Below are positions 1 to 64,000 of a stretch of 64,000 nt of DNA, one piece after another (positions within the stretch are counted from its first letter, which is position 1; every line of letters starts with the position of its first letter). The notes below the pieces were generated by a model. That model saw only the letters and a program-made list of their open reading frames with translations. It did not search any database and was not told where the DNA came from. The stretch spans positions 1-64,000 of the forward strand of contig JANSYR010000020.1 in assembly GCA_024742285.1 (NCBI GenBank), written 5' to 3'. Both the position numbers and the translations under genes were made by a program. The DNA is from a bacterium. GTDB lineage: Bacteria > Myxococcota_A > UBA9160 > UBA4427.

Positions 1-705
1 GTGCCGCACTCGCCGAGGGTGGACGAGCTCTAGGACACGGGTACCAGCGGTCGAGTCATCTCTCCTCGAGTTCCAGCCGAAGGGAATCGGAGGACGCTGC
101 CGCGATTTCGGCTCGTCGCCATCAGACTAGGGCTTTGGTTGGCATCAGCGCTCGCGCAGCAGTTCGTGCCGACGCTCGAACTCCGACGCCGACGCGTTGG
201 GTACCGAGATACCGCGGCAGTCGGGAATCAGCAGGAGAGCCCTTCGGGCGCCGGCTCATCAGCAATGAGCTGCTCGGGCGTTTTCTCTGGGGTCCTCGCT
301 CGTCGACGGAGTCATCTAAGAGCGTCCAAACCAAGGCACTAGAGGCTCTGGTTGGACCCGTAGCGTGGTCCGACGCACTTCAGCGGGCATTCCACTCGCA
401 GATCAACGCCTCGATCTAGGGGCGCCGCGGGCTTCGAATCTGAGGGTCGGGGGTGCAAATTTCGTCGCGAAGCCCGAGCCACGAGCGGCTGCGGGAGCCT
501 CACGTGCCAGTAGCGGTGGACGTCCTCGGCAGCCTGCACGATGGGGCGGAATCTCGGCACGCCGATCAACGATCGCTGGCACGGCTCACCCATCGGCGAG
601 ATTCACCCGAGAGTGCGGAGGACGAGCAGCTCATCCGACATGAGCTGCTCCGTCCAGGAATCGCGCGGCACGCGCGGGTAGGCCACACGCGCCAGCCAGC
701 CCACC
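1..705. other. window-edge stretch with no supportable gene
   Basis: About 700 bases at the left edge. Short open frames exist on both strands, but none has a recognisable domain, a clear ribosome binding site or a plausible protein composition. The base composition looks lower in GC than the acyl-CoA dehydrogenase genes that follow. Frame 1 has a stop at 31-33, so the first bases could be the tail of a gene that begins outside the window, but this cannot be shown. It may be a decayed gene or ordinary spacer. Confidence 0.4.
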
Positions 706-1863
706 TCAATCCTTCGGCAACCCCAATATCCGCTCGGCAATAATGTTCCGCTGGATGTTCGGCGTCCCACCCCCGATCACGACCTCGGGCCAGTTGAGCG
801 AGTACTTCGCCCAGGCGCCGCCGTCGACGGCGTCGTCCCCGCCCATCAGGGTCGAGGAGGAGCCGAGGATCTCGAGCGCGAGCTCGCCGAGACCGATCTC
901 GAGGTCAGCCCGGTGGAGCTTGTTGATCGAGGTCTCGGAGCCGAGCGGCTCGCCCTTCAGCTGCTTGGTCAGGAAGCGCATGCCGTTCAGGCGCATCGCC
1001 TCGATCTTCGTTTCCGCCTGGGCGATCCGGCGACGGATCCCGGGGTCTTCGCTCATGGCGCGACCGCCGCGGATCGTGTTGCGCGCGAGTTCCTTGACCT
1101 CTTCGATCTTGCGGATCAGGCCGTGAACCTCGGCGATCGACGAGCGCTCGCTCGCGAGCGCCGAGATCGTGACCTGCCAGCCCTGCCCCTCGTCGCCGAG
1201 TCGGTTCTCGACGGGGACGCGGACGTTGTCGAAGAAGACCTCGGCGAACATGGCGCCGCCGCTCATGTTCTTGATCGGCCGGACCTCGATTCCGGGCGTG
1301 TCCATCTCGACCAGGAGACAGGTGATCCCGTCGTGCTTCGACTCGACCTCGGTCTCGGTTCGGACGAGCAGGATCATCATCTTCGACCACATGGCGATCG
1401 AGGTCCAGATCTTCTGGCCGTTGACGACGTACTCGTCGCCGTCGCGCTCGCACTTGCACTTGAGGCTCGCCAGGTCCGACCCGGAATCCGGCTCGGAATA
1501 GCCGGTGCACCACTGGTACTTCCCGTCCAGGATGTCGGGGATGTACTTCTGCTTCTGCTCTTCGGTTCCGTACTGGATGATCGAGGGACCGACCCACGCG
1601 AGACCCATGAAGCAGGAGCCGAGGGCGGGCGCCTTCCGCTTCGCCATCTCGTCCTTGAGGATCACCTGCTCCATGATTCCGCCGCCGCCGCCGCCGACTT
1701 CCTGGGGCCAAGAGAACCCGACCCAGCGGCGTTCGCGGATCGCTTTCGTCCACTTCGCCTGGAACTCGGGCGTGCGCTCGGTTCCTTCCGGCAGGTGCTC
1801 GTCGAGGAAGGACACGACTTCCTTGCGGAAGGCCTCTTCTTCTTCGGAAAGCTGGAAATCCAT
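706..1863 (-). CDS. acyl-CoA dehydrogenase family protein (likely subunit lacking the catalytic Glu)
   Basis: 385-residue acyl-CoA dehydrogenase, full length for the family: a flavoenzyme that oxidises acyl-CoA thioesters to enoyl-CoA in beta-oxidation or side-chain degradation. The N-terminal helical domain starts MDFQLSEEEEAFRKEV. The FAD/substrate segment WCTGYSEPDSGSDLASL lies near residues 117-133, and the C-terminus carries the signature GGTPNIQRNIIAERILGLPK. It begins 2 bases after the stop of the second acyl-CoA dehydrogenase on the same strand, so the two are surely cotranscribed. By eye, the position of the usual catalytic Glu near the C-terminus is not a Glu here (segment DDAVDGGAW). 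Family knowledge from mycobacterial ChsE-type enzymes suggests an alpha2beta2 complex in which one subunit lacks the base. Substrate unknown. Confidence 0.93.
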   Translation of the reverse strand: MDFQLSEEEEAFRKEVVSFLDEHLPEGTERTPEFQAKWTKAIRERRWVGFSWPQEVGGGGGGIMEQVILKDEMAKRKAPALGSCFMGLAWVGPSIIQYGTEEQKQKYIPDILDGKYQWCTGYSEPDSGSDLASLKCKCERDGDEYVVNGQKIWTSIAMWSKMMILLVRTETEVESKHDGITCLLVEMDTPGIEVRPIKNMSGGAMFAEVFFDNVRVPVENRLGDEGQGWQVTISALASERSSIAEVHGLIRKIEEVKELARNTIRGGRAMSEDPGIRRRIAQAETKIEAMRLNGMRFLTKQLKGEPLGSETSINKLHRADLEIGLGELALEILGSSSTLMGGDDAVDGGAWAKYSLNWPEVVIGGGTPNIQRNIIAERILGLPKD

Positions 1864-1865
1864 GG

Positions 1866-2999
1866 CTAGAGGTCTCCGAGGAGCGCGACGCGCTCGTAGT
1901 GATGGTCCGCGTCACCGAACATGGGCCGAACCCACTTGGCGCGCTTGAGATAGAGCTGGATGTCGTATTCCCAGGTGTATCCGACGCCGCCGTGCAGCTG
2001 GACGCCCATGATCCCGGCCTGCGGGAACGCATCGGCGCAGTACGCCTTGGCCCGAGACACGGCGACGCGTGCGTCGTCGGCGTCCTGGTCGAGCGCCCAG
2101 ATCGCGTAGTAGACGAGGGACCGGAACGACTCGACGTCGACGTAGATGTCGGCGAGCGGATGCTTCACGCCCTGGAACTTGCCGATCTGCTCGTCGAACT
2201 GGACGCGCTCCTTCGCGAACTCGGTCGTGATCTCGAGCGCCGCTTCGGCCGCGCCGACCGCTTCCGCCGTCACGAGCGCCGCACCGAGATCGAGCAGCCA
2301 CTGGATCGCGGGCCAGGCCGCGCCCTGCTCGCCCAGCACGCAGTCGGTTCCGACCCGCGCGTCTTCGAGGGTGAGGCTGCCGATCCGCTTCGTGAGATCC
2401 ATCGCGTCGTAGTCGACGGCCGTGGCGCCCGCGGTCCCCTTCTCGACGACGACGAGCGAGAGCGACTGGGCGTCGGACCCGGACCGGACCGCCACGACGC
2501 TGAGATCCGCAGCGGCCGCGTCGGTCACGTAGCGCTTCTCGCCCGACAGGATCAGCTCGTCCCCGTCCGGCTTGGCGAGCGTCTCGACGCCTTCCGCCCC
2601 GAGCGTGTCGCTCCGCTCCATGAACGCGAAGGTCCCGACCTTCGAGCCATCGGCCAGGCCCGGGATCCAGCGCGCCTGTTGCTCCTCGGAGCCGAAGCGC
2701 TCGATCGCCTTGGCCGCGAGGACCGTTGAGATCAGCGGCGACGGAAAGAGCGAGCGACCGGTCTCTTCGAGGACCACGAGCAGCGTCTCGAGGTCGAGCC
2801 CGACGCCGCCGTGAGCCTCGGGCATGTTGAGGCCGACCCAACCGAGCTCGGCCATCCGAGCCCAGAGCGCAGGATCGGTTCCGGGGCCGCCTTCGGCCTC
2901 CACGATCTCACGCACGCGTTCGAGGGGCGCGTTCTGGTCCAGGAATTTCCGGACCTCGGCGCGGAGAAGCTCCTGCTCCTCGGTGAATCCGAAGTTCAT
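1866..2999 (-). CDS. acyl-CoA dehydrogenase family protein (likely catalytic partner subunit)
   Basis: 377-residue acyl-CoA dehydrogenase. The start at 2999 is chosen because MNFGFTEEQELLRAEV is the usual N-terminal pattern and GGAG sits about 10 bases upstream; an in-frame extension to 3107 looks non-coding. The C-terminal segment VQLHGGVGYTWEYDIQLYLK contains the family GG-x-GY motif followed by Glu, the expected position of the catalytic base. First gene of a two-gene operon: the next dehydrogenase starts 2 bases after its stop. The pair resembles heteromeric dehydrogenases of steroid or branched side-chain degradation. That role is inferred from the pairing, not from the active site. Confidence 0.93.
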   Translation of the reverse strand: MNFGFTEEQELLRAEVRKFLDQNAPLERVREIVEAEGGPGTDPALWARMAELGWVGLNMPEAHGGVGLDLETLLVVLEETGRSLFPSPLISTVLAAKAIERFGSEEQQARWIPGLADGSKVGTFAFMERSDTLGAEGVETLAKPDGDELILSGEKRYVTDAAAADLSVVAVRSGSDAQSLSLVVVEKGTAGATAVDYDAMDLTKRIGSLTLEDARVGTDCVLGEQGAAWPAIQWLLDLGAALVTAEAVGAAEAALEITTEFAKERVQFDEQIGKFQGVKHPLADIYVDVESFRSLVYYAIWALDQDADDARVAVSRAKAYCADAFPQAGIMGVQLHGGVGYTWEYDIQLYLKRAKWVRPMFGDADHHYERVALLGDL

Positions 3000-3222
3000 T
3001 GGGGGGTCTCCAGGGGTGGAAGAGCAGAGTCCGTTCCGAATCGCGGAAACCTGAGGTCCGCTCGACGCTCTTTGAGAGAGCGCCCGGCCTCTCTCCCGGA
3101 GACGCAAGTCACGCGCATCTCAGCGGCAACTCCGCGATATTCGTATCGATCTACCCACGTTTTAGTGGATCCCTCGGCGCGTGCGCCGGCGGGTCGGCGC
3201 GAACCATAGAGGAAGCCATCCC

Positions 3223-3573
3223 ATGCGGCGACACCCCCGAATCCCTGCTCTGATCGCGAGCCTGTCAGCGTGCGCCGCGCTCGCCCTCCCCTCGACCGCA
3301 GTCGCCGACGTCTCGATCGAAGCCCAGGGCCGCTTCACCCGAACCGGCCCGAAGCAGGTCCAGTCTGAGTTCAACGGCCGCCCGATCGATGGCGCCGCCG
3401 TGGAGCGCCCGTCCGGTCGGACGCTGACCGCGCGTGGCCGAAGACTGCACGCCCAGCCGACGCAGCGCGTCTCGGTTGGGATCATCGGCTGCCCGGGGTG
3501 TACCGAGGCGCTCGAAGCGGTTGGGGGGGTTGTGGTGGATGGGCGTAGGATGAAGGCCCGCCGCCCCCGATAG
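3223..3573 (+). CDS. small secreted hypothetical protein
   Basis: 116 residues. The ATG at 3223 follows GAGGAA at about 8 bases. The N-terminus is a credible Sec signal peptide: MRRH, then a hydrophobic run PALIASLSACAALAL and a cleavage-like STAVA-D. The mature part is short, basic and carries a CPGC motif near residue 87, possibly a redox or metal CxxC. I recognise no family. It is divergent from the acyl-CoA dehydrogenase operon and stands at the left edge of the AT-richer block. The C-terminal tail is Arg-rich and could be over-extended. Moderate confidence that it is a real gene. Confidence 0.45.
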   Translation: MRRHPRIPALIASLSACAALALPSTAVADVSIEAQGRFTRTGPKQVQSEFNGRPIDGAAVERPSGRTLTARGRRLHAQPTQRVSVGIIGCPGCTEALEAVGGVVVDGRRMKARRPR

Positions 3574-3728
3574 ACCGCGTCCGCGCCCTCGCTCCCCGAG
3601 GGATTCGAAGCCAAGGCCTAACTTGCTGATTGAAACCCACCTGAACTTGTTCCGTGGAGATACTGGGCCGTGACGCTTGCGCGCTCGAACCAATGTGGCG
3701 TTCAAGCGGAGCAGACGGGGAGCCCATC

Positions 3729-6700
3729 ATGCCGACGCTCGGATTCGATGACTTTGAAATCGACTTGGATCTATTCACGCTCACAAGGGGCGGCGTGCAG
3801 CTGGAGATCGGAGCGAGGCCGCTAAATGCCCTCATCTATCTGATCGAGAACCGACACCGAATAGTGAATCGAGAGACGCTTCGCGAACGAATCTGGAAGG
3901 GCGCTGAAGTCAGCGCATCGACGATTCCAACCTGCATCATGTCGATTCGGCAGGTGTTGACAGACGACCCCAAGAACCCCCGGTACATAACGTCTCACCG
4001 AACGCGCGGCTACCGCTTCATTGGCGCAGTTCGTGGCATAGGCCTAGCCACGGTCGCGGACACACGCGCCCAGCTTGAACGAATTCCGTTTGTGGGTCGA
4101 GAAGCTGAGATGAGTCGACTTCACGCAGCTTGGCGCAAGGTGCGAGTATCCGGGATCGGACGACTAGTGCTGGTGTCCGCCGAGGCTGGCATGGGCAAGT
4201 CTCGCCTACTCGAGGAATTCAGCGCCACGGCCTCGGTCGAAACACCAACGTATTCGACACGAGCCGCGCCCTCGGAAGGTGCCCTCCCCTTCCTACCGTG
4301 GGCGAACCTCCTCCGAAAAGCGGTCGCTGATTCAAGCTCGGGGTCAGACGTCGAGCGTTTCGCGCGAGCGCTAGGGGACGACATTCCCGAACTCGGCCTG
4401 CGACCATCAGAAGACGCCGGTGCTGATCGTACGCGACGCGTGAACTCGTTCAGACGATGGACCTCTGCGATCTGCGCGCTCAGCGAGAGGGGGCCCGCTG
4501 TACTTCTTATCGACGACATTCATCGACTCGACCACGACTCTCTTCTGCTGCTGTACTGGATCGCAGACGAACTAGACAGAACCCCACTATTCGTCATCGC
4601 GACGACACGCCCCAGGCCCGCATCGCAGGCGACGTCAGATCTAATCGCCGACATCGCAGACCTGCAGCTTTGCTCCCAACTCTCAGTGAGCCCACTAGAG
4701 CCCCCCGACGTCGAGACGCTGCTCGACCCTCTTGGGGACGATATCCCCTCAGTCGCGAAGAGCCTCGTTGCCCAGACCAACGGCAACGCGTTCTACGTTA
4801 CGCACCTAATCCGAAGCCTCTCGGCCCTGTCTTCATCGAGCAACCGAGGATTCAGCTTGGATGGACTCCCACTACACGCTCGTGAGATCGTCGCAAGGCA
4901 ACTATCGGACCTACCACGCCTCACGCGCACGGCCTTAGAAGCGGCATCAGTGCTCGGGGATCGTTTCGGCCCGGAGGCACTCTGCAAGACGGCCGGCTTC
5001 GACCTCGCAGATGCGCTCGACTATCTGCAGCCGGCAGTCGATGCATGGATACTCAGAGAACAGAGTGGGACGTTCATGTTCAATCACTCGATCCTCAGGG
5101 AATCCCTGTACAGGACGTTTCCGCCGCTCGATCGTCGGCGAGCGCACCTACGATATGCCGAACATCTGAAGGGCGCACCTAGCTCCAATCCCATAGCTGC
5201 GGAAGTTGCCCACCATCTCACACAGGCCTTGCCGGTCGGTGATGCAGCAGAAGCAATGGAGGCCACGCTTCAAGCTGCCGCACAAGCATCACAGCGCCAT
5301 GCGTACTCGGAGTCGAAGCGCCTCCTTGAACAAGCAGTCGAGATCCACGACCGCAATCACCTTCCCCAAGAGCCTCGGGAACGCGTCGGCCTACTCATCG
5401 AGCTCGCCCAGGCGACTCTCTATTGTGGCGACCGCGAGTCGGCGCGCGCAATCCTGCTCGACGCCGCGGACATCGCTCGATCGGCAGGCGATTCCAAGGC
5501 TATCGCCACTTGCGCGCTTTCTCTCGCACCCGATTTCTTAACGATCGAGTTCGGCGTCCAGGACACGGCACTTATTCGACTCATCGAGGAATCTCTCGAA
5601 TGCCTCGACCCAGACGACGAGGAGACCCGCGCGCTGCTTCAGGCTCGCCTTTCACTTGCAACCCAATGGAGCCAGGCCCCTCCGGCAAGAGACGAGCTGG
5701 CCGCTTCTGCTCTCTCGGCCGCAAGGAAGACCGGATCCAGGCACGCAGAGATTGGCGCACTTGCGGCCCTAGCGGAGACGCTAAATGGCCCCAGTAACGC
5801 CAGTAGACGATTACGGACCTGTAACGAACTGGAGAAGCTGTCGATCGACGTCGGCGACATCCCATCAACGCTCCTGTGCCATACGCGAAAGATCGCCGCC
5901 CTTTTGGAGATCGGCGACATCTCGAGTATCCGAACTGAGAACGCACTTCACAGAGAACTCGCATCACGGTACCAGCTTCCCCAGTACGGATGGCTTTCGA
6001 TCGCTATCGACAGCATGCTGTCAGCGCTCGCTGGCGACCTTAGGCAGGCGGAATTGCTGGCAAGCGAGTATGTGCTGGTGGCGAAGAACAACCACGACAT
6101 GAATGTCTTTCTGACATTCGCCGGGCAACGCGCATCATGGCAGCTTGAGCGAGACCAACCAGAACTTATCGTCCCGGTTGTCCGGTCTCTTTCCGCCGCG
6201 CAGCCGACAGTCATGTTCTGGAAGGCCCTGTTGATCTGGTCGCTGGCACTCTCCGGAAGCGGCGCAGAAGCTCACGGACAGCTAGAAGCCTTCGACAGCG
6301 AGTGCATGCGCAGACTGTCCTCAGAGCCAGGTGGCGGATTGGGAATCGCGGTGCTCGGGGAAGCGGCTGCAACGTGTGGGTCGCCACAGGTCCGATCGCG
6401 GCTAATCGACCACCTCGAGCCACTCTCGGAGCATTCTGCTTCCGCGGGATACGGCGTCACCTACTTCGGCTCGTTCGCGCGATACCTGGGTGCTCTTCTA
6501 CGGGAACAGCAAGACTTCCGTCGTGCTCGCATGTACCTCCAGAATGCAGTGACGGAGGAAAGGGAGCGATACGCGCCGTCGTGGCACATGTACGCGCTTG
6601 CAGAGCTACTCAAGAACGAGATCGCCGCTGGCGCCGATTTCTCTGAGCTGGCCGAGCAGGCTCGCGCGGTTCTATGCGAGTACGATCGGCTCGCCCTGCC

Positions 6701-6746
6701 GCGTGCGAAACGACTTCTCGGTACAGCACTACAGATTGCAGCCTAG
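3729..6746 (+). CDS. winged-helix DNA-binding STAND/AAA ATPase regulator with helical-repeat C-terminus
   Basis: 1005 residues from the ATG at 3729, which follows GGGAG at 8-12 bases; the extra 25 residues from 3654 look non-genuine. Residues 4-100 form an OmpR/CadC-type winged helix ending in TSHRTRGYRFIG, the typical recognition-helix/wing segment. A receptor-like ATPase begins at FVGREAEM (121-128) with Walker A AEAGMGKS (151-158) and Walker B LLIDDIH (259-265). About 550 residues of Ala/Leu-rich helical repeats (TPR-like) follow. This layout fits signal-integrating transcription activators of the MalT/SARP-like STAND class, with the DNA-binding domain at the N-terminus. Its stop lies 7 bases from the stop of the facing sensor kinase gene, so the regulator and the operon converge. 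Base and codon use match the operon rather than the flanks. Ligand and target are unknown; the adjacent operon is the obvious candidate target. Confidence 0.88.
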   Translation: MPTLGFDDFEIDLDLFTLTRGGVQLEIGARPLNALIYLIENRHRIVNRETLRERIWKGAEVSASTIPTCIMSIRQVLTDDPKNPRYITSHRTRGYRFIGAVRGIGLATVADTRAQLERIPFVGREAEMSRLHAAWRKVRVSGIGRLVLVSAEAGMGKSRLLEEFSATASVETPTYSTRAAPSEGALPFLPWANLLRKAVADSSSGSDVERFARALGDDIPELGLRPSEDAGADRTRRVNSFRRWTSAICALSERGPAVLLIDDIHRLDHDSLLLLYWIADELDRTPLFVIATTRPRPASQATSDLIADIADLQLCSQLSVSPLEPPDVETLLDPLGDDIPSVAKSLVAQTNGNAFYVTHLIRSLSALSSSSNRGFSLDGLPLHAREIVARQLSDLPRLTRTALEAASVLGDRFGPEALCKTAGFDLADALDYLQPAVDAWILREQSGTFMFNHSILRESLYRTFPPLDRRRAHLRYAEHLKGAPSSNPIAAEVAHHLTQALPVGDAAEAMEATLQAAAQASQRHAYSESKRLLEQAVEIHDRNHLPQEPRERVGLLIELAQATLYCGDRESARAILLDAADIARSAGDSKAIATCALSLAPDFLTIEFGVQDTALIRLIEESLECLDPDDEETRALLQARLSLATQWSQAPPARDELAASALSAARKTGSRHAEIGALAALAETLNGPSNASRRLRTCNELEKLSIDVGDIPSTLLCHTRKIAALLEIGDISSIRTENALHRELASRYQLPQYGWLSIAIDSMLSALAGDLRQAELLASEYVLVAKNNHDMNVFLTFAGQRASWQLERDQPELIVPVVRSLSAAQPTVMFWKALLIWSLALSGSGAEAHGQLEAFDSECMRRLSSEPGGGLGIAVLGEAAATCGSPQVRSRLIDHLEPLSEHSASAGYGVTYFGSFARYLGALLREQQDFRRARMYLQNAVTEERERYAPSWHMYALAELLKNEIAAGADFSELAEQARAVLCEYDRLALPRAKRLLGTALQIAA

Positions 6747-6753
6747 TCGAGCA

Positions 6754-9474
6754 CTAGATCGGCGCGTACGGAATACGAAGCTCGAAGCGCGCGCCACCGA
6801 GGGCAGATTCGGTGACGAGGAGGTCTCCGCCGTGCTCTCGCGCAACGCGACGTGAGACGGATAACCCCAGCCCCGTTCCCGTGCCAGCAGCCTTGTCAGT
6901 TGCAAATGGCTCGAAGAGTCGATCTTGCATCTCGGGCGACACCCCGGATCCGTTGTCGTCCACGCATACAGTCACATAGTCGCCGACCGGTCGCAGCGCC
7001 AAGCTGATACAACCAGTGTCGTCTGCAACCGCGTCCCCCGCGTTCTTCAGCAGATTCAAGACGACCTGCGAGATTGCCGAGCGATCCGCGTTCACGGCCG
7101 GCAGCTCTTCAGATACCAACAACTTGAGAGAGACTCCACGCTCGCGGAACGCCGGAAGAACAAGAGCAGCGGTCGACTCTACACAGTCTCGAAGGTCCGT
7201 CCTTTCAACTTCCCCGCGACCAGGAGAGGCGAAGTCGCGCAAATCGCCCACCAAAGACTGTGTTCGCTCAAGCCCTTCAAGAACGATCTCGCCGAGTTCC
7301 ACAATCACGTCCGTGGTCGCGGACAGGTCTACTTCGTCAAGACCGTCACCGGGCGTGCCTCCGTCGGCCGCGAGGTGTCGCTTGGTCGCCTCCGCAAGCT
7401 GCGTCGCAAGATCTTCGATTTCGCGACGCATCGTCCTGACCGCGTTTATCGCGAAGTTCACAGGGTTGTTTACTTCGTGCGCGATTCCGGCAGCCAACTC
7501 GCCAACCGCCGCAAGTCGCTCCGCTTCGACCAGCTGAGCTTCGGCCGCCTTCAAATCATCGAGCGTAGACTGCAGCTGGTCGTTCCGCTCCTCAAGCGCA
7601 ACCTGAAGAGTCCGCACCTTTACGAGCCCCCGCACACGAGCCAGAAGCTCTTTCGGATGGAAGGGTTTGGTCACATAGTCGTCGGCCCCGAGTTCGAGAC
7701 CGCGGATCTTCATCTCGTTCTCCGCCTTCGACGACACCAGCATCACGGGCACGCGGGAGATTTCGTCGTCCGACTTGATGGCCTCACAGAGCTCGGTGCC
7801 AGACATCTCCGGCATCATGATGTCCGTAACGACCAGGCTTGGTGACAGCTGCTTCGCGAGCTCGAACGCCTCGGCGCCGTTTCGGGCAAGCGAAACTGAG
7901 AACTCTTTCGACAGTAGGAAGTGAAGCAACTCTCTCATATCGGAGTTGTCGTCAGCAACGACGATCCTGGGACGGCTCCGGTCAGCGTGGGAATCCAAGA
8001 CCGGATCGCTCCCAACCAGTCCCTCCCGCGAGGCCCACCTGTCGATTGTCCGCGCGGCGTCTAGAGCGATTCCGCCCGCCTCGAAGACACCTTCTCCCGC
8101 GGCTGCCGACGGAGGCGAAGCAGCATCCCTATCGTCGTCCACAAGGACCTGTTCCTCGATCTCGTCAGGCTCGCCGTAAGGAATGGTAAAACTCATCCGC
8201 GTGCCAAACCCGACACCTGCACTCTCCGCCCAGATCTGCCCCTCATGAAGCTCAACGAGCTCTCGTGCAAGCGCTAGTCCGATTCCTGTCCCTTCATGTT
8301 CTCGTGTTGCTGACCCGTCGACCTGGGCAAACCGATCAAAGACCCGATCAACGTCCTCAGCTGCAAGTCCGATTCCTGAGTCTCGACAATGGAAAACCAC
8401 TCCTTCCTCATCCGGGTCAGGTCCGATCTCGACGACCACCTCACCCCCCGAAGGCGTGAACTTGAGCGCATTTCCAACAAGATTGACGACAACCTTCTCG
8501 AGCGCGTCAACGTCGACACAGGCGAGTGCCGGGCTGCCCGAAGACTGCAATGAGAGATCGACCCCTTTGCTCTCGGCCATTGGCCTAGCGCCTTCGACTA
8601 TCGGTTCGACGATACTCCGGAGGTCGAGTTCACGACGGACAACGGAGAAGCGATCGCTCTCTAGCTTGGCCAGATCAAGCAGATTGTTGATCAGCTTCAA
8701 CAAGCGCTGACCATTGACGTGCATGGTCTGAAGCGTGCGATCCGCAGTTGCCGAGAACTCGCCATGATCGCCGGCAAGCATCGACTCGAGCGGAGCGAGC
8801 ATGAGCGTCAGCGGAGTACGGAGTTCATGATGAACGTTCGCGGAGAATCGGTCTTTCGCTTCGTCGAGGGAGGCAAGCTCGTCCCGAGCGGCCTCGATCT
8901 CCTTCCGCTGCTCGAACGTGACCACTCGAGTCTTTGAAAGGTAGTTGCAGCTGAACGCACTCTCGAGAGCGCCGGAGAGAATGAAGATCATTTGGATCAC
9001 GAAAGCGCGCTGATCGAAAGCTGCAGGGGAGAGTGCTGTGGCAGCAACGAATCCCGAGACACAGAAGGTCGAGACGCCAACAGACCCGCGCACCGTGATC
9101 GGTTGAAGGACTGGCATGCCAACCAGCACGAAGATCAAACCCGCGAAGTATAGGGAGTCTGCGCGATCGACCGCGTAGACCATCCCAAGGATCTCCGCGG
9201 CGACTGCGCCGCAGACGGCAAGCTGGCAGAAGTTCGGGGAAGCGAATCGCCACTTCAGCAGGACGCCGACGACGAATACGTCGACCACGAACCTCAAGAT
9301 AAAGAAGAAGGCGAAGTGATCCCGGAACGCCCAGTAGTCGAGGCCAACCCAAGCAACTTGACAGGTCAGGATGAAGGCGCACGTGCCCTTGAGCTGCTCG
9401 ACAGCCGCGTCGTGCCCTTCAGCTCTCCAGTAGGCGTCATGCCTGTCTGCCCAACTGCGCTCAGCGTGATCCAT
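6754..9474 (-). CDS. membrane hybrid sensor: histidine kinase - receiver - second histidine kinase
   Basis: 906 residues. Several hydrophobic segments between about 30 and 178 anchor it in the membrane (for example ILRFVVDVFVVGVLL and FVIQMIFILSGAL). First kinase core: H-box VHHELRTPL with His216, N-box NLVGNALKF (331-339) and GTGIGLALA. A receiver follows with acidic pair VADDN (506-510), phosphoacceptor Asp551 in VVTDIMMPEMSG and Lys603 in VTKPF. A second, NtrB/HWE-unlike kinase has H-box AAGIAHEVNNP (His666) and GTGTGLGLS. There is no DNA-binding output, so the signal must leave through phosphotransfer or a separate regulator. It is the last gene of the operon, 34 bases after the MMPL exporter gene. 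Two complete transmitters in one chain is unusual. Confidence 0.92.
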   Translation of the reverse strand: MDHAERSWADRHDAYWRAEGHDAAVEQLKGTCAFILTCQVAWVGLDYWAFRDHFAFFFILRFVVDVFVVGVLLKWRFASPNFCQLAVCGAVAAEILGMVYAVDRADSLYFAGLIFVLVGMPVLQPITVRGSVGVSTFCVSGFVAATALSPAAFDQRAFVIQMIFILSGALESAFSCNYLSKTRVVTFEQRKEIEAARDELASLDEAKDRFSANVHHELRTPLTLMLAPLESMLAGDHGEFSATADRTLQTMHVNGQRLLKLINNLLDLAKLESDRFSVVRRELDLRSIVEPIVEGARPMAESKGVDLSLQSSGSPALACVDVDALEKVVVNLVGNALKFTPSGGEVVVEIGPDPDEEGVVFHCRDSGIGLAAEDVDRVFDRFAQVDGSATREHEGTGIGLALARELVELHEGQIWAESAGVGFGTRMSFTIPYGEPDEIEEQVLVDDDRDAASPPSAAAGEGVFEAGGIALDAARTIDRWASREGLVGSDPVLDSHADRSRPRIVVADDNSDMRELLHFLLSKEFSVSLARNGAEAFELAKQLSPSLVVTDIMMPEMSGTELCEAIKSDDEISRVPVMLVSSKAENEMKIRGLELGADDYVTKPFHPKELLARVRGLVKVRTLQVALEERNDQLQSTLDDLKAAEAQLVEAERLAAVGELAAGIAHEVNNPVNFAINAVRTMRREIEDLATQLAEATKRHLAADGGTPGDGLDEVDLSATTDVIVELGEIVLEGLERTQSLVGDLRDFASPGRGEVERTDLRDCVESTAALVLPAFRERGVSLKLLVSEELPAVNADRSAISQVVLNLLKNAGDAVADDTGCISLALRPVGDYVTVCVDDNGSGVSPEMQDRLFEPFATDKAAGTGTGLGLSVSRRVAREHGGDLLVTESALGGARFELRIPYAPI

Positions 9475-9508
9475 GCCGCCATCCTCATCGGCATGAAAGC
9501 AACGGCTC

Positions 9509-11737
9509 CTAAGTGCGGGTGCCTTTACCTACGAATCTTAGGAGCGCCGGCAATGCCACAACATCAAACACGAAGCAGAGAGCCATTACGACTGCCGTGA
9601 GCACGCCCAGGGTCTTAGTAAAGACGAAGCTCGAGAAACCCAAGACAGCGAAACCAACACCTACCGCGATTGTGGTAGTGAGAAGCGCGGGGAGCGCTGA
9701 CAGCGCGGCCGCCATCGGGTCGAGAGACTTTCGGGCAGCAGAGGCGACGTGGATCGTGTCGTCGACCGCGATGCCCAAGGCCAGGTTCACAACGAGAACA
9801 ACGCCTGCGTCTAGCGGCAGCCCGATAAGAGCGATCGCGCCGAATGCAATTGCCAACGGGGCGAGATTTGCTGCAAGAGCCGCCGCAGCTATCGGAAGAG
9901 AACGAAAGATCGCAAGAAGCACCAACGATATCGAAAGAACTGCCAGACCTGCCCCTCTGAGCTGACCGCTTACCACCTGTTCCTCTGCTCTCGCGAACTC
10001 GAACATCACTCCGGTCGCTCGAGCGCCGTAGTCGTCGGGGCCGTTCTCGTCCCACCAGTTCTCTGCGCGCTCCGCCAACCCAAGGAGGTTCCCGGAGCCG
10101 TTGTCGCCGACGCGCACCCTGATGTTCGCGCGGGTTCGATCTGCGCTGATCAGGTCCTCGATCTGCTCCTCGCTCTCAAGCAGAAGCAGGTATTGCTCGA
10201 CTTGCCCCCGACGTTCAATAGATGACGCGCCAGGCGAGTAGACTTCGTGAACCTGGCTGAGCGGATCGGCAATCGATACAACCTTCCCAACGCTGTGCTC
10301 AGACGAAAGAAATTCCGCGAGCGCACCAATCGACGAAATCACCTGAGGTTCTGTGACGGAACGGCCCTCAGGCGCTTCAATTACGACATTGATCGGCGAT
10401 ATCCCAGACAGTCGACTCCCGATCTCGTCATAGTCATCCCTAACGTTCGTGCCGCGCGGAAACCACTTAGTCACGTCAGTCTCTAGATTCAGCCTCGGAA
10501 GGGCAAGAGAGACGAGTGCGGCGGTCCCAAAGAGGAGAAGCAAGGCGACACCGGCGCGCGCGTTGGCCGCTCGAACGAAGTTCGCCGTTGCGAGGATCAC
10601 TCTTTCGGCGACTGGGTGTGACGCCAGAATGAGCGGCCACGACGACAGAACCGCGACCGGCAGAGTCAACGCCGCTGCTGTGATGCCCAGAGTTCCTATT
10701 GCGCCGAGAACCCCGACATCTCTGAGTGCTTCAATATCTGTCGTCGATATTGCCAGAAAGCCTATCGCCGTCGTCACCCCAGAGAGCGCGACCGGCAGCG
10801 CGATCGCTCTTGCTTGAGCGCGGCGGTCTTCAGCCACGGCCGAGCGAGCCATCGCGAAAACCACATGGGACGCATAGGCGCACCCCAAGGCCAGCAGCAC
10901 CGATGGGAGAATCATTGTCGAAAGACTTAGCGGGATCGAGAGAACGCTCATCGAGGCCAAGAGAACCGAACACCCCGCTACTCCAACGGCCATCGGAAGC
11001 AGCGCAAGTCGAGCGCTCCCAAAGACCACCGAGAACACGAGGAAGATTACGACCACGGTCGCGGCGCTGAAGCTGCTGACCTCCCTCGCTGTCCGAATGT
11101 TGATCTCCGTTCGAAAAATCGGCACTCCCGAAACGAAGACCTCTCCGCCGGCCTCCGTTGCGACGGATCGAACCTCGAGCACTATCGACTCAAATGTTCG
11201 ATCGGGCTCCGCGTCGAGATAAACGTTGATCGCAGCCGTTCTAGCGTCGTCGGAGATCAAGGATCGCGGCGCAATACGATCGAGTTCGACCTCGGCTCGA
11301 AGTCTCGCAACCTCTGATTCGGAACTGGGGAGGCCCTTCTCAAGCGCCGCGTCCAACAGCAGCTCACCGCCGTCGCCGGACCGAATGAGCGGGACGGAGG
11401 CAAGGCTATCTACTCGGCGTACCCCGGCGATCTCCTGGAGACGCTCCGTCATCACCTCCACTCGCGTCAGCAGGTCTCGCGAAAATGGCTCGGCCGTAGA
11501 AATCGCTACAACTAAGAGCTCGTCGCCCCCGAAGTAGTCGAGGCTCTCCTTGTAGAAGTGCCAGGGCTCTCCTTCACGGTCGAGAATCGCGTCGGTAGAC
11601 GTATCCACAGAAACGCGAGTCCCTAGCACTCCGCACGCCACGACGACCCCTAGCCAGAGCAGCAACCAAGCACGCGGAGAAGCGAATGCTGATGAGACTG
11701 CAAGACTGGGGAGTTCAGAACGATTGCTGCTGGTCAC
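9509..11737 (-). CDS. RND/MMPL-family exporter
   Basis: 742 residues, the size of MMPL/HpnN-type pumps. TM1 is near residues 24-40. A large periplasmic loop runs to about 220, then a bundle of hydrophobic helices (about 228-390). A second half repeats the plan: TM near 398-413, loop to about 570 and a bundle to about 735. Charged residues within the membrane segments (for example AVDDTIHVA) resemble the proton-relay motif of the superfamily. Members move lipids, hopanoids or hydrophobic metabolites across the cell envelope using proton motive force. It starts 19 bases after the stop of the PilZ-hydrolase-methyltransferase gene, which implies export of a product made by the upstream enzymes. 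No membrane-fusion or outer-membrane partner is present. Cargo unknown. Confidence 0.9.
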   Translation of the reverse strand: MTSSNRSELPSLAVSSAFASPRAWLLLWLGVVVACGVLGTRVSVDTSTDAILDREGEPWHFYKESLDYFGGDELLVVAISTAEPFSRDLLTRVEVMTERLQEIAGVRRVDSLASVPLIRSGDGGELLLDAALEKGLPSSESEVARLRAEVELDRIAPRSLISDDARTAAINVYLDAEPDRTFESIVLEVRSVATEAGGEVFVSGVPIFRTEINIRTAREVSSFSAATVVVIFLVFSVVFGSARLALLPMAVGVAGCSVLLASMSVLSIPLSLSTMILPSVLLALGCAYASHVVFAMARSAVAEDRRAQARAIALPVALSGVTTAIGFLAISTTDIEALRDVGVLGAIGTLGITAAALTLPVAVLSSWPLILASHPVAERVILATANFVRAANARAGVALLLLFGTAALVSLALPRLNLETDVTKWFPRGTNVRDDYDEIGSRLSGISPINVVIEAPEGRSVTEPQVISSIGALAEFLSSEHSVGKVVSIADPLSQVHEVYSPGASSIERRGQVEQYLLLLESEEQIEDLISADRTRANIRVRVGDNGSGNLLGLAERAENWWDENGPDDYGARATGVMFEFARAEEQVVSGQLRGAGLAVLSISLVLLAIFRSLPIAAAALAANLAPLAIAFGAIALIGLPLDAGVVLVVNLALGIAVDDTIHVASAARKSLDPMAAALSALPALLTTTIAVGVGFAVLGFSSFVFTKTLGVLTAVVMALCFVFDVVALPALLRFVGKGTRT

Positions 11738-11756
11738 AAAGTAGCTGGGCCTCGCA

Positions 11757-14207
11757 CTACTCTTCGGATCGTCTCGCTACTGCGAGCCACGCCTGTGCGG
11801 GTTCCCCGAAGACCGGGACGACCTCGAGAACATCTAGTCCAGCGGCAACTAGTATCCGCGAAAGCTCCACGTCATCCCAGAATTGGAACACACCTTGCTC
11901 CTCGAGGTCCAGAAGCCTTCCCGCGTCATTGATGAAGGTGCCAAGTGCTCTCGCAGCGGCAGCCTCTCCTTCTTCGCCGAAGGCACTAAGTGCTCGTCCT
12001 TCCCGCAGCTCCAGGACTCCGTCGACGCAGATTCGGGAAGTGTCCGCGTCCTTCCGAAGCGCGGATACCGCGAGGAGGCCGCCGACGCGCAGCAGCCGCC
12101 TCGCCCCGTCAAGCAACCGAATCGGATCTCGCACGTAGTTTATTACGAGAGACAACAACACGCGGTCAGCTACGCAGTCCCTTAGAGGTAGGCCGACGTC
12201 GCCCTCCGCCGGGCTCAGATCCGCCGAGATCCAGCTGCGACGATTGGCCGGCGATTCGGGGCGCCGAGACCTCGATCTCTTGAGCGCGTCTCGGACAAAA
12301 TCGACCTCAATGATCTTCGGAATGGCTTCTGGCGGTCCAGATTCGTCTAGGTAGCGAGCAAAAGATCCGATCCCACTTCCGAGATCGACAACTGTGTGCT
12401 CGCTTCGAATCTCCAGCGCGTCTGCCTGTCGACCCATCAGATCTCGGAAAGATCGAGTCTCGATCACGAGCTCCATACCTAGCGTCCCGTCGCGACCCAC
12501 CAGATAGTCACGCCAGAATCCGCGCACAGCTTCAGAGCTGGCCTCGAACTCCCTAAGTCTCCCGCGCTCGTTCCGTTGTCGTGCGCGCATTTCACGGTAG
12601 TCGGTACGACCTTCTACACTGGGAGCCCGGCCAGAGGAGAACCGAAATACCTCAGAGGCGACCCACTGAAATATCATCGCCGCTTCCTTGCTAGAACGAA
12701 GCTGATGACCCGTCTCGGCTACGACATGCCTACGATTCGAGGAATCGCCGAAGGAAAGCACATCGTCCACCCGGCGACGGTCCATCCATGCGTCGTGGCG
12801 CCCGGAGATCCAAGTCGTCGGCACCGAGACTCTCGCGAAATCTCGCCGAGAGTCTTCAAGAAAGGCGATTCGCTCCTCTAGTGCGTGCGAAGCCGTCCGA
12901 TCAATATCTAGTAGCAAGCCCTGAACGTCTTGTACCCCGAACGACACTCCAGCTTCGGCACCGCCCAGGTAGTCGACGCCCCCGGAAATCACTCGAATCA
13001 ATGACTGAGGATCCGTTGCGCCAACGACGCTTACCCAGCCGTCGAAAGCGTTGGTCTCGTCGTCTGCGAGAGCTCTTCTGGCCTCGACGGAGGCGACACT
13101 GAAGCTGACAACGAAGACTTTCGTGGCCCCTTGCTCGCGTCGAATGTACGAAGCGGCGCCGGCAAGGTCGACAGCCCCCTGAGAGAAGGTGTAGTTCAAG
13201 TTCCCCAGATGGGGCTCGGCACATTCAGGGTCGTTGTGTGACTCCCCACGTTTCCGAACTCCGTCGAAACGCAACACTCGCAGCGGTAGTCCCTCAGCCT
13301 CGAACTGAGCGACAAGCGCCCGCGCGAGGGGTAAGAGCGTTTCCTTCGTCTTACCCCAAGCGGACGGAATCACGACAGCAGGACATTGGGTTGGGCAGTT
13401 GGCTGTCTCGTCTAGAAGCCCCACCACCGGTTCGCCTTGGGCGTTTAGGAAGCCAACCACGCATGGGACAGCAGGAACTGAGCTTGTCCGCTCCGCTGAA
13501 TAGCCTCGCCTGAGGTCGCCAAAGACCTCGTCGAAGTCTTCCGCGTTCGGCGCGACTGAGGGACGTCTGGGATACACAGCGAGACCGACGCGACAGCGTC
13601 TGGAACCGATCCGCGAATCGTCCACGCTGCAAACGGTCGCAAACGGTCTGATCTCCGATCTCTCCTCGACGACCACGAACTCGTCGCCGACACCGGTGGA
13701 CTGGCCCTCGTCGAGTTCAACGCCAAGTCCGCCGCCCGACTCGTCGACCACCCGAGCCTCAAGCGCACCGGCACCGGACTCGCCGGGGCGAACGAGTCGA
13801 ATCCTCCTCCAACCTGGCGCGTCTCGTCGGATTCGGTCTCGCCGCTCAGAGCGATAAACGACGCGAGGGGTAGAGGCTAACACCGTGACGTCTCCGCTAC
13901 GTCCAGAGTCATCCGCCGCGACCATCAAAGAGAAGAAGTGCGGAACGTGACGTACGTACCCCGAGAGAAACAGCGCCTCGCCGATTTTCCCGAAGTTCCG
14001 GCACCGGACGCGAAGCTGCGAGTCGTCGACGGACTCGATAACCGCTTCTTCTCGCTCCACTGCCCGATTCGTCCCCCGCGATAGCAGGGTTCCTTGGTCG
14101 CGGAGAGACAGGAGAATACTTCGGATCTCTTGGGGGTCCGTGATGGCAACGGGGTGGAGCCGATCGAACACCTCCGGCGCCAGCACCTCGGCGACCGGCG
14201 AACTCAT
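11757..14207 (-). CDS. PilZ (c-di-GMP) - LuxD-like alpha/beta hydrolase - SAM methyltransferase fusion
   Basis: 816 residues. Residues 1-110 look like a YcgR/PilZN-type beta domain. The PilZ core has the arginine motif RSERRDRIRR (119-128) and DESGGG (155-160), which fits D/NxSxxG; these are the c-di-GMP contact motifs of the family. Residues about 245-525 form an alpha/beta hydrolase whose nucleophile region VVSFSVAS (Ser370) resembles the AxSxS pattern of LuxD acyl-transferases rather than GxSxG. Candidate partners are Asp472 (SGRHDAWMD) and His501 (AETGHQL). From about 535 there is a class I methyltransferase with motif I VVDLGSGIG (606-614). The start codon overlaps the radical SAM stop (ATGA, 14204-14207), showing translational coupling. 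The likely role is nucleotide-controlled acyl transfer/hydrolysis plus methylation of a product exported by the MMPL pump. Domain calls are made by eye; the reaction is not known. Confidence 0.85.
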   Translation of the reverse strand: MSSPVAEVLAPEVFDRLHPVAITDPQEIRSILLSLRDQGTLLSRGTNRAVEREEAVIESVDDSQLRVRCRNFGKIGEALFLSGYVRHVPHFFSLMVAADDSGRSGDVTVLASTPRVVYRSERRDRIRRDAPGWRRIRLVRPGESGAGALEARVVDESGGGLGVELDEGQSTGVGDEFVVVEERSEIRPFATVCSVDDSRIGSRRCRVGLAVYPRRPSVAPNAEDFDEVFGDLRRGYSAERTSSVPAVPCVVGFLNAQGEPVVGLLDETANCPTQCPAVVIPSAWGKTKETLLPLARALVAQFEAEGLPLRVLRFDGVRKRGESHNDPECAEPHLGNLNYTFSQGAVDLAGAASYIRREQGATKVFVVSFSVASVEARRALADDETNAFDGWVSVVGATDPQSLIRVISGGVDYLGGAEAGVSFGVQDVQGLLLDIDRTASHALEERIAFLEDSRRDFARVSVPTTWISGRHDAWMDRRRVDDVLSFGDSSNRRHVVAETGHQLRSSKEAAMIFQWVASEVFRFSSGRAPSVEGRTDYREMRARQRNERGRLREFEASSEAVRGFWRDYLVGRDGTLGMELVIETRSFRDLMGRQADALEIRSEHTVVDLGSGIGSFARYLDESGPPEAIPKIIEVDFVRDALKRSRSRRPESPANRRSWISADLSPAEGDVGLPLRDCVADRVLLSLVINYVRDPIRLLDGARRLLRVGGLLAVSALRKDADTSRICVDGVLELREGRALSAFGEEGEAAAARALGTFINDAGRLLDLEEQGVFQFWDDVELSRILVAAGLDVLEVVPVFGEPAQAWLAVARRSEE

Positions 14208-15397
14208 CGAGATTCGAGGCGCCGCGTACGATGCAACGGGGACCAGACGAACTGCTCCCAGTAGGATTCACAGATCTCGACCCAAGTGCGGATCTCTTCC
14301 TGGCGGATGAACTCGCGGACATTCACCATTAGCCAACTGTGGACAGCCTGCGAGTCGCGACAGCTCTTGCAATCGCCGGAGGTGCAGCAGAAGGCGACGC
14401 TCTCAGTATCCGCCGCGAAGGCATTGAAACCCGGCAGAACGGGCTTCCCGTTCTTTAGTCGGTCAGCGTGGTCGGGATGTGAAACGCTGATGCTCGGGCA
14501 CTCGTCGTAGCCAAACATTCCCCATTCGGTGCGACCCGTAATCAATGCGCGCGAGTAGTACGGATGAGAGAGAACGGTGTCGGGATACTTCTGAGTTACG
14601 CGCAAGACCTCGTCAAGAAGACGAGTCTCGATATCGCGGCTTGAGTCGCTGGGACCTGAAGAGCCGTAGTCCGAGTAGTAGTTGAAGGACACGACGTTTC
14701 CATTGTCCGCGATACGAGAGATTGTCTCGTCGATTAGATCGGGCCTGTGAACGTCGAGCGCGTAGATAAAGGTTGCGCGGGAGTCGCCGCGATAGTTGGC
14801 TAGCGCGGTGTCGAACAACCCCTCGAACCGTTTTCCGTTCGGCGCGATAGCCCTCAAGCGATCGTCTTCGCCGACGCCGGAAAAAAGCGTCAGTGCGATA
14901 GCGACGTTCTCGAATCCGTCGCGAGGAAGCGGCCGAAGCCCGTTCGTGGAGATCGTCACGAACTCCATCGCGTCCTGGAAGGCTTCGACCCGCTCCGGAT
15001 GTAACGTTGGCTCGCCGCCGATAAGCAACGCGGCCGTCACGCCGTCCGTAGCCTGCTCCTTAGCGAACAACCTCCACCGCTCTAGGCTCGGTGGCTCAGA
15101 AGTCCGTCGATCAAAATCCTTGGCGAAGAACCAGCAGCCATCGCACCGGATGTTACAAGCGTTGGTCAGATGGTATTCCGAACTCCGGACCTGGGCGCTT
15201 ATCTGCCGCACGGTGTCGAAGCGCGAGCGAAGCCCAGGTTCATCGAGAAGATCGGCGAGCCGCTTCCTTCGCGGTCGTGCACTTGCTCCGGGTCGCACCA
15301 AGAATCTCCATGAAGGTCGGCCGCCAACAGCCTGAAATCCACAACGCAATTGCTCAACGGAAAAACCACATTGTAGATAGGATTTAACCCTAACCAC
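14204..15397 (-). CDS. radical SAM protein with extra C-terminal cysteines
   Basis: About 397 residues if started at the GTG at 15397; the true start may be one of several in-frame GTG/TTG codons downstream, because the first 60 residues are not conserved-looking and no strong ribosome binding site is seen. The radical SAM cluster motif CNIRCDGC (Cys81, 85, 88) is followed by GGEPTLHPE (the GGE motif) and STNGLRP, as in SPASM-type enzymes. Near the C-terminus CCTSGDCKSC (Cys337, 338, 343, 346) and an earlier Cys in YDECPS could ligate an auxiliary Fe-S cluster. First gene of the four-gene operon, coupled by ATGA to the PilZ fusion. The substrate could be a peptide or a small molecule; no precursor peptide gene was found next to it. 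Confidence 0.88.
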   Translation of the reverse strand: MVRVKSYLQCGFSVEQLRCGFQAVGGRPSWRFLVRPGASARPRRKRLADLLDEPGLRSRFDTVRQISAQVRSSEYHLTNACNIRCDGCWFFAKDFDRRTSEPPSLERWRLFAKEQATDGVTAALLIGGEPTLHPERVEAFQDAMEFVTISTNGLRPLPRDGFENVAIALTLFSGVGEDDRLRAIAPNGKRFEGLFDTALANYRGDSRATFIYALDVHRPDLIDETISRIADNGNVVSFNYYSDYGSSGPSDSSRDIETRLLDEVLRVTQKYPDTVLSHPYYSRALITGRTEWGMFGYDECPSISVSHPDHADRLKNGKPVLPGFNAFAADTESVAFCCTSGDCKSCRDSQAVHSWLMVNVREFIRQEEIRTWVEICESYWEQFVWSPLHRTRRLESR

Positions 15398-15452
15398 AAC
15401 GTCGTTCTAGCATACCCGAAACCAAGAATTCGGATAATTCAGAGCGATCGAA

Positions 15453-15473
15453 GGGATTAACCCACGGGATAAC
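15453..15473. promoter_or_regulatory. tandem direct repeat upstream of the radical SAM operon
   Basis: Two near-identical words, GGGATTAAC and GGGATAAC, lie 4 bases apart in the AT-rich gap between frdD and the radical SAM gene, about 55-75 bases upstream of its longest start. The position suits a binding site for a tandem-dimer regulator such as a winged-helix protein. Sequence observation only; function is inferred. Confidence 0.3.
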
Positions 15474-15547
15474 TGAAAGGTGCGGGCCTAGGGGCCGGTG
15501 CCCTCGATGGCCCCCTCATCTCCGCGGAGAAGATGTCATCCGCCCAG

Positions 15548-15922
15548 CTAGATCCCCGCCACAGCCCCGATCCCCATCACGCTTCCAACGATCGCGATGA
15601 GGTAGAGCACGGTGCCGACCAGCGGGTCGCGCTCGCCGCCACCCAGGTCGACCAGGAGCGAGCGAACGTGGTGCGCGCCCTTCCAGAGCGGCAGCACGAG
15701 AAGCGCGGCGAGCAGGAGCTGCGCGACCGGGATTCCCAGGAGGCTCGCGGTGAAGAGCTCCTGCGCGCGGACGTAGTTGAGGTTCATGGGATCCACGATT
15801 CCCAGGGGCATCAGGATTCCGATGACCAGGATCCAGCCCGTCATGAGCATGGTTCCGATCATGATCCCCTGGCCGAACATGAACCAGATGATGGGCTCGA
15901 GCTTGAGAAGAAGAGTGCGCAT
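15548..15922 (-). CDS. frdD: fumarate reductase membrane anchor subunit D
   Basis: 124 residues with three hydrophobic helices. The segment LLVLPLWKGAHHVRSLLVDL matches the FrdD pattern PLW-x-G-x-HRxHH-x3-DL of the heme-free quinol:fumarate reductase anchor. With FrdC it holds the catalytic FrdAB at the inner face of the cytoplasmic membrane and forms the quinone site. It is the last gene of frdABCD, 46 bases after frdC. The length matches the family (about 115-125). I see no terminator with a T-run behind it. Confidence 0.9.
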   Translation of the reverse strand: MRTLLLKLEPIIWFMFGQGIMIGTMLMTGWILVIGILMPLGIVDPMNLNYVRAQELFTASLLGIPVAQLLLAALLVLPLWKGAHHVRSLLVDLGGGERDPLVGTVLYLIAIVGSVMGIGAVAGI

Positions 15923-15968
15923 TAGAGGACGACTCCCGTGGAAGCGAGCGAGGAGGTAACGAGGCGCA

Positions 15969-16409
15969 TCAGAAGATCACTCCGGCGAGGGCGAGGGAAA
16001 CGACGAGGGTCAGGCCGATCCAGAGGACGTAGAGGCCCGCGTGGATCACCGGGCCCGGCGGCGGCTTCGCGGGGCCGATCGCCGGGGGCTGGGCCTTCGG
16101 GAAGAGTCGGAAGAACCGCACCGCCACGAAGATCACGCTGGCGAGCGCGACGACATGGAAGAGGATGTAGATCGGGTTCTCCAGCGCCTTCATCTGGGCC
16201 TGCCAGGCGATCGGACCGGCGCCGAGCTGGCCGACGATCTTGATCGCGAGGAAGCCGACGAGGAAGTAGATGATTCCCGTGGCGTCGAAGAGCAGGTAGG
16301 TCCGGATCCGCGGCGCACTCCACCAGGTGGAGGGCATCTGGGGCGGCGCGGTTCGGGTTCGACCCGGCTTCGGCGGGGCCATCGCTTCGGGGTGGGCAGG
16401 TCCAGCCAT
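15969..16409 (-). CDS. frdC: fumarate reductase membrane anchor subunit C
   Basis: 146 residues from the ATG at 16409, which has AGAGAGG about 8 bases upstream. After a Pro-rich N-terminal extension (about residues 1-25) the FrdC motif PSTWW appears, then three hydrophobic helices including YLLFDATGIIYFLVGFLAI and the quinone-site region. Gene order A-B-C-D supports the call. The N-terminal extension is longer than in the enterobacterial protein. It forms the membrane anchor with FrdD; the FrdCD type carries no heme. Confidence 0.9.
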   Translation of the reverse strand: MAGPAHPEAMAPPKPGRTRTAPPQMPSTWWSAPRIRTYLLFDATGIIYFLVGFLAIKIVGQLGAGPIAWQAQMKALENPIYILFHVVALASVIFVAVRFFRLFPKAQPPAIGPAKPPPGPVIHAGLYVLWIGLTLVVSLALAGVIF

Positions 16410-16480
16410 CGTTGGATCCTCTCTCTCTCTCGAATCTCTCGTGGGCAGCGCGGCGCTCGCGCGGCGCGCTCCGGAGTCTT

Positions 16481-17251
16481 CTAGTCGGCGGCGTGCGGGG
16501 CGCGGGGGAGGACGAGGCCCTTGGCCCAGTCGATCACCGCTCCGAACTTCGCCTGGTTCACGGCCGCGGCCGGGTCGACGCCCTTCGGGCAGACCTCGGA
16601 GCACTCGTTGGCGTAGGAGCAGCTGAACACCGTTCCCTCGCCGCGGAAGATCTCGTGCCGCTCTTCGGTTCCCTCGTCACGGGTGTCGAGGTTGTACCGG
16701 TGGCCCAGGGCGATCGCTGCCGGCCCGAGGAACTCGGGCTCGTTCGCGACGACCGGGCAGGCCGCATAACAGAGCATGCAGTTGATGCACATGCTGAACT
16801 GCTTGAAGCGACCGAGCTCCTCAGCGGACTGGGAGTAGGTCCCCTTCTCGTTGAAGTTCTCCATGTCCTCGGCGCGTTCCTTCACGCGCTTGATCCACGG
16901 CTTCACGCTCTCGAACTTGTGCATGAACCCGTCGAGCTCGACGACGAGGTCGCGGACGACGGGGAAGTTCGCGAGGGGCTCGATCTCGACGCGATCACCG
17001 TACTCGTCGAGCGCGGTCTTGCACGTCAGCTTCGGCTCGCCGTTGACCATCATCCCGCAGGAGCCGCAGACCGCCATTCGGCAGGACCAGCGGTGGGACA
17101 CGGTCGAATCGAGCTCGTCCTTGATGAAGTTGACGGCGTCGAGAACCTTCCAGCTCGGATCGCAGGGAACCTGGTACTCCTGCGTGTAAGGCGCTTCGTC
17201 CTTGTCCGGATCGAACCGGGAGATCACGATCGTCTTTTCGGTCGTCGACAT
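16481..17251 (-). CDS. frdB: fumarate reductase iron-sulfur subunit
   Basis: 256 residues. Cys57, 62, 65 and 77 are ligands of the [2Fe-2S] cluster (SCRMAVCGSC). CINCMLCYAACP (Cys155, 158, 161) and CSYANECSEVCPKG (Cys211, 217, 221) hold the [4Fe-4S] and [3Fe-4S] clusters, the standard SdhB/FrdB pattern. It passes electrons between the membrane quinol and the FAD of FrdA. Its ATG overlaps the TGA of frdA by one base (TGATG), so the two subunits are translationally coupled. Confidence 0.97.
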   Translation of the reverse strand: MSTTEKTIVISRFDPDKDEAPYTQEYQVPCDPSWKVLDAVNFIKDELDSTVSHRWSCRMAVCGSCGMMVNGEPKLTCKTALDEYGDRVEIEPLANFPVVRDLVVELDGFMHKFESVKPWIKRVKERAEDMENFNEKGTYSQSAEELGRFKQFSMCINCMLCYAACPVVANEPEFLGPAAIALGHRYNLDTRDEGTEERHEIFRGEGTVFSCSYANECSEVCPKGVDPAAAVNQAKFGAVIDWAKGLVLPRAPHAAD

Positions 17252-18966
17252 CAGTACTTCCGCTCCTCGGGCACCCACTTGCCGAGCACCACGTCCTTCT
17301 TGCCGAGCCGCGGCCCGGCGGCGTCGTGGTACGCCATCGTGTGATAGAGATATTCGTCGTCGTTGCGGGTCGTGAAGTCCTTGCAGGTATGCGCCCCGCG
17401 ACTTTCCTTGCGGTGGGCCGCGGAGACGGCGAGCGTCTCGGCCACCTCGACCATGTTCGCGAGCTCGAGGGCCGTGATCAGCTCGGTGTTGAACACCTTG
17501 CTGTCGTCCTCGAGTCGCAGGTCGGCGACCCGGCTGCGCAGCTGCGCGACCGCCCCGACCCCGTGCTGCATCGAGTCCTGCTCGCGGTACACGCCGCAGG
17601 CCGACTCCATGATGTTGTTGAGCTCTCGTCGGATCGCCGAGATCTTCTCGCCGCCCTTCTTGCGGCCACGGAGATCGTCGACGCGGGCGGCTTCCTCTTC
17701 GGCCTGCGCCGTGAGGGCCGCCTCGTTCCCGTCGCCCGAGCCCTTGGAGAAGTCCATGGCGTGGCGCGCCGCAGCGGCACCGAAGACCAGGCACTCCGTG
17801 AGCGAGTTCGAGCCGAGCCGGTTGGCGCCGTTGATCGACACGCAGGCCGTCTCGCCCGCCGCGTAGAGGCCGGGGAGCTCGGTCGCGCCGTTGATGTCCG
17901 TATCCACGCCACCCATCATGTAGTGGACGACCGGGCGGATCGGAATCGGTTCGTGGACCGGGTCGACGCCGACGTAGGTCTTCGCCAGCAGGCGGACGAA
18001 GGGCAGCCGGGAGTCGATCTTGTCCTCGCCGAGGTGGGTCAGGTCGAGCTGGACGTACTCGCCGTACGGGCCCTTGAACCCGCGTCCCGCCTCGATCTCC
18101 TGGACGATCGCGCGCGAGATCATGTCGCGCGGTCCGAGCTCGGCCTTGTTGCCGACGCCGTAGTCGTACTCGACCAGGAAGCGCTCGCCCTTGTTGTTGC
18201 GAAGGAAGCCACCCTCGCCGCGCGTCGCTTCCGTGATCAGGATGCCCGTGCCGGGGAGACCGGTCGGGTGGTACTGGACGAACTCCATGTCCTTGAGCGG
18301 GACGCCGGCGCGGTAGGCCAGGGCCATGCCGTCGCCGGTCTTGATCGTGCCGTTCGTCGTGAACGGGAAGATCTTGCCGCCGCCACCGGTCGTCAGGATC
18401 ACGCCCCGACCCAGGATCGTGTGGTACTCGCCCGTGCGGATGTCGAGGGCCGCGACGCCGCGGCAGACGCCGTCGTCGATCAGCAGCTTCGAGACGAAGT
18501 ACTCGTCGTAGCGGACGATGTTCTTGAAGCGCATCGAGTGCTGGAACAGCGTGTGGAGCATGTGGAAGCCGATCTTGTCGGCGGCGTACCACGTGCGCTT
18601 CGTCGTCATCCCACCGAACGCGCGGGTCGCGACGGTGCCATCGTCGTTCCTGGAAAAGGGGCAGCCCCAGTTCTCGAGGAGCGCGAGCTCCTTCGGCGCT
18701 TCCTCGACGAAGAACTGGATCGAGTCCTGGTCCCCGAGGAAGTCCGAGCCCTTGACCGTGTCGTAGCCGTGGAGCTCGAGGTTGTCGTCGTCTCGGGCGA
18801 CGGCCGCCGCGCCGCCTTCGGCGGACACGGTGTGACTTCGCATCGGATAGACCTTCGACACGAGGGCGATCGAGGCGTCGGGATGATTCTCGGCGGCTTC
18901 GATCGCCGCGCGCAGACCCGCGCCACCACCGCCGACGATGACGATGTCATGTCGGGAAACGTCCAT
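17251..18966 (-). CDS. frdA: fumarate reductase flavoprotein subunit
   Basis: 571 residues. Dinucleotide-binding motif IVGGGGAGLRAA at 9-20; His45 in MRSHTVSAEGG is the covalent FAD attachment residue of FrdA/SdhA. HPTGLPGTGIL and NRLGSNSL are substrate- and FAD-side motifs. The start at 18966 is chosen over upstream codons because MDVSRHDIVIVGGG is the canonical N-terminus. It reduces fumarate (or oxidises succinate) on the cytoplasmic side. The FrdCD-type anchor suggests the quinol:fumarate reductase direction, but sequence alone cannot exclude use as succinate dehydrogenase. The promoter region carries a candidate CRP/FNR-family site. Confidence 0.97.
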   Translation of the reverse strand: MDVSRHDIVIVGGGGAGLRAAIEAAENHPDASIALVSKVYPMRSHTVSAEGGAAAVARDDDNLELHGYDTVKGSDFLGDQDSIQFFVEEAPKELALLENWGCPFSRNDDGTVATRAFGGMTTKRTWYAADKIGFHMLHTLFQHSMRFKNIVRYDEYFVSKLLIDDGVCRGVAALDIRTGEYHTILGRGVILTTGGGGKIFPFTTNGTIKTGDGMALAYRAGVPLKDMEFVQYHPTGLPGTGILITEATRGEGGFLRNNKGERFLVEYDYGVGNKAELGPRDMISRAIVQEIEAGRGFKGPYGEYVQLDLTHLGEDKIDSRLPFVRLLAKTYVGVDPVHEPIPIRPVVHYMMGGVDTDINGATELPGLYAAGETACVSINGANRLGSNSLTECLVFGAAAARHAMDFSKGSGDGNEAALTAQAEEEAARVDDLRGRKKGGEKISAIRRELNNIMESACGVYREQDSMQHGVGAVAQLRSRVADLRLEDDSKVFNTELITALELANMVEVAETLAVSAAHRKESRGAHTCKDFTTRNDDEYLYHTMAYHDAAGPRLGKKDVVLGKWVPEERKY

Positions 18967-19124
18967 GGGTGAGACCTCTTGAGAGTGAGGTTGAGCCGAA
19001 ATAGGAAGGCCGGAAGCACCCGCCACGAAACGGGAGGCGTCGGCAGCGACTCGGAAATCGGGTCGCAGTAGCGGACCGGGACGGTGTCGGAGACCCCCGT
19101 CACACACTCGCCCCCGGGTTTTAA

Positions 19125-19163
19125 CTTATAGAGAGGGCACTGGAAAGATGATCGAACGATCAA
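19125..19163 (-). promoter_or_regulatory. frdABCD promoter with candidate CRP/FNR-superfamily operator
   Basis: On the minus strand TATAAG (19130-19125) is a good -10. Centred at 19155.5 is the 16-base near-perfect palindrome TTGATCGTTCGATCAT (19163-19148), half-sites TTGAT/ATCAT separated by 6 bases, in place of a -35. The spacing puts its centre close to -40 from the expected start point, the class II activator position. The leader to frdA would be about 150 bases. The half-sites resemble the FNR family, but the 6-base spacer is that of CRP. Confidence 0.5.
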
Positions 19164-19179
19164 CCCGCTCGGGATTTCC

Positions 19180-19207
19180 GGGGACTCGGGTGTAGACCCG
19201 ATCCCCC
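19180..19207 (-). terminator. imperfect hairpin downstream of the agmatine deiminase gene
   Basis: GGGGACTCGGGT (19180-19191) and ACCCGATCCCCC (19196-19207) can form a stem of about 12 pairs with two mismatches and loop GTAG. It begins 9 bases beyond the aguA stop. There is no clear T-run, so efficiency is doubtful. Confidence 0.4.
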
Positions 19208-19215
19208 CGCAGGGT

Positions 19216-20298
19216 TCAGCCCGAGACCGGGGCCGGGCGGAGCAACTTCGGCTCCTGCTGCGTGAGGCAATGCACCGCGCCCAACCCTAGAACGAGGTTT
19301 TGAGCAGGGATCGGAACGACGGGACGATCGAGCCCCAGCCCTTCGAGCACGGCGATCGCCTCGGCGTCGGTCGGCTGGCCGAACACGGGCACCAGCAGCC
19401 CGGCATTCGCGAAGTAGAAGTTGGCGTAGCTCGCCGGCGCCCGACCGTGGGGCCCCTCGAAGGCCGCCGGCATCGGCAGCTCGACGATCTCGAGCCCCCT
19501 CCCCCGCGCGTCCGTCATGCCCGCCAGCCGCGCCCGGTTCCGGGCCAGGGTCCGGTGGTTCGGGTCGGCGGGATCGGGCTCGACGACGGTCACGACGCGT
19601 CCGGGCGCGACGAATCGGGTCAGATCGTCGATGTGGCCGTCCGTGTCGTCCCCCTCGACGCCGTCCTCGAGCCAGAGGACCCGCTCGGCGCCGAACCGCT
19701 CCGCGAACATCGCCTCGAGCGCGGCGCGCGAACGGTCGACGCCCGGCCGGGCGCGATTGGGGTTCAGGAGACACGACTCGGTCGTCAGGATCGTCCCCTC
19801 TCCGTCCCCCTCGACCGAGCCGCCCTCGAGCACGAGATCGACGGGCTCGTGACGGATCCGCGTGACCCGCGCCATCCGGGCGGCGACGGCCGCGTCGTGG
19901 TCCCACGGCGGGTACTTCCCGCCCCACGCGTCGTACTCGAAATCGAGCAGGACCCGCTCCTCGCGCCCGTCCCGCCCCTGCTCGACCACGACGATCCCGC
20001 CGTGGTCCCGGATCCAGGCGTCGTCGGTCGGGATCCCGCGGAATCGGACGTCCGAGAGATCCGCGATCCCGGCGCCCGAGAGGCGCCCGCGGACGTGGTC
20101 CGCCTGCTCGGGACTCGCCACGTTGATCTCGACGGCCTCGCCCGGAAGGATCGCGCGGACCATCTCGCAGAACGCGTCCTCGACCGCCTCGAGCAGCCCG
20201 GTCCCCGGCCAGGTCTCCCGGCTGTGGGGCCAGGAGAGCCAGGTCGCGCGATGGGGCGCCCACTCGGCGGGCCAACGGCGCTTCGGCGGATCGAGCAT
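19216..20298 (-). CDS. aguA: agmatine deiminase family protein
   Basis: 360 residues, normal for agmatine deiminase (peptidyl-arginine-deiminase-type fold), which converts agmatine to N-carbamoylputrescine and ammonia. Visible family motifs: WPAEWAPHRATWLSWP at the N-terminus, TDDAWIRDHGG, LEGGSVEGDGEG, the Asp/His segment DTDGHIDDLTRF and the nucleophile Cys344 in GAVHCLTQQEP. The partner amidase is encoded 1.2 kb away on the same strand, with one gene on the opposite strand between them. Both cytosolic steps of agmatine-to-putrescine are therefore local. Confidence 0.94.
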   Translation of the reverse strand: MLDPPKRRWPAEWAPHRATWLSWPHSRETWPGTGLLEAVEDAFCEMVRAILPGEAVEINVASPEQADHVRGRLSGAGIADLSDVRFRGIPTDDAWIRDHGGIVVVEQGRDGREERVLLDFEYDAWGGKYPPWDHDAAVAARMARVTRIRHEPVDLVLEGGSVEGDGEGTILTTESCLLNPNRARPGVDRSRAALEAMFAERFGAERVLWLEDGVEGDDTDGHIDDLTRFVAPGRVVTVVEPDPADPNHRTLARNRARLAGMTDARGRGLEIVELPMPAAFEGPHGRAPASYANFYFANAGLLVPVFGQPTDAEAIAVLEGLGLDRPVVPIPAQNLVLGLGAVHCLTQQEPKLLRPAPVSG

Positions 20299-20508
20299 CG
20301 CCGCTGGATACGGCAGCGACCGCGTGCTGACAAGCGGCGAGCGGCTCTGTGGGCGAGTTCACGGTCGTCCCGGTCGCGATCGAAGAAGATGCCGATTCGA
20401 CACTCGCCCTTCGTGCACCGCGCCAATGGACCCGCCCGATCCCAGAGGATTGGTTCTGGAGCCGCCCAGCGCGGCGCACGATACTCACTCGAGCCCGAGG
20501 GAGAGCTC

Positions 20509-21480
20509 ATGCCCCGATCGATCCGACCCCTCTTCGACGAACGCCTCTACGTGACCAACGCGGGCACCGAGACCTATCTCGTCTTCCAGCAAGGCTTCGA
20601 TCTCCCGGAGTTCTGCGGATTCGTCGTCTACGAAGACGAACCCGCCACCCAGCGGCTCGCCCGGGAACACCTCGAGCCGATCTTCGAGAGCGCGGCCAGG
20701 AGCGGCTGCGGGCTGCTGCTCGACATCCTCTCGTGGCGGGCCCAACCCGACTTCCTCGCCCTGCTCGGGCGCCCGGCGGAGGACCTCGGCCGGTTGAACG
20801 CCCAGCTCGTCGAGTCCACCCGCTCGATCGTGCAGGCCTGGCGGAAGCGCAGCGGCGTCTCGGAGGACGACATGCCGATCCTGCTCTGCGCGGACGTCGG
20901 TCCTCGCGGAGACGGCTACCGGATCGAGGGGGACGAGGTCTCACCCGAGCAGGCACAGGCCTACCACACGCCCCAGATCACGGCGCTGGCGGCTGCGGGG
21001 GTCGACCTCATGAGTGCGCTCACCATGACGAGTGGCGCGGAGTCGATCGGCATGACGCGCGCCGCCGCCGAGGCCGGCCTGCCGATCATCGTCTCTCCGA
21101 CCGTCGAAACCGACGGACGTCTGCCGGACGGCTGGAGCCTGGGCGACTTCATCGAGCGCGTCGACCGGGAGACCGACTCGGCGCCGCTCTTCTACATGGT
21201 GAACTGCGCCCACCCGAGCCACCTGCGACCGACCCTCGATGCGGCGCAGGACGCCGGAGCACCCTGGCTCGAGCGATTCAAGGGATTCCGCGCCAACGCG
21301 TCGAGCAAGAGCCATGCGGAGCTCGACGAGAGCACGACCCTCGACCGCGGCGAGCCGGAAGCGCTCGCGAGAGAGCTCGCCGAGATGAAGCGGCGCTTCG
21401 ACCTCCGCGTCGTCGGAGGCTGCTGCGGCACCGACCACGAACACATGGATCTCGTCGCACGGATGACGCCGGCAGACTGA
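20509..21480 (+). CDS. homocysteine S-methyltransferase family protein
   Basis: 323 residues from the ATG at 20509, preceded by GAGGGAGA at about 8 bases. The zinc ligands of the family are present: Cys233 in VNCAHP and Cys305/306 in VVGGCCGTDHEH. The N-terminus VTNAGTETYLVFQQGFDLPEF replaces the usual DGG-x-GT with NAGTE, a known variant. Family members move a methyl group to homocysteine from S-methylmethionine, AdoMet or betaine. It lies between aguA and aguB on the opposite strand, so a link with polyamine or AdoMet economy is possible but not shown. True substrate uncertain. Confidence 0.85.
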   Translation: MPRSIRPLFDERLYVTNAGTETYLVFQQGFDLPEFCGFVVYEDEPATQRLAREHLEPIFESAARSGCGLLLDILSWRAQPDFLALLGRPAEDLGRLNAQLVESTRSIVQAWRKRSGVSEDDMPILLCADVGPRGDGYRIEGDEVSPEQAQAYHTPQITALAAAGVDLMSALTMTSGAESIGMTRAAAEAGLPIIVSPTVETDGRLPDGWSLGDFIERVDRETDSAPLFYMVNCAHPSHLRPTLDAAQDAGAPWLERFKGFRANASSKSHAELDESTTLDRGEPEALARELAEMKRRFDLRVVGGCCGTDHEHMDLVARMTPAD

Positions 21481-21500
21481 CCGGACTTCCGAGCTCGCTC

Positions 21501-22484
21501 TCAGTCTCGCTCCGTCGAGCCGGAGGGGGCCCTGGCGACCCGCTCATCCGGCGTCGGCGCGACCCGGGGCGGATCATCCACGAAGCGCTTCCCGATCGCC
21601 TCATAGGCGTCGATCCGGCGATCACGAAGGAAGGGCCAGTCACGGCGCGTCCGCTCGACCTTGCCGAGATCGCACTCGACCACCAGCACCGCTTCGTCGT
21701 CGTCCGGCGCCGTCGCCAGCACGCGACCGAAGGGATCGACGACGAACGACGAGCCCCAGAAGCGGATCCCGTCGCCCGGCGCGCCTTCGAGCGTCTCGTG
21801 GCCGACCCGGTTCACCGCCACGACGAAGAGCCCGTTCGCGATCGCGTGCGCGCGTTGGATCGTCGTCCAGGCGTCGCGCTGGGCGCCGTCGATCTCGTCG
21901 CCTTCGTCGAACTGCCAGCCGATCGCGGTCGGGTAGAAGAGCATCTCGGCTCCGGCGAGCGCCGTCGCGCGCGCCGCCTCCGGAAACCACTGATCCCAGC
22001 ATACGAGCACGCCTAACATCCCCGCCTCGGTCGCGTGGACCTGGAAGCCCAGATCGCCCGGCGTGAAGTAGAACTTCTCGTAGTAGAGCGGATCGTCGGG
22101 GATGTGCATCTTGCGGTAGCGGCCGGCGAGACGGCCCGCCGCGTCGAGGACCACGGCCGTGTTGTGGTAGATCCCGGCGGTTCGCCGTTCGAAGAGCGAG
22201 CCGACGATCGAGACCCCGAGGTCCGAGGCCTGCTTGGCGAGGGCCTCGGTCGTCGGCCCGGGGATCGGCTCCGCCCAGTCGAAGCGTTCCGGATCCTCGC
22301 TCTGGCAGAGGTAGGGCGTGCGGAAGAGCTCGGGGAGGCAGACCACGTCCGCGCCCTCGCGAGCGGCATCGGCGATCGCGTCCTGGGCGTGACGGAGATT
22401 GCGCGCGTGGTCGGGCTCGCAGCGCATCTGCACGACGCCCACCCGGCGGCTCGGGGCCCGGTCCTGTGGCTTCACGGCCTCCAT
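21501..22484 (-). CDS. aguB: N-carbamoylputrescine amidase (carbon-nitrogen hydrolase)
   Basis: 327 residues from the ATG at 22484 (an in-frame start at 22520 is possible; neither has a strong ribosome binding site). The nitrilase-fold triad is visible: Glu in VVCLPELF, Lys in YRKMHIPDDP and Cys in VLVCWDQWFPEAAR. The CWDQWFPE context is typical of N-carbamoylputrescine amidases, which release putrescine, CO2 and ammonia. Pairing with the agmatine deiminase gene on the same strand strongly supports the assignment. The C-terminal 20 residues are disordered-looking. Confidence 0.93.
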   Translation of the reverse strand: MEAVKPQDRAPSRRVGVVQMRCEPDHARNLRHAQDAIADAAREGADVVCLPELFRTPYLCQSEDPERFDWAEPIPGPTTEALAKQASDLGVSIVGSLFERRTAGIYHNTAVVLDAAGRLAGRYRKMHIPDDPLYYEKFYFTPGDLGFQVHATEAGMLGVLVCWDQWFPEAARATALAGAEMLFYPTAIGWQFDEGDEIDGAQRDAWTTIQRAHAIANGLFVVAVNRVGHETLEGAPGDGIRFWGSSFVVDPFGRVLATAPDDDEAVLVVECDLGKVERTRRDWPFLRDRRIDAYEAIGKRFVDDPPRVAPTPDERVARAPSGSTERD

Positions 22485-22638
22485 CGGCGCTTGGATAAGC
22501 CACGCCCCGTGCCCGCGCAAGCACGTCGATCGGTGCGCTGGATCACAGGTCGCAGGGGCCTTCCACCCTCGTGACCGGAACTGTCATGCGCTGCCGCCAC
22601 TCTCTTGCCGTACCCCCCGAAGACCGGAGTCCCCCAGC

Positions 22639-23205
22639 ATGAGAAAGCGCGCAGACCAGCCCACCGATCAGGCCGAGTTCACCTTCTCCTCCGACTTCCG
22701 ACGCCCGCGTGGCGTCCCAGCGTCCCCGCCGCCCGCGCGACAGCGAGCCGAGCGACGCTCGCCGCCGCCGCGCTCACGCCCGCTCTCGCCCTCTCTCTCT
22801 TCCTCCCGCCCGCCCGAGTTCGCGCACGAAATCTCGTCCGAGCTCCCGCGGACGCCCCGCCGGCGGCGCGGCGTCGCGCCGGCGAGTCGGCGCCTCGCGA
22901 TCAGCCCCGAGGCCTTCGGCGGCTCCGAAAGCGACGCCTGGAGCTACGGCGGCGCCGTCGAGGTCGCGGTCGCGATCCTCGCGACGATGGCCTTCGGTCT
23001 CGGTTGGGCGGCGTACGAGCTCGACTTCGAGCTGCCGAGCGCCGCCCCGTCTGCCCAGTCGAGCGCGACGACCGTCGCGGGCGACTACGCTCTCATCGCC
23101 CCGACGACGCCCTTCGGCCTCGCGGGCGCCGAGGAAGCGGAGTGGACGACGACGAACGGGGACGCGCGGGGATTCACGCCGACCGACGACTCGTCGGCGC
23201 GATGA
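22639..23205 (+). CDS. disordered, single-pass membrane protein (hypothetical)
   Basis: 188 residues from the ATG at 22639. Residues 1-95 are rich in Arg, Pro and Ser and look disordered. One strong hydrophobic helix, VEVAVAILATMAFGLGWAAY, lies near 113-132. The remaining 55 residues are Ala/Thr-rich. The basic N-terminus would stay in the cytoplasm. The TGA stop overlaps the start of the NYN-domain gene (ATGA, 23202-23205), so production is coupled to a predicted nuclease. I recognise no family. The protein frame is supported mainly by the overlap and the membrane helix. Confidence 0.55.
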   Translation: MRKRADQPTDQAEFTFSSDFRRPRGVPASPPPARQRAERRSPPPRSRPLSPSLSSSRPPEFAHEISSELPRTPRRRRGVAPASRRLAISPEAFGGSESDAWSYGGAVEVAVAILATMAFGLGWAAYELDFELPSAAPSAQSSATTVAGDYALIAPTTPFGLAGAEEAEWTTTNGDARGFTPTDDSSAR

Positions 23206-23732
23206 TCGACGAAGCGCTCGAGAGGGCCTTCGAGCCCCCCTCCGACGAGGGCATCACGACGGCCACGGGCGAGCGGCGGGTCATCCTGATCGACGGGTTC
23301 AACGTCCTCCACGCGGTGCTCGATGAGAGCGAACGCGAGACCGGGTGGTGGCGCCGGACCCAACGGGAGCGGCTCCTGCGGCTCGCCGCCGGATGGCCGA
23401 TTGCGACGGACGAGCTCTGGGTCGCCTTCGACGGTGCGCGCCCCGCCTGGGCCCAGTGGGCGGAGCCCTTCGTCCAGCTGGAGTCCCGCCCTCCGCGGGC
23501 GGCAGGCGGGCGACCGACGGGCCCCCTGGTCCACAGCGTCTACGTCGAGAGCGCGGACGACTGGATCGTCCGTCGGGCGCGGCGCTCCGCGGTGCCGGAT
23601 CGAACCGTCGTCGTGACCCGCGACCGTCAGGTCGCCGGCCGGTGCCGGAGCGCGGGATGTGTCGTGTGGGCGCCGCAGGCGCTGCTGGCGGAGTGCCGCG
23701 ACGCGGGGGATCCGATTCGGGGCACGCTCTGA
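23202..23732 (+). CDS. NYN/YacP-like PIN-fold domain protein
   Basis: 176 residues. VILIDGFNVLHAVLD near residues 26-40 is the NYN (YacP/Rae1-like) motif, with the first metal-binding Asp. ADDWIVRRARRS and VVVTRDRQVAGRCR supply the later acidic residue and the conserved strand-helix pattern. Such domains are metal-dependent ribonucleases that act on mRNA or tRNA. Translationally coupled to the upstream disordered membrane protein, which may tether it to the membrane; that is inference. It ends 180 bases before a strong terminator hairpin. Confidence 0.75.
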   Translation: MIDEALERAFEPPSDEGITTATGERRVILIDGFNVLHAVLDESERETGWWRRTQRERLLRLAAGWPIATDELWVAFDGARPAWAQWAEPFVQLESRPPRAAGGRPTGPLVHSVYVESADDWIVRRARRSAVPDRTVVVTRDRQVAGRCRSAGCVVWAPQALLAECRDAGDPIRGTL

Positions 23733-23915
23733 CCCGAAAGCGCCGCGAGCCAGCCACCCGCGTGCGCAGCAGGCGCCGGCGAGTCGGGCCGGCGTGGCAG
23801 CGAGCTCCAGCGGCGTCCGGACGGCGGACGCGCGGGCCGCGCGAGTCGAGTCCTCGATCCGCCACGGCGCCGCCCGAGCGCTCTTTCCTGCTCGCCGCCT
23901 GTGGGGCGAAGGCGG

Positions 23916-23953
23916 CGCGGCGCTCGACCCCGTCGTCGGGGTCGAGCGCCGCG
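23916..23953. terminator. 17-bp perfect hairpin between convergent genes
   Basis: Perfect 17-base-pair stem beginning CGCGGCGCTCGACCCCG with loop TCGT, placed between the NYN gene (+) and the TRL-like lipoprotein gene (-). It suits a bidirectional terminator; there is only a short T-rich stretch on either side. Confidence 0.7.
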
Positions 23954-23975
23954 CGAAGAACCTTCGGAGCCCCGA

Positions 23976-24275
23976 CTACTTGCCGTAGACCTGGGCGCAG
24001 ATCCTCGAAACGATGATGTAGCTCTCGATTCGGTTGTCGACGATCTCCACCTCGCGGATCCCGGCGCTCTGGGCGGCCTTCACGACCGACATGTCGCCGA
24101 AGGGGCCGATCAGGTTGAAGAGGAGCCACCAGGCGCAGGACTCCCCCTCCTTGAAGTTCGACGTCATGTCGACCTCGTTGATGTCGCTGATGTTCGCATG
24201 GGGCGTGATCGTCGAGATGCAGCCCGACGTCGCGAGCGATACGGCCAGCAGAATCACAACTATCGTCTTGTTCAC
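23976..24275 (-). CDS. TRL-like family small lipoprotein
   Basis: 99 residues. The N-terminus MNKTIVVILLAVSLATSGC is a lipoprotein signal peptide with the lipobox Cys at residue 19. The C-terminal half, from CAWWLLFNLIGPFGDMSVVK through AAQSAG-I-REVEIVDN, matches the TRL-like pattern (a GD-x-S-x2-KAA core followed by I-x2-VD). The function of the family is unknown. It is less GC-rich than its neighbours. Monocistronic, with a perfect hairpin after its stop. Confidence 0.8.
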   Translation of the reverse strand: MNKTIVVILLAVSLATSGCISTITPHANISDINEVDMTSNFKEGESCAWWLLFNLIGPFGDMSVVKAAQSAGIREVEIVDNRIESYIIVSRICAQVYGK

Positions 24276-24461
24276 GAAACTCTCCTCCTTGGTTCGCGCA
24301 CGGACCTAGCCTGCGCACGCCGGATGGTACTGCGATCTGAAGGACCGCAAGGGCCGAACGCCTCGCAACCCTCGGATCCTGGTCACCCACCACGGAGCAG
24401 GACCGTGCGTGGAGGCCCCGGCAAGGGGGGTGTGATCACACCCGATCCGACGCGTCAGGAC

Positions 24462-25670
24462 TCAGCGGCCAACGGAGAACAGCACTTCGCCGGCGCCGTC
24501 GAGCGTGCCGAACTGCGGCGTCTGGCGTCCATTGGACGCACCCGCCACGCGAGGTCGCACGAACTGACCGATCTCGCTCGCGGACACGTATCCGTCCGCG
24601 TTCGCGTCGGCTGCACCGCCGATCGCCTCGAGCAGGTAGGTCGTGAAGAGACCGCGTCCGCCGACCTCGATCGCCTGCTCGCCCTCACCGCCCGCCGTCA
24701 TCATCTGAACGGCGCGGCGCGACGTCGCCTCCTCGAGGTAGTCGCCGCCGAGCGTCTTGACCGCGATTCCGCGCGTGAGGCCGAGGCCCGAGTAGCAGGA
24801 GTCCATCGCGTAGTAGAGATGCTTCGCCGGGATGCGCCGCGAGAGGTCCTGGATCTTCTCCATCGAGATCGCCGTCGAGAAGGCGTCGCCCGTGGTCGCG
24901 TCGACGGGAACGATATAGCCACGACGGTCTCCGCTCGCGAGCGTCTCGGTCTGCCCGTGACCGGCGAAGTAGATCAGCACCAGGGACTCCGGATCCGACT
25001 TCATGACGAGCTCGGTCCCGAGCAGCTTGAGCATGCGGCGACGGGTGGCATCGCCGTCGAACACCTCGATCACTTCATCGAAGCCGAGGGCCCGAAGCCG
25101 GTCGGCCACGCGTTGCGCGTCTCGCCGTCCGCCCTCGAGCGGCGGCCAGCTGGCGTAGTCGTCGATCCCGATCACGACGGCGATCTTGCGGCTGTATCCG
25201 CCCCGGTAGCGAGGCGCAGTCGGGCGAGCGCGAGAGGCGCGCGGATCGGCGGAAGCGTACCGGCCGTCGGGCGCGTCCTCGCGCTCGAGCGTCATCGAAT
25301 AGCGCTCGTGCGAGAAGGCCCAGAACCCGGGCGTGACCGCCGTCAGGCCCAGCGTCAGGAACGCGTCCGCCCAGCCTGCCGGCGAGAGCTTCTGCGCACT
25401 CGGCTTGAGGCGCGCGTCACGGTATCCAGCCTTCTTGAACTCGACGAGGGCTGGATTGTTCGAGTTCACGGGGGTCGACCCGGCCTTCCGGACGGCCACC
25501 CGCATGGGCGTCTCCCCGACTTCCTCGCCGTCGACGTAGATCACGGCGCCGGGCGGGTCGGTCTCGAGGAGGACCTCCTGCTTCCACGGGTAGACAAGCG
25601 AGCAGCCGACGAAGAGCGGCAGGACGGCGACGGCCACGAGGAAGCGAAGGTCGAGGCGCATGGCGCCCAT
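24462..25670 (-). CDS. PEGA-like/caspase (C14) lipoprotein with EF-hand
   Basis: 402 residues from the ATG at 25670; the ATG at 25661 is equally possible. Signal peptide with lipobox PLFVGC (Cys23). Residues 33-85 resemble a PEGA surface domain (TDPPGAVIYVDGEEVGETP). The caspase-like p20 domain has VVIGIDDYASWPPLEGGRRDA, catalytic His238 in YFAGHGQTE and Cys292 in AMDSCYSG. An EF-hand loop, DANADGYVSASE, is at 355-366. The enzyme would be a Ca2+-modulated, membrane-anchored cysteine protease exposed to the periplasm. It begins 1 base after the stop of the PPDK/PEP synthase regulator and is probably cotranscribed. Biological role unknown. Confidence 0.9.
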   Translation of the reverse strand: MGAMRLDLRFLVAVAVLPLFVGCSLVYPWKQEVLLETDPPGAVIYVDGEEVGETPMRVAVRKAGSTPVNSNNPALVEFKKAGYRDARLKPSAQKLSPAGWADAFLTLGLTAVTPGFWAFSHERYSMTLEREDAPDGRYASADPRASRARPTAPRYRGGYSRKIAVVIGIDDYASWPPLEGGRRDAQRVADRLRALGFDEVIEVFDGDATRRRMLKLLGTELVMKSDPESLVLIYFAGHGQTETLASGDRRGYIVPVDATTGDAFSTAISMEKIQDLSRRIPAKHLYYAMDSCYSGLGLTRGIAVKTLGGDYLEEATSRRAVQMMTAGGEGEQAIEVGGRGLFTTYLLEAIGGAADANADGYVSASEIGQFVRPRVAGASNGRQTPQFGTLDGAGEVLFSVGR

Positions 25671-25671
25671 G

Positions 25672-26502
25672 TTAGCGGCCCTGGTCGCCGAAGGTCTCTT
25701 CGTAGGCGTCGATGATCTTCGAGGCGTTCTCTTCGACGGCGCGGCCGGAGACGTCGATCATCTTCCAGCCGTTGGCGCGGAAGAGCTTCCGGGCGCGGTC
25801 GAGCTCGAGCATGACCTGGTCGGGGTCGGTGTAGTCGCTCCCGGAGCTCCCGCGCATCGACCGCATCCGCGCGGTCCGGACGGAGAGGAGCGTGCCCGGA
25901 TCGACGGAGAGGCCGAAGACGCGCTTCTTGTCGAGCTCGAGGAGCTCCGTCGGCGGATCGAGGCCCGGGACGAGCGGCACGTTCCCGGTCTTGTAACCGC
26001 GCTGGGCGAGATACATCGAGAGCGGCGTCTTCGACGTGCGCGACACCCCCGTCAGGACGATGTCGGCCTCGTGGAGCGTGCGCAGGTTGGCGCCGTCGTC
26101 GTGGCGGACCGCGAACTCGACCGCGTCCACGCGATCGAAGTAGTCCTCCGAGAAGCCGTGCAGGAGCCCCGGCTGATGTCGCGGCTCGACCTTGAGCTTC
26201 TGGGCCACGCGCATGATCAACGGACCCAGCAGGTCGACGGTCGAGACGTGGCGTTCCTCGGCCTCGCGCTGGAGCGCGTCGATCACCTCGCCTTCCACGA
26301 GCGAGAAGACGACGAGCGCCCCGACCTCCTCGGCCAGCGCGATCACGCGGCGCACCTCGGAGATCGTCCGCGCGTCCCGGAAGACCCGAAGCCGCCAGCG
26401 GTCGCGGAACTGGATCATCGCCGCGCGAACGGCCGCGCTGCCGGTGTCGCCGGTCCCGTCGGAGACGACGAAGACGGTCATGTCGTTGTTCTGCGCGGCC
26501 AT
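25672..26502 (-). CDS. ppsR: PEP synthase / pyruvate phosphate dikinase regulatory protein (DUF299)
   Basis: 276 residues from the ATG at 26502 ([20 protein letters not shown]); the ATG at 26481 also fits. The family is a bifunctional kinase/pyrophosphorylase that phosphorylates the catalytic-site Thr of PEP synthase or PPDK with ADP and removes it with phosphate. The nucleotide-binding loop is seen as [18 protein letters not shown], followed by [12 protein letters not shown] and the conserved FGLSVDP. Divergent from leuS with about 127 bases between. The target kinase gene is not in this window. Confidence 0.93.
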
Positions 26503-26629
26503 CGCGCGAGACCTTATCGCGTTTCGTCGCGACCTCGCGGACGGAGGCCGCCGATCGACCGCTCCGGGTCCGCCGCAATCTCCCGGATTCATTGACGAAT
26601 CGCGGCCCACCCCCCATTCTCTGCGGGCC

Positions 26630-29278
26630 ATGGCCTACGACCCGTCCGCGATCGAATCGAAGTGGCAGCAGTTCTGGCAGGAACACGAGACGTTCCGCGC
26701 CGAGATCGACGCTTCGAAGCCCAAGTACTACGTGCTCGACATGTTCCCCTATCCATCGGGAGACGGGCTCCACGTCGGCCATCCAGAGGGCTACACCGCG
26801 ACCGACATCATGGCCCGCTACAAGCGCATGCGCGGGTTCAACGTCCTCCACCCGATGGGCTGGGACGCGTTCGGCCTGCCCGCCGAGCAGTACGCGGTCA
26901 AGACGGGGACCCATCCGCGGATCACGACGGCCAACAACATCGCGAATTTCAAGCGCCAGATTCAGTCGCTCGGCTTCTCCTACGACTGGTCCCGCGAGAT
27001 CGACACGACCGACCCCAACTACGTGAAGTGGACCCAGTGGATCTTCCGCAAGCTCCACGAGCGCGGGCTCGCCTACGAGGCGGAGGTGGCGGTCAACTGG
27101 TGCCCCGAGCTCGGCACGGTCCTCGCGAACGAAGAGGTGATCGACGGCAAGAGCGAGATCGGCAGCCACCCGGTCGTGCGCATGCCGATGAAGCAGTGGA
27201 TGCTGAAGATCACGGCGTACGCGGATCGCCTGATCGACGACCTCGAAGGCCTCGACTGGCCCGAGCCGATCAAGAAGATGCAGCGCGACTGGATCGGACG
27301 ATCCGAGGGCGCGAACGTGCGCTTCACCGTCGACGGTCACGCGTCACAAGACGGGGCAACGGAGATCGAGGTCTTCACGACGCGTCCCGACACGCTCTTC
27401 GGCGCGACCTACATGGTCCTCGCGCCGGAACACGCGCTGGTTTCGCAGATCACGACCGACGACCAGCGCGCCGCCGTCGAGGAGTACGTCGAGCGGGCCG
27501 CGCGCCGGAGCGAACGCGACCGCATGGCCGACGCCGGCGCGAAGACCGGCGTCTGGACCGGCGCCACGGCGAAGAACCCGGCGGGCGGCGAGTCGATCCC
27601 GGTCTGGATCGCCGACTACGTCCTCGCCGGCTACGGAACCGGTGCGATCATGGCGGTCCCGGGCCACGACGACCGCGACTGGGAATTCGCGCGGACCTTC
27701 GACCTCCCGATCGTCGAAGTCGTCGCCGGTGGGGACGTGACCGAAGGCGCGTATACGGGACCGGGAACGGCGACGAACTCGGGCTTCCTCGACGGGCTCG
27801 AGACCGCAGAAGCGAAGTCGAAGATGATCGGATGGCTCGAGAGCGAAGGCCTCGGCCAGGGCACGATCACGTACAAGCTCCGCGACTGGCTCTTCTCGCG
27901 CCAGCGCTATTGGGGCGAGCCCTTCCCGGTCGTCCACCACGAGGACGGAACCGTCGAGCTGATTCCCGAGTCCGAGCTGCCGCTCACGCTGCCGGAGCTC
28001 GAGGACTTCAAGCCCTCGGGCGAAGGCTACGAGCCGCCGCTCGCGCGCGTGAAGGAGTGGATCGAGACGACGGACGCGAACGGACGCCCCGTGTTGCGTG
28101 ACGCGAACACGATGCCCCAGTGGGCGGGCTCGTGTTGGTACTTCCTCCGGTTCCTCGACCCCATGAACGACGAGGCGCCCTGGAGCGAAGAGGCCGAGAA
28201 GTACTGGATGCCCGTCGACCTCTACGTGGGCGGCGCGGAGCACGCGGTCCTCCATCTCCTCTACTCCCGCTTCTGGCACAAGGTCTTCTACGACCTGGGG
28301 CTTGTCTCGACCAAGGAACCCTTCCAGAAGCTCGTGAACCAGGGAATGATCCTCGGCGAGAGCTTCCGCTTCTACGACGACAACCCGAGCGACGATCCCG
28401 GACGGACGGCGACGCGGTACTCGAGCGACGTCGTGAAGGAGACGGACGACGGGCCGGTCCTCGAGGACGACGGGCGTGCACTCAAGGTCCGCTGGCTCCA
28501 ACTGAAGGACGTGACCCTCGACGAGGATCGGAACGCCTTCCACCCGGAGGATCCGTCGCTCCCCCTCGAGCGGGTCGTCGAGAAGATGTCGAAGAGTCGC
28601 GGCAACGTGATCAACCCGGACGACGTCGTGCGAGAGCACGGCGCCGATTCGATGCGACTCTACGAGATGTTCATCGGCCCCCTCGAGAAGTCCGCGCCGT
28701 GGTCCACCGAGGGCATCCAGGGCATCTATCGCTTCCTCCAGCGCGCCTACCGGCTCTTCCACGAAGGTGACGACGAGAACGAGCGCTTCGCCGCCCCGGC
28801 CGAGGGTGCGGGGACGGACGACCAGCGACGCCTGACCGCCGAGACCATCGCGGGCGTGACCGAAGACCTCGAGAACATGCGCTTCAACACGGCGATCTCG
28901 AAGCTGATGGTCTTCGCGCGGGACATCACGAAGGACGGCGCACTCCCTCGGGAGAGCGCCGAGGCGTTCGTCCTGATGCTCTCTCCGATGGCACCGCATC
29001 TGGCGGAAGAGTTGTGGTCCCTCATGGGACACGAAGGCAGTCTCGCCTACGCGCCGTGGCCCACGGCCGACGAGGGCCTGCTCGTCGCAGACACGATCAG
29101 CCTGGTCGTCCAGCACAACGGCAAGAAGCGGGGTGAGATCGAGGTCGCCGCGGACGCCGACGAGGCCGCGATCGAAGCGGCGGCGCTGGCGGTCGAGAAC
29201 GTGCAGAAGAGCCTCGGTGGGCGTGATCCGAAGAAGGTGATCGTCGTCCCCGGCCGTCTGGTCAACATCGTCGGCTGA
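26630..29278 (+). CDS. leuS: leucyl-tRNA synthetase
   Basis: 882 residues, normal for bacterial Leu[20 protein letters not shown] contains the HIGH-type signature (HVGH). The CP1 editing domain is near residues 230-420 ([19 protein letters not shown]), and the catalytic loop EKMSKSRGN carries KMSKS. The anticodon-binding and C-terminal domains end in [16 protein letters not shown]. The start at 26630 gives the canonical [18 protein letters not shown]. It charges tRNA-Leu in the cytosol and edits near-cognates. A hairpin follows 8 bases beyond the stop. Confidence 0.98.
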
Positions 29279-29286
29279 CGACGTCC

Positions 29287-29309
29287 TCGGCCCGCGCCAC
29301 CCGGGCCGA
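29287..29309 (+). terminator. hairpin downstream of leuS
   Basis: TCGGCCCG and CGGGCCGA form an 8-base-pair perfect stem with a 7-base loop just beyond the leuS stop. No T-run follows, so termination is only suggested. Confidence 0.45.
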
Positions 29310-29404
29310 TCACGACCGGCCGCCGGACGACGCTACTCTGGATCGACTGTCCTCAGGGCGTGCGAGTCCACGGACCCGCACGCCCCACACCCGAGAGCCG
29401 ACCC

Positions 29405-31162
29405 GTGGACGAACGGACGATCTACGCCTTTGGCACGATTTTCGTGGTCTCGATCGCGTTCCTCTCCGCCTTCTACGGGAAGGGGAACGGCGGGCGGTCG
29501 TGGGCGATCGCGTGGACGAGCCTGGTCGTGTCGGGCGCGAGCCGGACCTTCGTCGACGCCTCCCCGCTCCTCGTCCCCGCCTACACGGTCTTCGGCTCGA
29601 TCTTCTCGCTCCTCCTGCTCCACGGCTCCTGGCGCTTCAGTCGCGGAGACGCCCGCCTGCCCCGCGCCGCGACGGTCGCTCTGCTCCTCGCGATCCCCCT
29701 CCGGATCCTCGCGCACCCCCATCTCAGCGAGCTCGCGAACCGCGCCCTCGGCTCGGCGCTGTGCACGGTGTGCGTGGTGCTCTCGTGCGCGCTGCTGCTC
29801 GATTCGCGGTCGCGACGCGTGTCTCCGTCGGCCCGCGCGCTGGGGTTCGCCTTCCCGACCATCATCGCCGTCTCCTGGGTGGACGGCATGGCGCCATGGC
29901 TCGGCATCGCGAACCAGACGGGGATCGCGCTGTGGTTCGCGGACGGGGTCGCGATCGCTGCCGTCAAGCTGAGCGCCTTCCTCTCGCGCCAACGCGAAGC
30001 CGCCGCCGCCCTTCACGCAGAGCTCGCCAACCACCTCCGAGCCATCGTCGAGAACTCGACGGATCTCGTCGCCGAGATCGACGAGAGTGGGACGATCCTC
30101 TACGCGAATCGGGCCCATCGAACCGTCCTCGGCCTGGACCCTGCCGAGGTGGTCGGCCTCCCCCGCACGGCGATCGCGATCTCGCCGAGCGCGGACGAAC
30201 TCGCCGAGGCCGGGATCGAGCTCGACCCGGACGAGGACATGATCTTCGTCGCTCACAATCGGGACGACGGACGTGCCGTTACGCTCGAGTGCAGCTTCCA
30301 CCGCGTCCGCGGCGCGTCGGGCGAGATGCGAACCGTCATCATCAGCCGCGACATCACCGAGCGGGCCGCCAAGGAACGCCACCGCGAAGAGCTCAACACC
30401 CGCCTCGAAGCCCTCGTCGAGTCGAGAACCGAGGAGCTCGGCGAATCCCTCCGCCAGCTCCAGGAGGCGAACCGCCTGGCTTCGCTCGGCACGATGGCCG
30501 CGGGGATCGCGCACCAGATCAACAACCCGATCGGCTCGATCCAGATGGGTGCCGAGTTCGCCCTCGCGACGCCGGAGGACGCCCCGGATCAACGCGATGC
30601 CTGGCGACGCGCCCTCGAGAACGCGATCGAGCAGGCCCAACGCTGCGGCCGGATCGTCTCGAGCATGCTCCAGTTCGCCCGCAACGAACCCACCAAGCGG
30701 AGCCACGAAGACCTCGCGGCGATCGTTCGCCGATCCTGCGACACGACGGAGGCCTATGCCGAGGCGCGCAATGCGCGAATCGAGACCCGCGGCCTCGACC
30801 TCTCGCTTCCCGTTCACGCGAGCGCGATCGAGCTCGAGCAGGCGTTCCTCAACCTGATTCGGAACGCGTGCGAATCGTCGAATCAGCCCCACGTGGTCGT
30901 CGTGACCGCGAGAAACGACGGCGAAATCGCGACCGTCACGATCTACGACGATGGCCGCGGAATTCCTCAGGAGACGATCGACCGCGTCCTCGATCCATTC
31001 TTCACGACGCGACTCGAGGCCGGCGGAACCGGCCTGGGACTCTCCGTCGCGCACGGTGTGATCTCTGACCACGACGGGCAACTCACGGTCGAGAGCACCC
31101 CGTCGAAGGGGACGACCGTCACGGTCACGCTTCCGCTCGAGAGCGACGCTACGCGGGACTGA
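29405..31162 (+). CDS. membrane PAS-domain histidine kinase (tandem paralogue 1)
   Basis: 585 residues from the GTG at 29405, chosen because its N-terminus aligns with the first residues of the downstream paralogue, whose start has a strong ribosome binding site. Six or seven hydrophobic helices fill residues 5-195 (for example IYAFGTIFVVSIAFL). A PAS domain is at about 213-320 (AIVENSTDLVAEIDE), then coiled coil, H-box AAGIAHQINNP with His370, N-box NLIRNACESS and GTGLGLSVAHGV. The H-box type (HQINNP) is the NtrB-like class. No response regulator is adjacent, so it is an orphan kinase. It is 100 bases upstream of a close paralogue. Confidence 0.9.
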   Translation: MDERTIYAFGTIFVVSIAFLSAFYGKGNGGRSWAIAWTSLVVSGASRTFVDASPLLVPAYTVFGSIFSLLLLHGSWRFSRGDARLPRAATVALLLAIPLRILAHPHLSELANRALGSALCTVCVVLSCALLLDSRSRRVSPSARALGFAFPTIIAVSWVDGMAPWLGIANQTGIALWFADGVAIAAVKLSAFLSRQREAAAALHAELANHLRAIVENSTDLVAEIDESGTILYANRAHRTVLGLDPAEVVGLPRTAIAISPSADELAEAGIELDPDEDMIFVAHNRDDGRAVTLECSFHRVRGASGEMRTVIISRDITERAAKERHREELNTRLEALVESRTEELGESLRQLQEANRLASLGTMAAGIAHQINNPIGSIQMGAEFALATPEDAPDQRDAWRRALENAIEQAQRCGRIVSSMLQFARNEPTKRSHEDLAAIVRRSCDTTEAYAEARNARIETRGLDLSLPVHASAIELEQAFLNLIRNACESSNQPHVVVVTARNDGEIATVTIYDDGRGIPQETIDRVLDPFFTTRLEAGGTGLGLSVAHGVISDHDGQLTVESTPSKGTTVTVTLPLESDATRD

Positions 31163-31262
31163 TTTCACCTCTGCCTAGCAGCATCCCTTCGGCTCTACGC
31201 CGTCGCGGTTGAGATCCGGTGCCGCTTCTCGATATCTTTCGGGTCGAGTTCGGGGGGAAGAC

Positions 31263-33044
31263 TTGAGCGAGCGCTATTTTCTCGTCGTGGGGGCGATCTT
31301 CCTGATCGCGCTCGCGACTGCGATGACGCGATTGGGTCGGGGCCGGGGCGGGGCGGCCTGGGCGGCGGCGTGGACGTGCCTCTACGTGTCGGGTCTCGCG
31401 TCGACGCTGGAAGCCGATTATCCGGTCGTCCGCCCGCTCGTGCCTTTCTTCGGCACCTGCTTCGCCGCCCTGCTCTTCTACGGTGTCGGCCTCTTCACGG
31501 AACGCTCCCAGCGCTATGTCCCGAAGCTCATTGCGGCGACGCTCGCGGTCTCCATCGCCCGCGTAGTCGTTCGCCCCTTCATCTCGGAGGGCGCGAGCCA
31601 GCTCCTCGGATCCGTCGTGATCATCGCGGGCGTCGTCGCCTGCTGCCTCACCCTGCTCTTTCCCAGGGGCCGCGATCACACGCTCTGGGAGCGCGGTCTC
31701 GCGATCGGCTTCCCGGCGATCGCGGTCGTCTCCGGCTACTACTCGTGGAGCAAGTACGCGGGCGTGCCCGTGCCCCCTGCGATCCTCGGTTGGCTGGTCA
31801 CCGGCATCCTGATGGGCAGTCTCAAGACCGGCGCCTTCATCGCACTCGCCACCGCCCGACTCGAGTCCCTCCAAAAGGAAGCGACCCGATCGATCGCCGT
31901 GCGAGACGAGTTCGCCGCGCGCTATCGCGAAGTCACCGAGCAGGCGAGCGACATGATCAGCGAGCTCGATGCCCACGGAACGATCCTCTACGCGAATCCG
32001 GCGCACGAAACGGCCCTGGGCATCCCCGCCGACCGCCTGATCGGCCGGGACGCCCGCTCGCTCGCGTTCTCCGGGCCGCAGGGCGCCGTGTACGGACCGG
32101 ACGCCGAGCGCAACGACGGCCAGACGCAGATCTTCATCGTGCGACACGCGGACGGTCGGCCCGTCACACTCGAGGCCGTGTTCCGCCGATTCGTCGGACT
32201 GGACGGCCAGGAGCGAATCGTCCTCACCAGCCGCGACGTCACGGCGCGCGTCGCCGACGAACGCGAGCGGGAGGCGATCCGCAAGGAACTCGAGGACCTC
32301 GTCCAGAGTCGGACCGACGAGCTCCGGAGCTCGATCCACGCCCTCGAGGAGGCACAGCGCCTCGCGTCCCTCGGCACGATGGCTGCAGGAATCGCGCACC
32401 AGATCAACAATCCCGTCGGCTCGATCCTGATGAGCGCCGAGTTCGCCCTCGGCGCGGAGAACGACGATCCGAACCGGGAAGAGGTCTGGCGGGACGCGCT
32501 CGAGAACGCCTTCGATCAGGCTCGCCGCTGTGGCCGGATCGTCTCGAGCATGCTCCAGTTCGCGCGCAACGAGCCGACCGAAAAGCGGCCCGAGGATCTG
32601 GGCGCCATCCTTCGTCGCGCGTGCGAACTGACGGAGCGCTACGCCTCGGCGCGGGGAACGACGATCGACGCCGGCTGCGTCACGGGTTCGCTCCCGATCG
32701 TGGGCAGCGCGATCGAACTCGAGCAGGCCTTCCTCAACATGCTGCGCAACGCCGTGGAGGCTTCGCGACGGGGACAGACGATCCGCGTGAGCGCCCGTCG
32801 GACCGCGCGCCACGCGATCGTCCAGATCGCCGACGAGGGCAAAGGCATGCTGCCCCACGAAGTGGACCAGGTCCTCGACCCCTTCTTCACGACCCGGCTC
32901 GAGGCCGGCGGGACGGGGCTCGGCCTCTCCGTCGCGCACGGAGTGATCACCGACCACGAAGGCATCCTCGCGATCGAGAGCACACCCGACGTCGGCACGA
33001 CGCTGGGCGTGACGCTTCCGCTCCTCGCCGGGGCTCCCGCCTAG
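31263..33044 (+). CDS. membrane PAS-domain histidine kinase (tandem paralogue 2)
   Basis: 593 residues from a TTG at 31263, preceded by GGGGGGAAG at about 6 bases. N-terminal membrane domain of similar helix plan to the upstream gene (residues 5-195), PAS at about 222-330, H-box LASLGTMAAGIAHQINNP with His379, N-box MLRNAVEAS and GTGLGLSVAHGV. Many short runs are identical to the upstream kinase, most of all around the H-box and the C-terminal ATPase, while the PAS and membrane parts differ more. This indicates tandem duplication with divergence of sensing. Its stop overlaps the lumazine synthase stop on the other strand. Confidence 0.9.
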   Translation: MSERYFLVVGAIFLIALATAMTRLGRGRGGAAWAAAWTCLYVSGLASTLEADYPVVRPLVPFFGTCFAALLFYGVGLFTERSQRYVPKLIAATLAVSIARVVVRPFISEGASQLLGSVVIIAGVVACCLTLLFPRGRDHTLWERGLAIGFPAIAVVSGYYSWSKYAGVPVPPAILGWLVTGILMGSLKTGAFIALATARLESLQKEATRSIAVRDEFAARYREVTEQASDMISELDAHGTILYANPAHETALGIPADRLIGRDARSLAFSGPQGAVYGPDAERNDGQTQIFIVRHADGRPVTLEAVFRRFVGLDGQERIVLTSRDVTARVADEREREAIRKELEDLVQSRTDELRSSIHALEEAQRLASLGTMAAGIAHQINNPVGSILMSAEFALGAENDDPNREEVWRDALENAFDQARRCGRIVSSMLQFARNEPTEKRPEDLGAILRRACELTERYASARGTTIDAGCVTGSLPIVGSAIELEQAFLNMLRNAVEASRRGQTIRVSARRTARHAIVQIADEGKGMLPHEVDQVLDPFFTTRLEAGGTGLGLSVAHGVITDHEGILAIESTPDVGTTLGVTLPLLAGAPA

Positions 33045-33475
33045 CGCGGAACCTGCGACCGCGCCTTCTCGATCATCTGTGCGGCTCGACCCGCCTCCCG
33101 GCCCTTCTCGATGAAGTGCGCGCGAAAGAACGCGTCGTGCGTCTCGGTCTCCTGGTAGTTGTGGGGCGTCAGCACGACGGACAGGACGGGCACGTCCGCG
33201 TCCATCTGCGCGCGCATCAGACCCTCCACGACGGTCGACGCGACGAAGTCGTGGCGGTAGATCCCGCCGTCGACGACGAAGGCGCAGCCGACCACGGCGG
33301 CGTAGCGGCCGGTCTTCGCGAGATCCCGCGACAGGAGCGGAATCTCGAACGCGCCGGGAACGTCGTAGACGTCGACGTTCTCCGAGCCCACGATCTCGCC
33401 GAAGCCCGCGAGGGCCTCGTCGACGATGTCGGCGTGCCAACCCGCCTTCACGAATGCATAACGAGTGGGTGTCAT
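33041..33475 (-). CDS. ribH: 6,7-dimethyl-8-ribityllumazine synthase, type II (RibH2-like)
   Basis: 144 residues from the ATG at 33475. It condenses 3,4-dihydroxy-2-butanone 4-phosphate with the ribityl-pyrimidinedione, the penultimate step of riboflavin synthesis. AGWHADIVDEAL, VYDVPGAFEIPLL, VDGGIYRHDFVAS and SVVLTPHNYQETETHDAFF resemble the Brucella/Mesorhizobium RibH2 (decameric type II) rather than icosahedral RibH1; the catalytic His is in IYRHDFV. An FMN riboswitch lies in its leader. No other rib gene is in the window, so it is a stand-alone, separately controlled copy. Its stop overlaps the stop of the facing histidine kinase gene. Confidence 0.94.
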   Translation of the reverse strand: MTPTRYAFVKAGWHADIVDEALAGFGEIVGSENVDVYDVPGAFEIPLLSRDLAKTGRYAAVVGCAFVVDGGIYRHDFVASTVVEGLMRAQMDADVPVLSVVLTPHNYQETETHDAFFRAHFIEKGREAGRAAQMIEKARSQVPR

Positions 33476-33595
33476 CGGACTCTCCTCATCGATCGGGTCC
33501 GCTCCGACGGGAGTGGCCCGTGTCCTCACGAGCACCCAGAGCGCACCGATCGCGAGAAGGCGCGTCGCACACCCGTGCATCGCGTCTTCCGACGA

Positions 33596-33749
33596 CCTTC
33601 TCTTTCATCCGGACTATCACCGTCGGCTCCGGCATCTCACCGGATCTGCTGACCTGACACGAACGGCGTTCGTGGCAGCGCTCGCGGGCTCGCGACTCGC
33701 GTCGCATACCGCCGGTGGGGACTTCCACCCCGCCCTGAGAATGCTTCGA
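33596..33749 (-). ncRNA. FMN riboswitch (RFN element)
   Basis: On the minus strand the leader of ribH contains the RFN core in order: TTCTCAGGGCGGGGTGGAAG, then CCCCACCGGCGGTATGCG, GAGCCCGCGAGCGCTG, AGATCCGGTGAGATGCCGGA and GCCGACGGTGATAGTCCGGA with the closing ATGAAAGAGAAGG. These are the conserved junction and helix sequences of the six-stem aptamer. It lies about 120 bases upstream of the ribH ATG, in the correct orientation. FMN binding would lower ribH expression. Confidence 0.95.
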
Positions 33750-33882
33750 CTGTACCGGCAGAGGGTCGTCCCGCAACCGACCGGGCGTCCCCCCGCGACC
33801 CCACCCTCGCTACGCTCGTTCGTTCCGCAGTCGACGTCCGGTCCGCCGCCGGCAGGTCGAGCGCAAGTCGAAGGAGGTGCCC

Positions 33883-34794
33883 GTGTCCCAACCCCTCGAA
33901 GGCCGCGTCGCGATCGTGACCGGTGCCGGTCGCGGCATCGGCCGCGCGACGGCCCTCGCCCTCGCCGGCCGAGGCGCACGCGTCGTCGTGAACGACTTCG
34001 GCGGATCCCTGCAAGGCGATGACCCCGACGCGACTCCCGCCGCGGGCGTCGTCGACGAGATCCGGAGCGCCGGTGGAGAAGCCGCCGCCAACGCGGACTC
34101 CGTCGCCGAGTGGGCGGGCGCGGAACGCATCATCGAGACCGCACTCGACACGTTCGGCCGCCTCGACATCCTCGTGAACAACGCCGGTCTCTCGGCCTCC
34201 GCCCCCATCTGGGATCACGATCCCGAGCTCTTCGAACGCGTCGTCGCGAGCCACCTGCATGGCACGTTCTACTGTCTACGCGCCGCCGCGCCCCACATGA
34301 AGCAGGCGGGCTACGGCCGGATCGTGAACGTCGTCTCCCGGGCCGGACTCCTCGGCGTCCCCGGCCAGGCCGCCTACGGCGCCGGCAAGGGCGGCGTCTT
34401 CGGACTGACGAACGTCGTGAGCCGGGACCTCGCCGAGTTCGGGATCACCGTCAACGCCGTGAACCCCGCCGCGACCGAGACGCGGATGGTGACCGGCGCC
34501 ATCGAGCGCTTCCGCAAGGAAGGACCCGACGGCGACAAGATGGCCGCCGGCCTCGTCGCCGCCCTCCAGCCGCCCGAGAACATCGCGCGCCTCATCGCAT
34601 CGCTCTGTCACGAAGAAGGCGCGCGCTGGAACGGGGAGATCTTCTACCTGGAGAAGGACCGCGTCGGACTCTTCGACCCGCTGACCGTCACGCAGGACGC
34701 CACCCACGAAGGCGAGTGGACCATCGACGACTTCCTACGCCTGACCTCCACGTTCGAGCCTCACGGCCAGGCGGTCATCTACTCCGAAGACTGA
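33883..34794 (+). CDS. short-chain dehydrogenase/reductase (SDR), hydroxyacyl-CoA-dehydrogenase-like
   Basis: 303 residues from the GTG at 33883, which is 5 bases after a perfect AAGGAGG; the GTG at 33877 overlaps that site and is less likely. NAD(P) motif TGAGRGIG (residues about 14-21), NNAG, catalytic Ser in VVSRAG and YGAGK as the Tyr-x3-Lys. The VVVNDFGGSLQGD segment after the second strand resembles the dehydrogenase part of multifunctional beta-oxidation enzymes. The C-terminal 60 residues are longer than in a minimal SDR. Fifteen bases upstream of the next gene. Substrate unknown. Confidence 0.9.
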   Translation: MSQPLEGRVAIVTGAGRGIGRATALALAGRGARVVVNDFGGSLQGDDPDATPAAGVVDEIRSAGGEAAANADSVAEWAGAERIIETALDTFGRLDILVNNAGLSASAPIWDHDPELFERVVASHLHGTFYCLRAAAPHMKQAGYGRIVNVVSRAGLLGVPGQAAYGAGKGGVFGLTNVVSRDLAEFGITVNAVNPAATETRMVTGAIERFRKEGPDGDKMAAGLVAALQPPENIARLIASLCHEEGARWNGEIFYLEKDRVGLFDPLTVTQDATHEGEWTIDDFLRLTSTFEPHGQAVIYSED

Positions 34795-34809
34795 AGCGCG
34801 AGCCGCACG

Positions 34810-35475
34810 ATGTTCCGGATCAAGACCTGCTGCATCGCCTCCCTCGACGAGGCCCGGCTCGCGATCCGGCACGGCGCGACGGATCTCGGCCTCGTCGCGG
34901 CGATGCCTTCGGGCGTCGGGACGATCCCGGACGAGCGGATCACGGAGATCGCGCGCGCGATCGAACCGCCGACGCGGCGGTTCCTTCTCACGGCCGAGAC
35001 GACCGCCGAAGGGATTGCCGAGGCCGTCGAGCGAGCGGGCGTCGACACGGTGCAGATCGTGGACCGCCTGCCCGCCGGCACCCACGCGCCGCTTCGCGAG
35101 AGATTGCCCGAGACCACCCTCGTCCAGGTCGTCCACATGCGAGGCGAACCGGACGTCGAGGCCGCCGGCGAAGTCGCCCCGCTGGTCGACGAACTCCTCC
35201 TCGACACGGGCAATCCCGACGCGCGAACGAAGGAGCTGGGAGGCACGGGCCGTCCCCACGACTGGTCGCTGAGCGCCGCGGTCGTCGCATCCGTCGACTG
35301 CCCGGTCTATCTCGCGGGCGGGCTCCGACCGGACAACGTCGAGGCGGCGATCGCGCGCGTCCGCCCCGCCGGCGTCGATCTCTGCAACGGAATCCGGACC
35401 GACGGACGACTCGACGAGTCGAAGCTCGTCGCGTTCATGGCCGCCGTTCGGCGCGCGACGAGCTCCATTTCCTGA
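34810..35475 (+). CDS. phosphoribosylanthranilate isomerase-like (TrpF-family) protein
   Basis: 221 residues. A TIM-barrel of PRAI type: KTCCIASLDEARLAI at the N-terminus holds the catalytic Cys position, LLLDTGN the Asp on the opposite strand, then GGTGRPHDWSLS, LAGGLRPDNVEAAI and a phosphate-binding C-terminal strand. The usual VSSGVE end motif is replaced by LCNGIRTDG, which is divergent. It sits in an SDR/epoxide hydrolase neighbourhood with no trp genes, 15 bases after the SDR stop. It may not act in tryptophan synthesis. Confidence 0.75.
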   Translation: MFRIKTCCIASLDEARLAIRHGATDLGLVAAMPSGVGTIPDERITEIARAIEPPTRRFLLTAETTAEGIAEAVERAGVDTVQIVDRLPAGTHAPLRERLPETTLVQVVHMRGEPDVEAAGEVAPLVDELLLDTGNPDARTKELGGTGRPHDWSLSAAVVASVDCPVYLAGGLRPDNVEAAIARVRPAGVDLCNGIRTDGRLDESKLVAFMAAVRRATSSIS

Positions 35476-35620
35476 ATTCCAAACGAATCCAGCCGCCTGC
35501 TCGAAACGTCCGGGCGCCCGTGTCGCCCCCTCGACTTCGCCGATCCCATCTCCCATCCTCTCGCTTCGCCCGAACGTCCACCCTGGGCCCGACCGGCCCG
35601 ACCCGCGGAGCGCCGACCCG

Positions 35621-36760
35621 ATGAGCGAGATCACTCCCTTCGAAATCAACATCTCCGACGAGGAGATCGCCGACCTGAAGCAGCGTCTCGCCAACACGCG
35701 GTGGGCGAACAAGGAGACCGTCGACGACTGGGAGCAGGGCATCCCCCTCGCCTACGTCCAGGAAGTCGCCGAGTACTGGCGGAACGAGTACGACTGGAAG
35801 GCGCGCGAGGCCCTCCTGAACCGCTTCCCCCAGTTCAAGACGAAGATCAACGGGCTCGACATCCACTTCGTCCACGTGAAGTCGCCCGAAGAGAACGCCA
35901 CGCCGCTCATCATGACCCACGGCTGGCCCGGCTCGATCGTCGAGTTCCAGAAGGTGATCGAGCCCCTCACGAACCCCGTCGCCCACGGCGGCAAGGCCGA
36001 GGACGCGTTCCACCTCGTCTGCCCCTCGCTCCCGGGCTACGGCTTCTCGGGCAAGCCGACCGAGACGGGCTGGGGGCTCGGCAAGATCGCCGACACCTGG
36101 GCGGAGCTGATGGCGCGCCTCGGCTACGACAAGTACGTCGCGCAGGGCGGCGACTGGGGCGCGATGGTCACGACCTGCATCGGCGGCCAGGACCCGACCC
36201 ACTGTCAGGGCATCCACCTCAACATGGCGATCGCCCCGCCGACCGAGGACTCGCTCGACAACCTGGACGAGCTCGAGCAGAAGGCGCTCGCCGGGATGCA
36301 GCACTACCAGGAGAAGGACTCGGGCTACTCGAAGCAGCAGTCGACCCGCCCCCAGAGCCTCGGCTACGGCCTCGTCGACTCGCCGGTGGGTCAGGCCGCC
36401 TGGATCATGGAGAAGTTCTGGAGCTGGACCGACTGCAACGGCCATCCCGAGAACGCCCTCACCCGGGACGAGATGCTCGACAACGTGATGCTCTACTGGT
36501 GGCCCGCGACCGGCGCCTCGTCGGCACGCCTCTACTGGGAGAGCTTCAGCAACCCGCCGATGCAGGAGGTCGAGGTCCCGGTCGGGGTGAGTGTCTTCCC
36601 GCACGAGATCTTCAAGGCCTCTCGGCGCTGGTGCGAAGCCCGCTACAAGCAGCTCGCCTATCACAACGTGCTCGACAAGGGCGGCCACTTCGCCGCCTTC
36701 GAGCAGCCCGAGATCTTCGTCGACGAGGTCCGCGCGGCCTTCCGCGCGATCCTGGGCTGA
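35621..36760 (+). CDS. epoxide hydrolase (alpha/beta hydrolase with EHN domain)
   Basis: 379 residues. The N-terminal EHN segment (ITPFEINISDEEIADLKQRL) precedes an alpha/beta hydrolase core. HGWPGS (about 105-110) is the oxyanion motif, Asp in QGGDWGAM (about 185) the nucleophile, and His in DKGGHFAAFEQPE (about 350) the base; YWWPATG and a downstream Tyr fit lid tyrosines. It converts an epoxide to a vicinal diol, as in degradation or detoxification of hydrophobic compounds. It starts 145 bases after the TrpF-like gene, so it may have its own promoter. Confidence 0.93.
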   Translation: MSEITPFEINISDEEIADLKQRLANTRWANKETVDDWEQGIPLAYVQEVAEYWRNEYDWKAREALLNRFPQFKTKINGLDIHFVHVKSPEENATPLIMTHGWPGSIVEFQKVIEPLTNPVAHGGKAEDAFHLVCPSLPGYGFSGKPTETGWGLGKIADTWAELMARLGYDKYVAQGGDWGAMVTTCIGGQDPTHCQGIHLNMAIAPPTEDSLDNLDELEQKALAGMQHYQEKDSGYSKQQSTRPQSLGYGLVDSPVGQAAWIMEKFWSWTDCNGHPENALTRDEMLDNVMLYWWPATGASSARLYWESFSNPPMQEVEVPVGVSVFPHEIFKASRRWCEARYKQLAYHNVLDKGGHFAAFEQPEIFVDEVRAAFRAILG

Positions 36761-36788
36761 CGAACGCTCGAACCCGGAAAGAGACCCA

Positions 36789-37454
36789 ATGACCCTTCGA
36801 AGCCTCGCCCCGCGTCTGCGGCTCCTTGCCCTGCTCGCGGCGCTCGTCGCCCTCGCCGGCTGTACCACGGCCTACTACTCCGCGATGGAGCAGATCGGTC
36901 AGCACAAGCGGGACATCCTGCGCAGCCGGATCGAAGCCGGCCAGGAAGACCAGCAGGAAGCGCAGGAGCAGATCAAGTCGACCTACGAACGCTTCAAGGA
37001 AGCCGCCGACTACGACGGCGGCGACTTCGAGCGGGTCTACAACGGCTTGAACGACGAGTACGAGGCCGCGCAGTCGCGGGCGGACGACGTGAGCGATCGG
37101 ATCGAGTCGATCGAGGAGGTCGCCGCCGATCTCTTCGCCGAGTGGCAGGAGGAGATCGACCTCTACTCGAGCGCGTCGCTCAAACGCTCGAGCGAACAGA
37201 GCCTACGCGACACGAAGCGGCGCTACGAGAAGCTGATCGCCGCGATGAAGCGCGCCGAATCGAAGATGCCTCCGGTCCTGAACGCGTTTCGCGATCAGGT
37301 GCTCTTCATGAAGCACAGCCTGAACGCCCGGGCGATCGCCGCACTCGAGGGGACCGTCGGCGAGATCGAGAGCGACGTGGCGAACCTGATTCGCGACATC
37401 GATGCATCGATCCGGGAAGCGGAGAGCTTCCTGGACCAGTTCCCCGAGAGCTGA
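36789..37454 (+). CDS. DUF2959 family lipoprotein
   Basis: 221 residues from the ATG at 36789. Signal peptide with lipobox LVALAGC (Cys about 26). The mature part, TTAYYSAMEQIGQHKRDIL through long charged helices, matches DUF2959 proteins, which are mostly coiled coil. The C-terminal SLNARAIAALEGTVGEIESD is typical of the family. Function unknown; envelope location predicted. It follows the epoxide hydrolase by 28 bases and ends just before a strong hairpin. Confidence 0.85.
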   Translation: MTLRSLAPRLRLLALLAALVALAGCTTAYYSAMEQIGQHKRDILRSRIEAGQEDQQEAQEQIKSTYERFKEAADYDGGDFERVYNGLNDEYEAAQSRADDVSDRIESIEEVAADLFAEWQEEIDLYSSASLKRSSEQSLRDTKRRYEKLIAAMKRAESKMPPVLNAFRDQVLFMKHSLNARAIAALEGTVGEIESDVANLIRDIDASIREAESFLDQFPES

Positions 37455-37462
37455 TCGAAGCG

Positions 37463-37498
37463 CGCGAGGCGACCGGAAAGTGAACCGGTCGCCTCGCG
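37463..37498. terminator. 14-bp perfect hairpin between convergent genes
   Basis: CGCGAGGCGACCGG and its exact reverse complement, separated by the 8-base loop AAAGTGAA, lie between the DUF2959 gene and the facing small secreted-protein gene. Position and symmetry fit a bidirectional terminator. Confidence 0.75.
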
Positions 37499-37514
37499 AA
37501 CGCTCGCGCGCCGA

Positions 37515-37724
37515 CTAGTTCTCGTCGGCGTCCTCGGACGCTTCCGCCTCGCCCTCGGCGGGTGCGGGCGAAGCCGGGGCCGAGACCTCGGTGGCCGGCG
37601 GTGCCGACTCGATCGGCGGAGCCGTCGCGGCCTCCGTCTCCGAGGCCTCCTGGTTTCCGGCCGTGGCGGCACTCGCGGCGACGAGCGCCATCAGAAGCGT
37701 GATGAGAGAGAGCGTGAAACGCAT
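37515..37724 (-). CDS. small secreted acidic Ala/Pro-rich protein
   Basis: 69 residues from the ATG at 37724 with AAGGAGGAA about 8 bases upstream, a strong site. Signal peptide MRFTLSLITLLMALVAASAATAG; the mature part (about 47 residues) consists of Ala, Glu, Pro and Ser and is intrinsically disordered and acidic. No family recognised. The good ribosome binding site and dedicated terminator argue that it is expressed. Confidence 0.6.
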   Translation of the reverse strand: MRFTLSLITLLMALVAASAATAGNQEASETEAATAPPIESAPPATEVSAPASPAPAEGEAEASEDADEN

Positions 37725-37955
37725 TGGGGGTTCCTCCTTGCCAGGATACGGTCCCACGGCCCCTGCTCGCGCGCGGTGCGCTTCGTCACCCTTCCCGTCC
37801 GGGCGACCGCAAACCGGCAGCCCCGCCGAATGTGACGCCGCCCACCGCGCCATCGAGGGGCCCACGACCTTCCCGACCTCCGGATCGACGGCATGTGCGG
37901 CCCACCCACGGTCGCGAGACTCGCCGGGCCGTGCCACGGCGGGGTGCGCTCCACC

Positions 37956-38939
37956 TCACGCGAACGCGACCGACACCATCGCTCCGGGGGACCGCGCACG
38001 TCTGCGAGAGCGCCGACCTGGCGGCGCTCGACGAGGCGATGCTGCGTGCGGCGCGCCAATCGAGATCGGCCTCGGAACGCGCCGCTCGGAGCGCCGACGC
38101 GGAGTTCGCCCAGGAGACCCCGTCGGCACGTGAGGCGAAACAGGAGCGGTCACTCCCGAACTCGAATTCAATGAGAGCGGGCTTCGGCGATGGCGCTCGA
38201 ACATCGACTCCATCCACGCGATCGCGGGATGGTCGGCCCAACGCGCCACCCACGCATCGTGGGCAGGCGACGCCCGAGCCGGAAACGAGAAGGGCAGATT
38301 CGGCGGCCGACCCAGCGGCATCAGGAGCGCGGCTGCCGTCAGGTCCGCGGCGCCGAACCGCCCGCCCACGAAATAGCCGTCCGCCGCGACCGCCTTCGCG
38401 GTCCGGTCGAGGGCCATCTCGATCGTCGCGAGCGCCTGCCGGTCCGTCTCGTCGTCGATCGACATCCGGTCGCGCAGCATCGGGATCAACCGGGGAAAGA
38501 GCCACGCATAGGGGACCCGTTTCCATCCGGGCTGCGCGGTCGAGAAGAGCGCCGCGGCGTAGCGGGGTTCCTCGAAGAGCCGGTGGAAGAGGGACAGCCG
38601 GACCGCGGATCCCACTTCGTCGTCGAAGTAGCGGATCCAGCTCTCGCATTCCTCGCGCTCCACCGCGTCGGCAGGAAGGAGCGGGCGCTCGGGACGGAGC
38701 GCGTCGAGTCGGTCGACGATTCGTGCCGATCCCGCCACGACTTCGTCTCCGATCACCACGATCGGCGTCGCCGACTGGTCGGAGAGCGCCTGCGTGACCC
38801 GCGCGTGGGGTCCCGGCAGCACCGCGACCCGCTCTGCCGAAAGCCCCTTGTGATCGAGCGCCCACCGCGCCTTCTCGTTGTAGTGCGAGAAGGCGAAGTG
38901 GATCAGCCGGATCGAAGGCTGCGTGCCCGCCGCGCTCAC
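37956..38939 (-). CDS. glutathione S-transferase-like protein with anomalous C-terminal tail
   Basis: 327 residues from the GTG at 38939, which overlaps the stop of the upstream NTF2-like gene (GTGA). Residues 10-85 are a thioredoxin-fold GST N-domain (FAFSHYNEKARWALDHKG, then QSATPIVVIGDEV with cis-Pro). Residues 95-250 are a helical C-domain ending FERHRR. Beyond residue 252 about 75 residues are Arg/Ser/Pro-rich and unlike any GST; they may be a read-through after loss of a stop or a frameshift (about 38183). Divergent from a TetR regulator that may control it. Substrate unknown. Confidence 0.8.
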   Translation of the reverse strand: MSAAGTQPSIRLIHFAFSHYNEKARWALDHKGLSAERVAVLPGPHARVTQALSDQSATPIVVIGDEVVAGSARIVDRLDALRPERPLLPADAVEREECESWIRYFDDEVGSAVRLSLFHRLFEEPRYAAALFSTAQPGWKRVPYAWLFPRLIPMLRDRMSIDDETDRQALATIEMALDRTAKAVAADGYFVGGRFGAADLTAAALLMPLGRPPNLPFSFPARASPAHDAWVARWADHPAIAWMESMFERHRRSPLSLNSSSGVTAPVSPHVPTGSPGRTPRRRSERRVPRPISIGAPHAASPRRAPPGRRSRRRARSPGAMVSVAFA

Positions 38940-39274
38940 GGCGCCATCCGCGCCGCATCGAAGAGCAGCTCCATCGCGACGATCTCCTCTCCGCGGATCT
39001 CCAGCCGCTCCGCCATGGGAATCGGACCGCCTGCGAGCCCCAGGTCGAAATCGTACACGCTGATCACCTGCCCTTCTCCGGCCACCTGATGTCGCATCGC
39101 GAGACCCGCATGGCGGGACGCGAGCCCGGCGAGCATGGGTCGCAACGTGTCGGCCCCTTCGACCTCGCCGTTCGGTCCTCGGAAGCAGAGGTCTTCCGCG
39201 AACGGGACCTCGCTGAAGTCGCTTCGTTCGTCGAAGGCCCGATAGTAGATCGCCGCCGTCTCCAGATCCGTCAT
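38936..39274 (-). CDS. NTF2-like (SnoaL-type) small protein
   Basis: 112 residues from the ATG at 39274, preceded by AGGAGG at about 7 bases. The sequence ETAAIYYRAFDERSDFSEVP and GPNGEVEGADTLRPMLAGL fit the NTF2/SnoaL cone fold (conserved F-x-EDLxFRGP strand). Such proteins are small isomerases/hydratases or accessory domains. Its stop overlaps the GTG of the GST gene, so the two form one operon, divergent from the TetR gene. Confidence 0.75.
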   Translation of the reverse strand: MTDLETAAIYYRAFDERSDFSEVPFAEDLCFRGPNGEVEGADTLRPMLAGLASRHAGLAMRHQVAGEGQVISVYDFDLGLAGGPIPMAERLEIRGEEIVAMELLFDAARMAP

Positions 39275-39348
39275 CTCAATCCTCCTGAGCCGCCAGGCCC
39301 GTTCCGCCGACCTCGCTGTCGGCTTCCGGAGGTCTACCCCGATCGAAA

Positions 39349-39393
39349 TATGATGGCGAACATAAGTCACATCGACGACTCTGAAACGAGTCG
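39349..39393. promoter_or_regulatory. candidate TetR operators between divergent genes
   Basis: Two inverted repeats in the 143-base gap: an imperfect 16-mer, TATGATGGCGAACATA (39349-39364), with outer arms TATG/CATA, and CGACTC-N6-GAGTCG (39376-39393), which ends 24 bases before the TetR ATG. Either could be the operator that controls both directions. Confidence 0.4.
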
Positions 39394-39417
39394 AACCACC
39401 CCCCACCCGGAGGCCCC

Positions 39418-40011
39418 ATGGGCTACTCGGCCGAACACACCGAACGCACGCGCCGACGGATCGTCGAAGCCGCCGGTCGTCTCTTCCGTCGCCACGGCTT
39501 CGCGGGCGCGAAGATCGACGAGATCATGGCCGAAGCGGAGCTGACTCGCGGCGGCTTCTATGCCCACTTCGATTCGAAGTCGGATCTCTTCGCAGCGGTC
39601 ATGCAGGACGAGCTCGAGTTCACCCGCCAGCTCCGCCTCGCGGTCGAGCGCGATCCCGAAGGCGGCGCGGAAGAAGCGATCGCGTACTACCTCGATCCTG
39701 CGAATCGACGCAAGATCGCGCGCGGCTGCACCGTCGTCTCGAATGCCGCCGACCTCGCGCGGGCGAACGCGGCGACGCGCAAACGCTTCGCCCGCTCGTT
39801 CGACGACCTGGTCGTCGAGTTCGCAGCGATCGCTCGCGGGCAGTCCGAGGAGGAGCAACGGGCGCGCGGCCTCGCTGCGCTCTCCACCTGCGTGGGTGCC
39901 GTCGTGTTGGCCCGCGCGCTGCAGGGCGAAGACCGGATCGAGGAGCTGCTCGAGAGCGCACGAAGCGGCGCGCTCGCCGCCCTCGACGGGCGTGCCTTCG
40001 AGGTCGACTGA
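39418..40011 (+). CDS. TetR/AcrR family transcriptional regulator
   Basis: 197 residues. HTH at about residues 8-55: RRRIVEAAGRLFRRHGFAGAKIDEIMAEAELTRGGFYAHFDSKSDL, read in segments, is the classical TetR DNA-binding domain. The C-terminal ligand domain has a conserved GCTVVSNAADLAR segment as in regulators of the NemR/AcrR subgroup. It is divergent from the NTF2-like/GST operon and likely represses it and itself in response to an electrophile or similar ligand (inferred). Confidence 0.92.
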   Translation: MGYSAEHTERTRRRIVEAAGRLFRRHGFAGAKIDEIMAEAELTRGGFYAHFDSKSDLFAAVMQDELEFTRQLRLAVERDPEGGAEEAIAYYLDPANRRKIARGCTVVSNAADLARANAATRKRFARSFDDLVVEFAAIARGQSEEEQRARGLAALSTCVGAVVLARALQGEDRIEELLESARSGALAALDGRAFEVD

Positions 40012-40032
40012 GCCCTCCCCCTCGACCGGGAG

Positions 40033-42453
40033 CTAGAGATCGAACGCCGGCCGCGTTCCGATGACCTGCTTCGCCTCGAGCTCCGCGAACTCCTCGTCGG
40101 AGATCCCCAGCTCTCCCTGGAGCACGTCCCGGTTGTGCTGACCCAGCGTGGGCGCGGCCCACGCGTAGACGCTCGCGGCCTCGTTCGAGAGCGTGAAGGG
40201 CAGACCGGCGTAGAGCATCTCGCCCTTGACCGCGTGGGTGAGCGGATGACGGAAGCCGCGGGCGTCGAGCTGCGGATTCGGCGAGATCATGTACCCGTTC
40301 ACGAGGGTCGCCGCGGGCACCCCCGCCGCGACCAGCGCTTCGACCACCGCATCACAGTCCTGCTCGGCGAACCAGCCGGCCAGCGCGGACTCGATCGTGT
40401 CCTCCGCGGCACGACGCCCCACTTCGCTCGCATAACCCTCGTCCGTCGCCCAGTCCGGCCTGCCGAGTTTCTCGACCAGCGCTCGCCACTGGTCGTCGGT
40501 CTCGATCGCCAAGGCGACGTGCTTCTTCTCGAATCGCGTCTCCGTCTCCGACGGTCGCGTCTCGAAGACCGCCTGCGGCGACGCGACGGGACCGCGGTTC
40601 TCGCGCCGTTCGAGGAACTCGCCGTACGCCGTCCATTCGATGACCTGCTCGGCGGCCATGTTGAGCGCGGGCTCGACCAGCGGCACTTCGACCACCATCC
40701 CCTGCCCGGTCCGCTCGCGCTCCTCGAGACCCATCGCGAGGGCATAGACCGTGTGCATCCCGCCGACCGGGTCGCAGACGCCGCGCGGAATCAGGGGCAT
40801 GTCTTCGTAGCCCGTGATCCAGGCGAGACCGCTCGCTTGCTCGACGTTCGGGGCGAAGCCGGTCCGGTCCTTCCAGGGCCCGTCGAGTCCCCACGCCGGC
40901 ATCCGGACCGAGATCAGCCGCGGATTGATCTCGTGGAGCACCTCCCAGGTGAAGCCGAAGTTCTCCATCACCCGCGCCGAGAAGTTCTCGATCACGACGT
41001 CCGCATCTTCGAGGAGCCGGCGCAGGATCGCCTTGCCCTCCTCGGCGTCGAGGTTGAGCGTGATGCCCTTCTTGCTGAGATTCGCGCCCTGGAAGATCGG
41101 CGCCGTCTCCCAGAGCGCATCCGAGGGAACGGCACCGGCGAAGCGCATGCCGTCGGGGCGCTGGATCGACTCGATCTTGACCACGTCGGCACCGAGCGTC
41201 GACAGCAGGCACGTCGCGAAGGGGCCCGCCCAGAAGGCGGTCAGGTCGATCACCCGAAGCCCGTCGAAGGCCGGCTTGACCTTCGATTCGTCGATCGTCG
41301 CCTCGGACGTCGCAGGCTCGGGGAGCGCGGCCTCGATCTCGGCGCGATCCGCGCCGAGCGCAGGCGCTTTCCGGAACCCGGGTAGCGACAGACCATGGAC
41401 CTGGTAGGGCGCGCGCGGCGCCTTGAACCCGTCGGGATGGTCGACGAAGACGCCTCGCTCCTGGAACTGGTCGAACTCGAGCACCGACTTCCCGTCGCCG
41501 ATCGGCGCGACCGGGATCCGCATCAGCCCGGCGAGCTCGGTGACCTCCGCCATCGTCTGCGTCTTCGTCCAGCCGTGGATCACGTCGAGGATGAAGTCGA
41601 GGTGCTCCATCCGCGCCGACCCGTCGTAGAAGCGCTCGTCTTCGCCGACGTCCGGACGGCCCATCAGGGAGCAGAGATCCTTCCACTGCTGTCCGGTATA
41701 GGTGCAGAGGCCGATCCAGCCGTCCTTGCACGGCTCGATCGACGGCGTCTCGAGGGCGATCGGAATGGCGAAGCCGGGCACGAACTGCCCGAAGAGATCG
41801 TGGTAGGTCGTGAAGCAGAGACAAAGCGCCTCGAGCATCGACACGTCCGCGTGTACCCCGACCCCACTCACCCGCGCCGATCGCCAGGTCGCGAGCGCCG
41901 CCACCGCCACCGCCGCACCGGCGGAGTACTCCCCGAGTCGACCGGGCGCGTAGAGCGGACCGCGGTCGGGCAGACCGCGGTAGGCCGTCGACCCGACCTC
42001 GGCCTGGAGTGTGAAGTCCGTCGCCGGTCGCTCCGCCCACGGCCCGGTCCGTCCGTACGGCGAGACGGATACCAGGGAGAGCGCGGGATTCCGCGCGCGC
42101 AGCGCGGCGAAGTCGATCCCACGCGCCTCGAGCCAGCCGGCCCCACCGCTCTCAACGACGAGGTCCGCGGTCTGTGCGAGACGAAGAAAGGACGCCCGCC
42201 CGGTCTCCGTCTCGAGATCCCAATCGACGCTCCGCTTGCCGCCGTTCAGGAACTGGAAGAGCGCGCCGTCCCGGGTCGAGAGGTCCTGCCCGGAGCTGCT
42301 GAAGCGGCGCAGCGGGTCCCCCCCCGGTGCCTCGACCTTGATCACCTCGGCGCCGGCATCGACGAGCATCTTCGTCGCGTAGGGTCCAGCGATCTCCGTC
42401 GAGAGATCGAGGACGCGCAGGCCGGAAAGGGGATGGGCACTCGCTTCGGTCAA
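40033..42453 (-). CDS. tandem double-domain CaiB/BaiF (family III) CoA-transferase
   Basis: 806 residues, twice the usual 390-430. The first domain starts LSGLRVLDLSTEIAGPYATK and the second, from about 395, FDGLRVIDLTAFWAGPFATC; each has the family Rossmann and nucleotide motifs (ADVVKIES, DLVVESGGAGW and the equivalent DADVVIENFS). The catalytic Asp region is seen more clearly in the second domain. Family III enzymes move CoA between carboxylic acids. A fused two-domain chain probably folds as an intramolecular version of the interlocked dimer. Convergent with the TetR gene (21-base gap). Substrate unknown; a steroid or aromatic acid is plausible given the neighbourhood. Confidence 0.92.
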   Translation of the reverse strand: MTEASAHPLSGLRVLDLSTEIAGPYATKMLVDAGAEVIKVEAPGGDPLRRFSSSGQDLSTRDGALFQFLNGGKRSVDWDLETETGRASFLRLAQTADLVVESGGAGWLEARGIDFAALRARNPALSLVSVSPYGRTGPWAERPATDFTLQAEVGSTAYRGLPDRGPLYAPGRLGEYSAGAAVAVAALATWRSARVSGVGVHADVSMLEALCLCFTTYHDLFGQFVPGFAIPIALETPSIEPCKDGWIGLCTYTGQQWKDLCSLMGRPDVGEDERFYDGSARMEHLDFILDVIHGWTKTQTMAEVTELAGLMRIPVAPIGDGKSVLEFDQFQERGVFVDHPDGFKAPRAPYQVHGLSLPGFRKAPALGADRAEIEAALPEPATSEATIDESKVKPAFDGLRVIDLTAFWAGPFATCLLSTLGADVVKIESIQRPDGMRFAGAVPSDALWETAPIFQGANLSKKGITLNLDAEEGKAILRRLLEDADVVIENFSARVMENFGFTWEVLHEINPRLISVRMPAWGLDGPWKDRTGFAPNVEQASGLAWITGYEDMPLIPRGVCDPVGGMHTVYALAMGLEERERTGQGMVVEVPLVEPALNMAAEQVIEWTAYGEFLERRENRGPVASPQAVFETRPSETETRFEKKHVALAIETDDQWRALVEKLGRPDWATDEGYASEVGRRAAEDTIESALAGWFAEQDCDAVVEALVAAGVPAATLVNGYMISPNPQLDARGFRHPLTHAVKGEMLYAGLPFTLSNEAASVYAWAAPTLGQHNRDVLQGELGISDEEFAELEAKQVIGTRPAFDL

Positions 42454-42571
42454 GGTCGACCCCTCCGCCGCAGGGGTGCGGCGAGGGATCGATCCTAACC
42501 GAGTGGAGGGGGCGCTCGCCCGTGAGCGAAGCGGCTCCGTGGGGCCGTCCCAGACTCCGGCCGGGCGTCGA

Positions 42572-43450
42572 CTACGCGAAGACGATCAGGTCGACGAGCA
42601 GCGCCAGGAAGACCGCGAAGAGGAAGGCGAGCGACACGCGGAACACCCCCTGCGCCGCCTCGTCGGTCCTCTCCTGGAAGAGGCGCACGGACCGGTAGAG
42701 GAACCAGACCCCGCTCGCAGCGGCGACCCCGAAATAGATCGGGCCGGCGAGTCCGAGGAAATAGGGGGCAACGGTCACCGGCAGCAGGCCGGCGGTGTAC
42801 CAGACGACTCGCTTGCGCGTCGCCTCGTCGCCGATCACCTCGGGCGGCATCGGGATCCCCGCGGCCTTGTAGTCGTCCTTCCGGTAGAGCGCGATCGCCC
42901 AGACATGGGGCGGCTGCCAGAAGAAGACGATCGCGAAGAGCGTCCAGCCGGCCGGGCCGATCGTCCCGTTGACGGCGGCGTCGGCGATCAGCGGCGCCGC
43001 TGCGCCGGCGGCTCCGCCGATCACGGCGTTCCAGATCGAGCGCGGCTTCAGCCAGACCGTGTACACGAAGACGTAGAAGAGGATCGAAGCGACCCCGACG
43101 AGCGCGGCGGGCATCCCGCTCACCGCATAGAGCAGAAGCGTCGAGAGCACGCCGAGCCCGAGACCGAAGACGAGCGCAGCGCGGGGGGCGATCAGGCCGG
43201 AGGGCAGCGGGCGGGACTTGGTCCGCTCCATCAGGGCGTCCTTGTCGCGCTCGATGTAGGCGTTCAGGGTGTTGGCCGACGCCGCGGCCAGCGCGATGCC
43301 CGTCATCACCAGGAACGTGAAGCCCAGGTTCGGCCAGCCACCCGCGGCCATCGGGAGCACGGGGAGCCCCGTGAAGAGCACCATCGGGAGAAGGCGCGGC
43401 TTCGTCAGGTCGAGATAGTTGCGGGCAATCGTGAGTGCGGAGTCGCTCAT
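42572..43450 (-). CDS. ctaB: protoheme IX farnesyltransferase (heme O synthase)
   Basis: 292 residues from the ATG at 43450 (MSDSALTIARNYLDLTKPR). UbiA-family membrane prenyltransferase with the Asp-rich motif NTLNAYIERDKDALMERTK and the second motif region YRKDDYKAAGIPM. Nine hydrophobic helices are visible. TKPRLLPMVL and TKSRPLPSG are specific for CtaB/CyoE. It adds farnesyl to heme B for cytochrome oxidases, in the cytoplasmic membrane. No cytochrome oxidase gene is adjacent. Confidence 0.96.
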   Translation of the reverse strand: MSDSALTIARNYLDLTKPRLLPMVLFTGLPVLPMAAGGWPNLGFTFLVMTGIALAAASANTLNAYIERDKDALMERTKSRPLPSGLIAPRAALVFGLGLGVLSTLLLYAVSGMPAALVGVASILFYVFVYTVWLKPRSIWNAVIGGAAGAAAPLIADAAVNGTIGPAGWTLFAIVFFWQPPHVWAIALYRKDDYKAAGIPMPPEVIGDEATRKRVVWYTAGLLPVTVAPYFLGLAGPIYFGVAAASGVWFLYRSVRLFQERTDEAAQGVFRVSLAFLFAVFLALLVDLIVFA

Positions 43451-43675
43451 GGATTCCAAGGGTGCGCAGAATCGGGTCGGATCGGGGGGCCAGCGGGCAC
43501 GAGGTGACATGACCCCGCGCGATCCGGACGGATTCACCCCCTCGGGACCTCGCCAGCGCAGGCCAACGGGTACCACAGGGACCTTCCCGACGCACCGCCA
43601 CGAGACGCGGCGGCAGGGCGGAAGGTCGCCCGGTCGAGGGCCCGGCTCGCGGGGCTGGCCTAGCCTTCAGGCCCC

Positions 43676-44425
43676 ATGAGCGAAGCGGCCCCGGCGACCG
43701 ATTCCCGCCCCCCGAAGAGCGGCTCCGAGCAGCCGCCGGATGGGCTCCGCGCCCGCGGTCCCGTCGCGCGGATCGGGCTCTGGCTCTACGGCCTGGCGAC
43801 GAGCGCACTCCTCCGCGTCCTGGGCGCGACCTGGCGGCTCGAGGTCCACGGCGACGACCCGCGCACGGCGAGCCCCTCGGATCCCCCGCGGCTCGCGGCC
43901 CTCTTCCACGAATCGATGCTTCCCTGCGCCTGGCTCTACCGGGACCGACGCTACAGCGTGGCGGTCTCGCGCAGCCGCGACGGCGACCTCATCCGAAGCA
44001 CGCTCCTGGCCCTCGGCTACGCCGAGCCGGCCCGCGGCTCGAGCTCCCGGGGCGGCTCCGCCGCCCTGCGACAGATGGTGCGGCTGCTCGATGACGGCAC
44101 GACCGCCGCCGTCCTGGTCGACGGTCCTCGCGGCCCCGCCCGCGTCGCCAAGACCGGCATCATCGCGATCGCGCGCCACGCCCGCGTGCCGATCCAACCC
44201 ATCGCCTTCTCCGCCCGCCCGGCCCACCGCCTCGCGAGCTGGGACCGGAGCCTCCTCCCCTACCCCTTCGCCCGCGTCGTCGTCTACTACGGCGATCCGA
44301 TCACGATTCCCGAAGACACGGCCGACGACCGCCACGAACAAGCCCTCGCCCGCCGCCTCGAACAGACCATGACCGACCTCCACCACGCCGCGGACGCGGT
44401 CCTGCTCGACCGGTCGCCACGGTGA
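43676..44425 (+). CDS. DUF374 lysophospholipid-acyltransferase-family protein
   Basis: 249 residues. A hydrophobic N-terminal helix (WLYGLATSALLRVLGAT) is followed by AALFHESMLPCAW, SVAVSRSRDGDLI and AVLVDGPRGPARVAKTG, the DUF374 signature (HxxxxxP, SxxxDG, DGPRGP). These proteins relate to the LPLAT acyltransferases used in lipid A or glycolipid assembly. Divergent from ctaB. Start at the ATG 43676. Acyl donor and acceptor unknown. Confidence 0.88.
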   Translation: MSEAAPATDSRPPKSGSEQPPDGLRARGPVARIGLWLYGLATSALLRVLGATWRLEVHGDDPRTASPSDPPRLAALFHESMLPCAWLYRDRRYSVAVSRSRDGDLIRSTLLALGYAEPARGSSSRGGSAALRQMVRLLDDGTTAAVLVDGPRGPARVAKTGIIAIARHARVPIQPIAFSARPAHRLASWDRSLLPYPFARVVVYYGDPITIPEDTADDRHEQALARRLEQTMTDLHHAADAVLLDRSPR

Positions 44426-44924
44426 CGCTCGAGCACACCCGTCGTTCGCGGCGCGGTGACGGCCGCAGTGGATGGCTCGCCCCATAGACGAAGCGAAGTC
44501 GGATCCCGCGCAACGAGCTGACCATCCGACCCACTGGACACCGCGTCGGCTGGGCTGCGCTTGATTCCACTGCGGCCGCCCCCGAGCCACTCACTCGCGT
44601 CGAGGCAGGGCATCCGCCCAGCCCAACCGAGCACGCGCGTATCCCCTGCGAGCAAGCCCCTCCGAGGGAGCGAGGCGGGGTGTCTCGCGGCGAAATAAAG
44701 CGCAGGCCCGCACCCCATCCCCGCTAGCGAGCCGTACGACCAGCTCGCTTCACGAGATCGAAGAAGCTTCGGCTACGAAGGCCGAGCCATTCGCCGCGGG
44801 GCGCACCGTCTCGCGACCCTGACTGGGCAGTCAACGGCCAACGGATGCGCCCGTCGAAACACCCCAATTCGCCGCGGGGCGCACCGTCTCGCGACCGTGG
44901 CACGGCCTTCATCGGCCGACGGGA
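44426..44924. repeat. non-coding spacer with nested inverted repeats and a 30-base direct repeat
   Basis: About 500 bases without a gene. GGCCGCAGTGGA (44461-44472) and TCCACTGCGGCC (44566-44577) are exact reverse complements. Between them GTCGGAT (44498-44504) and ATCCGAC (44524-44530) form an inner pair. GGCTGGGC and GCCCAGCC near 44548 and 44617 can pair too. A 30-base direct repeat beginning ATTCGCCGCGGGGCGCACCG occurs at 44789-44818 and 44867-44896. It follows the acyltransferase and precedes the end of ptsP. It could be a structured RNA, a repeat element or a terminator region. Confidence 0.65.
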
Positions 44925-47237
44925 CTACACGGGTGAGAGCGCCGCTTCGAGGAGCTGGTCCAGCCACTCGCCGATGTCCGGGTGCTGGGTCAGGCCGGCC
45001 GAGCGGAGTCGCGTCGCCGCGATCGCGTGGACCTCGGCGGCGGTCCTGGCGGCGAGTGCCGCGCGCGCGTCCTCTTCGACGTCGCTCGAGTCGAGGGCGC
45101 GGACGATCTCCTTCACGACGGGGATCGACGCCGGCGTCCCGGAGAGCTCGCCGATGCCGAGACCGACCAGGATCGGGACCGAGAGGGGGTTCGTCGCCAT
45201 CTCGCCGCAGACCGAGACCGGGATGTTGGCGTCACGCCCCGCGCGGACCGACGACTCGATCAGGTGCAGGACCGCCGGGTGGAGCGAGTCGTAGAGATGG
45301 GCGACACGCTCGTTGCCGCGGTCGACGGCGAGCGTGTACTGGGTCAGATCGTTGGTCCCGATCGAGAAGAAGTCGCATTCCTCCGCGAGGGTCGCGGCGG
45401 TGATCGCCGCCGACGGGACCTCGATCATGATGCCGACCGGGAGATCCGGATCGAAGCGGCTGCCTTCGCGCTCGAGCTCGAGCCGGACTTCGTCGATGAC
45501 CGCCTTCGCTTCGCGTAGCTCCGACAGGCTGCCGATCATGGGAAGCAGGAGCCGCACGTTGCCCAGGGTGCTGGCGCGCAGGATCGCCCGGAGCTGGGCG
45601 TGGAAGTGGTGGCGGTTCTCGAGGGTGAGCCGGATCGAGCGGCAGCCGAGCTGGGGGTTCTCCTCGTCATCGAGTCCGATGTTCGGAATCCCCTTGTCGC
45701 CGCCGAGGTCGAGAGTCCGGATCGTGACCGTGCGCGGCTCCATGTGCTCGACGACGCGATGGTAGAGCTGCTCCTGCTCTTCCTCGCTCGGGAAGCCGCG
45801 GTGGGCCAGCGCCAGGAGCTCGGTCCGGAAGAGCCCGACGCCCTCGGCGCCGTGCTTGTCGACCAGACGCAGGTCCGCGAGCAGCCCGGCGTTCGCCGAC
45901 AACTTCACCCGGCGGCCGTCGAGGGTCTCCGCCGGGCGTTCGCGCATGGCGTCGAGGTGCTCGACCGCGACCTCGAAGTTGTGCTGCGCCTGTTCGAACT
46001 CGCCGATCAGCGCCTCGTCCGGCGAGAGGTAGAGCGTGCCGGTCGCGCCATCGACGATCGCCGTCTCGCCCTCGCGCACTTCCCGGAGCAGGCCGGACGC
46101 GCCGGTCACGGTCGGGATCTCGAGGGTCCGCGCGAAGATCACGCCGTGGCTCGTCCGGCCACCGTGCTCCGCCACGATCGCGGCGACCTTGTCCATCTCG
46201 AGCTGCGCGAAGATCGCAGGCAGGAGCTGGTCGACCACCACGACCGATCCGCGTTTCATCGGCTCGAGCTTGTCGCGCAGACCGAGGAGGCGCTCCATCA
46301 CGCGGTTGCCGACGTCGGCGATATCGGTGCCGCGCTCTCGAAAGTACGGGTCCTCGATCCGTTCGAAGGTCTGGCGGTAGGTCTCGAGGACCTGGGCCAG
46401 CGCCGTGCGCGCGCTGCCGGTCGCGTCGATCGCCTTGGCGACGTTCGTCACGAAGCCCTTGTCCTCGAGGATCTGGATCTGCGTGTGGAAGACCGCGGCG
46501 AACTCGGGACCGAAGCGATCCTGCACGACGTCGCGCATGTCCTCGATCTCGCGGAGGGCGACGTCGATCGCGCGCTTGAAGCGATCGTGCTCCTCCTGCG
46601 TGTGGCTCGAAGGCTGATAGTCGAGGTGGGTCAGCTCGACGTCGCGGTCCATCTGGAAGATCGGGCCGATCGCGACGCCCCGCGCGGTCGCGAGCCCGCG
46701 GATCATCACGTTCTTCTCGGCGCGCGGCCCGCGCAGCCCCGCCTCGCGACGGCGCGCGCGGATCCGGTCGGAGGCGACGATCTTCTCGACCACGGTGCCG
46801 CGCTGATCAGCGGGGGAGGACATCAGCGCGAGGAGCTGCGCGTTGATCACGACCGGCGCCAGGAGCGAGGCGCAGGTCTGGAGCAGCTCGATGTCGGGCT
46901 CGTCGAAGCGGCGGGGCTCGACGGTCTGGATCACGATCACGCCGATCACGACGTCCTGCACGATCAAGGGCGCCGCGAGCAACGAGGCGAATCGCTCCTC
47001 GCCGGTCTCGGGGAAATAGCGGTAGTTCGGGTGGGACTTGGCGTCCTCGATCGCGATCGGCTCGCCGCGCTCGGCCGCCATCCCGACCAGCCCCTCGCCG
47101 ACGGGCAGCTCGACCCGGCCGACCGCCTCCGCTTCGAGCCCCATGGTCGAGGCGAGCGAGAGGCTGTTCAGCTCCGGATCGACCGTGTAGATCGAACAGA
47201 CGTCCGCATCGAGCCGCTTCGACACGAGATCCGTCAC
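44925..47237 (-). CDS. ptsP: GAF-domain phosphoenolpyruvate-protein phosphotransferase (EI-Ntr)
   Basis: 770 residues from the GTG at 47237. An N-terminal GAF domain (DADVCSIYTVDPELNSLSL to about 135) precedes EI: an N-domain with active-site His in GGRTSHGVIFARTL, PEP-binding TLDLGGDKG, GLFRTELLAL and SVCGEMA. It begins the nitrogen-type PTS relay (EINtr, NPr, EIIANtr) from PEP. GAF-like coding continues upstream in frame (ADVAEVVTRSHDLEETLANV, to about 47310) without a normal start codon, so the gene is probably longer than given. The other PTS-Ntr genes are not in the window. Confidence 0.93.
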   Translation of the reverse strand: MTDLVSKRLDADVCSIYTVDPELNSLSLASTMGLEAEAVGRVELPVGEGLVGMAAERGEPIAIEDAKSHPNYRYFPETGEERFASLLAAPLIVQDVVIGVIVIQTVEPRRFDEPDIELLQTCASLLAPVVINAQLLALMSSPADQRGTVVEKIVASDRIRARRREAGLRGPRAEKNVMIRGLATARGVAIGPIFQMDRDVELTHLDYQPSSHTQEEHDRFKRAIDVALREIEDMRDVVQDRFGPEFAAVFHTQIQILEDKGFVTNVAKAIDATGSARTALAQVLETYRQTFERIEDPYFRERGTDIADVGNRVMERLLGLRDKLEPMKRGSVVVVDQLLPAIFAQLEMDKVAAIVAEHGGRTSHGVIFARTLEIPTVTGASGLLREVREGETAIVDGATGTLYLSPDEALIGEFEQAQHNFEVAVEHLDAMRERPAETLDGRRVKLSANAGLLADLRLVDKHGAEGVGLFRTELLALAHRGFPSEEEQEQLYHRVVEHMEPRTVTIRTLDLGGDKGIPNIGLDDEENPQLGCRSIRLTLENRHHFHAQLRAILRASTLGNVRLLLPMIGSLSELREAKAVIDEVRLELEREGSRFDPDLPVGIMIEVPSAAITAATLAEECDFFSIGTNDLTQYTLAVDRGNERVAHLYDSLHPAVLHLIESSVRAGRDANIPVSVCGEMATNPLSVPILVGLGIGELSGTPASIPVVKEIVRALDSSDVEEDARAALAARTAAEVHAIAATRLRSAGLTQHPDIGEWLDQLLEAALSPV

Positions 47238-47445
47238 GTTCGCGAGGGTCTCCTCGAGATCGTGGGAGCGCGTGACGACCTCGGCGACGTCCGCGAGGAT
47301 GGAAACTCGATCGGCGATGACGGACTCCGGGGGGCCTCGCGGGGACCGCGGCGGCGGGAAGAACGCGAAGGGTAGCAGCAGCGCGGGCCCGCGACGCGGC
47401 CAGCGGGGCGCAGGACGCGCGGAAGTCCCCGCCCCGAAACGCGAA

Positions 47446-47473
47446 AGCGCCCGAGGCGGCTGCCTCGGGCGCT
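47446..47473 (-). terminator. hairpin downstream of the XRE regulator gene
   Basis: AGCGCCCGAGGC and GCCTCGGGCGCT form a perfect 12-base-pair stem with a 4-base loop; on the minus strand TTTCGCGTTT follows. It lies about 48 bases after the stop of the XRE gene, on the correct side. Confidence 0.75.
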
Positions 47474-47520
47474 CTCGAAGGTGCGGTGGAGCCGGCTGGG
47501 CTCCCCTCCCCGTCCATCGC

Positions 47521-47778
47521 TCAGTGCGAGGTCGGGAACCCCATGGGTCGCGCGACCGGCGGGAAGACCTGGTCCTTGTCCTCGAAGGAGAGGCCGAGCG
47601 CCAGGAGGATCTTCCGCTTGGTGTCCATGCGGCAGTTCATCCCCTTCTCGACGCTATGAATCGTTCGCAGGGCGACCTTGGCCTTCCGAGCCAGCTGCGC
47701 CTGCGTCATGAGCTTGTTCTCACGAAGCTCTCGAACACGGTTCGGTACGCGCTCTTCCTGAGCGTTCATCGAATCCAT
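47521..47778 (-). CDS. XRE-family helix-turn-helix regulator
   Basis: 85 residues from the ATG at 47778 (GTG at 47787 possible), with GGGGGTG about 10 bases upstream. HTH_3 domain: RVRELRENKLMTQAQLARKA then VALRTIHSVEKGMNCRMDTKRKILLALGL. The C-terminal 18 residues are Pro-rich. A stand-alone small DNA-binding protein, divergent from the AsmA-like gene, with two strong inverted repeats in the shared upstream region. Target unknown; autoregulation is likely. Confidence 0.9.
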   Translation of the reverse strand: MDSMNAQEERVPNRVRELRENKLMTQAQLARKAKVALRTIHSVEKGMNCRMDTKRKILLALGLSFEDKDQVFPPVARPMGFPTSH

Positions 47779-47950
47779 CACAATCACACCCCCGTTTTCC
47801 GATGCTCCAGGAGTTGCTCCCGGAGTACGTCACTTGAATCATTCGGCGATTCGTCGGTCCCGGGGCCTTTCTTGAGCAATTTCACCCCGTTGGAGCGTTT
47901 TTCGGCCGCTTCCCCGCGCGCCGCGTGCCGATGCAGAGGACTCGCGCGGA

Positions 47951-48009
47951 ACCGGCGACATGGAGGCACTCGTCGCCGGTCCGTGACCCCTCATTGAGTG
48001 AAATGAGGG
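47951..48009. promoter_or_regulatory. two inverted repeats in the XRE / AsmA-like divergent region
   Basis: ACCGGCGAC-N12-GTCGCCGGT (47951-47980) and CCCTCATT-N6-AATGAGGG (47988-48009) are both perfect. They lie about 80-170 bases before the AsmA-like ATG and 170-230 bases before the XRE start. They could be operators for the XRE protein or structures in a leader transcript. The rest of 47779-48088 shows nothing else. Confidence 0.4.
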
Positions 48010-48088
48010 TTCGTGCACGCGCAACTGTGCGGCGGCGACCGGAAGGACCCGGCGGGCAGACGCCATCACGTAGGGGCTTCGACTCAGG

Positions 48089-50920
48089 ATGAATCCCGAG
48101 GAGACAGGACCGCAGCAGCCCTTTGCTAGGTTCGTCCGCCTGTTCAGGGGGGTTCCGCCGGTGCGGCGCAGCTGGATGCGCCTGTTCTGGATGGCCGTGG
48201 TCCTGGTCGGCATCGTCGCCGGCTACCTCGTGTCCTCCGGCGTGGGCACGCGTCTTCTACACACCGAGATCGAGACGCAGCTCAGCCGCCTGCTCCAGGG
48301 CCCGGTCGGGATCGGCGCGGTCGGCCTGAGCTGGGAGGAGGGCCTGCGCGTCGAGGCGCGGGATCTCACCGCCTACCCGAGCCCCATCGAAGACACACCG
48401 CACGGGCTACGCGCGCGGCGCGTCGTCGCCTGGGTCGACCTCCTTGCCCTGATGGTCGGGCGACTCGAGCTCTCGACGCTCGTCCTCGAGGGCCCCCACG
48501 TCCGACTCGTCCAGGACGTCGACGGGGGCTGGGTCGGGCTGCCGCTGCCGGCGCCCTCGTCCTATCCCGACGAGGGCCTCGACGACCGGGAGCCCGCGGA
48601 GCGGGTCTTCGCGCGACTCGCCGAGCTCGACGGCGCCGCCTCACGCGTCGCCGACGAGTTCAGCGCCGCGGATCGCATCGTCGTCGTCGACGGAACCCTC
48701 GAGTGGATCGGCCCGCCGACCGCCGAGGGCACGCCCGCACGCCTGCGCGTCGAGCTCCTGAACGGAACCGCCGAGCGCCACTGGCTCTCCGGCGACATCG
48801 CGATCGACTGGCGCGGCGTGTTTCTCGACGGCGTCCACTCGCCCTTCCCCTTCACCCTCGGCGTGCACCGACCCGAGGGCCGCCACTTCGTCTGGAGTCT
48901 CGGCGTCGAGGACATTCCGCTCGCCGCCGCCGAAGCGCCGATCGGCGACCTCTCGGGCATCGCCGACATCGAGGGCACCCTCGATACCCGCTTCCGGCTC
49001 TTCACCGACACCGGCGGGCTGCACCGTCTCGCGGTCGAAGGCGCGATCGAGGATGCGACGATCGGACTGAAGCGCTCCGGCCTCCTCCTCGAACGGGAGC
49101 GCGTCGAGATCGAGGCCGAATTCGAGGTGGACCCGGTCGAGATCCGGCTCGTCCAGTCGCGACTCCAGGGCCCACAGCTCGCCATCGAGTTCCAGGGTTC
49201 GGTCCGTCGACCGATCCGCGAGCTGGCCCCCGCACGAATCGAGGCGCGGACCCGAAGCATCGACCTCGATGCGCTGCGTCGCTACGCCGAATCCCTCGCC
49301 GACGAGTCTCCCGAGGCCCTCACGATCGCCCGGCTGACCGAGCGCGTCGTCGCCGGCCGCGTGAAATCGATCGAGGTCGCGGGGACGGCGTCCCTCGGCG
49401 ATTGGCAGGCCCTCGCCAGCGGCGAGGCGACCGACCTGCCGATCGGCTTCGTCCTCGGCGGATCCTTCGACCAGGTCGTCGTGAAGAGCGGGCCGCAGGA
49501 CGCGCTCGAGAACCTCGAGGGCGAGGTCGAGTGGGTCGGTGACCAGATCCTCTTCAAGAACGGGCGCGGCACCTACCGCGGAACGAAGCTGCCCGAGATG
49601 AACGCCGTCATCAACGGCATGTCGAATCTCGCCCGCACCCGCCCGGAGGAGCGCGAGATCCTCCGCAGCCCCCCACCGCTCCCGGGACTCGGCCCGCTCT
49701 CGGGAATCCTCCGCCCGCGGAACCCGGACGCGCTGCCTCCGATCAAGGTCATCGCCCTCGCCCTCGATCGCCTCGAGCACCCGCTCTTCCGCTGGCCGAT
49801 GGAAGACCTCGAGGTCCTGGTCGAGCCCCTCCGTCGCGGCATGGAGGTGACCGTCCGCAAGGGTCGGTGGGGCGGTGCGCGCGTGAAGGGCGAGGTCGTC
49901 TGGTTCAACGATCCCGAAGCCCCGTCCGTCTCTGCCACGCTCACCCTCTCTCCGCCGGATCCGCCGGATCCGCCGGCGACGCCCGCCGGCGACGGAACGG
50001 ACACGCCTGCCGAAGTCGAGGCCCCGGCCGTGACGGAAGCGCCCGCCGATGGCCTCCTCGCCGACGGCCTGCCGGCCGCGCGATGGGCACAGGGGCGCTT
50101 CGAGATGGAGTTCCGCCCGCGGCGTTGGCTCCCCTTCCAGCGGGCGACCGGTCACGTCCGTCTCGAAGAGACCCGCATCCATCTCGACGATCTCGACATC
50201 GAGGTCGAAGAACAGGGCGCCCTCGCCGCGCGAATGGCACTCGACCTCGATCGCGACGACACCGTCGGCTTCGACACGAGCTTCGCGCTGACCGGCGCGC
50301 GCCTCGACGAGATCGGGCCCTTCGTCGCTCTGCCCGAAGGCCTCGCCATGGGACAGATCGAAGCGACGGGCTCCCTCGCGGGCCGCGTCCGCCCGAAGAC
50401 CAACTTCATCGCCGAGCTCGAAGGTCGCGTCCGCGCGGACGCACGGGACGGCACGGTCCAGACGAGCCTGCCCCTGCTCTTCCGCCTCGCGAAGGCGACG
50501 GAGGGCTACAACCCCTTCGCGAACGAGGACCGCCTCGCCTACGAGACGATGGACGGGACCTTCGCGATCGATCGCGGCGTGATCTCGGTCGAGGACTTCG
50601 AGATCGAGGGCCCGCTCCGGGTCTTCGCCCGCGCCGACATCGACACGAACCCGAAGCCCGCCACGATCCGCAGCGTGGTCGGCATCTTCCTCTTCCGGAA
50701 GCCGTCGGCGCTCCTGGACAATCTGCCCCTCGTCCGCAGCTTCCTGCCCGGCTCCGAGCGCGGCCTCTTCGGCACCTACTTCGAGGTCGAGGGCGCGCTC
50801 GACGATCCGGACGTCGATGCGCTGCCGGTGCAGACGCTCATGTCGGGCGTGCCCGACGTGATCAAGGCGCCCTTCAAGGCCCTGAGGTACCTCTTCGACG
50901 GCGGAGGCGAGGACTCGTGA
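48089..50920 (+). CDS. AsmA-like envelope protein
   Basis: 943 residues. A short basic cytoplasmic N-terminus, one membrane helix (LFWMAVVLVGIVAGYLVSS, about 33-51), then a long periplasmic beta-rich chain with repeated segments of the AsmA/TamB/YhdP type (for example ARRVVAWVDLLALMVGRLEL, DIEGTLDTRFRLF). The C-terminal part, GTVQTSLPLLFRLAKATEGY through GTYFEVEGALDDPDVDALPV, is the AsmA-like C-terminal domain. Such proteins bridge the periplasm and move phospholipids to the outer membrane. A Pro/Ala-rich linker lies near 620-660. Its stop overlaps the next gene's start (GTGA), coupling it to heptose activation. Confidence 0.85.
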   Translation: MNPEETGPQQPFARFVRLFRGVPPVRRSWMRLFWMAVVLVGIVAGYLVSSGVGTRLLHTEIETQLSRLLQGPVGIGAVGLSWEEGLRVEARDLTAYPSPIEDTPHGLRARRVVAWVDLLALMVGRLELSTLVLEGPHVRLVQDVDGGWVGLPLPAPSSYPDEGLDDREPAERVFARLAELDGAASRVADEFSAADRIVVVDGTLEWIGPPTAEGTPARLRVELLNGTAERHWLSGDIAIDWRGVFLDGVHSPFPFTLGVHRPEGRHFVWSLGVEDIPLAAAEAPIGDLSGIADIEGTLDTRFRLFTDTGGLHRLAVEGAIEDATIGLKRSGLLLERERVEIEAEFEVDPVEIRLVQSRLQGPQLAIEFQGSVRRPIRELAPARIEARTRSIDLDALRRYAESLADESPEALTIARLTERVVAGRVKSIEVAGTASLGDWQALASGEATDLPIGFVLGGSFDQVVVKSGPQDALENLEGEVEWVGDQILFKNGRGTYRGTKLPEMNAVINGMSNLARTRPEEREILRSPPPLPGLGPLSGILRPRNPDALPPIKVIALALDRLEHPLFRWPMEDLEVLVEPLRRGMEVTVRKGRWGGARVKGEVVWFNDPEAPSVSATLTLSPPDPPDPPATPAGDGTDTPAEVEAPAVTEAPADGLLADGLPAARWAQGRFEMEFRPRRWLPFQRATGHVRLEETRIHLDDLDIEVEEQGALAARMALDLDRDDTVGFDTSFALTGARLDEIGPFVALPEGLAMGQIEATGSLAGRVRPKTNFIAELEGRVRADARDGTVQTSLPLLFRLAKATEGYNPFANEDRLAYETMDGTFAIDRGVISVEDFEIEGPLRVFARADIDTNPKPATIRSVVGIFLFRKPSALLDNLPLVRSFLPGSERGLFGTYFEVEGALDDPDVDALPVQTLMSGVPDVIKAPFKALRYLFDGGGEDS

Positions 50921-51426
50921 AGGCGCCGCCCGCCGAGCGAGCGCGCGACAAGGTATTGAGCCTCGAGGCCGCGAAGCACGCCGTGACCCGGGCCCGGCGT
51001 CGCGGAGACACGATCGTCTTCACGAACGGCTGCTTCGACCTTCTCCACCCGGGTCACGTGCGGAGCCTCGAGGCCGCACGCGCCCTCGGCGACCGTCTCG
51101 TCGTCGCCGTCAATCACGACGCGAGCGTGCGACGCCTGAAGGGACCCGATCGACCGGTCCAACCCGCGCGCGTGCGCAAGGAGATCGTCGCCGCCCTCAC
51201 CGCCGTCGACTGGGTCGTGGGGTTCGACGGCGACACGCCGATCCGCGCGATCCGCGCCCTGCGGCCGGACGTCCTCGCGAAGGGCGGCGACTGGGCACTC
51301 GACGAGATCGTCGGACGCGAGGACGTCGAGGGCTGGGGCGGTCGCGTCGCCCGCCTTCCCCTGCTCGCGGGCCACTCGACCACGGCCACCGTCGCCGCCC
51401 TGCGAGACCGCAAGCGGCGGCGCTAG
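50917..51426 (+). CDS. rfaE2: D-glycero-beta-D-manno-heptose 1-phosphate adenylyltransferase
   Basis: 169 residues from a GTG at 50917 overlapping the AsmA-like stop. Nucleotidyltransferase signature TNGCFDLLHPGHVRSLE (HxGH), AVNHDASVRRLKGPDRPVQP, VLAKGGDW and GHSTTATVAAL match the C-terminal domain of HldE (RfaE domain II). It makes ADP-heptose for the LPS inner core. The kinase domain (RfaE1) is absent, so this is the split form; its partner is elsewhere. Gram-negative marker. Confidence 0.93.
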   Translation: MKAPPAERARDKVLSLEAAKHAVTRARRRGDTIVFTNGCFDLLHPGHVRSLEAARALGDRLVVAVNHDASVRRLKGPDRPVQPARVRKEIVAALTAVDWVVGFDGDTPIRAIRALRPDVLAKGGDWALDEIVGREDVEGWGGRVARLPLLAGHSTTATVAALRDRKRRR

Positions 51427-52427
51427 ACGAAGCGGTTCGAGCTGCGCGCGGGGTCGTCGTCGGCGGGCTCCTCGGGCGCGCGCCGATACGGCTCGTCCAG
51501 GAGCGCCTCGATCCGTTCCGTGACCAGATCCGCGACGCCCCGGAACGCGAGCGCGTGGTCCCGCTCGGCGACGCCGGAGAAGGGCGCGTACGCCTCCTTC
51601 ACGTGGAAGGCCGCGAGGTCTTCGTACCGGATCGGCGCGCCGATCCGGTAGGTCACGCGTCCCTTCCTGGCGAAGGGAGAGCCACCGGGATAGAGCGTGT
51701 CCGAGCCGTTGCAGCCGACGGGGACGATCGGGATCTGCAGGTGGAGCGCGATCTGTGCGATCCCGATGTGGCTGTCGAGGAGGCGGATCGAGCGCGTGCC
51801 CTGCGGAAAGATGAGCAGGTCGATCCCGAGATCCCGCGCCTCTTCGTTCAGCTCGACGAAGCGCGCCATCATCGCCAGGAAGAGCTCGCAGATGTAGTCG
51901 GCGTAGTCCCGATCCGCCGGCTCGAAGGGGAAGCCGAGCGGACTTCGCGGTTTGCGCAGCAGGAGCTCCGGGACGTCCGGCGGCTCCGGAAGCGGCGCCG
52001 CCTCGCCGGCGGCGCGTCGATCGACGACGTCCCGCAGGAGCGCGTACTCCTGATCGGTCGGCGTTCGCTGCAGGACCGACTGGAAATCCTTGGTGATCAG
52101 GTAGCCGCGCGAGACCGTCGGCAGCTGGAGCATGCTCTCCATGAACAGCGCGAGCAGTCGGTTCTCGTAGTACTTGCCCTTGACCCAGGCCGCCGTGAAG
52201 CGGCCCCATCGCTTCCAGATCGCGTACTGCCAGGGCCAGTAGTTGTATCGGTCCGTGTGGTTCATCGCGAAGATGACCGGGGCCTCGGGCAGGTTCTCCT
52301 CCCCTTCGATCTCGAGCTCCACGCCGGGCAGGTACACGTAGTTCGCGTGGAGCAGACGCCCGAGGATTCGTTGGGACAGGGGCCGCTGGGTCAGCCCCAG
52401 TCGCTTCAGGCGCGGCAGATCGAGCAT
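51423..52427 (-). CDS. PlsC-like 1-acyl-glycerol-3-phosphate acyltransferase family protein
   Basis: 334 residues from the ATG at 52427. Block I is seen as FAMNHTDRYNYW, where the usual HxxxxD reads H-TDRY-N; block III is LLIFPQGTRS (variant of FPEGTRS) and block IV IPIVPVGCNGSD. The altered Asp/Glu residues suggest a divergent or specialised acyltransferase. A central insertion (about 125-185) is Pro/Leu-rich. Third gene of an operon after moeA and a hypothetical gene, 4 bases after the stop of the latter. Its stop overlaps that of rfaE2 on the other strand. Confidence 0.82.
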   Translation of the reverse strand: MLDLPRLKRLGLTQRPLSQRILGRLLHANYVYLPGVELEIEGEENLPEAPVIFAMNHTDRYNYWPWQYAIWKRWGRFTAAWVKGKYYENRLLALFMESMLQLPTVSRGYLITKDFQSVLQRTPTDQEYALLRDVVDRRAAGEAAPLPEPPDVPELLLRKPRSPLGFPFEPADRDYADYICELFLAMMARFVELNEEARDLGIDLLIFPQGTRSIRLLDSHIGIAQIALHLQIPIVPVGCNGSDTLYPGGSPFARKGRVTYRIGAPIRYEDLAAFHVKEAYAPFSGVAERDHALAFRGVADLVTERIEALLDEPYRRAPEEPADDDPARSSNRFV

Positions 52428-52431
52428 CGGC

Positions 52432-52920
52432 CTAGCACGCCTCCGGCGGCGGAATCGCCAGCCCGAGCGCCACGCCGTCGACGTGCTCCGCCTGGATCGA
52501 AGCGAGCCAGGCGAAGGGATCCTCCTCGCCCCGGGCCACGCTCGCACGCGCGGACGCCAGCGCCGCCTCGCGGCGGAGCATCACGAGCGAACCGGCGGCG
52601 GCACTTCCGTGGACGATCGCGTCGGCTTCGGGCCAACAGGTGAGGGCGAGAACGACGTCCGGCTCGATCCCGCGCACGCCGACGAGGGCGAAGAGTACGC
52701 GCTCTTCGTCCGCCGCCGCGAGGGCCGCCACCCAACCGGACAGCGTCGATCTCGCTTCGGGTTCGCGCACCACGACGAAGCTCGCGGTGAGTACGTCGCG
52801 GGCGTGCTCGACCCGATCTCCGGGCGCCACCTCGAGGGGCACGAGCACGGCGGAGACGTTGCCCAGACGCGCCGAAACGGTCGTCGCCGACTGCGTCGCC
52901 CCTGCCCCGGAGAGCGCCAT
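52432..52920 (-). CDS. hypothetical protein in the moeA operon
   Basis: 162 residues, Ala/Val-rich, with no recognised domain, no signal peptide and no membrane helix. Alternating strands and helices (VSAVLVPLEVAPGDRVEHARDVL, VLFALVGVRGIEPDVVLALTC) suggest a small globular cytosolic protein. It begins 4 bases after the moeA stop and ends 4 bases before the acyltransferase start, so it must be cotranscribed with both. Function unknown. Confidence 0.75.
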   Translation of the reverse strand: MALSGAGATQSATTVSARLGNVSAVLVPLEVAPGDRVEHARDVLTASFVVVREPEARSTLSGWVAALAAADEERVLFALVGVRGIEPDVVLALTCWPEADAIVHGSAAAGSLVMLRREAALASARASVARGEEDPFAWLASIQAEHVDGVALGLAIPPPEAC

Positions 52921-52924
52921 CGCG

Positions 52925-54178
52925 TCAGAATCCCCGCTCGTCCCGATCGAAGAACGTGGCGTCGAGGATCTGGACGTCGACCTCGGTTCCCGCCGTGACC
53001 CCGTCGGACTCGAGTGGCACGACGGCGAGGCCCTGACCGCGGATCATCGAGGTGAGCACGCCGGAGCTCTGGTTTCCGGTCAGGTGCGCGAGCACCCCGT
53101 CGCCGCTCCGCTCGAGGGTCACGCGAACGAAGTGGAGGCGACCGGCCTTCTTGCGGTAGTCGTCGGTCAGGGTCGCGCGAACGACGGGCCGATGGATCGC
53201 GCGATGGCCCATCATCCTGCGCAGCGCGGGCCGGACGAACTCCTCGAAGGTCACGGCGGTCGAGACGGGATTGCCCGGCAGACCGAAGACGAGCTGACCG
53301 GTCGACTCGATCACGCCGAACGCGAGCGGGAACCCGGGCTTCATCTTCACGCCCCAGAAGCGCAGCCGGCAGCCGACCTTCTCGAGGACGTCACGGACGT
53401 GGTCGTGATCGCCGACCGAGACGCCGGCGCTGCTCACGAGCACGTCGGCGCCGAGGCCCGCGCGCATCCGCGATTCGATGGCCTCGGGCGTGTCCTCCGC
53501 GATCCCGAGATAGATCGGCTCGGCGCCGATCTCGCGACACTGCGCCGCCAGGGTGTACGAGTTGGAAGAGACGATGCGTCCGCCGTCGGCGGGGCGATCC
53601 GGCTCGACCAGCTCGTCACCGCCCGAGAGGATCGCGACGCGCGGCCGCTGGTGGACGGAGACGATCGTTCGGCCCAGCGAGGCGAGCACCCCGAGATGGG
53701 CCGCGCCGAGGACCGCGCCTTCATCGATCAACCGGTCGCCGACCTCGAAGTCCTCGCCGCCATCGCGCACGTTCGCCCGTTCCGCGGGCTCGGTCCGGAT
53801 CTCGACGGTCTCGGCGCCCTGGTCCGTATCCTCCTGCATGACGACCGCGTCCGCGGCGGGCGGGATCGGAGCGCCCGTGAAGATCCGCGCCGCCTCCCCC
53901 ACGCCGAGGGGACGAGCCGCCTGACCGCCGGCCGGGACCTCGTAGGCGACCGGCAGGGTGCGCGGTGCCTCGGCGCTCACGCCGATCAGGTCCTCGCGAC
54001 GGACCGCATAGCCATCCATCGCCGAACAGTCCGCCGGCGGATGCCGCCGCGCCGAGATCACGGCTTCCGCGAGCACGCGCCCGGCCGCGTCGGACGCGGA
54101 GATCGTTTCCGCGCCGAGGCGCGGCGTTTCTTCGAGGATCGCCGCCTGGGCCTCGGCGACGGTCAGTCCTTGCCGCAT
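52925..54178 (-). CDS. moeA: molybdopterin molybdotransferase
   Basis: 417 residues from the ATG at 54178. MoeA domains in order: N-terminal PPADCSAMDGYAVR, then VRDGGEDFEVGDRL and the MogA-like core with LSGGDELVEP, GRIVSSNSYTLAA, SSAGVSVGDHDHVRDVL, KPGFPLAFG and the FGLPGNPVSTAVTFEEFV loop. The C-terminal beta-barrel has LTGNQSSGVLTSM. It inserts molybdate into adenylated molybdopterin. First gene of a three-gene operon with an unusual acyltransferase; no other moa/mog genes nearby. Divergent from ntrB. Confidence 0.96.
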   Translation of the reverse strand: MRQGLTVAEAQAAILEETPRLGAETISASDAAGRVLAEAVISARRHPPADCSAMDGYAVRREDLIGVSAEAPRTLPVAYEVPAGGQAARPLGVGEAARIFTGAPIPPAADAVVMQEDTDQGAETVEIRTEPAERANVRDGGEDFEVGDRLIDEGAVLGAAHLGVLASLGRTIVSVHQRPRVAILSGGDELVEPDRPADGGRIVSSNSYTLAAQCREIGAEPIYLGIAEDTPEAIESRMRAGLGADVLVSSAGVSVGDHDHVRDVLEKVGCRLRFWGVKMKPGFPLAFGVIESTGQLVFGLPGNPVSTAVTFEEFVRPALRRMMGHRAIHRPVVRATLTDDYRKKAGRLHFVRVTLERSGDGVLAHLTGNQSSGVLTSMIRGQGLAVVPLESDGVTAGTEVDVQILDATFFDRDERGF

Positions 54179-54426
54179 CGAGCTCCCGACTCCCCCGCGC
54201 GCCGCGCGTCGCCCACCAGCGAATCCTCCAAAGACTTCCGCATGGCCGTACGGTACCCGGTGTGAGCCGATCCGGGGAGCCCGTGAGGCGCGCGCCCGCG
54301 GGGTATCAACGGCGCGAGACCCCGTCCGGACCCCCGAAACCTGTGCCGATTCTGGACCTTGCAGCGATCCCACCCACCGCTAGATTCGCGCGCATCCGCC
54401 AACTGCCCAAAAAACAGGCAAAATTC

Positions 54427-55554
54427 ATGAATCTCGACCTCCAGGGCATCTTCGATGCGCTCCTCGAAGGCGTCGTCGTTCTCGATGACGACGGCCGGGT
54501 CGAGTACAGCAACACCGAGGCCCGGCGCCTGCTCGACGCCGCCGTCCTCGAGGCCAGCGCCGGCAAGCGCCTGATCGACACCCTCGGCCCGGACCACCCC
54601 CTGTCCCGGATCGTCGACCGGGTCCGCGTCTCCGGTCGCCCCGCGATCCACGACGAAGTCGCGTTTCCTCGCCCCCTCGCCGCTCCGATCCCCGTCGACG
54701 TCTCGGTCTCGCTCCTCGGAAACGACCATCCGCGCCCCGGCGCACCGCGCCCCCTCGTCGCGACGATTCGGGACCGCAGCGCCGCCCGTTCCCTGCGCGA
54801 GGAGATCCGCGAGCGCGAGCGCCAGGAATCCTACGGACACATCGCCGCCGGCATCGCCCACGAGGTCAAGAACCCGCTCGGCGGCATCCGTGGTGCCGCC
54901 GAGCTCCTCTCCTACCGCGCGCAGGACGACCGCGCGCGGAAGGCCGCGGAGCTGATCGTCGGCGAGGTCGACCGGATCGCCGGGCTGGTCGACGAGCTGA
55001 TGGTGTTCGCGCGCGGCGACGAGCTCGACCTCGAAGACGTGAACATCCACCAGCCCCTCGACTCCCTGCTCGACCTCCTCGAGCTCGAACGGGGCTACGA
55101 AGAGATCCACGTCAAACGCATCTACGATCCCTCGCTCCCGGAGCTGAAGGCGGACCCGGCCCGGCTCCAGCAGATCTTCCTGAATCTGGCGCGCAACGCG
55201 ATGCAGTCGATGGAAGAGACCGGCGGGACCCTCACGCTCTCGACCGGGATGACCCTCGAACACCGGCTCGTCGGCTCCGACGGCCGACCCCGCCCGACCA
55301 TCGAGGTCTGCGTCGCCGACACCGGACCGGGGATCGCGCCCGACATCCTCGACCGCCTCTCGACGCCCTTCTTCACGACCAAGCAGCGAGGCACCGGCCT
55401 CGGCCTCTCCGTCGCCCGTCATTGGATCCGTCGCCACGGTGGCCGCCTCCGCCTCGATTCCGTCGAAGGCGAGGGCACCCGAGCCATCGTCGACCTCCCC
55501 CTCGAGCCGCTCGTTCCGGCGCCGGAAGCGGACTCCCAGGAGCCCCTCGTATGA
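54427..55554 (+). CDS. ntrB: nitrogen regulation sensor kinase NtrB/GlnL-like
   Basis: 375 residues from the ATG at 54427 in an AT-rich leader. PAS domain 5-115 (IFDALLEGVVVLDDDGRVEYSN), H-box AAGIAHEVKNPLGGIRGA with His145, N-box NLARNAMQSMEE, G-boxes DTGPGI and GTGLGLSVARHW. Cytosolic, no membrane helix, as expected for GlnL. Its TGA overlaps the ATG of the response regulator gene (ATGA), so the pair is coupled. It would phosphorylate NtrC in response to nitrogen status through PII, which is not in the window. Confidence 0.9.
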   Translation: MNLDLQGIFDALLEGVVVLDDDGRVEYSNTEARRLLDAAVLEASAGKRLIDTLGPDHPLSRIVDRVRVSGRPAIHDEVAFPRPLAAPIPVDVSVSLLGNDHPRPGAPRPLVATIRDRSAARSLREEIRERERQESYGHIAAGIAHEVKNPLGGIRGAAELLSYRAQDDRARKAAELIVGEVDRIAGLVDELMVFARGDELDLEDVNIHQPLDSLLDLLELERGYEEIHVKRIYDPSLPELKADPARLQQIFLNLARNAMQSMEETGGTLTLSTGMTLEHRLVGSDGRPRPTIEVCVADTGPGIAPDILDRLSTPFFTTKQRGTGLGLSVARHWIRRHGGRLRLDSVEGEGTRAIVDLPLEPLVPAPEADSQEPLV

Positions 55555-56996
55555 ACTCCGCAACCGACGCGATGCGCGTCCTCGTCGCCGACGACGAAGC
55601 CTCCATCCGCTTCGTCCTCCAGGAGGTCCTCGAAGGCCTCGGCCATGAAGTGGTCGCCGTCGAGGACGGCGAAGCCGCGGCCCGCGAGCTCGCGAGTGAA
55701 CCCTACGACCTCGCCTTCATGGACATCCGCATGCCCGGCATGACCGGGATCGAAGCGCTCCAGCAACATCGCGCCGCCGGCGGCGACGTCGCGATCGTGA
55801 TCATCACGGCGCAGAACCTGCTCGACAACGCCGTCGAGTCGATGAAGTCGGGCGCCCTCGACTACCTGGTCAAGCCCTTCGCCCTCGCGGAGGTCGAAGC
55901 CCTCGCCGAGAAGGCGCGTTCCACGCGAGCGCTCAAGGACGAGGTCCGCTCGCTGCGGCGGCAGGTCGGACGCGCCGTCTCGCCGGGCGGCGATCGGCTC
56001 GTCGGGTCGAGCCCGGCCCTCCTCGAGATCTTCAAGACCGTCGGCAAGGTCGCGCCGCGCAACGTGCCCGTCCTGCTGACCGGCGAGAGCGGCACGGGCA
56101 AGGAGCTCGTCGCCCACGCGATCCACGCGGCCAGCCCCCGCGGCGAGGGCCCCTTCGTCGCGGTCAACGCCGCGGCGATTCCGCGGGAGCTCCTCGAGAG
56201 CGAGCTCTTCGGCCACGAGCGCGGTGCCTTCACGGGCGCGACCAGCGCACGGGCAGGCCGCTTCCGCGAGGCGTCGGGCGGAACGCTCTTCCTCGACGAG
56301 ATCGGCGACATGCCCGTCGACCTCCAGGCGAAGCTCCTTCGGGTCCTCCAGTCGGGGGAGGTCACGCCGGTGGGCGGGCGCGATCCGATCGTCGTCGACG
56401 TCCGGATCATCGCCGCGACCCACCGCGATCTCGACGAAGGCGTGCGGGAAGGCTCGTTCCGCGAGGACCTGCTCTACCGCCTGCGCGTCGTACCACTCTC
56501 GATCCCGCCGCTTCGCGAACGGATCGAAGACGTCCGCACCCTCGCCCACCACTTCGCGGAGCGATACGCCCCCGAGCTGGCCGAGGGCCCGGTCAGCCTC
56601 CCGGACGCGACGGTCGAACGGCTCGAACGTCACACCTGGCCCGGCAACGTGCGCGAGCTCGAGAACGCGATCAAACGCGCTCTGGTCCTCTCGACCGACG
56701 AGGTCCTCGCGCCGAGCGAGTTCGACTTCCTCGAGTCGACGACCCCGGCGCCCGCCCCGACGACGAGCCTCGAATCCCTGGTGACGAGTGAAGTGGAAGC
56801 GCTGCTCGCGCGGAGCGAGGACGAGGGCGATCTCTACCGCGAGATCCAGGAGCGCGTCGAGCGACCGCTCCTCGAGGTCGTCCTCGAACGCACCGGCGGC
56901 AACCAGATCCGCGCCGCTGCGCTCCTCGGCATCAACCGCAACACGCTCCGCAAGAAGATCACCGAGCTCGCCATCGAGCTCCCGAAACGGGGCTGA
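55551..56996 (+). CDS. ntrC: sigma-54-dependent response regulator NtrC-like
   Basis: 481 residues. The receiver has Asp58 in LAFMDIRMPGMTG, with LVADDE at 11-16. The AAA+ sigma-54 activator domain has Walker A GESGTGKE (178-185) and the GAFTGA loop (225-230). The C-terminal Fis-type HTH is near 455-475 (GGNQIRAAALLGINRNTLRK). It drives RNA polymerase sigma-54 promoters. Coupled to ntrB; thiE follows 4 bases after its stop. Confidence 0.95.
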   Translation: MNSATDAMRVLVADDEASIRFVLQEVLEGLGHEVVAVEDGEAAARELASEPYDLAFMDIRMPGMTGIEALQQHRAAGGDVAIVIITAQNLLDNAVESMKSGALDYLVKPFALAEVEALAEKARSTRALKDEVRSLRRQVGRAVSPGGDRLVGSSPALLEIFKTVGKVAPRNVPVLLTGESGTGKELVAHAIHAASPRGEGPFVAVNAAAIPRELLESELFGHERGAFTGATSARAGRFREASGGTLFLDEIGDMPVDLQAKLLRVLQSGEVTPVGGRDPIVVDVRIIAATHRDLDEGVREGSFREDLLYRLRVVPLSIPPLRERIEDVRTLAHHFAERYAPELAEGPVSLPDATVERLERHTWPGNVRELENAIKRALVLSTDEVLAPSEFDFLESTTPAPAPTTSLESLVTSEVEALLARSEDEGDLYREIQERVERPLLEVVLERTGGNQIRAAALLGINRNTLRKKITELAIELPKRG

Positions 56997-57000
56997 GCCG

Positions 57001-57657
57001 TTGAGTGACCGCGCCGACCGCGGCCTCGACTACCGCGGACTCCACGTCCTGGCGGACGACGATCCGCGCTGGGCGAAGGACCCGGTCGAGCAGGCACGCG
57101 AGGCCTGCGCCGGCGGGGCCCCCGTCGTTCAGCTCCGCTCGAAGCACGCGACGGACCGCGAGGCCCTCGGCTGGGCACAGGCGATCCGCAGGCTCACCCG
57201 CGAGGCCGGCGCCCGCTTCGTCGTGAACGATCGCTTCGACCTCGCCCTCCTCGCCGAAGCGGATGCGGTCCACCTCGGTCAAGACGACCTGCCGCCGTCC
57301 GCCCTGCCGACGGACGTGCGCCGCCGGCTCGCCGTCGGTCGCTCGACCCACACGCCCGAGCAGCTCGTCGCGACCCGAGACGAAGACGTCGACTACGTGG
57401 CCTTCGGTCCCGTCTTCGGCACGACCTCGAAGGACTCCGACTACGATCGGCGCGGACTCGAGGCGCTGCGCGAGGCCGTGCGGCTCGCGGCGCCGCGACC
57501 GCTCGTCGCCATCGGCGGGATCACCGCGGATCGCGTGGCGTCGCTGCGGGAAGCCGGGGTCGCGGGCTTCGCGGTCATCTCGGTCGTGGCCGCGGCCGAA
57601 GATCCGGTCGCGGCGACGGCGGATCTCGTGGCGCGATTCGCGCGGGCGGAACGATGA
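57001..57657 (+). CDS. thiE: thiamine-phosphate synthase
   Basis: 218 residues from a TTG at 57001, the only in-frame start that keeps the full barrel. ThiE motifs: VVQLRSKHATDREAL (pyrimidine/phosphate), FVVNDRFDLALL, DAVHLGQDDL, VGRSTHTPEQL, DYVAFGPVFGT and VAIGGITADRV. It joins HMP-PP and thiazole phosphate. The motif QLRSKHA is slightly unlike the usual QLR-KN. Its TGA overlaps the nupC-like ATG. Placement after ntrBC is compact but functionally unrelated. Confidence 0.93.
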   Translation: MSDRADRGLDYRGLHVLADDDPRWAKDPVEQAREACAGGAPVVQLRSKHATDREALGWAQAIRRLTREAGARFVVNDRFDLALLAEADAVHLGQDDLPPSALPTDVRRRLAVGRSTHTPEQLVATRDEDVDYVAFGPVFGTTSKDSDYDRRGLEALREAVRLAAPRPLVAIGGITADRVASLREAGVAGFAVISVVAAAEDPVAATADLVARFARAER

Positions 57658-58886
57658 CTGAAGTCGGGCTTCGAGCGGTCTCTGCGGTGGGCTTCGTCGT
57701 GCTCCTCGGGATCACCGTCCTCTGCTCGACGAATCGAGGCGCGATCGATCGGCGGACCGTGCTCGTGGGCGTCGGACTGCAGGTGGGGATCGCCGTCCTC
57801 CTGCTGGCGACCCCGATCCGCGACGCGATGCTGCCCTTCTTCGAACGGCTGGTGTCGCTCCTCCTCGCGTGGTCCCAGGCCGGGGCGGGCTTCCTCTTCG
57901 GTGCGCTGCTCGAGCAGGGGGAGAGCTTCGCCCTCGGCGTCCTGCCGCTCATCATCTTCATGGGCTCGCTCTTCGGCGTGCTCTACCACCTGGGCCTCGT
58001 CCAGCCGCTCGTGCGGGTATCGTCGCGAAGCCTGTCTCGCGCGATGGGGGTCTCCGGCGCGGAGGGACTCGCCGCCGCCTCGAACGTCTTCGTCGGCATG
58101 ATCGAGTCGGGCATCGTCGTCGGCCCCTATCTGGCCCGCATGACCCGAAGCGAGCTCTTCGCCTTCATGACCCTCGGCATGTCGACCATCGCGGGGACGG
58201 TGCTCGTGACCTACGCGAAGATCCTCGGCGCGGCCCAGTACGCGGGACACCTGATCGTCGCGAGCCTGATCTCCGCGCCCGCCGCCCTCGTGGTCGCGAA
58301 GATCATGATCCCGGAGACGGAGACGCCGGAGACCGCCGGCGGCGACGCGATCGCCCACGAGGAGCGCGCCGAGAACGTGATCGACGCGGCGGCGGTCGGC
58401 GCCCTCGCCGGGCTGAGGCTCGCGCTCTCGATCGGTGCGCTGCTGATCGCGTTCGTCGCGCTGATCGCCCTCGCGAACAGCGCCATGGGCGCGATCGGGG
58501 GTCTCCTCGGCCAGCCGGACCTCACGCTGCAGGCCCTCTTCGGCTGGCTCTTCGCGCCCGTCGCCGCTCTGATGGGCGTGCCCTGGGCGGAGGCGCGCGA
58601 GGTGGGGGCGCTGATCGGCGTGAAGACCGTGTTGAACGAGTTCATCGCCTATCACGACCTGGCGGCGGCGGTCGAAGCGGGCCGGGTCGGCCCGCGGAGC
58701 GCATTGATCGCGAGCTACGCGCTCTGCGGCTTCGCGAATTTCGGCTCGCTGGCGATCCTGCTCGGCGGTCTCGAAGCCCTGGCCCCCGAACGACGCCCCG
58801 AAGCGGCGCGCCTTGGACTACGCTCGATCCTGGCCGGCACGATCGCCACGTGCCTGACGGGTTGTCTCGCCGGCTTGATCGCTTGA
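57654..58886 (+). CDS. nupC: NupC-family concentrative nucleoside transporter
   Basis: 410 residues with about 10 membrane segments. The CNT motifs are clear: FLFGALLEQGESFALGVLPL, LAAASNVFVGMIESGIVVGP, LFAFMTLGMSTIAGTVLVTY, VLNEFIAYHDL and SYALCGFANFGSLAILLGG, the carboxy-terminal nucleoside-binding signature. It imports nucleosides with H+ or Na+ across the cytoplasmic membrane. The substrate motif reads GMIES, where many members have GQTEA. Coupled to thiE by an ATGA overlap. Confidence 0.9.
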   Translation: MTEVGLRAVSAVGFVVLLGITVLCSTNRGAIDRRTVLVGVGLQVGIAVLLLATPIRDAMLPFFERLVSLLLAWSQAGAGFLFGALLEQGESFALGVLPLIIFMGSLFGVLYHLGLVQPLVRVSSRSLSRAMGVSGAEGLAAASNVFVGMIESGIVVGPYLARMTRSELFAFMTLGMSTIAGTVLVTYAKILGAAQYAGHLIVASLISAPAALVVAKIMIPETETPETAGGDAIAHEERAENVIDAAAVGALAGLRLALSIGALLIAFVALIALANSAMGAIGGLLGQPDLTLQALFGWLFAPVAALMGVPWAEAREVGALIGVKTVLNEFIAYHDLAAAVEAGRVGPRSALIASYALCGFANFGSLAILLGGLEALAPERRPEAARLGLRSILAGTIATCLTGCLAGLIA

Positions 58887-58937
58887 TCGCAGGGCGGCGC
58901 CCCGTCCGTGCGATCCGAGCCCCCGGAGATCCGCCGC

Positions 58938-60134
58938 ATGCCCGCGTCCAGAACCGCCACCCGGATCGCCCCGATCGTCGCTGCGATCTTCGTCCTGGGC
59001 TGGCTCTATCTCGGACTGCGACTGGAGAGCTGGATCAACCTCGTCGAGCCCGAGCGCCTTCCGGAGGTCGGCCCGCAGGCGGAGGCCCTCCACGGAACGA
59101 GCTTCGTCGCCGATCTCCACGCGGACTCGCTCCTCTTCGGTCGGGACCTGCTCGAGCGCAGCACGATGGGTCACGTCGACCTGCCCCGCCTCCAGGAAGG
59201 CGGCGTCGCACTCCAGGTCTTCTCACTTCCGACGATCGTGCCCTTCGGGCTGAACATCGAACGGAACGTGGGCGACGGCCTCGACTCGCTGACCGTCGCC
59301 GGTCTCGTGCAGCTCTCTCCGACGGCCCTGCTCGGACCGACCGGGCGCGCGCTGCATGCCGCCGAGCGCCTGGAGGATTTCGCCGCGGCCTCCGACGGAG
59401 AACTCGTCGTGATCCGGACGCGGGCGGATCTCGCCGCGCTCCAGGCCGCGCGTGCCGAGGGCGCCGACACGACCGGCGCCCTGCTCGCGCTCGAGGGCGC
59501 CCACGCCCTCGAGAGCGATCCGGAGAACCTCGGTCGCCTCTTCGATGCGGGCTACCGCATGATCGGCCTCACCCACTTCTTCGACAACGACTACGCCGGC
59601 TCGGCCCACGGCGTCGAGCGCGGCGGCCTCACGCCCCTCGGCCGCGCGACCCTCGCCGAGATGGAGGCGCGAGGCATCACCCTCGATCTCGCCCATCTCG
59701 CCCCGGTGGCCGTCGACGAGGCGCTCGATCGGTCGACGCGCCCCACGGTCTTCTCGCACGGGGGCGTGCGCGGGACCTGCGACAACCAGCGCAACCTCTC
59801 CGACGAGCACGTACGGCGGATCGCGGCCGGCGGCGGCGTCGTCGGGATCGGCTACTGGGAGTGGGCCGTCTGCGGAACGACACCGCGGGACGTCGCCCGC
59901 GCCATCACCTACGTGGTCCGTCTCGTGGGCGCGGACCATGCCGCGCTCGGCTCCGACTACGACGGGGGCACGACCGTCGGCTTCGACACGAGTCAGCTGG
60001 CGGCCCTCACCCAGGCACTGCTCGACGAGGGGCTCACGCCGGGCGAAGTCCGCAAGGTCATGGGCGACAACGTGCTGCGCGTGCTCGCCGAGAACCTCCC
60101 GCCGGCGGGACTCGCCGCGGACGACGCGCCCTAG
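58938..60134 (+). CDS. membrane dipeptidase (peptidase M19)
   Basis: 398 residues from the ATG at 58938 with GGAG 8-11 bases upstream. An N-terminal hydrophobic helix (IAPIVAAIFVLGWLYLGL) anchors or exports it. Zinc-enzyme motifs: VADLHADSLLF (His-x-Asp), LALEGAHALE (Glu), the His of FSHGGVRGTCDNQRN, and GSDYDGGTTVGF (Asp). Renal-dipeptidase family: hydrolyses dipeptides in the periplasm. It starts 51 bases after nupC and may be cotranscribed. Confidence 0.92.
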   Translation: MPASRTATRIAPIVAAIFVLGWLYLGLRLESWINLVEPERLPEVGPQAEALHGTSFVADLHADSLLFGRDLLERSTMGHVDLPRLQEGGVALQVFSLPTIVPFGLNIERNVGDGLDSLTVAGLVQLSPTALLGPTGRALHAAERLEDFAAASDGELVVIRTRADLAALQAARAEGADTTGALLALEGAHALESDPENLGRLFDAGYRMIGLTHFFDNDYAGSAHGVERGGLTPLGRATLAEMEARGITLDLAHLAPVAVDEALDRSTRPTVFSHGGVRGTCDNQRNLSDEHVRRIAAGGGVVGIGYWEWAVCGTTPRDVARAITYVVRLVGADHAALGSDYDGGTTVGFDTSQLAALTQALLDEGLTPGEVRKVMGDNVLRVLAENLPPAGLAADDAP

Positions 60135-60175
60135 GTTCCGGCGCCCAGCGCGAGCCGCGAAGCCGACCCGCTCCG

Positions 60176-60715
60176 TCAGGCGCCGAGCTCGCCGCCCGGT
60201 GAGGACGACTCGGGCGCCGGCGCGTCCGGCTCGCCCTCGAAGAACATCTGGAGCATCAGGACGGCGACGCCGACGACGATCCAGCAGTCGGCCATGTTGA
60301 AGGTCGGCCAGACGTATCCGCCGATCAGACGGAAGTCGAGGAAGTCGATCACCTCGCCGTAGTAGAGCCGGTCGGTCAGATTGCCGAGGGCACCCCCGAG
60401 GATCCCGCCGATCGCCAGGGGCGCCAGCCGCTCCTCCGGCTCGACCTTGGCGAGGAAGTAGAGCAGCAGCCCGACCGCGAGGGCGCCGGTCCCCAGGAAG
60501 AAGGCCTGCCGGAGCCCCTCGGGCATCGTGGCCAGGAAGCTGAAGGCGCCGCCCGGGTTCCGCACGTGGGTCAGGTTGAAGAACCCGTCGATCACCGTCT
60601 GCCGCTCGCCGTACGCGAAGCGGTCGACGATCGCGATCTTCGTCGCCTTGTCGATCACGAAGGTGATCAGGAAGGTGGGAAGGAAGATCCAGAGCTTTCG
60701 GGACAGGGTCGGCAC
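60176..60715 (-). CDS. lspA: lipoprotein signal peptidase (signal peptidase II)
   Basis: 179 residues from the GTG at 60715. Aspartic membrane protease with four helices. The catalytic Asp residues are in GGALGNLTDRLYYGEVIDF (Asp115) and FNMADCWI (Asp143), the standard boxes. HVRNPGGAFSF is the conserved N-G-x-AF box variant. It cleaves prolipoproteins after lipidation, serving the lipoproteins encoded in this window. The C-terminal 25 residues are acidic and disordered. Convergent with the M19 gene. Confidence 0.96.
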   Translation of the reverse strand: MPTLSRKLWIFLPTFLITFVIDKATKIAIVDRFAYGERQTVIDGFFNLTHVRNPGGAFSFLATMPEGLRQAFFLGTGALAVGLLLYFLAKVEPEERLAPLAIGGILGGALGNLTDRLYYGEVIDFLDFRLIGGYVWPTFNMADCWIVVGVAVLMLQMFFEGEPDAPAPESSSPGGELGA

Positions 60716-60850
60716 GGGCGGGAGGGTACCCCATCGCAGCCGCCTTGACCCCGGGGGAATCACGTCAGATCGCGGAGATCTGCCCGAGACGATGCGTCGT
60801 CCGCCCAGATATTACATTTTTTGCGTTCGATCTCCCGATCAGGTAATCAA

Positions 60851-61723
60851 ATGCCCGTGCAGCAACCGACCGCGCGCAGCCTCGTGCTCGACCTCCTCTC
60901 GACCCTCCGGCGAGGGACGATGCCCGTGCGCGCGTTGGTCGAGGCCGGCGCCCTGCTCGGGATCGAGGAGAACAACGTCCGTGTGAGTCTCGCGCGCCTC
61001 TACGCCTCCGGTCGCATCGAGCGGGACGAGCGAGGGCGGTATCGCCTCGGTCCCGCCGTCGCCGCGATCAGCGGACGTCTGCGGAGCTGGCGGGACCTCG
61101 GCCAGCGCCAACGCGCCTGGAAGGGGGACTGGATCGCCGTCCACTGCGCGCGCCTCGGCCGCGGGCCGGCGCGCCGCCGCCGGGAGCGCGCCCTCGAGCT
61201 GCTCGGATTCCGCGCGCTCGAAACCGGCTTCTCCCTGCGCCCCGACAACCTCCGCGGTGGCGTCGACGGCGTGCGCGAGCAGCTGGTCTCCCTCGCGACC
61301 GGAGCCGACGCGACGGATACGGCCCTGGGCCGCGTCTTCGTCGTCCGGGACCTCGATCCCTCGAGCGACCTCGAGGCCCGAAGCCTCTGGGACGCGGCCG
61401 CCCTCGCCGACGAAGGCCGCGCGTCCCTCGCGGATCTCCAGGCATCCGAAGCCCGCCTCGAACGGCTCTCCGACGAAGAGGCGATGGTCGAGTCGTTCCT
61501 GGTCGGCGGCCGCATCCTTCGTCAGCTGGTTCGCCACCCGCTGCTCCCGCCCGAGATCCTCGACCCCGCGCCGCTGCGTGATCTGCTCGACGCGATGAAG
61601 CACTACGACGCCCGCGGACGCGACGCCTGGGCCCGCTTCCTCTCCCGTCACGACGTTCCCCACCGTGCCCTCCCCCTCGACGCCCGCGAGCCGACCGCGG
61701 ACCGACCCGGCGCGCTCCATTGA
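60851..61723 (+). CDS. PaaX-like transcriptional regulator
   Basis: 290 residues from the ATG at 60851. An N-terminal winged helix (LVLDLLSTLRRGTMPVRALV, then NNVRVSLARLYASGRIERDERGRYRLG) is followed by a central PaaX domain and a C-terminal helical part (LARHPLL-like region LVRHPLLPPEILD). PaaX proteins repress phenylacetate catabolism by binding phenylacetyl-CoA; here the neighbours are a desaturase, not paa genes, so the target may be lipid metabolism. The leader is AT-rich (TATTACATTTTTT about 40 bases upstream), likely the promoter. Confidence 0.82.
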   Translation: MPVQQPTARSLVLDLLSTLRRGTMPVRALVEAGALLGIEENNVRVSLARLYASGRIERDERGRYRLGPAVAAISGRLRSWRDLGQRQRAWKGDWIAVHCARLGRGPARRRRERALELLGFRALETGFSLRPDNLRGGVDGVREQLVSLATGADATDTALGRVFVVRDLDPSSDLEARSLWDAAALADEGRASLADLQASEARLERLSDEEAMVESFLVGGRILRQLVRHPLLPPEILDPAPLRDLLDAMKHYDARGRDAWARFLSRHDVPHRALPLDAREPTADRPGALH

Positions 61724-61832
61724 GGCCGCCGTCCCGATCGCCCGCGCGCCGGGCGCCTGCTTCGCACCTCGCCGGGAGACCGGCCTCGAACCCACTCGCG
61801 ACGAATCGCGAATCCAACCCGGAGTTCCGATC

Positions 61833-62873
61833 ATGATGGTCACCGCCCCGCCGTCCGACGAGATCCAGGACGCCCCCGAAGAGCCGATCCTCGGCAACGC
61901 CCACTGGCTCTCGAAGTTCACGAAAGAAGAGCGCAAGGAGATCCTCTCCTTCGACGACAAGCGGAGCGTCTGGACCCTCGTCTTCAACTGGTCCGTCGTA
62001 TTCGGCGCGATGGCCCTGGTCGGGATCTCGAGCGGCTTCTGGCTCGTCCTGACGATCCCCCTCGCGCTCTTCCTGATCGGGGGGCGTCAGCTGGGCTTCG
62101 CGATCGTCATGCACGACGCAGCCCACCACGCGTTCCTGTCGAATCGCAAGTGGAACGACCTCGTCGGCAACTGGCTCGGCGCCTATCCGACCTGGTCGGA
62201 CGTGAAGCCCTACCGCCCCTACCACCTGGTCCACCACGCCAAGACCGGGACCGAGGAAGATCCGGACCTCTCGCTGACGCTGCCCTTCCCGCTCACCCGG
62301 TCGAGCTTCCGGCGCAAGGTCTGGCGCGACCTCTCCGGGCAGACCGGCTGGACCCAGATCAAGCAGACCTTCCTGCGCGACATGGGCTGGGGGAATCGTC
62401 GGACCCAGCGCAACCAGGGGCTCGAGCCCGGCGAGAAGCCGGACGTCGGCTGGCACAAGATCGCGCCGGTCGCGATCACGAACCTCGTGATCTTCGCCGT
62501 GCCGGCGAGCTTCGGTCGACCGGAGCTCTACCTGCTCTGGGTCGTCGCGCTCTTCACGACCTACCGCCTGGTGATCCGCATCCGCGCGATCGGCGAACAC
62601 GCCCTGTCGGGCCCCGCTGAGGACCCGCTGCGCAACACGCGGACGACGATCGCCTCGTGGTGGGAGCGGCTCTTCCTCGCCCCGAACTTCGTCAACTACC
62701 ACCTCGAGCACCATCTGCTCATGACGGTGCCCCACTACAACCTGCCGAAGATGCACCGCATGCTGCGGGACAAGGGGCTACTCGAGAACGCGCTCGTCTC
62801 GAACGGCTACCTCGAGGTGCTGCGCCGGGCGACGTCGAAGCCCGAAGCGCCGACGGAGGCCGCGGCGGCCTAG
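61833..62873 (+). CDS. membrane fatty acid desaturase
   Basis: 346 residues from the ATG at 61833 with GGAG about 8 bases upstream. The three His boxes of di-iron desaturases are HDAAHHAF (about 91-98), HLVHHAKTG (about 130-138) and NYHLEHHLLMTVP (about 290-300). Four hydrophobic segments (for example WSVVFGAMALVGISSGFWLVL) place the active site on the cytoplasmic side. It introduces a double bond into membrane lipids or acyl chains. It follows the PaaX-like gene by 109 bases, suggesting control by it. Regiospecificity is unknown. Confidence 0.93.
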   Translation: MMVTAPPSDEIQDAPEEPILGNAHWLSKFTKEERKEILSFDDKRSVWTLVFNWSVVFGAMALVGISSGFWLVLTIPLALFLIGGRQLGFAIVMHDAAHHAFLSNRKWNDLVGNWLGAYPTWSDVKPYRPYHLVHHAKTGTEEDPDLSLTLPFPLTRSSFRRKVWRDLSGQTGWTQIKQTFLRDMGWGNRRTQRNQGLEPGEKPDVGWHKIAPVAITNLVIFAVPASFGRPELYLLWVVALFTTYRLVIRIRAIGEHALSGPAEDPLRNTRTTIASWWERLFLAPNFVNYHLEHHLLMTVPHYNLPKMHRMLRDKGLLENALVSNGYLEVLRRATSKPEAPTEAAAA

Positions 62874-63940
62874 CAGACGGGAGCGTCGCTTCGCCCGCCG
62901 ACCTTGAGCGCCGCGTCCGCGCCCGCGCGCTGGAAGACCGGATCCGGCGCGCGGCGGTCCTCGCGCCAGCACGCTTCCGTCATCTTGATCGCGTGCTCCT
63001 GGATCGAGCACGCCGCGTGGTAGCGGGTCTCGTCCCAGTCCCCGGCGACGCGGATCACCTCTTCGTCGTCCTCCGGCGCCCCGTCCGGCTCGCCGAAGAT
63101 CGAGTGGAGCGCGCCGACCGCCTGGAGCACGAAGCCGCAGGCAGCGACGCGATCCTCGGGCTCGAGATACGGAAGCAGGATCCGCAGACCCGACGGAATC
63201 GTCAGCGCGTGGACGTAGGCGATCCGCGCCGTGGGATGAGCGACGTAGAGCCCCGCCGCGCCGAGACAGAGGGTGTCGAGCCAGGCGTCGACCTCGTCCG
63301 GAGACGGCAGCCGCGCTTGCCCGACGGCCTCGGCGAAAGGCGCCCAATCATCGAGCCGCTCGACCACGCGAAAGAAATACCCCGATCGTGCCTCGGCGTC
63401 GCCGAGCAGGGGCCACGCGCCGAGCGCCGCGTCGAGCGCCGCGTCGAGGCTCGCTTCCTTCGGCGTCGAGCCCGGTGTGCCCGGCAGCGTCTGATACCGC
63501 GCGGCCCAGTAGGCGAGACCGTGGGCCACCTCCTGGCGCCGCGCGGGGTGGTCCTCGCGTTCGAGCGCGCGCAGCCCGTGCACGACGCGGAGCAGACCGT
63601 GGCCCGCGGCGGCGAAGAGCCCCGGCAGGAGCGCGGGGACCTCGCTTCGAAGCAGGGTCGTGACGTCCCCCTCCCGCACGCGTTCCTCGAACGTCGTCAC
63701 CCACTCGGGCGCGCGCTCGATGTGGCCGAGGGCCTCGCCCCAGGCCGCCCGCGGAATGGACGCGCCCCGTTCGAGCGGAGGCAGCCGCGGCGCGTAGACG
63801 TCGACGAACGCCGGAATCTTCGCCTGGTGCCCGAGACGTTCCAGGGCCTCTGCGCCCATGGGTCCGTGGTTCGCGAGTCCCCCCGCGTACTCGAGCCCCA
63901 CCTGCTGGAAGCGTTCGAGTGCCTCGTCGTAGTTGCTCAT
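62870..63940 (-). CDS. questin oxidase family (DUF4243) protein
   Basis: 356 residues. SNHGPM-type motif seen as LANHGPMGAEALERLGHQAK near residues 22-41, then PAFVDVYAPRLPPLERG, EVPALLPGLFAAAGHGLLRVVHGLRAL and AHGLAYWAARYQTLPG, all typical of the questin-oxidase-like family. Fungal members catalyse Baeyer-Villiger-type ring opening of questin; bacterial roles are unknown. The conserved His residues (NHGP, AAGHG, VHGL) may be functional. The stop overlaps that of the desaturase (convergent). Upstream 63941-64000 holds only its leader. Confidence 0.75.
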   Translation of the reverse strand: MSNYDEALERFQQVGLEYAGGLANHGPMGAEALERLGHQAKIPAFVDVYAPRLPPLERGASIPRAAWGEALGHIERAPEWVTTFEERVREGDVTTLLRSEVPALLPGLFAAAGHGLLRVVHGLRALEREDHPARRQEVAHGLAYWAARYQTLPGTPGSTPKEASLDAALDAALGAWPLLGDAEARSGYFFRVVERLDDWAPFAEAVGQARLPSPDEVDAWLDTLCLGAAGLYVAHPTARIAYVHALTIPSGLRILLPYLEPEDRVAACGFVLQAVGALHSIFGEPDGAPEDDEEVIRVAGDWDETRYHAACSIQEHAIKMTEACWREDRRAPDPVFQRAGADAALKVGGRSDAPVC

Positions 63941-64000
63941 CGTCCGTCGCCCCGTCTGCGCGCGCCGGGGGCCGGGCCAACCGCTCCGACCGCCCGCGCC

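Follow-up and report, generated by a model that had tools for sequence, protein, structure and literature searches.

Near the start of a 64,000-nucleotide stretch of a bacterial genome (GTDB Myxococcota_A; hereafter the window) lies a block of five genes that raises two questions: what the encoded proteins do together and how the block came to sit where it does. A sequence-only reading had described an AT-richer transferred module that makes and exports a possibly lipid-like compound under c-di-GMP and two-component control. The features of the block are as follows, PAM being our label for the PilZ/LuxD-type/methyltransferase fusion protein.

3654-15397: five-gene block, GC 0.599
3515-15549: extent of the putatively exchanged segment, the edges being the end of DNA similarity to congener G004 (blastn)
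3654-6746, plus strand: wHTH + STAND regulator (Pfam Trans_reg_C + AAA_16); the open reading frame opens with GTG at 3654, the likelier start, inferred from congener proteins, being ATG at 3729 (3729-6746)
6754-9474, minus strand: HK-REC-HK sensor kinase (Pfam; catalytic residues kept in homologues)
9509-11737, minus strand: MMPL/RND exporter, HAE3-like (PF03176 above cut-off)
11757-14207, minus strand: PAM, a fusion of YcgR/PilZ, LuxD-type acyl-thioesterase, and SAM methyltransferase (profile, predicted fold, motifs)
14204-15397, minus strand: accessory radical SAM enzyme (PF04055)

The layout is as first described: the regulator and kinase genes converge with 7 bases between their ends, and within the four-gene operon the radical SAM and PAM genes overlap by 4 bases, followed by gaps of 19 and 34 bases. 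No promoter or terminator was detected when the region upstream of the operon was scanned. The visibly lower GC and deviant codon use also hold up when computed. The GC of the block lies below that of the left (0.664) and right (0.685) flanks, and none of 119 equal-length windows of the same genome (mean 0.6895, sd 0.0122, minimum 0.631) is as low. The GC3 of the block genes is 0.64-0.68 vs 0.888 ± 0.041 in 170 baseline genes, and all five score below every one of these 170 in codon adaptation. Pfam bears out the domain calls for the regulator (Trans_reg_C/AAA_16), the kinase (HisKA/HATPase/REC/HK), the MMPL protein, the methyltransferase, and the radical SAM enzyme. It misses the PilZ and LuxD-type parts of the fusion in this copy, both of which are instead shown by profile, motifs, fold, and homologues.

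PAM consists of a YcgR/PilZ part (about residues 19-230), a LuxD-type alpha/beta hydrolase (about 249-525), and a SAM methyltransferase (about 560-816) with the motif D608xGxG. Profile comparison pairs its N-terminus with PP4397 (2gjg), a YcgR-type protein, over profile positions 19-230, and this part carries both PilZ motifs, R123xxxR127 and D155xS157xxG160. Across 28 homologues, R123, R127, and G160 are present in every sequence, D or N155 in 27, and S157 in 26. For the AlphaFold model (pLDDT 84.8), the top PDB structure by Foldseek is LuxD of Vibrio harveyi (1tht; E 8e-14, TMt 0.80), and the triad Ser370, Asp472, and His501 is invariant in the 28 homologues. PF02273, the LuxD-family acyl transferase, is under cut-off in the PAM of the block (P0004) and over it in an Aminicenantes homologue (L075), in which a receiver, PilZ, and methyltransferase also exceed their Pfam cut-offs; PF07238 (PilZ) is over cut-off in L028 as well as L075. 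Among 5.39 million open papers searched, none joins PilZ, LuxD, and methyltransferase. PAM appears to be an unreported three-part enzyme that is probably switched on or off by c-di-GMP; with at least 16 GGDEF domains encoded in the genome, this second messenger is plausible in the host. The fusion of a LuxD-type domain to a methyltransferase, near desaturases and cyclopropane synthases at other loci, points to a fatty-acyl product, so that the lipid-like compound first suggested is probably correct; the methyltransferase could, however, act on another group than the fatty acid. At L075:9062-12598 and similar Aminicenantes loci, PAM bears an extra N-terminal receiver domain and could therefore itself be a target of phosphorylation.

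Of 97 related genomes, 29 encode PAM, with identities mostly between 36 and 47% and 30% in the two most distant. These 29 loci have as neighbors an HK-REC-HK kinase (27), an MMPL protein (24), and a STAND regulator (9); genes of the block do occur together in many genomes. Of the two loci that lack the kinase, one (L030) lies at the end of a contig and the other (L026) has a truncated PAM beside masked sequence. A scan of named genomes, in which a single-protein query gave no match and an alignment-based query did, places PAM in Myxococcota-type MAGs, Thermoanaerobaculia, and many Aminicenantes. At all 21 of the more distant loci that extend well past PAM, 20 of them from Acidobacteriota, the next gene downstream is HK-REC-HK. 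MMPL is absent from some loci, including most of those in Acidobacteriota. Gene calls in relatives came from a simple codon-model script, and several contigs were short. The invariant core is PAM plus HK-REC-HK, and the five fixed members of the sequence-only reading are not supported. Kinases are common, and part of the adjacency could reflect ordinary feedback. Two short contigs filed as Acidobacteriota (L050, L058) carry a PAM close to that of the window; they are perhaps mis-binned, since they are short and their samples also hold Myxococcota MAGs. Plasmid sequences gave no match for PAM or for the kinase sensor region.

The kinase has about six hydrophobic segments followed by an HK unit (phospho-acceptor His216), a receiver (Asp551), and a second HK unit (His666), with these three residues retained in 31-32 of 32 homologues. 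The second unit is composed of HisKA and HATPase and has no HPt. Elsewhere in the window, positions 29405-33044 hold a tandem pair of similar histidine kinases (585 and 593 aa). For the exporter, the best NCBIfam match is TIGR00921, below its cut-off; MMPL proteins often carry lipids. The regulator combines wHTH, STAND ATPase, and helical repeats, and is found at the same site in congeners G001, G004, G005, G006, and G008 with 34-41% identity, the six genus regulators forming one clade with support 100.

Encoded at 2 of 30 PAM loci (the window and G032), the radical SAM enzyme is an infrequent accessory. It has the motif C81xxxC85xxC88, a PF04055 score of 35.4 bits vs a cut-off of 29.5, a C-terminal CC...C..C cluster, and a structure model of low confidence (pLDDT 51). 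Relatives with 56-59% identity lie beside PAM only in G032 and occur without PAM in G041 and G059. Identity as a prokaryotic viperin was rejected (30.7 bits vs an NCBIfam cut-off of 180). At L126:4698-7360, the gene for a distantly related radical SAM protein, which has a comparable Cys cluster at its C-terminus, adjoins an acyl-CoA synthetase gene.

Other synthases and tailoring enzymes stand in the place of PAM and the radical SAM enzyme at related loci. At the window's own site, the congener G005 has the following:

L150:9947-10945: short PhcB-like methyltransferase in PAM's place
L150:11394-12272: divergent SCD-type desaturase in the place of the radical SAM enzyme

The label "PhcB-like" rests on the 'KPxGYxGD' methyltransferase family, which we take to include proteins annotated for 3-hydroxypalmitic acid methyl ester biosynthesis (PhcB); the match to the NCBIfam fatty-acid O-methyltransferase Mtf2 is weak (E 0.003). 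Four further genomes (G068, G063, G019, and G094) have, in the position of PAM, a shorter fusion of PilZ and methyltransferase that bears the signature 'KPxGYPGD' and whose neighbors include a cyclopropane synthase and MMPL (neither in G094) and/or HK-REC-HK. The PilZ part of one of the four is over the Pfam cut-off, the rest being just below it or unseen. PilZ + PhcB-like fusions lie at L167:7773-10135, L168:3057-5458, L169:8458-10826, and L170:8674-10305, mostly followed by a cyclopropane synthase gene, and would constitute a second c-di-GMP-linked synthase type. Desaturases stand next to the synthase at L024, L025, L046, and L150, a cyclopropane synthase type adjoins it at L039 and L167, and LolA-like proteins are encoded near PAM at L022 and L027. 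PhcB-like matches on plasmids are mainly rhizobial. On an Enterobacter ludwigii plasmid (L182:2619-5756), a type I polyketide synthase ends in a C-terminal PhcB-like methyltransferase domain, which suggests release as a methyl ester, and on a conjugative plasmid of Pseudanabaena PCC 7367 (L181:5959-8578) a PhcB-like methyltransferase adjoins a sensor kinase and a response regulator.

How the block reached its present place can be read from the congeners. Its site is bordered by a pair of acyl-CoA dehydrogenase genes on one side and by frdDCBA (fumarate reductase) on the other. There, G004 carries a regulator, kinase, MMPL, PAM, and desaturase; G005 carries the PhcB-like version; G003 has the kinase at a contig end; G001, G006, and G008 have the regulator only; and G002 has unrelated genes beside frd. 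Between the window and G004, flanking proteins are 89-98% identical vs 37% for the regulator, 46% for the kinase, 38% for MMPL, and 36% for PAM, and blastn gives 79% up to 3514, 85-90% from 15550, and one 107-base match inside. Similar flanks, divergent block proteins, and sharp edges look like the outcome of a cassette exchanged at a resident site. A low cassette GC3 is shared by the genus and several other families, whereas most of the window's own family does not show it. Vertical inheritance of a fast-evolving locus under relaxed codon selection, with no transfer or exchange, would also lower GC3 and is consistent with two observations: the HK tree broadly tracks families, with the window, G004, and G005 inside their own on long branches, and module GC3 falls below that of the flanks in several other genomes too. 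This origin is nonetheless doubtful given the contrast with the G004 flanks, the sharp edges, and the rejection of the window and G004 PAM as one clade (p-AU 6e-5).

Of the transferred module first proposed, a lateral history of at least the synthase part stands, whereas an unattached five-member unit is not supported, the site and the STAND regulator being resident in the genus. The composition is atypical and the PAM phylogeny lateral, as for a mobile island, with the HK tree alone being less clear; no integrase is present among the genes, and no tRNA edge or convincing edge repeats were seen. Taken together, the comparisons speak more for repeated replacement of cassettes at a resident site than for one arrival, with accelerated evolution possible. 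Divergent cassette versions at a fixed site would fit diversifying selection on a signal/receptor locus.

In other families, the locus has the order epimerase, dCMP deaminase, regulator, PAM, MMPL, HK-REC-HK, REC-GAF-HK, and TolB_N-like protein. A remnant of this arrangement lies on another contig (C2) of the window's own genome:

L175:5567-10270: ancestral-locus remnant with epimerase, dCMP deaminase, REC-GAF-HK (52%), and TolB_N-like gene; core missing

The remnant has normal GC3 and a short gap at the expected core position, and five congeners show a similar one, in which REC-GAF-HK is 78-91% identical. This arrangement suggests that the core moved away from its old place, its position in the genus now being the frd site. 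REC-GAF-HK is not a dedicated partner, because it is kept in congeners without a cassette, and the dCMP deaminase and epimerase encoded near PAM in relatives were judged housekeeping neighbors of the ancestral site.

From the computed domains, motifs, catalytic residues, conserved neighborhood, and site exchange we infer a substrate, product, export cargo, ligand, and mode of regulation, in which (i) the LuxD-type domain of PAM would remove an acyl chain from its carrier (acyl-ACP or acyl-CoA), (ii) the fused methyltransferase would modify the freed acid, a fatty-acid methyl ester being the simplest outcome, (iii) synthesis would be gated by c-di-GMP on the YcgR/PilZ part, with the Aminicenantes receiver domain adding phospho-control, (iv) tailoring of the chain would fall, where such enzymes are present, to a desaturase or a cyclopropane synthase, and in this block to the radical SAM enzyme, (v) the product would be exported by MMPL, (vi) the membrane HK-REC-HK would sense it and relay phosphate, possibly to the REC-GAF-HK at the ancestral locus, and (vii) the STAND regulator would govern the cassette. 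Both c-di-GMP and two-component control, as first suggested, are encoded in the block. That one kinase architecture stays constant even across synthase types suggests a synthase paired with its own receptor. Given the LuxD/methyltransferase chemistry, this pairing, the PhcS-PhcR design, and the DSF linkage, the chances appear evenly balanced that the block is a Phc/DSF-like synthase-exporter-sensor system with a fatty-acyl, perhaps methyl-ester, signal and a c-di-GMP-gated synthase.

The same genes could instead form an operon that makes and exports a lipid for the cell's own envelope (a surface lipid, wax, or modified fatty acid), with the two-component system as an envelope sensor and no cell-to-cell signal. 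The LuxD-type domain, the desaturases, cyclopropane synthase, and LolA-like protein, the HAE3-type MMPL near the core, and the frequency of lipid transport by MMPL proteins are all compatible with such a role. It is nevertheless rather unlikely, as the part invariant across phyla is the synthase and kinase without the exporter, the kinase is retained when the synthase type changes, and the divergence and swapping of cassettes at one site are easier to reconcile with a signal and its receptor than with a structural lipid. A picture close to the sequence-only one, a specialized-metabolite cluster built around the radical SAM enzyme and gained whole from a distant donor, is much less probable still. 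The low GC and odd codons accord with it, as does the pairing of the window PAM with G032, another genome in which the radical SAM gene is present, and with a contig listed under Thermoanaerobaculia. Against it, the radical SAM gene is rare at PAM loci and occurs apart from them, the core genes persist throughout the order, the site has a resident regulator, and no precursor peptide or mobility gene was seen.

On the Phc/DSF-like reading, a broader proposal can be made tentatively, at somewhat less than an even chance: an undescribed quorum-sensing family across Myxococcota and Acidobacteriota whose synthase is itself the c-di-GMP receptor, so that the messenger would directly gate how a fatty-acyl signal is released and methylated, and whose whole cassettes are swapped at a fixed site to change signaling type. 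If so, intracellular c-di-GMP and extracellular fatty-acyl signals would be joined in one protein, and a candidate cell-cell language would be at hand for uncultured Myxococcota and Aminicenantes. PAM would be a concrete, expressible enzyme for testing.

The block is closer to Phc and DSF, as synthase-plus-sensor-kinase fatty-acyl signaling, than to an anonymous biosynthetic cluster. By sequence or fold, it has the YcgR/PilZ motifs, the LuxD fold with its triad, and the radical SAM CxxxCxxC with PF04055. Like YcgR/PilZ receptors (PP4397, 2gjg), PAM has the YcgR-N + PilZ order and both predicted c-di-GMP-binding motifs; unlike them, its output is an enzyme rather than a flagellar brake. With the myristoyl-ACP thioesterase LuxD of Vibrio, the predicted PAM structure shares the fold and a Ser-Asp-His triad of similar spacing, but the domain is fused to PilZ and methyltransferase, and no luxCE reductase is encoded at the locus.

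A physical link joins synthase, receptor, and c-di-GMP in the DSF systems (RpfF/RpfC/RpfG, RpfF/RpfR; PMC6361424). An acyl-ACP-derived fatty-acid signal made by thioesterase chemistry, a membrane hybrid kinase (RpfC), and the c-di-GMP link would be common to both. The block, on the other hand, has no crotonase-type RpfF (no enoyl-CoA hydratase family match by Pfam), no HD-GYP, and, in place of the HPt of an RpfC-type HK-REC-HPt, a HisKA + HATPase unit, and c-di-GMP would act on the synthase itself. The Phc system (phcBSRQ, Ralstonia/Cupriavidus) is marked by the LysR-type target PhcA and a 3-hydroxy fatty-acid methyl ester signal. As in the block, a methyltransferase synthase with an expected fatty-acyl product stands beside a membrane HK and a REC-HK. 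PAM differs in adding PilZ and LuxD-type domains, and the block in fusing its kinase parts in one chain, adding an MMPL exporter and a STAND regulator, and lacking PhcQ and PhcA (no LysR gene is present at the locus). A putatively PhcB-like enzyme takes PAM's place in sister cassettes. The published PhcS-PhcR design is an HK followed by a REC-HK (PMC2842291; PMC8578825), and this domain order, a membrane HK and then a REC-HK without a DNA-binding domain, is matched by the kinase of the block.
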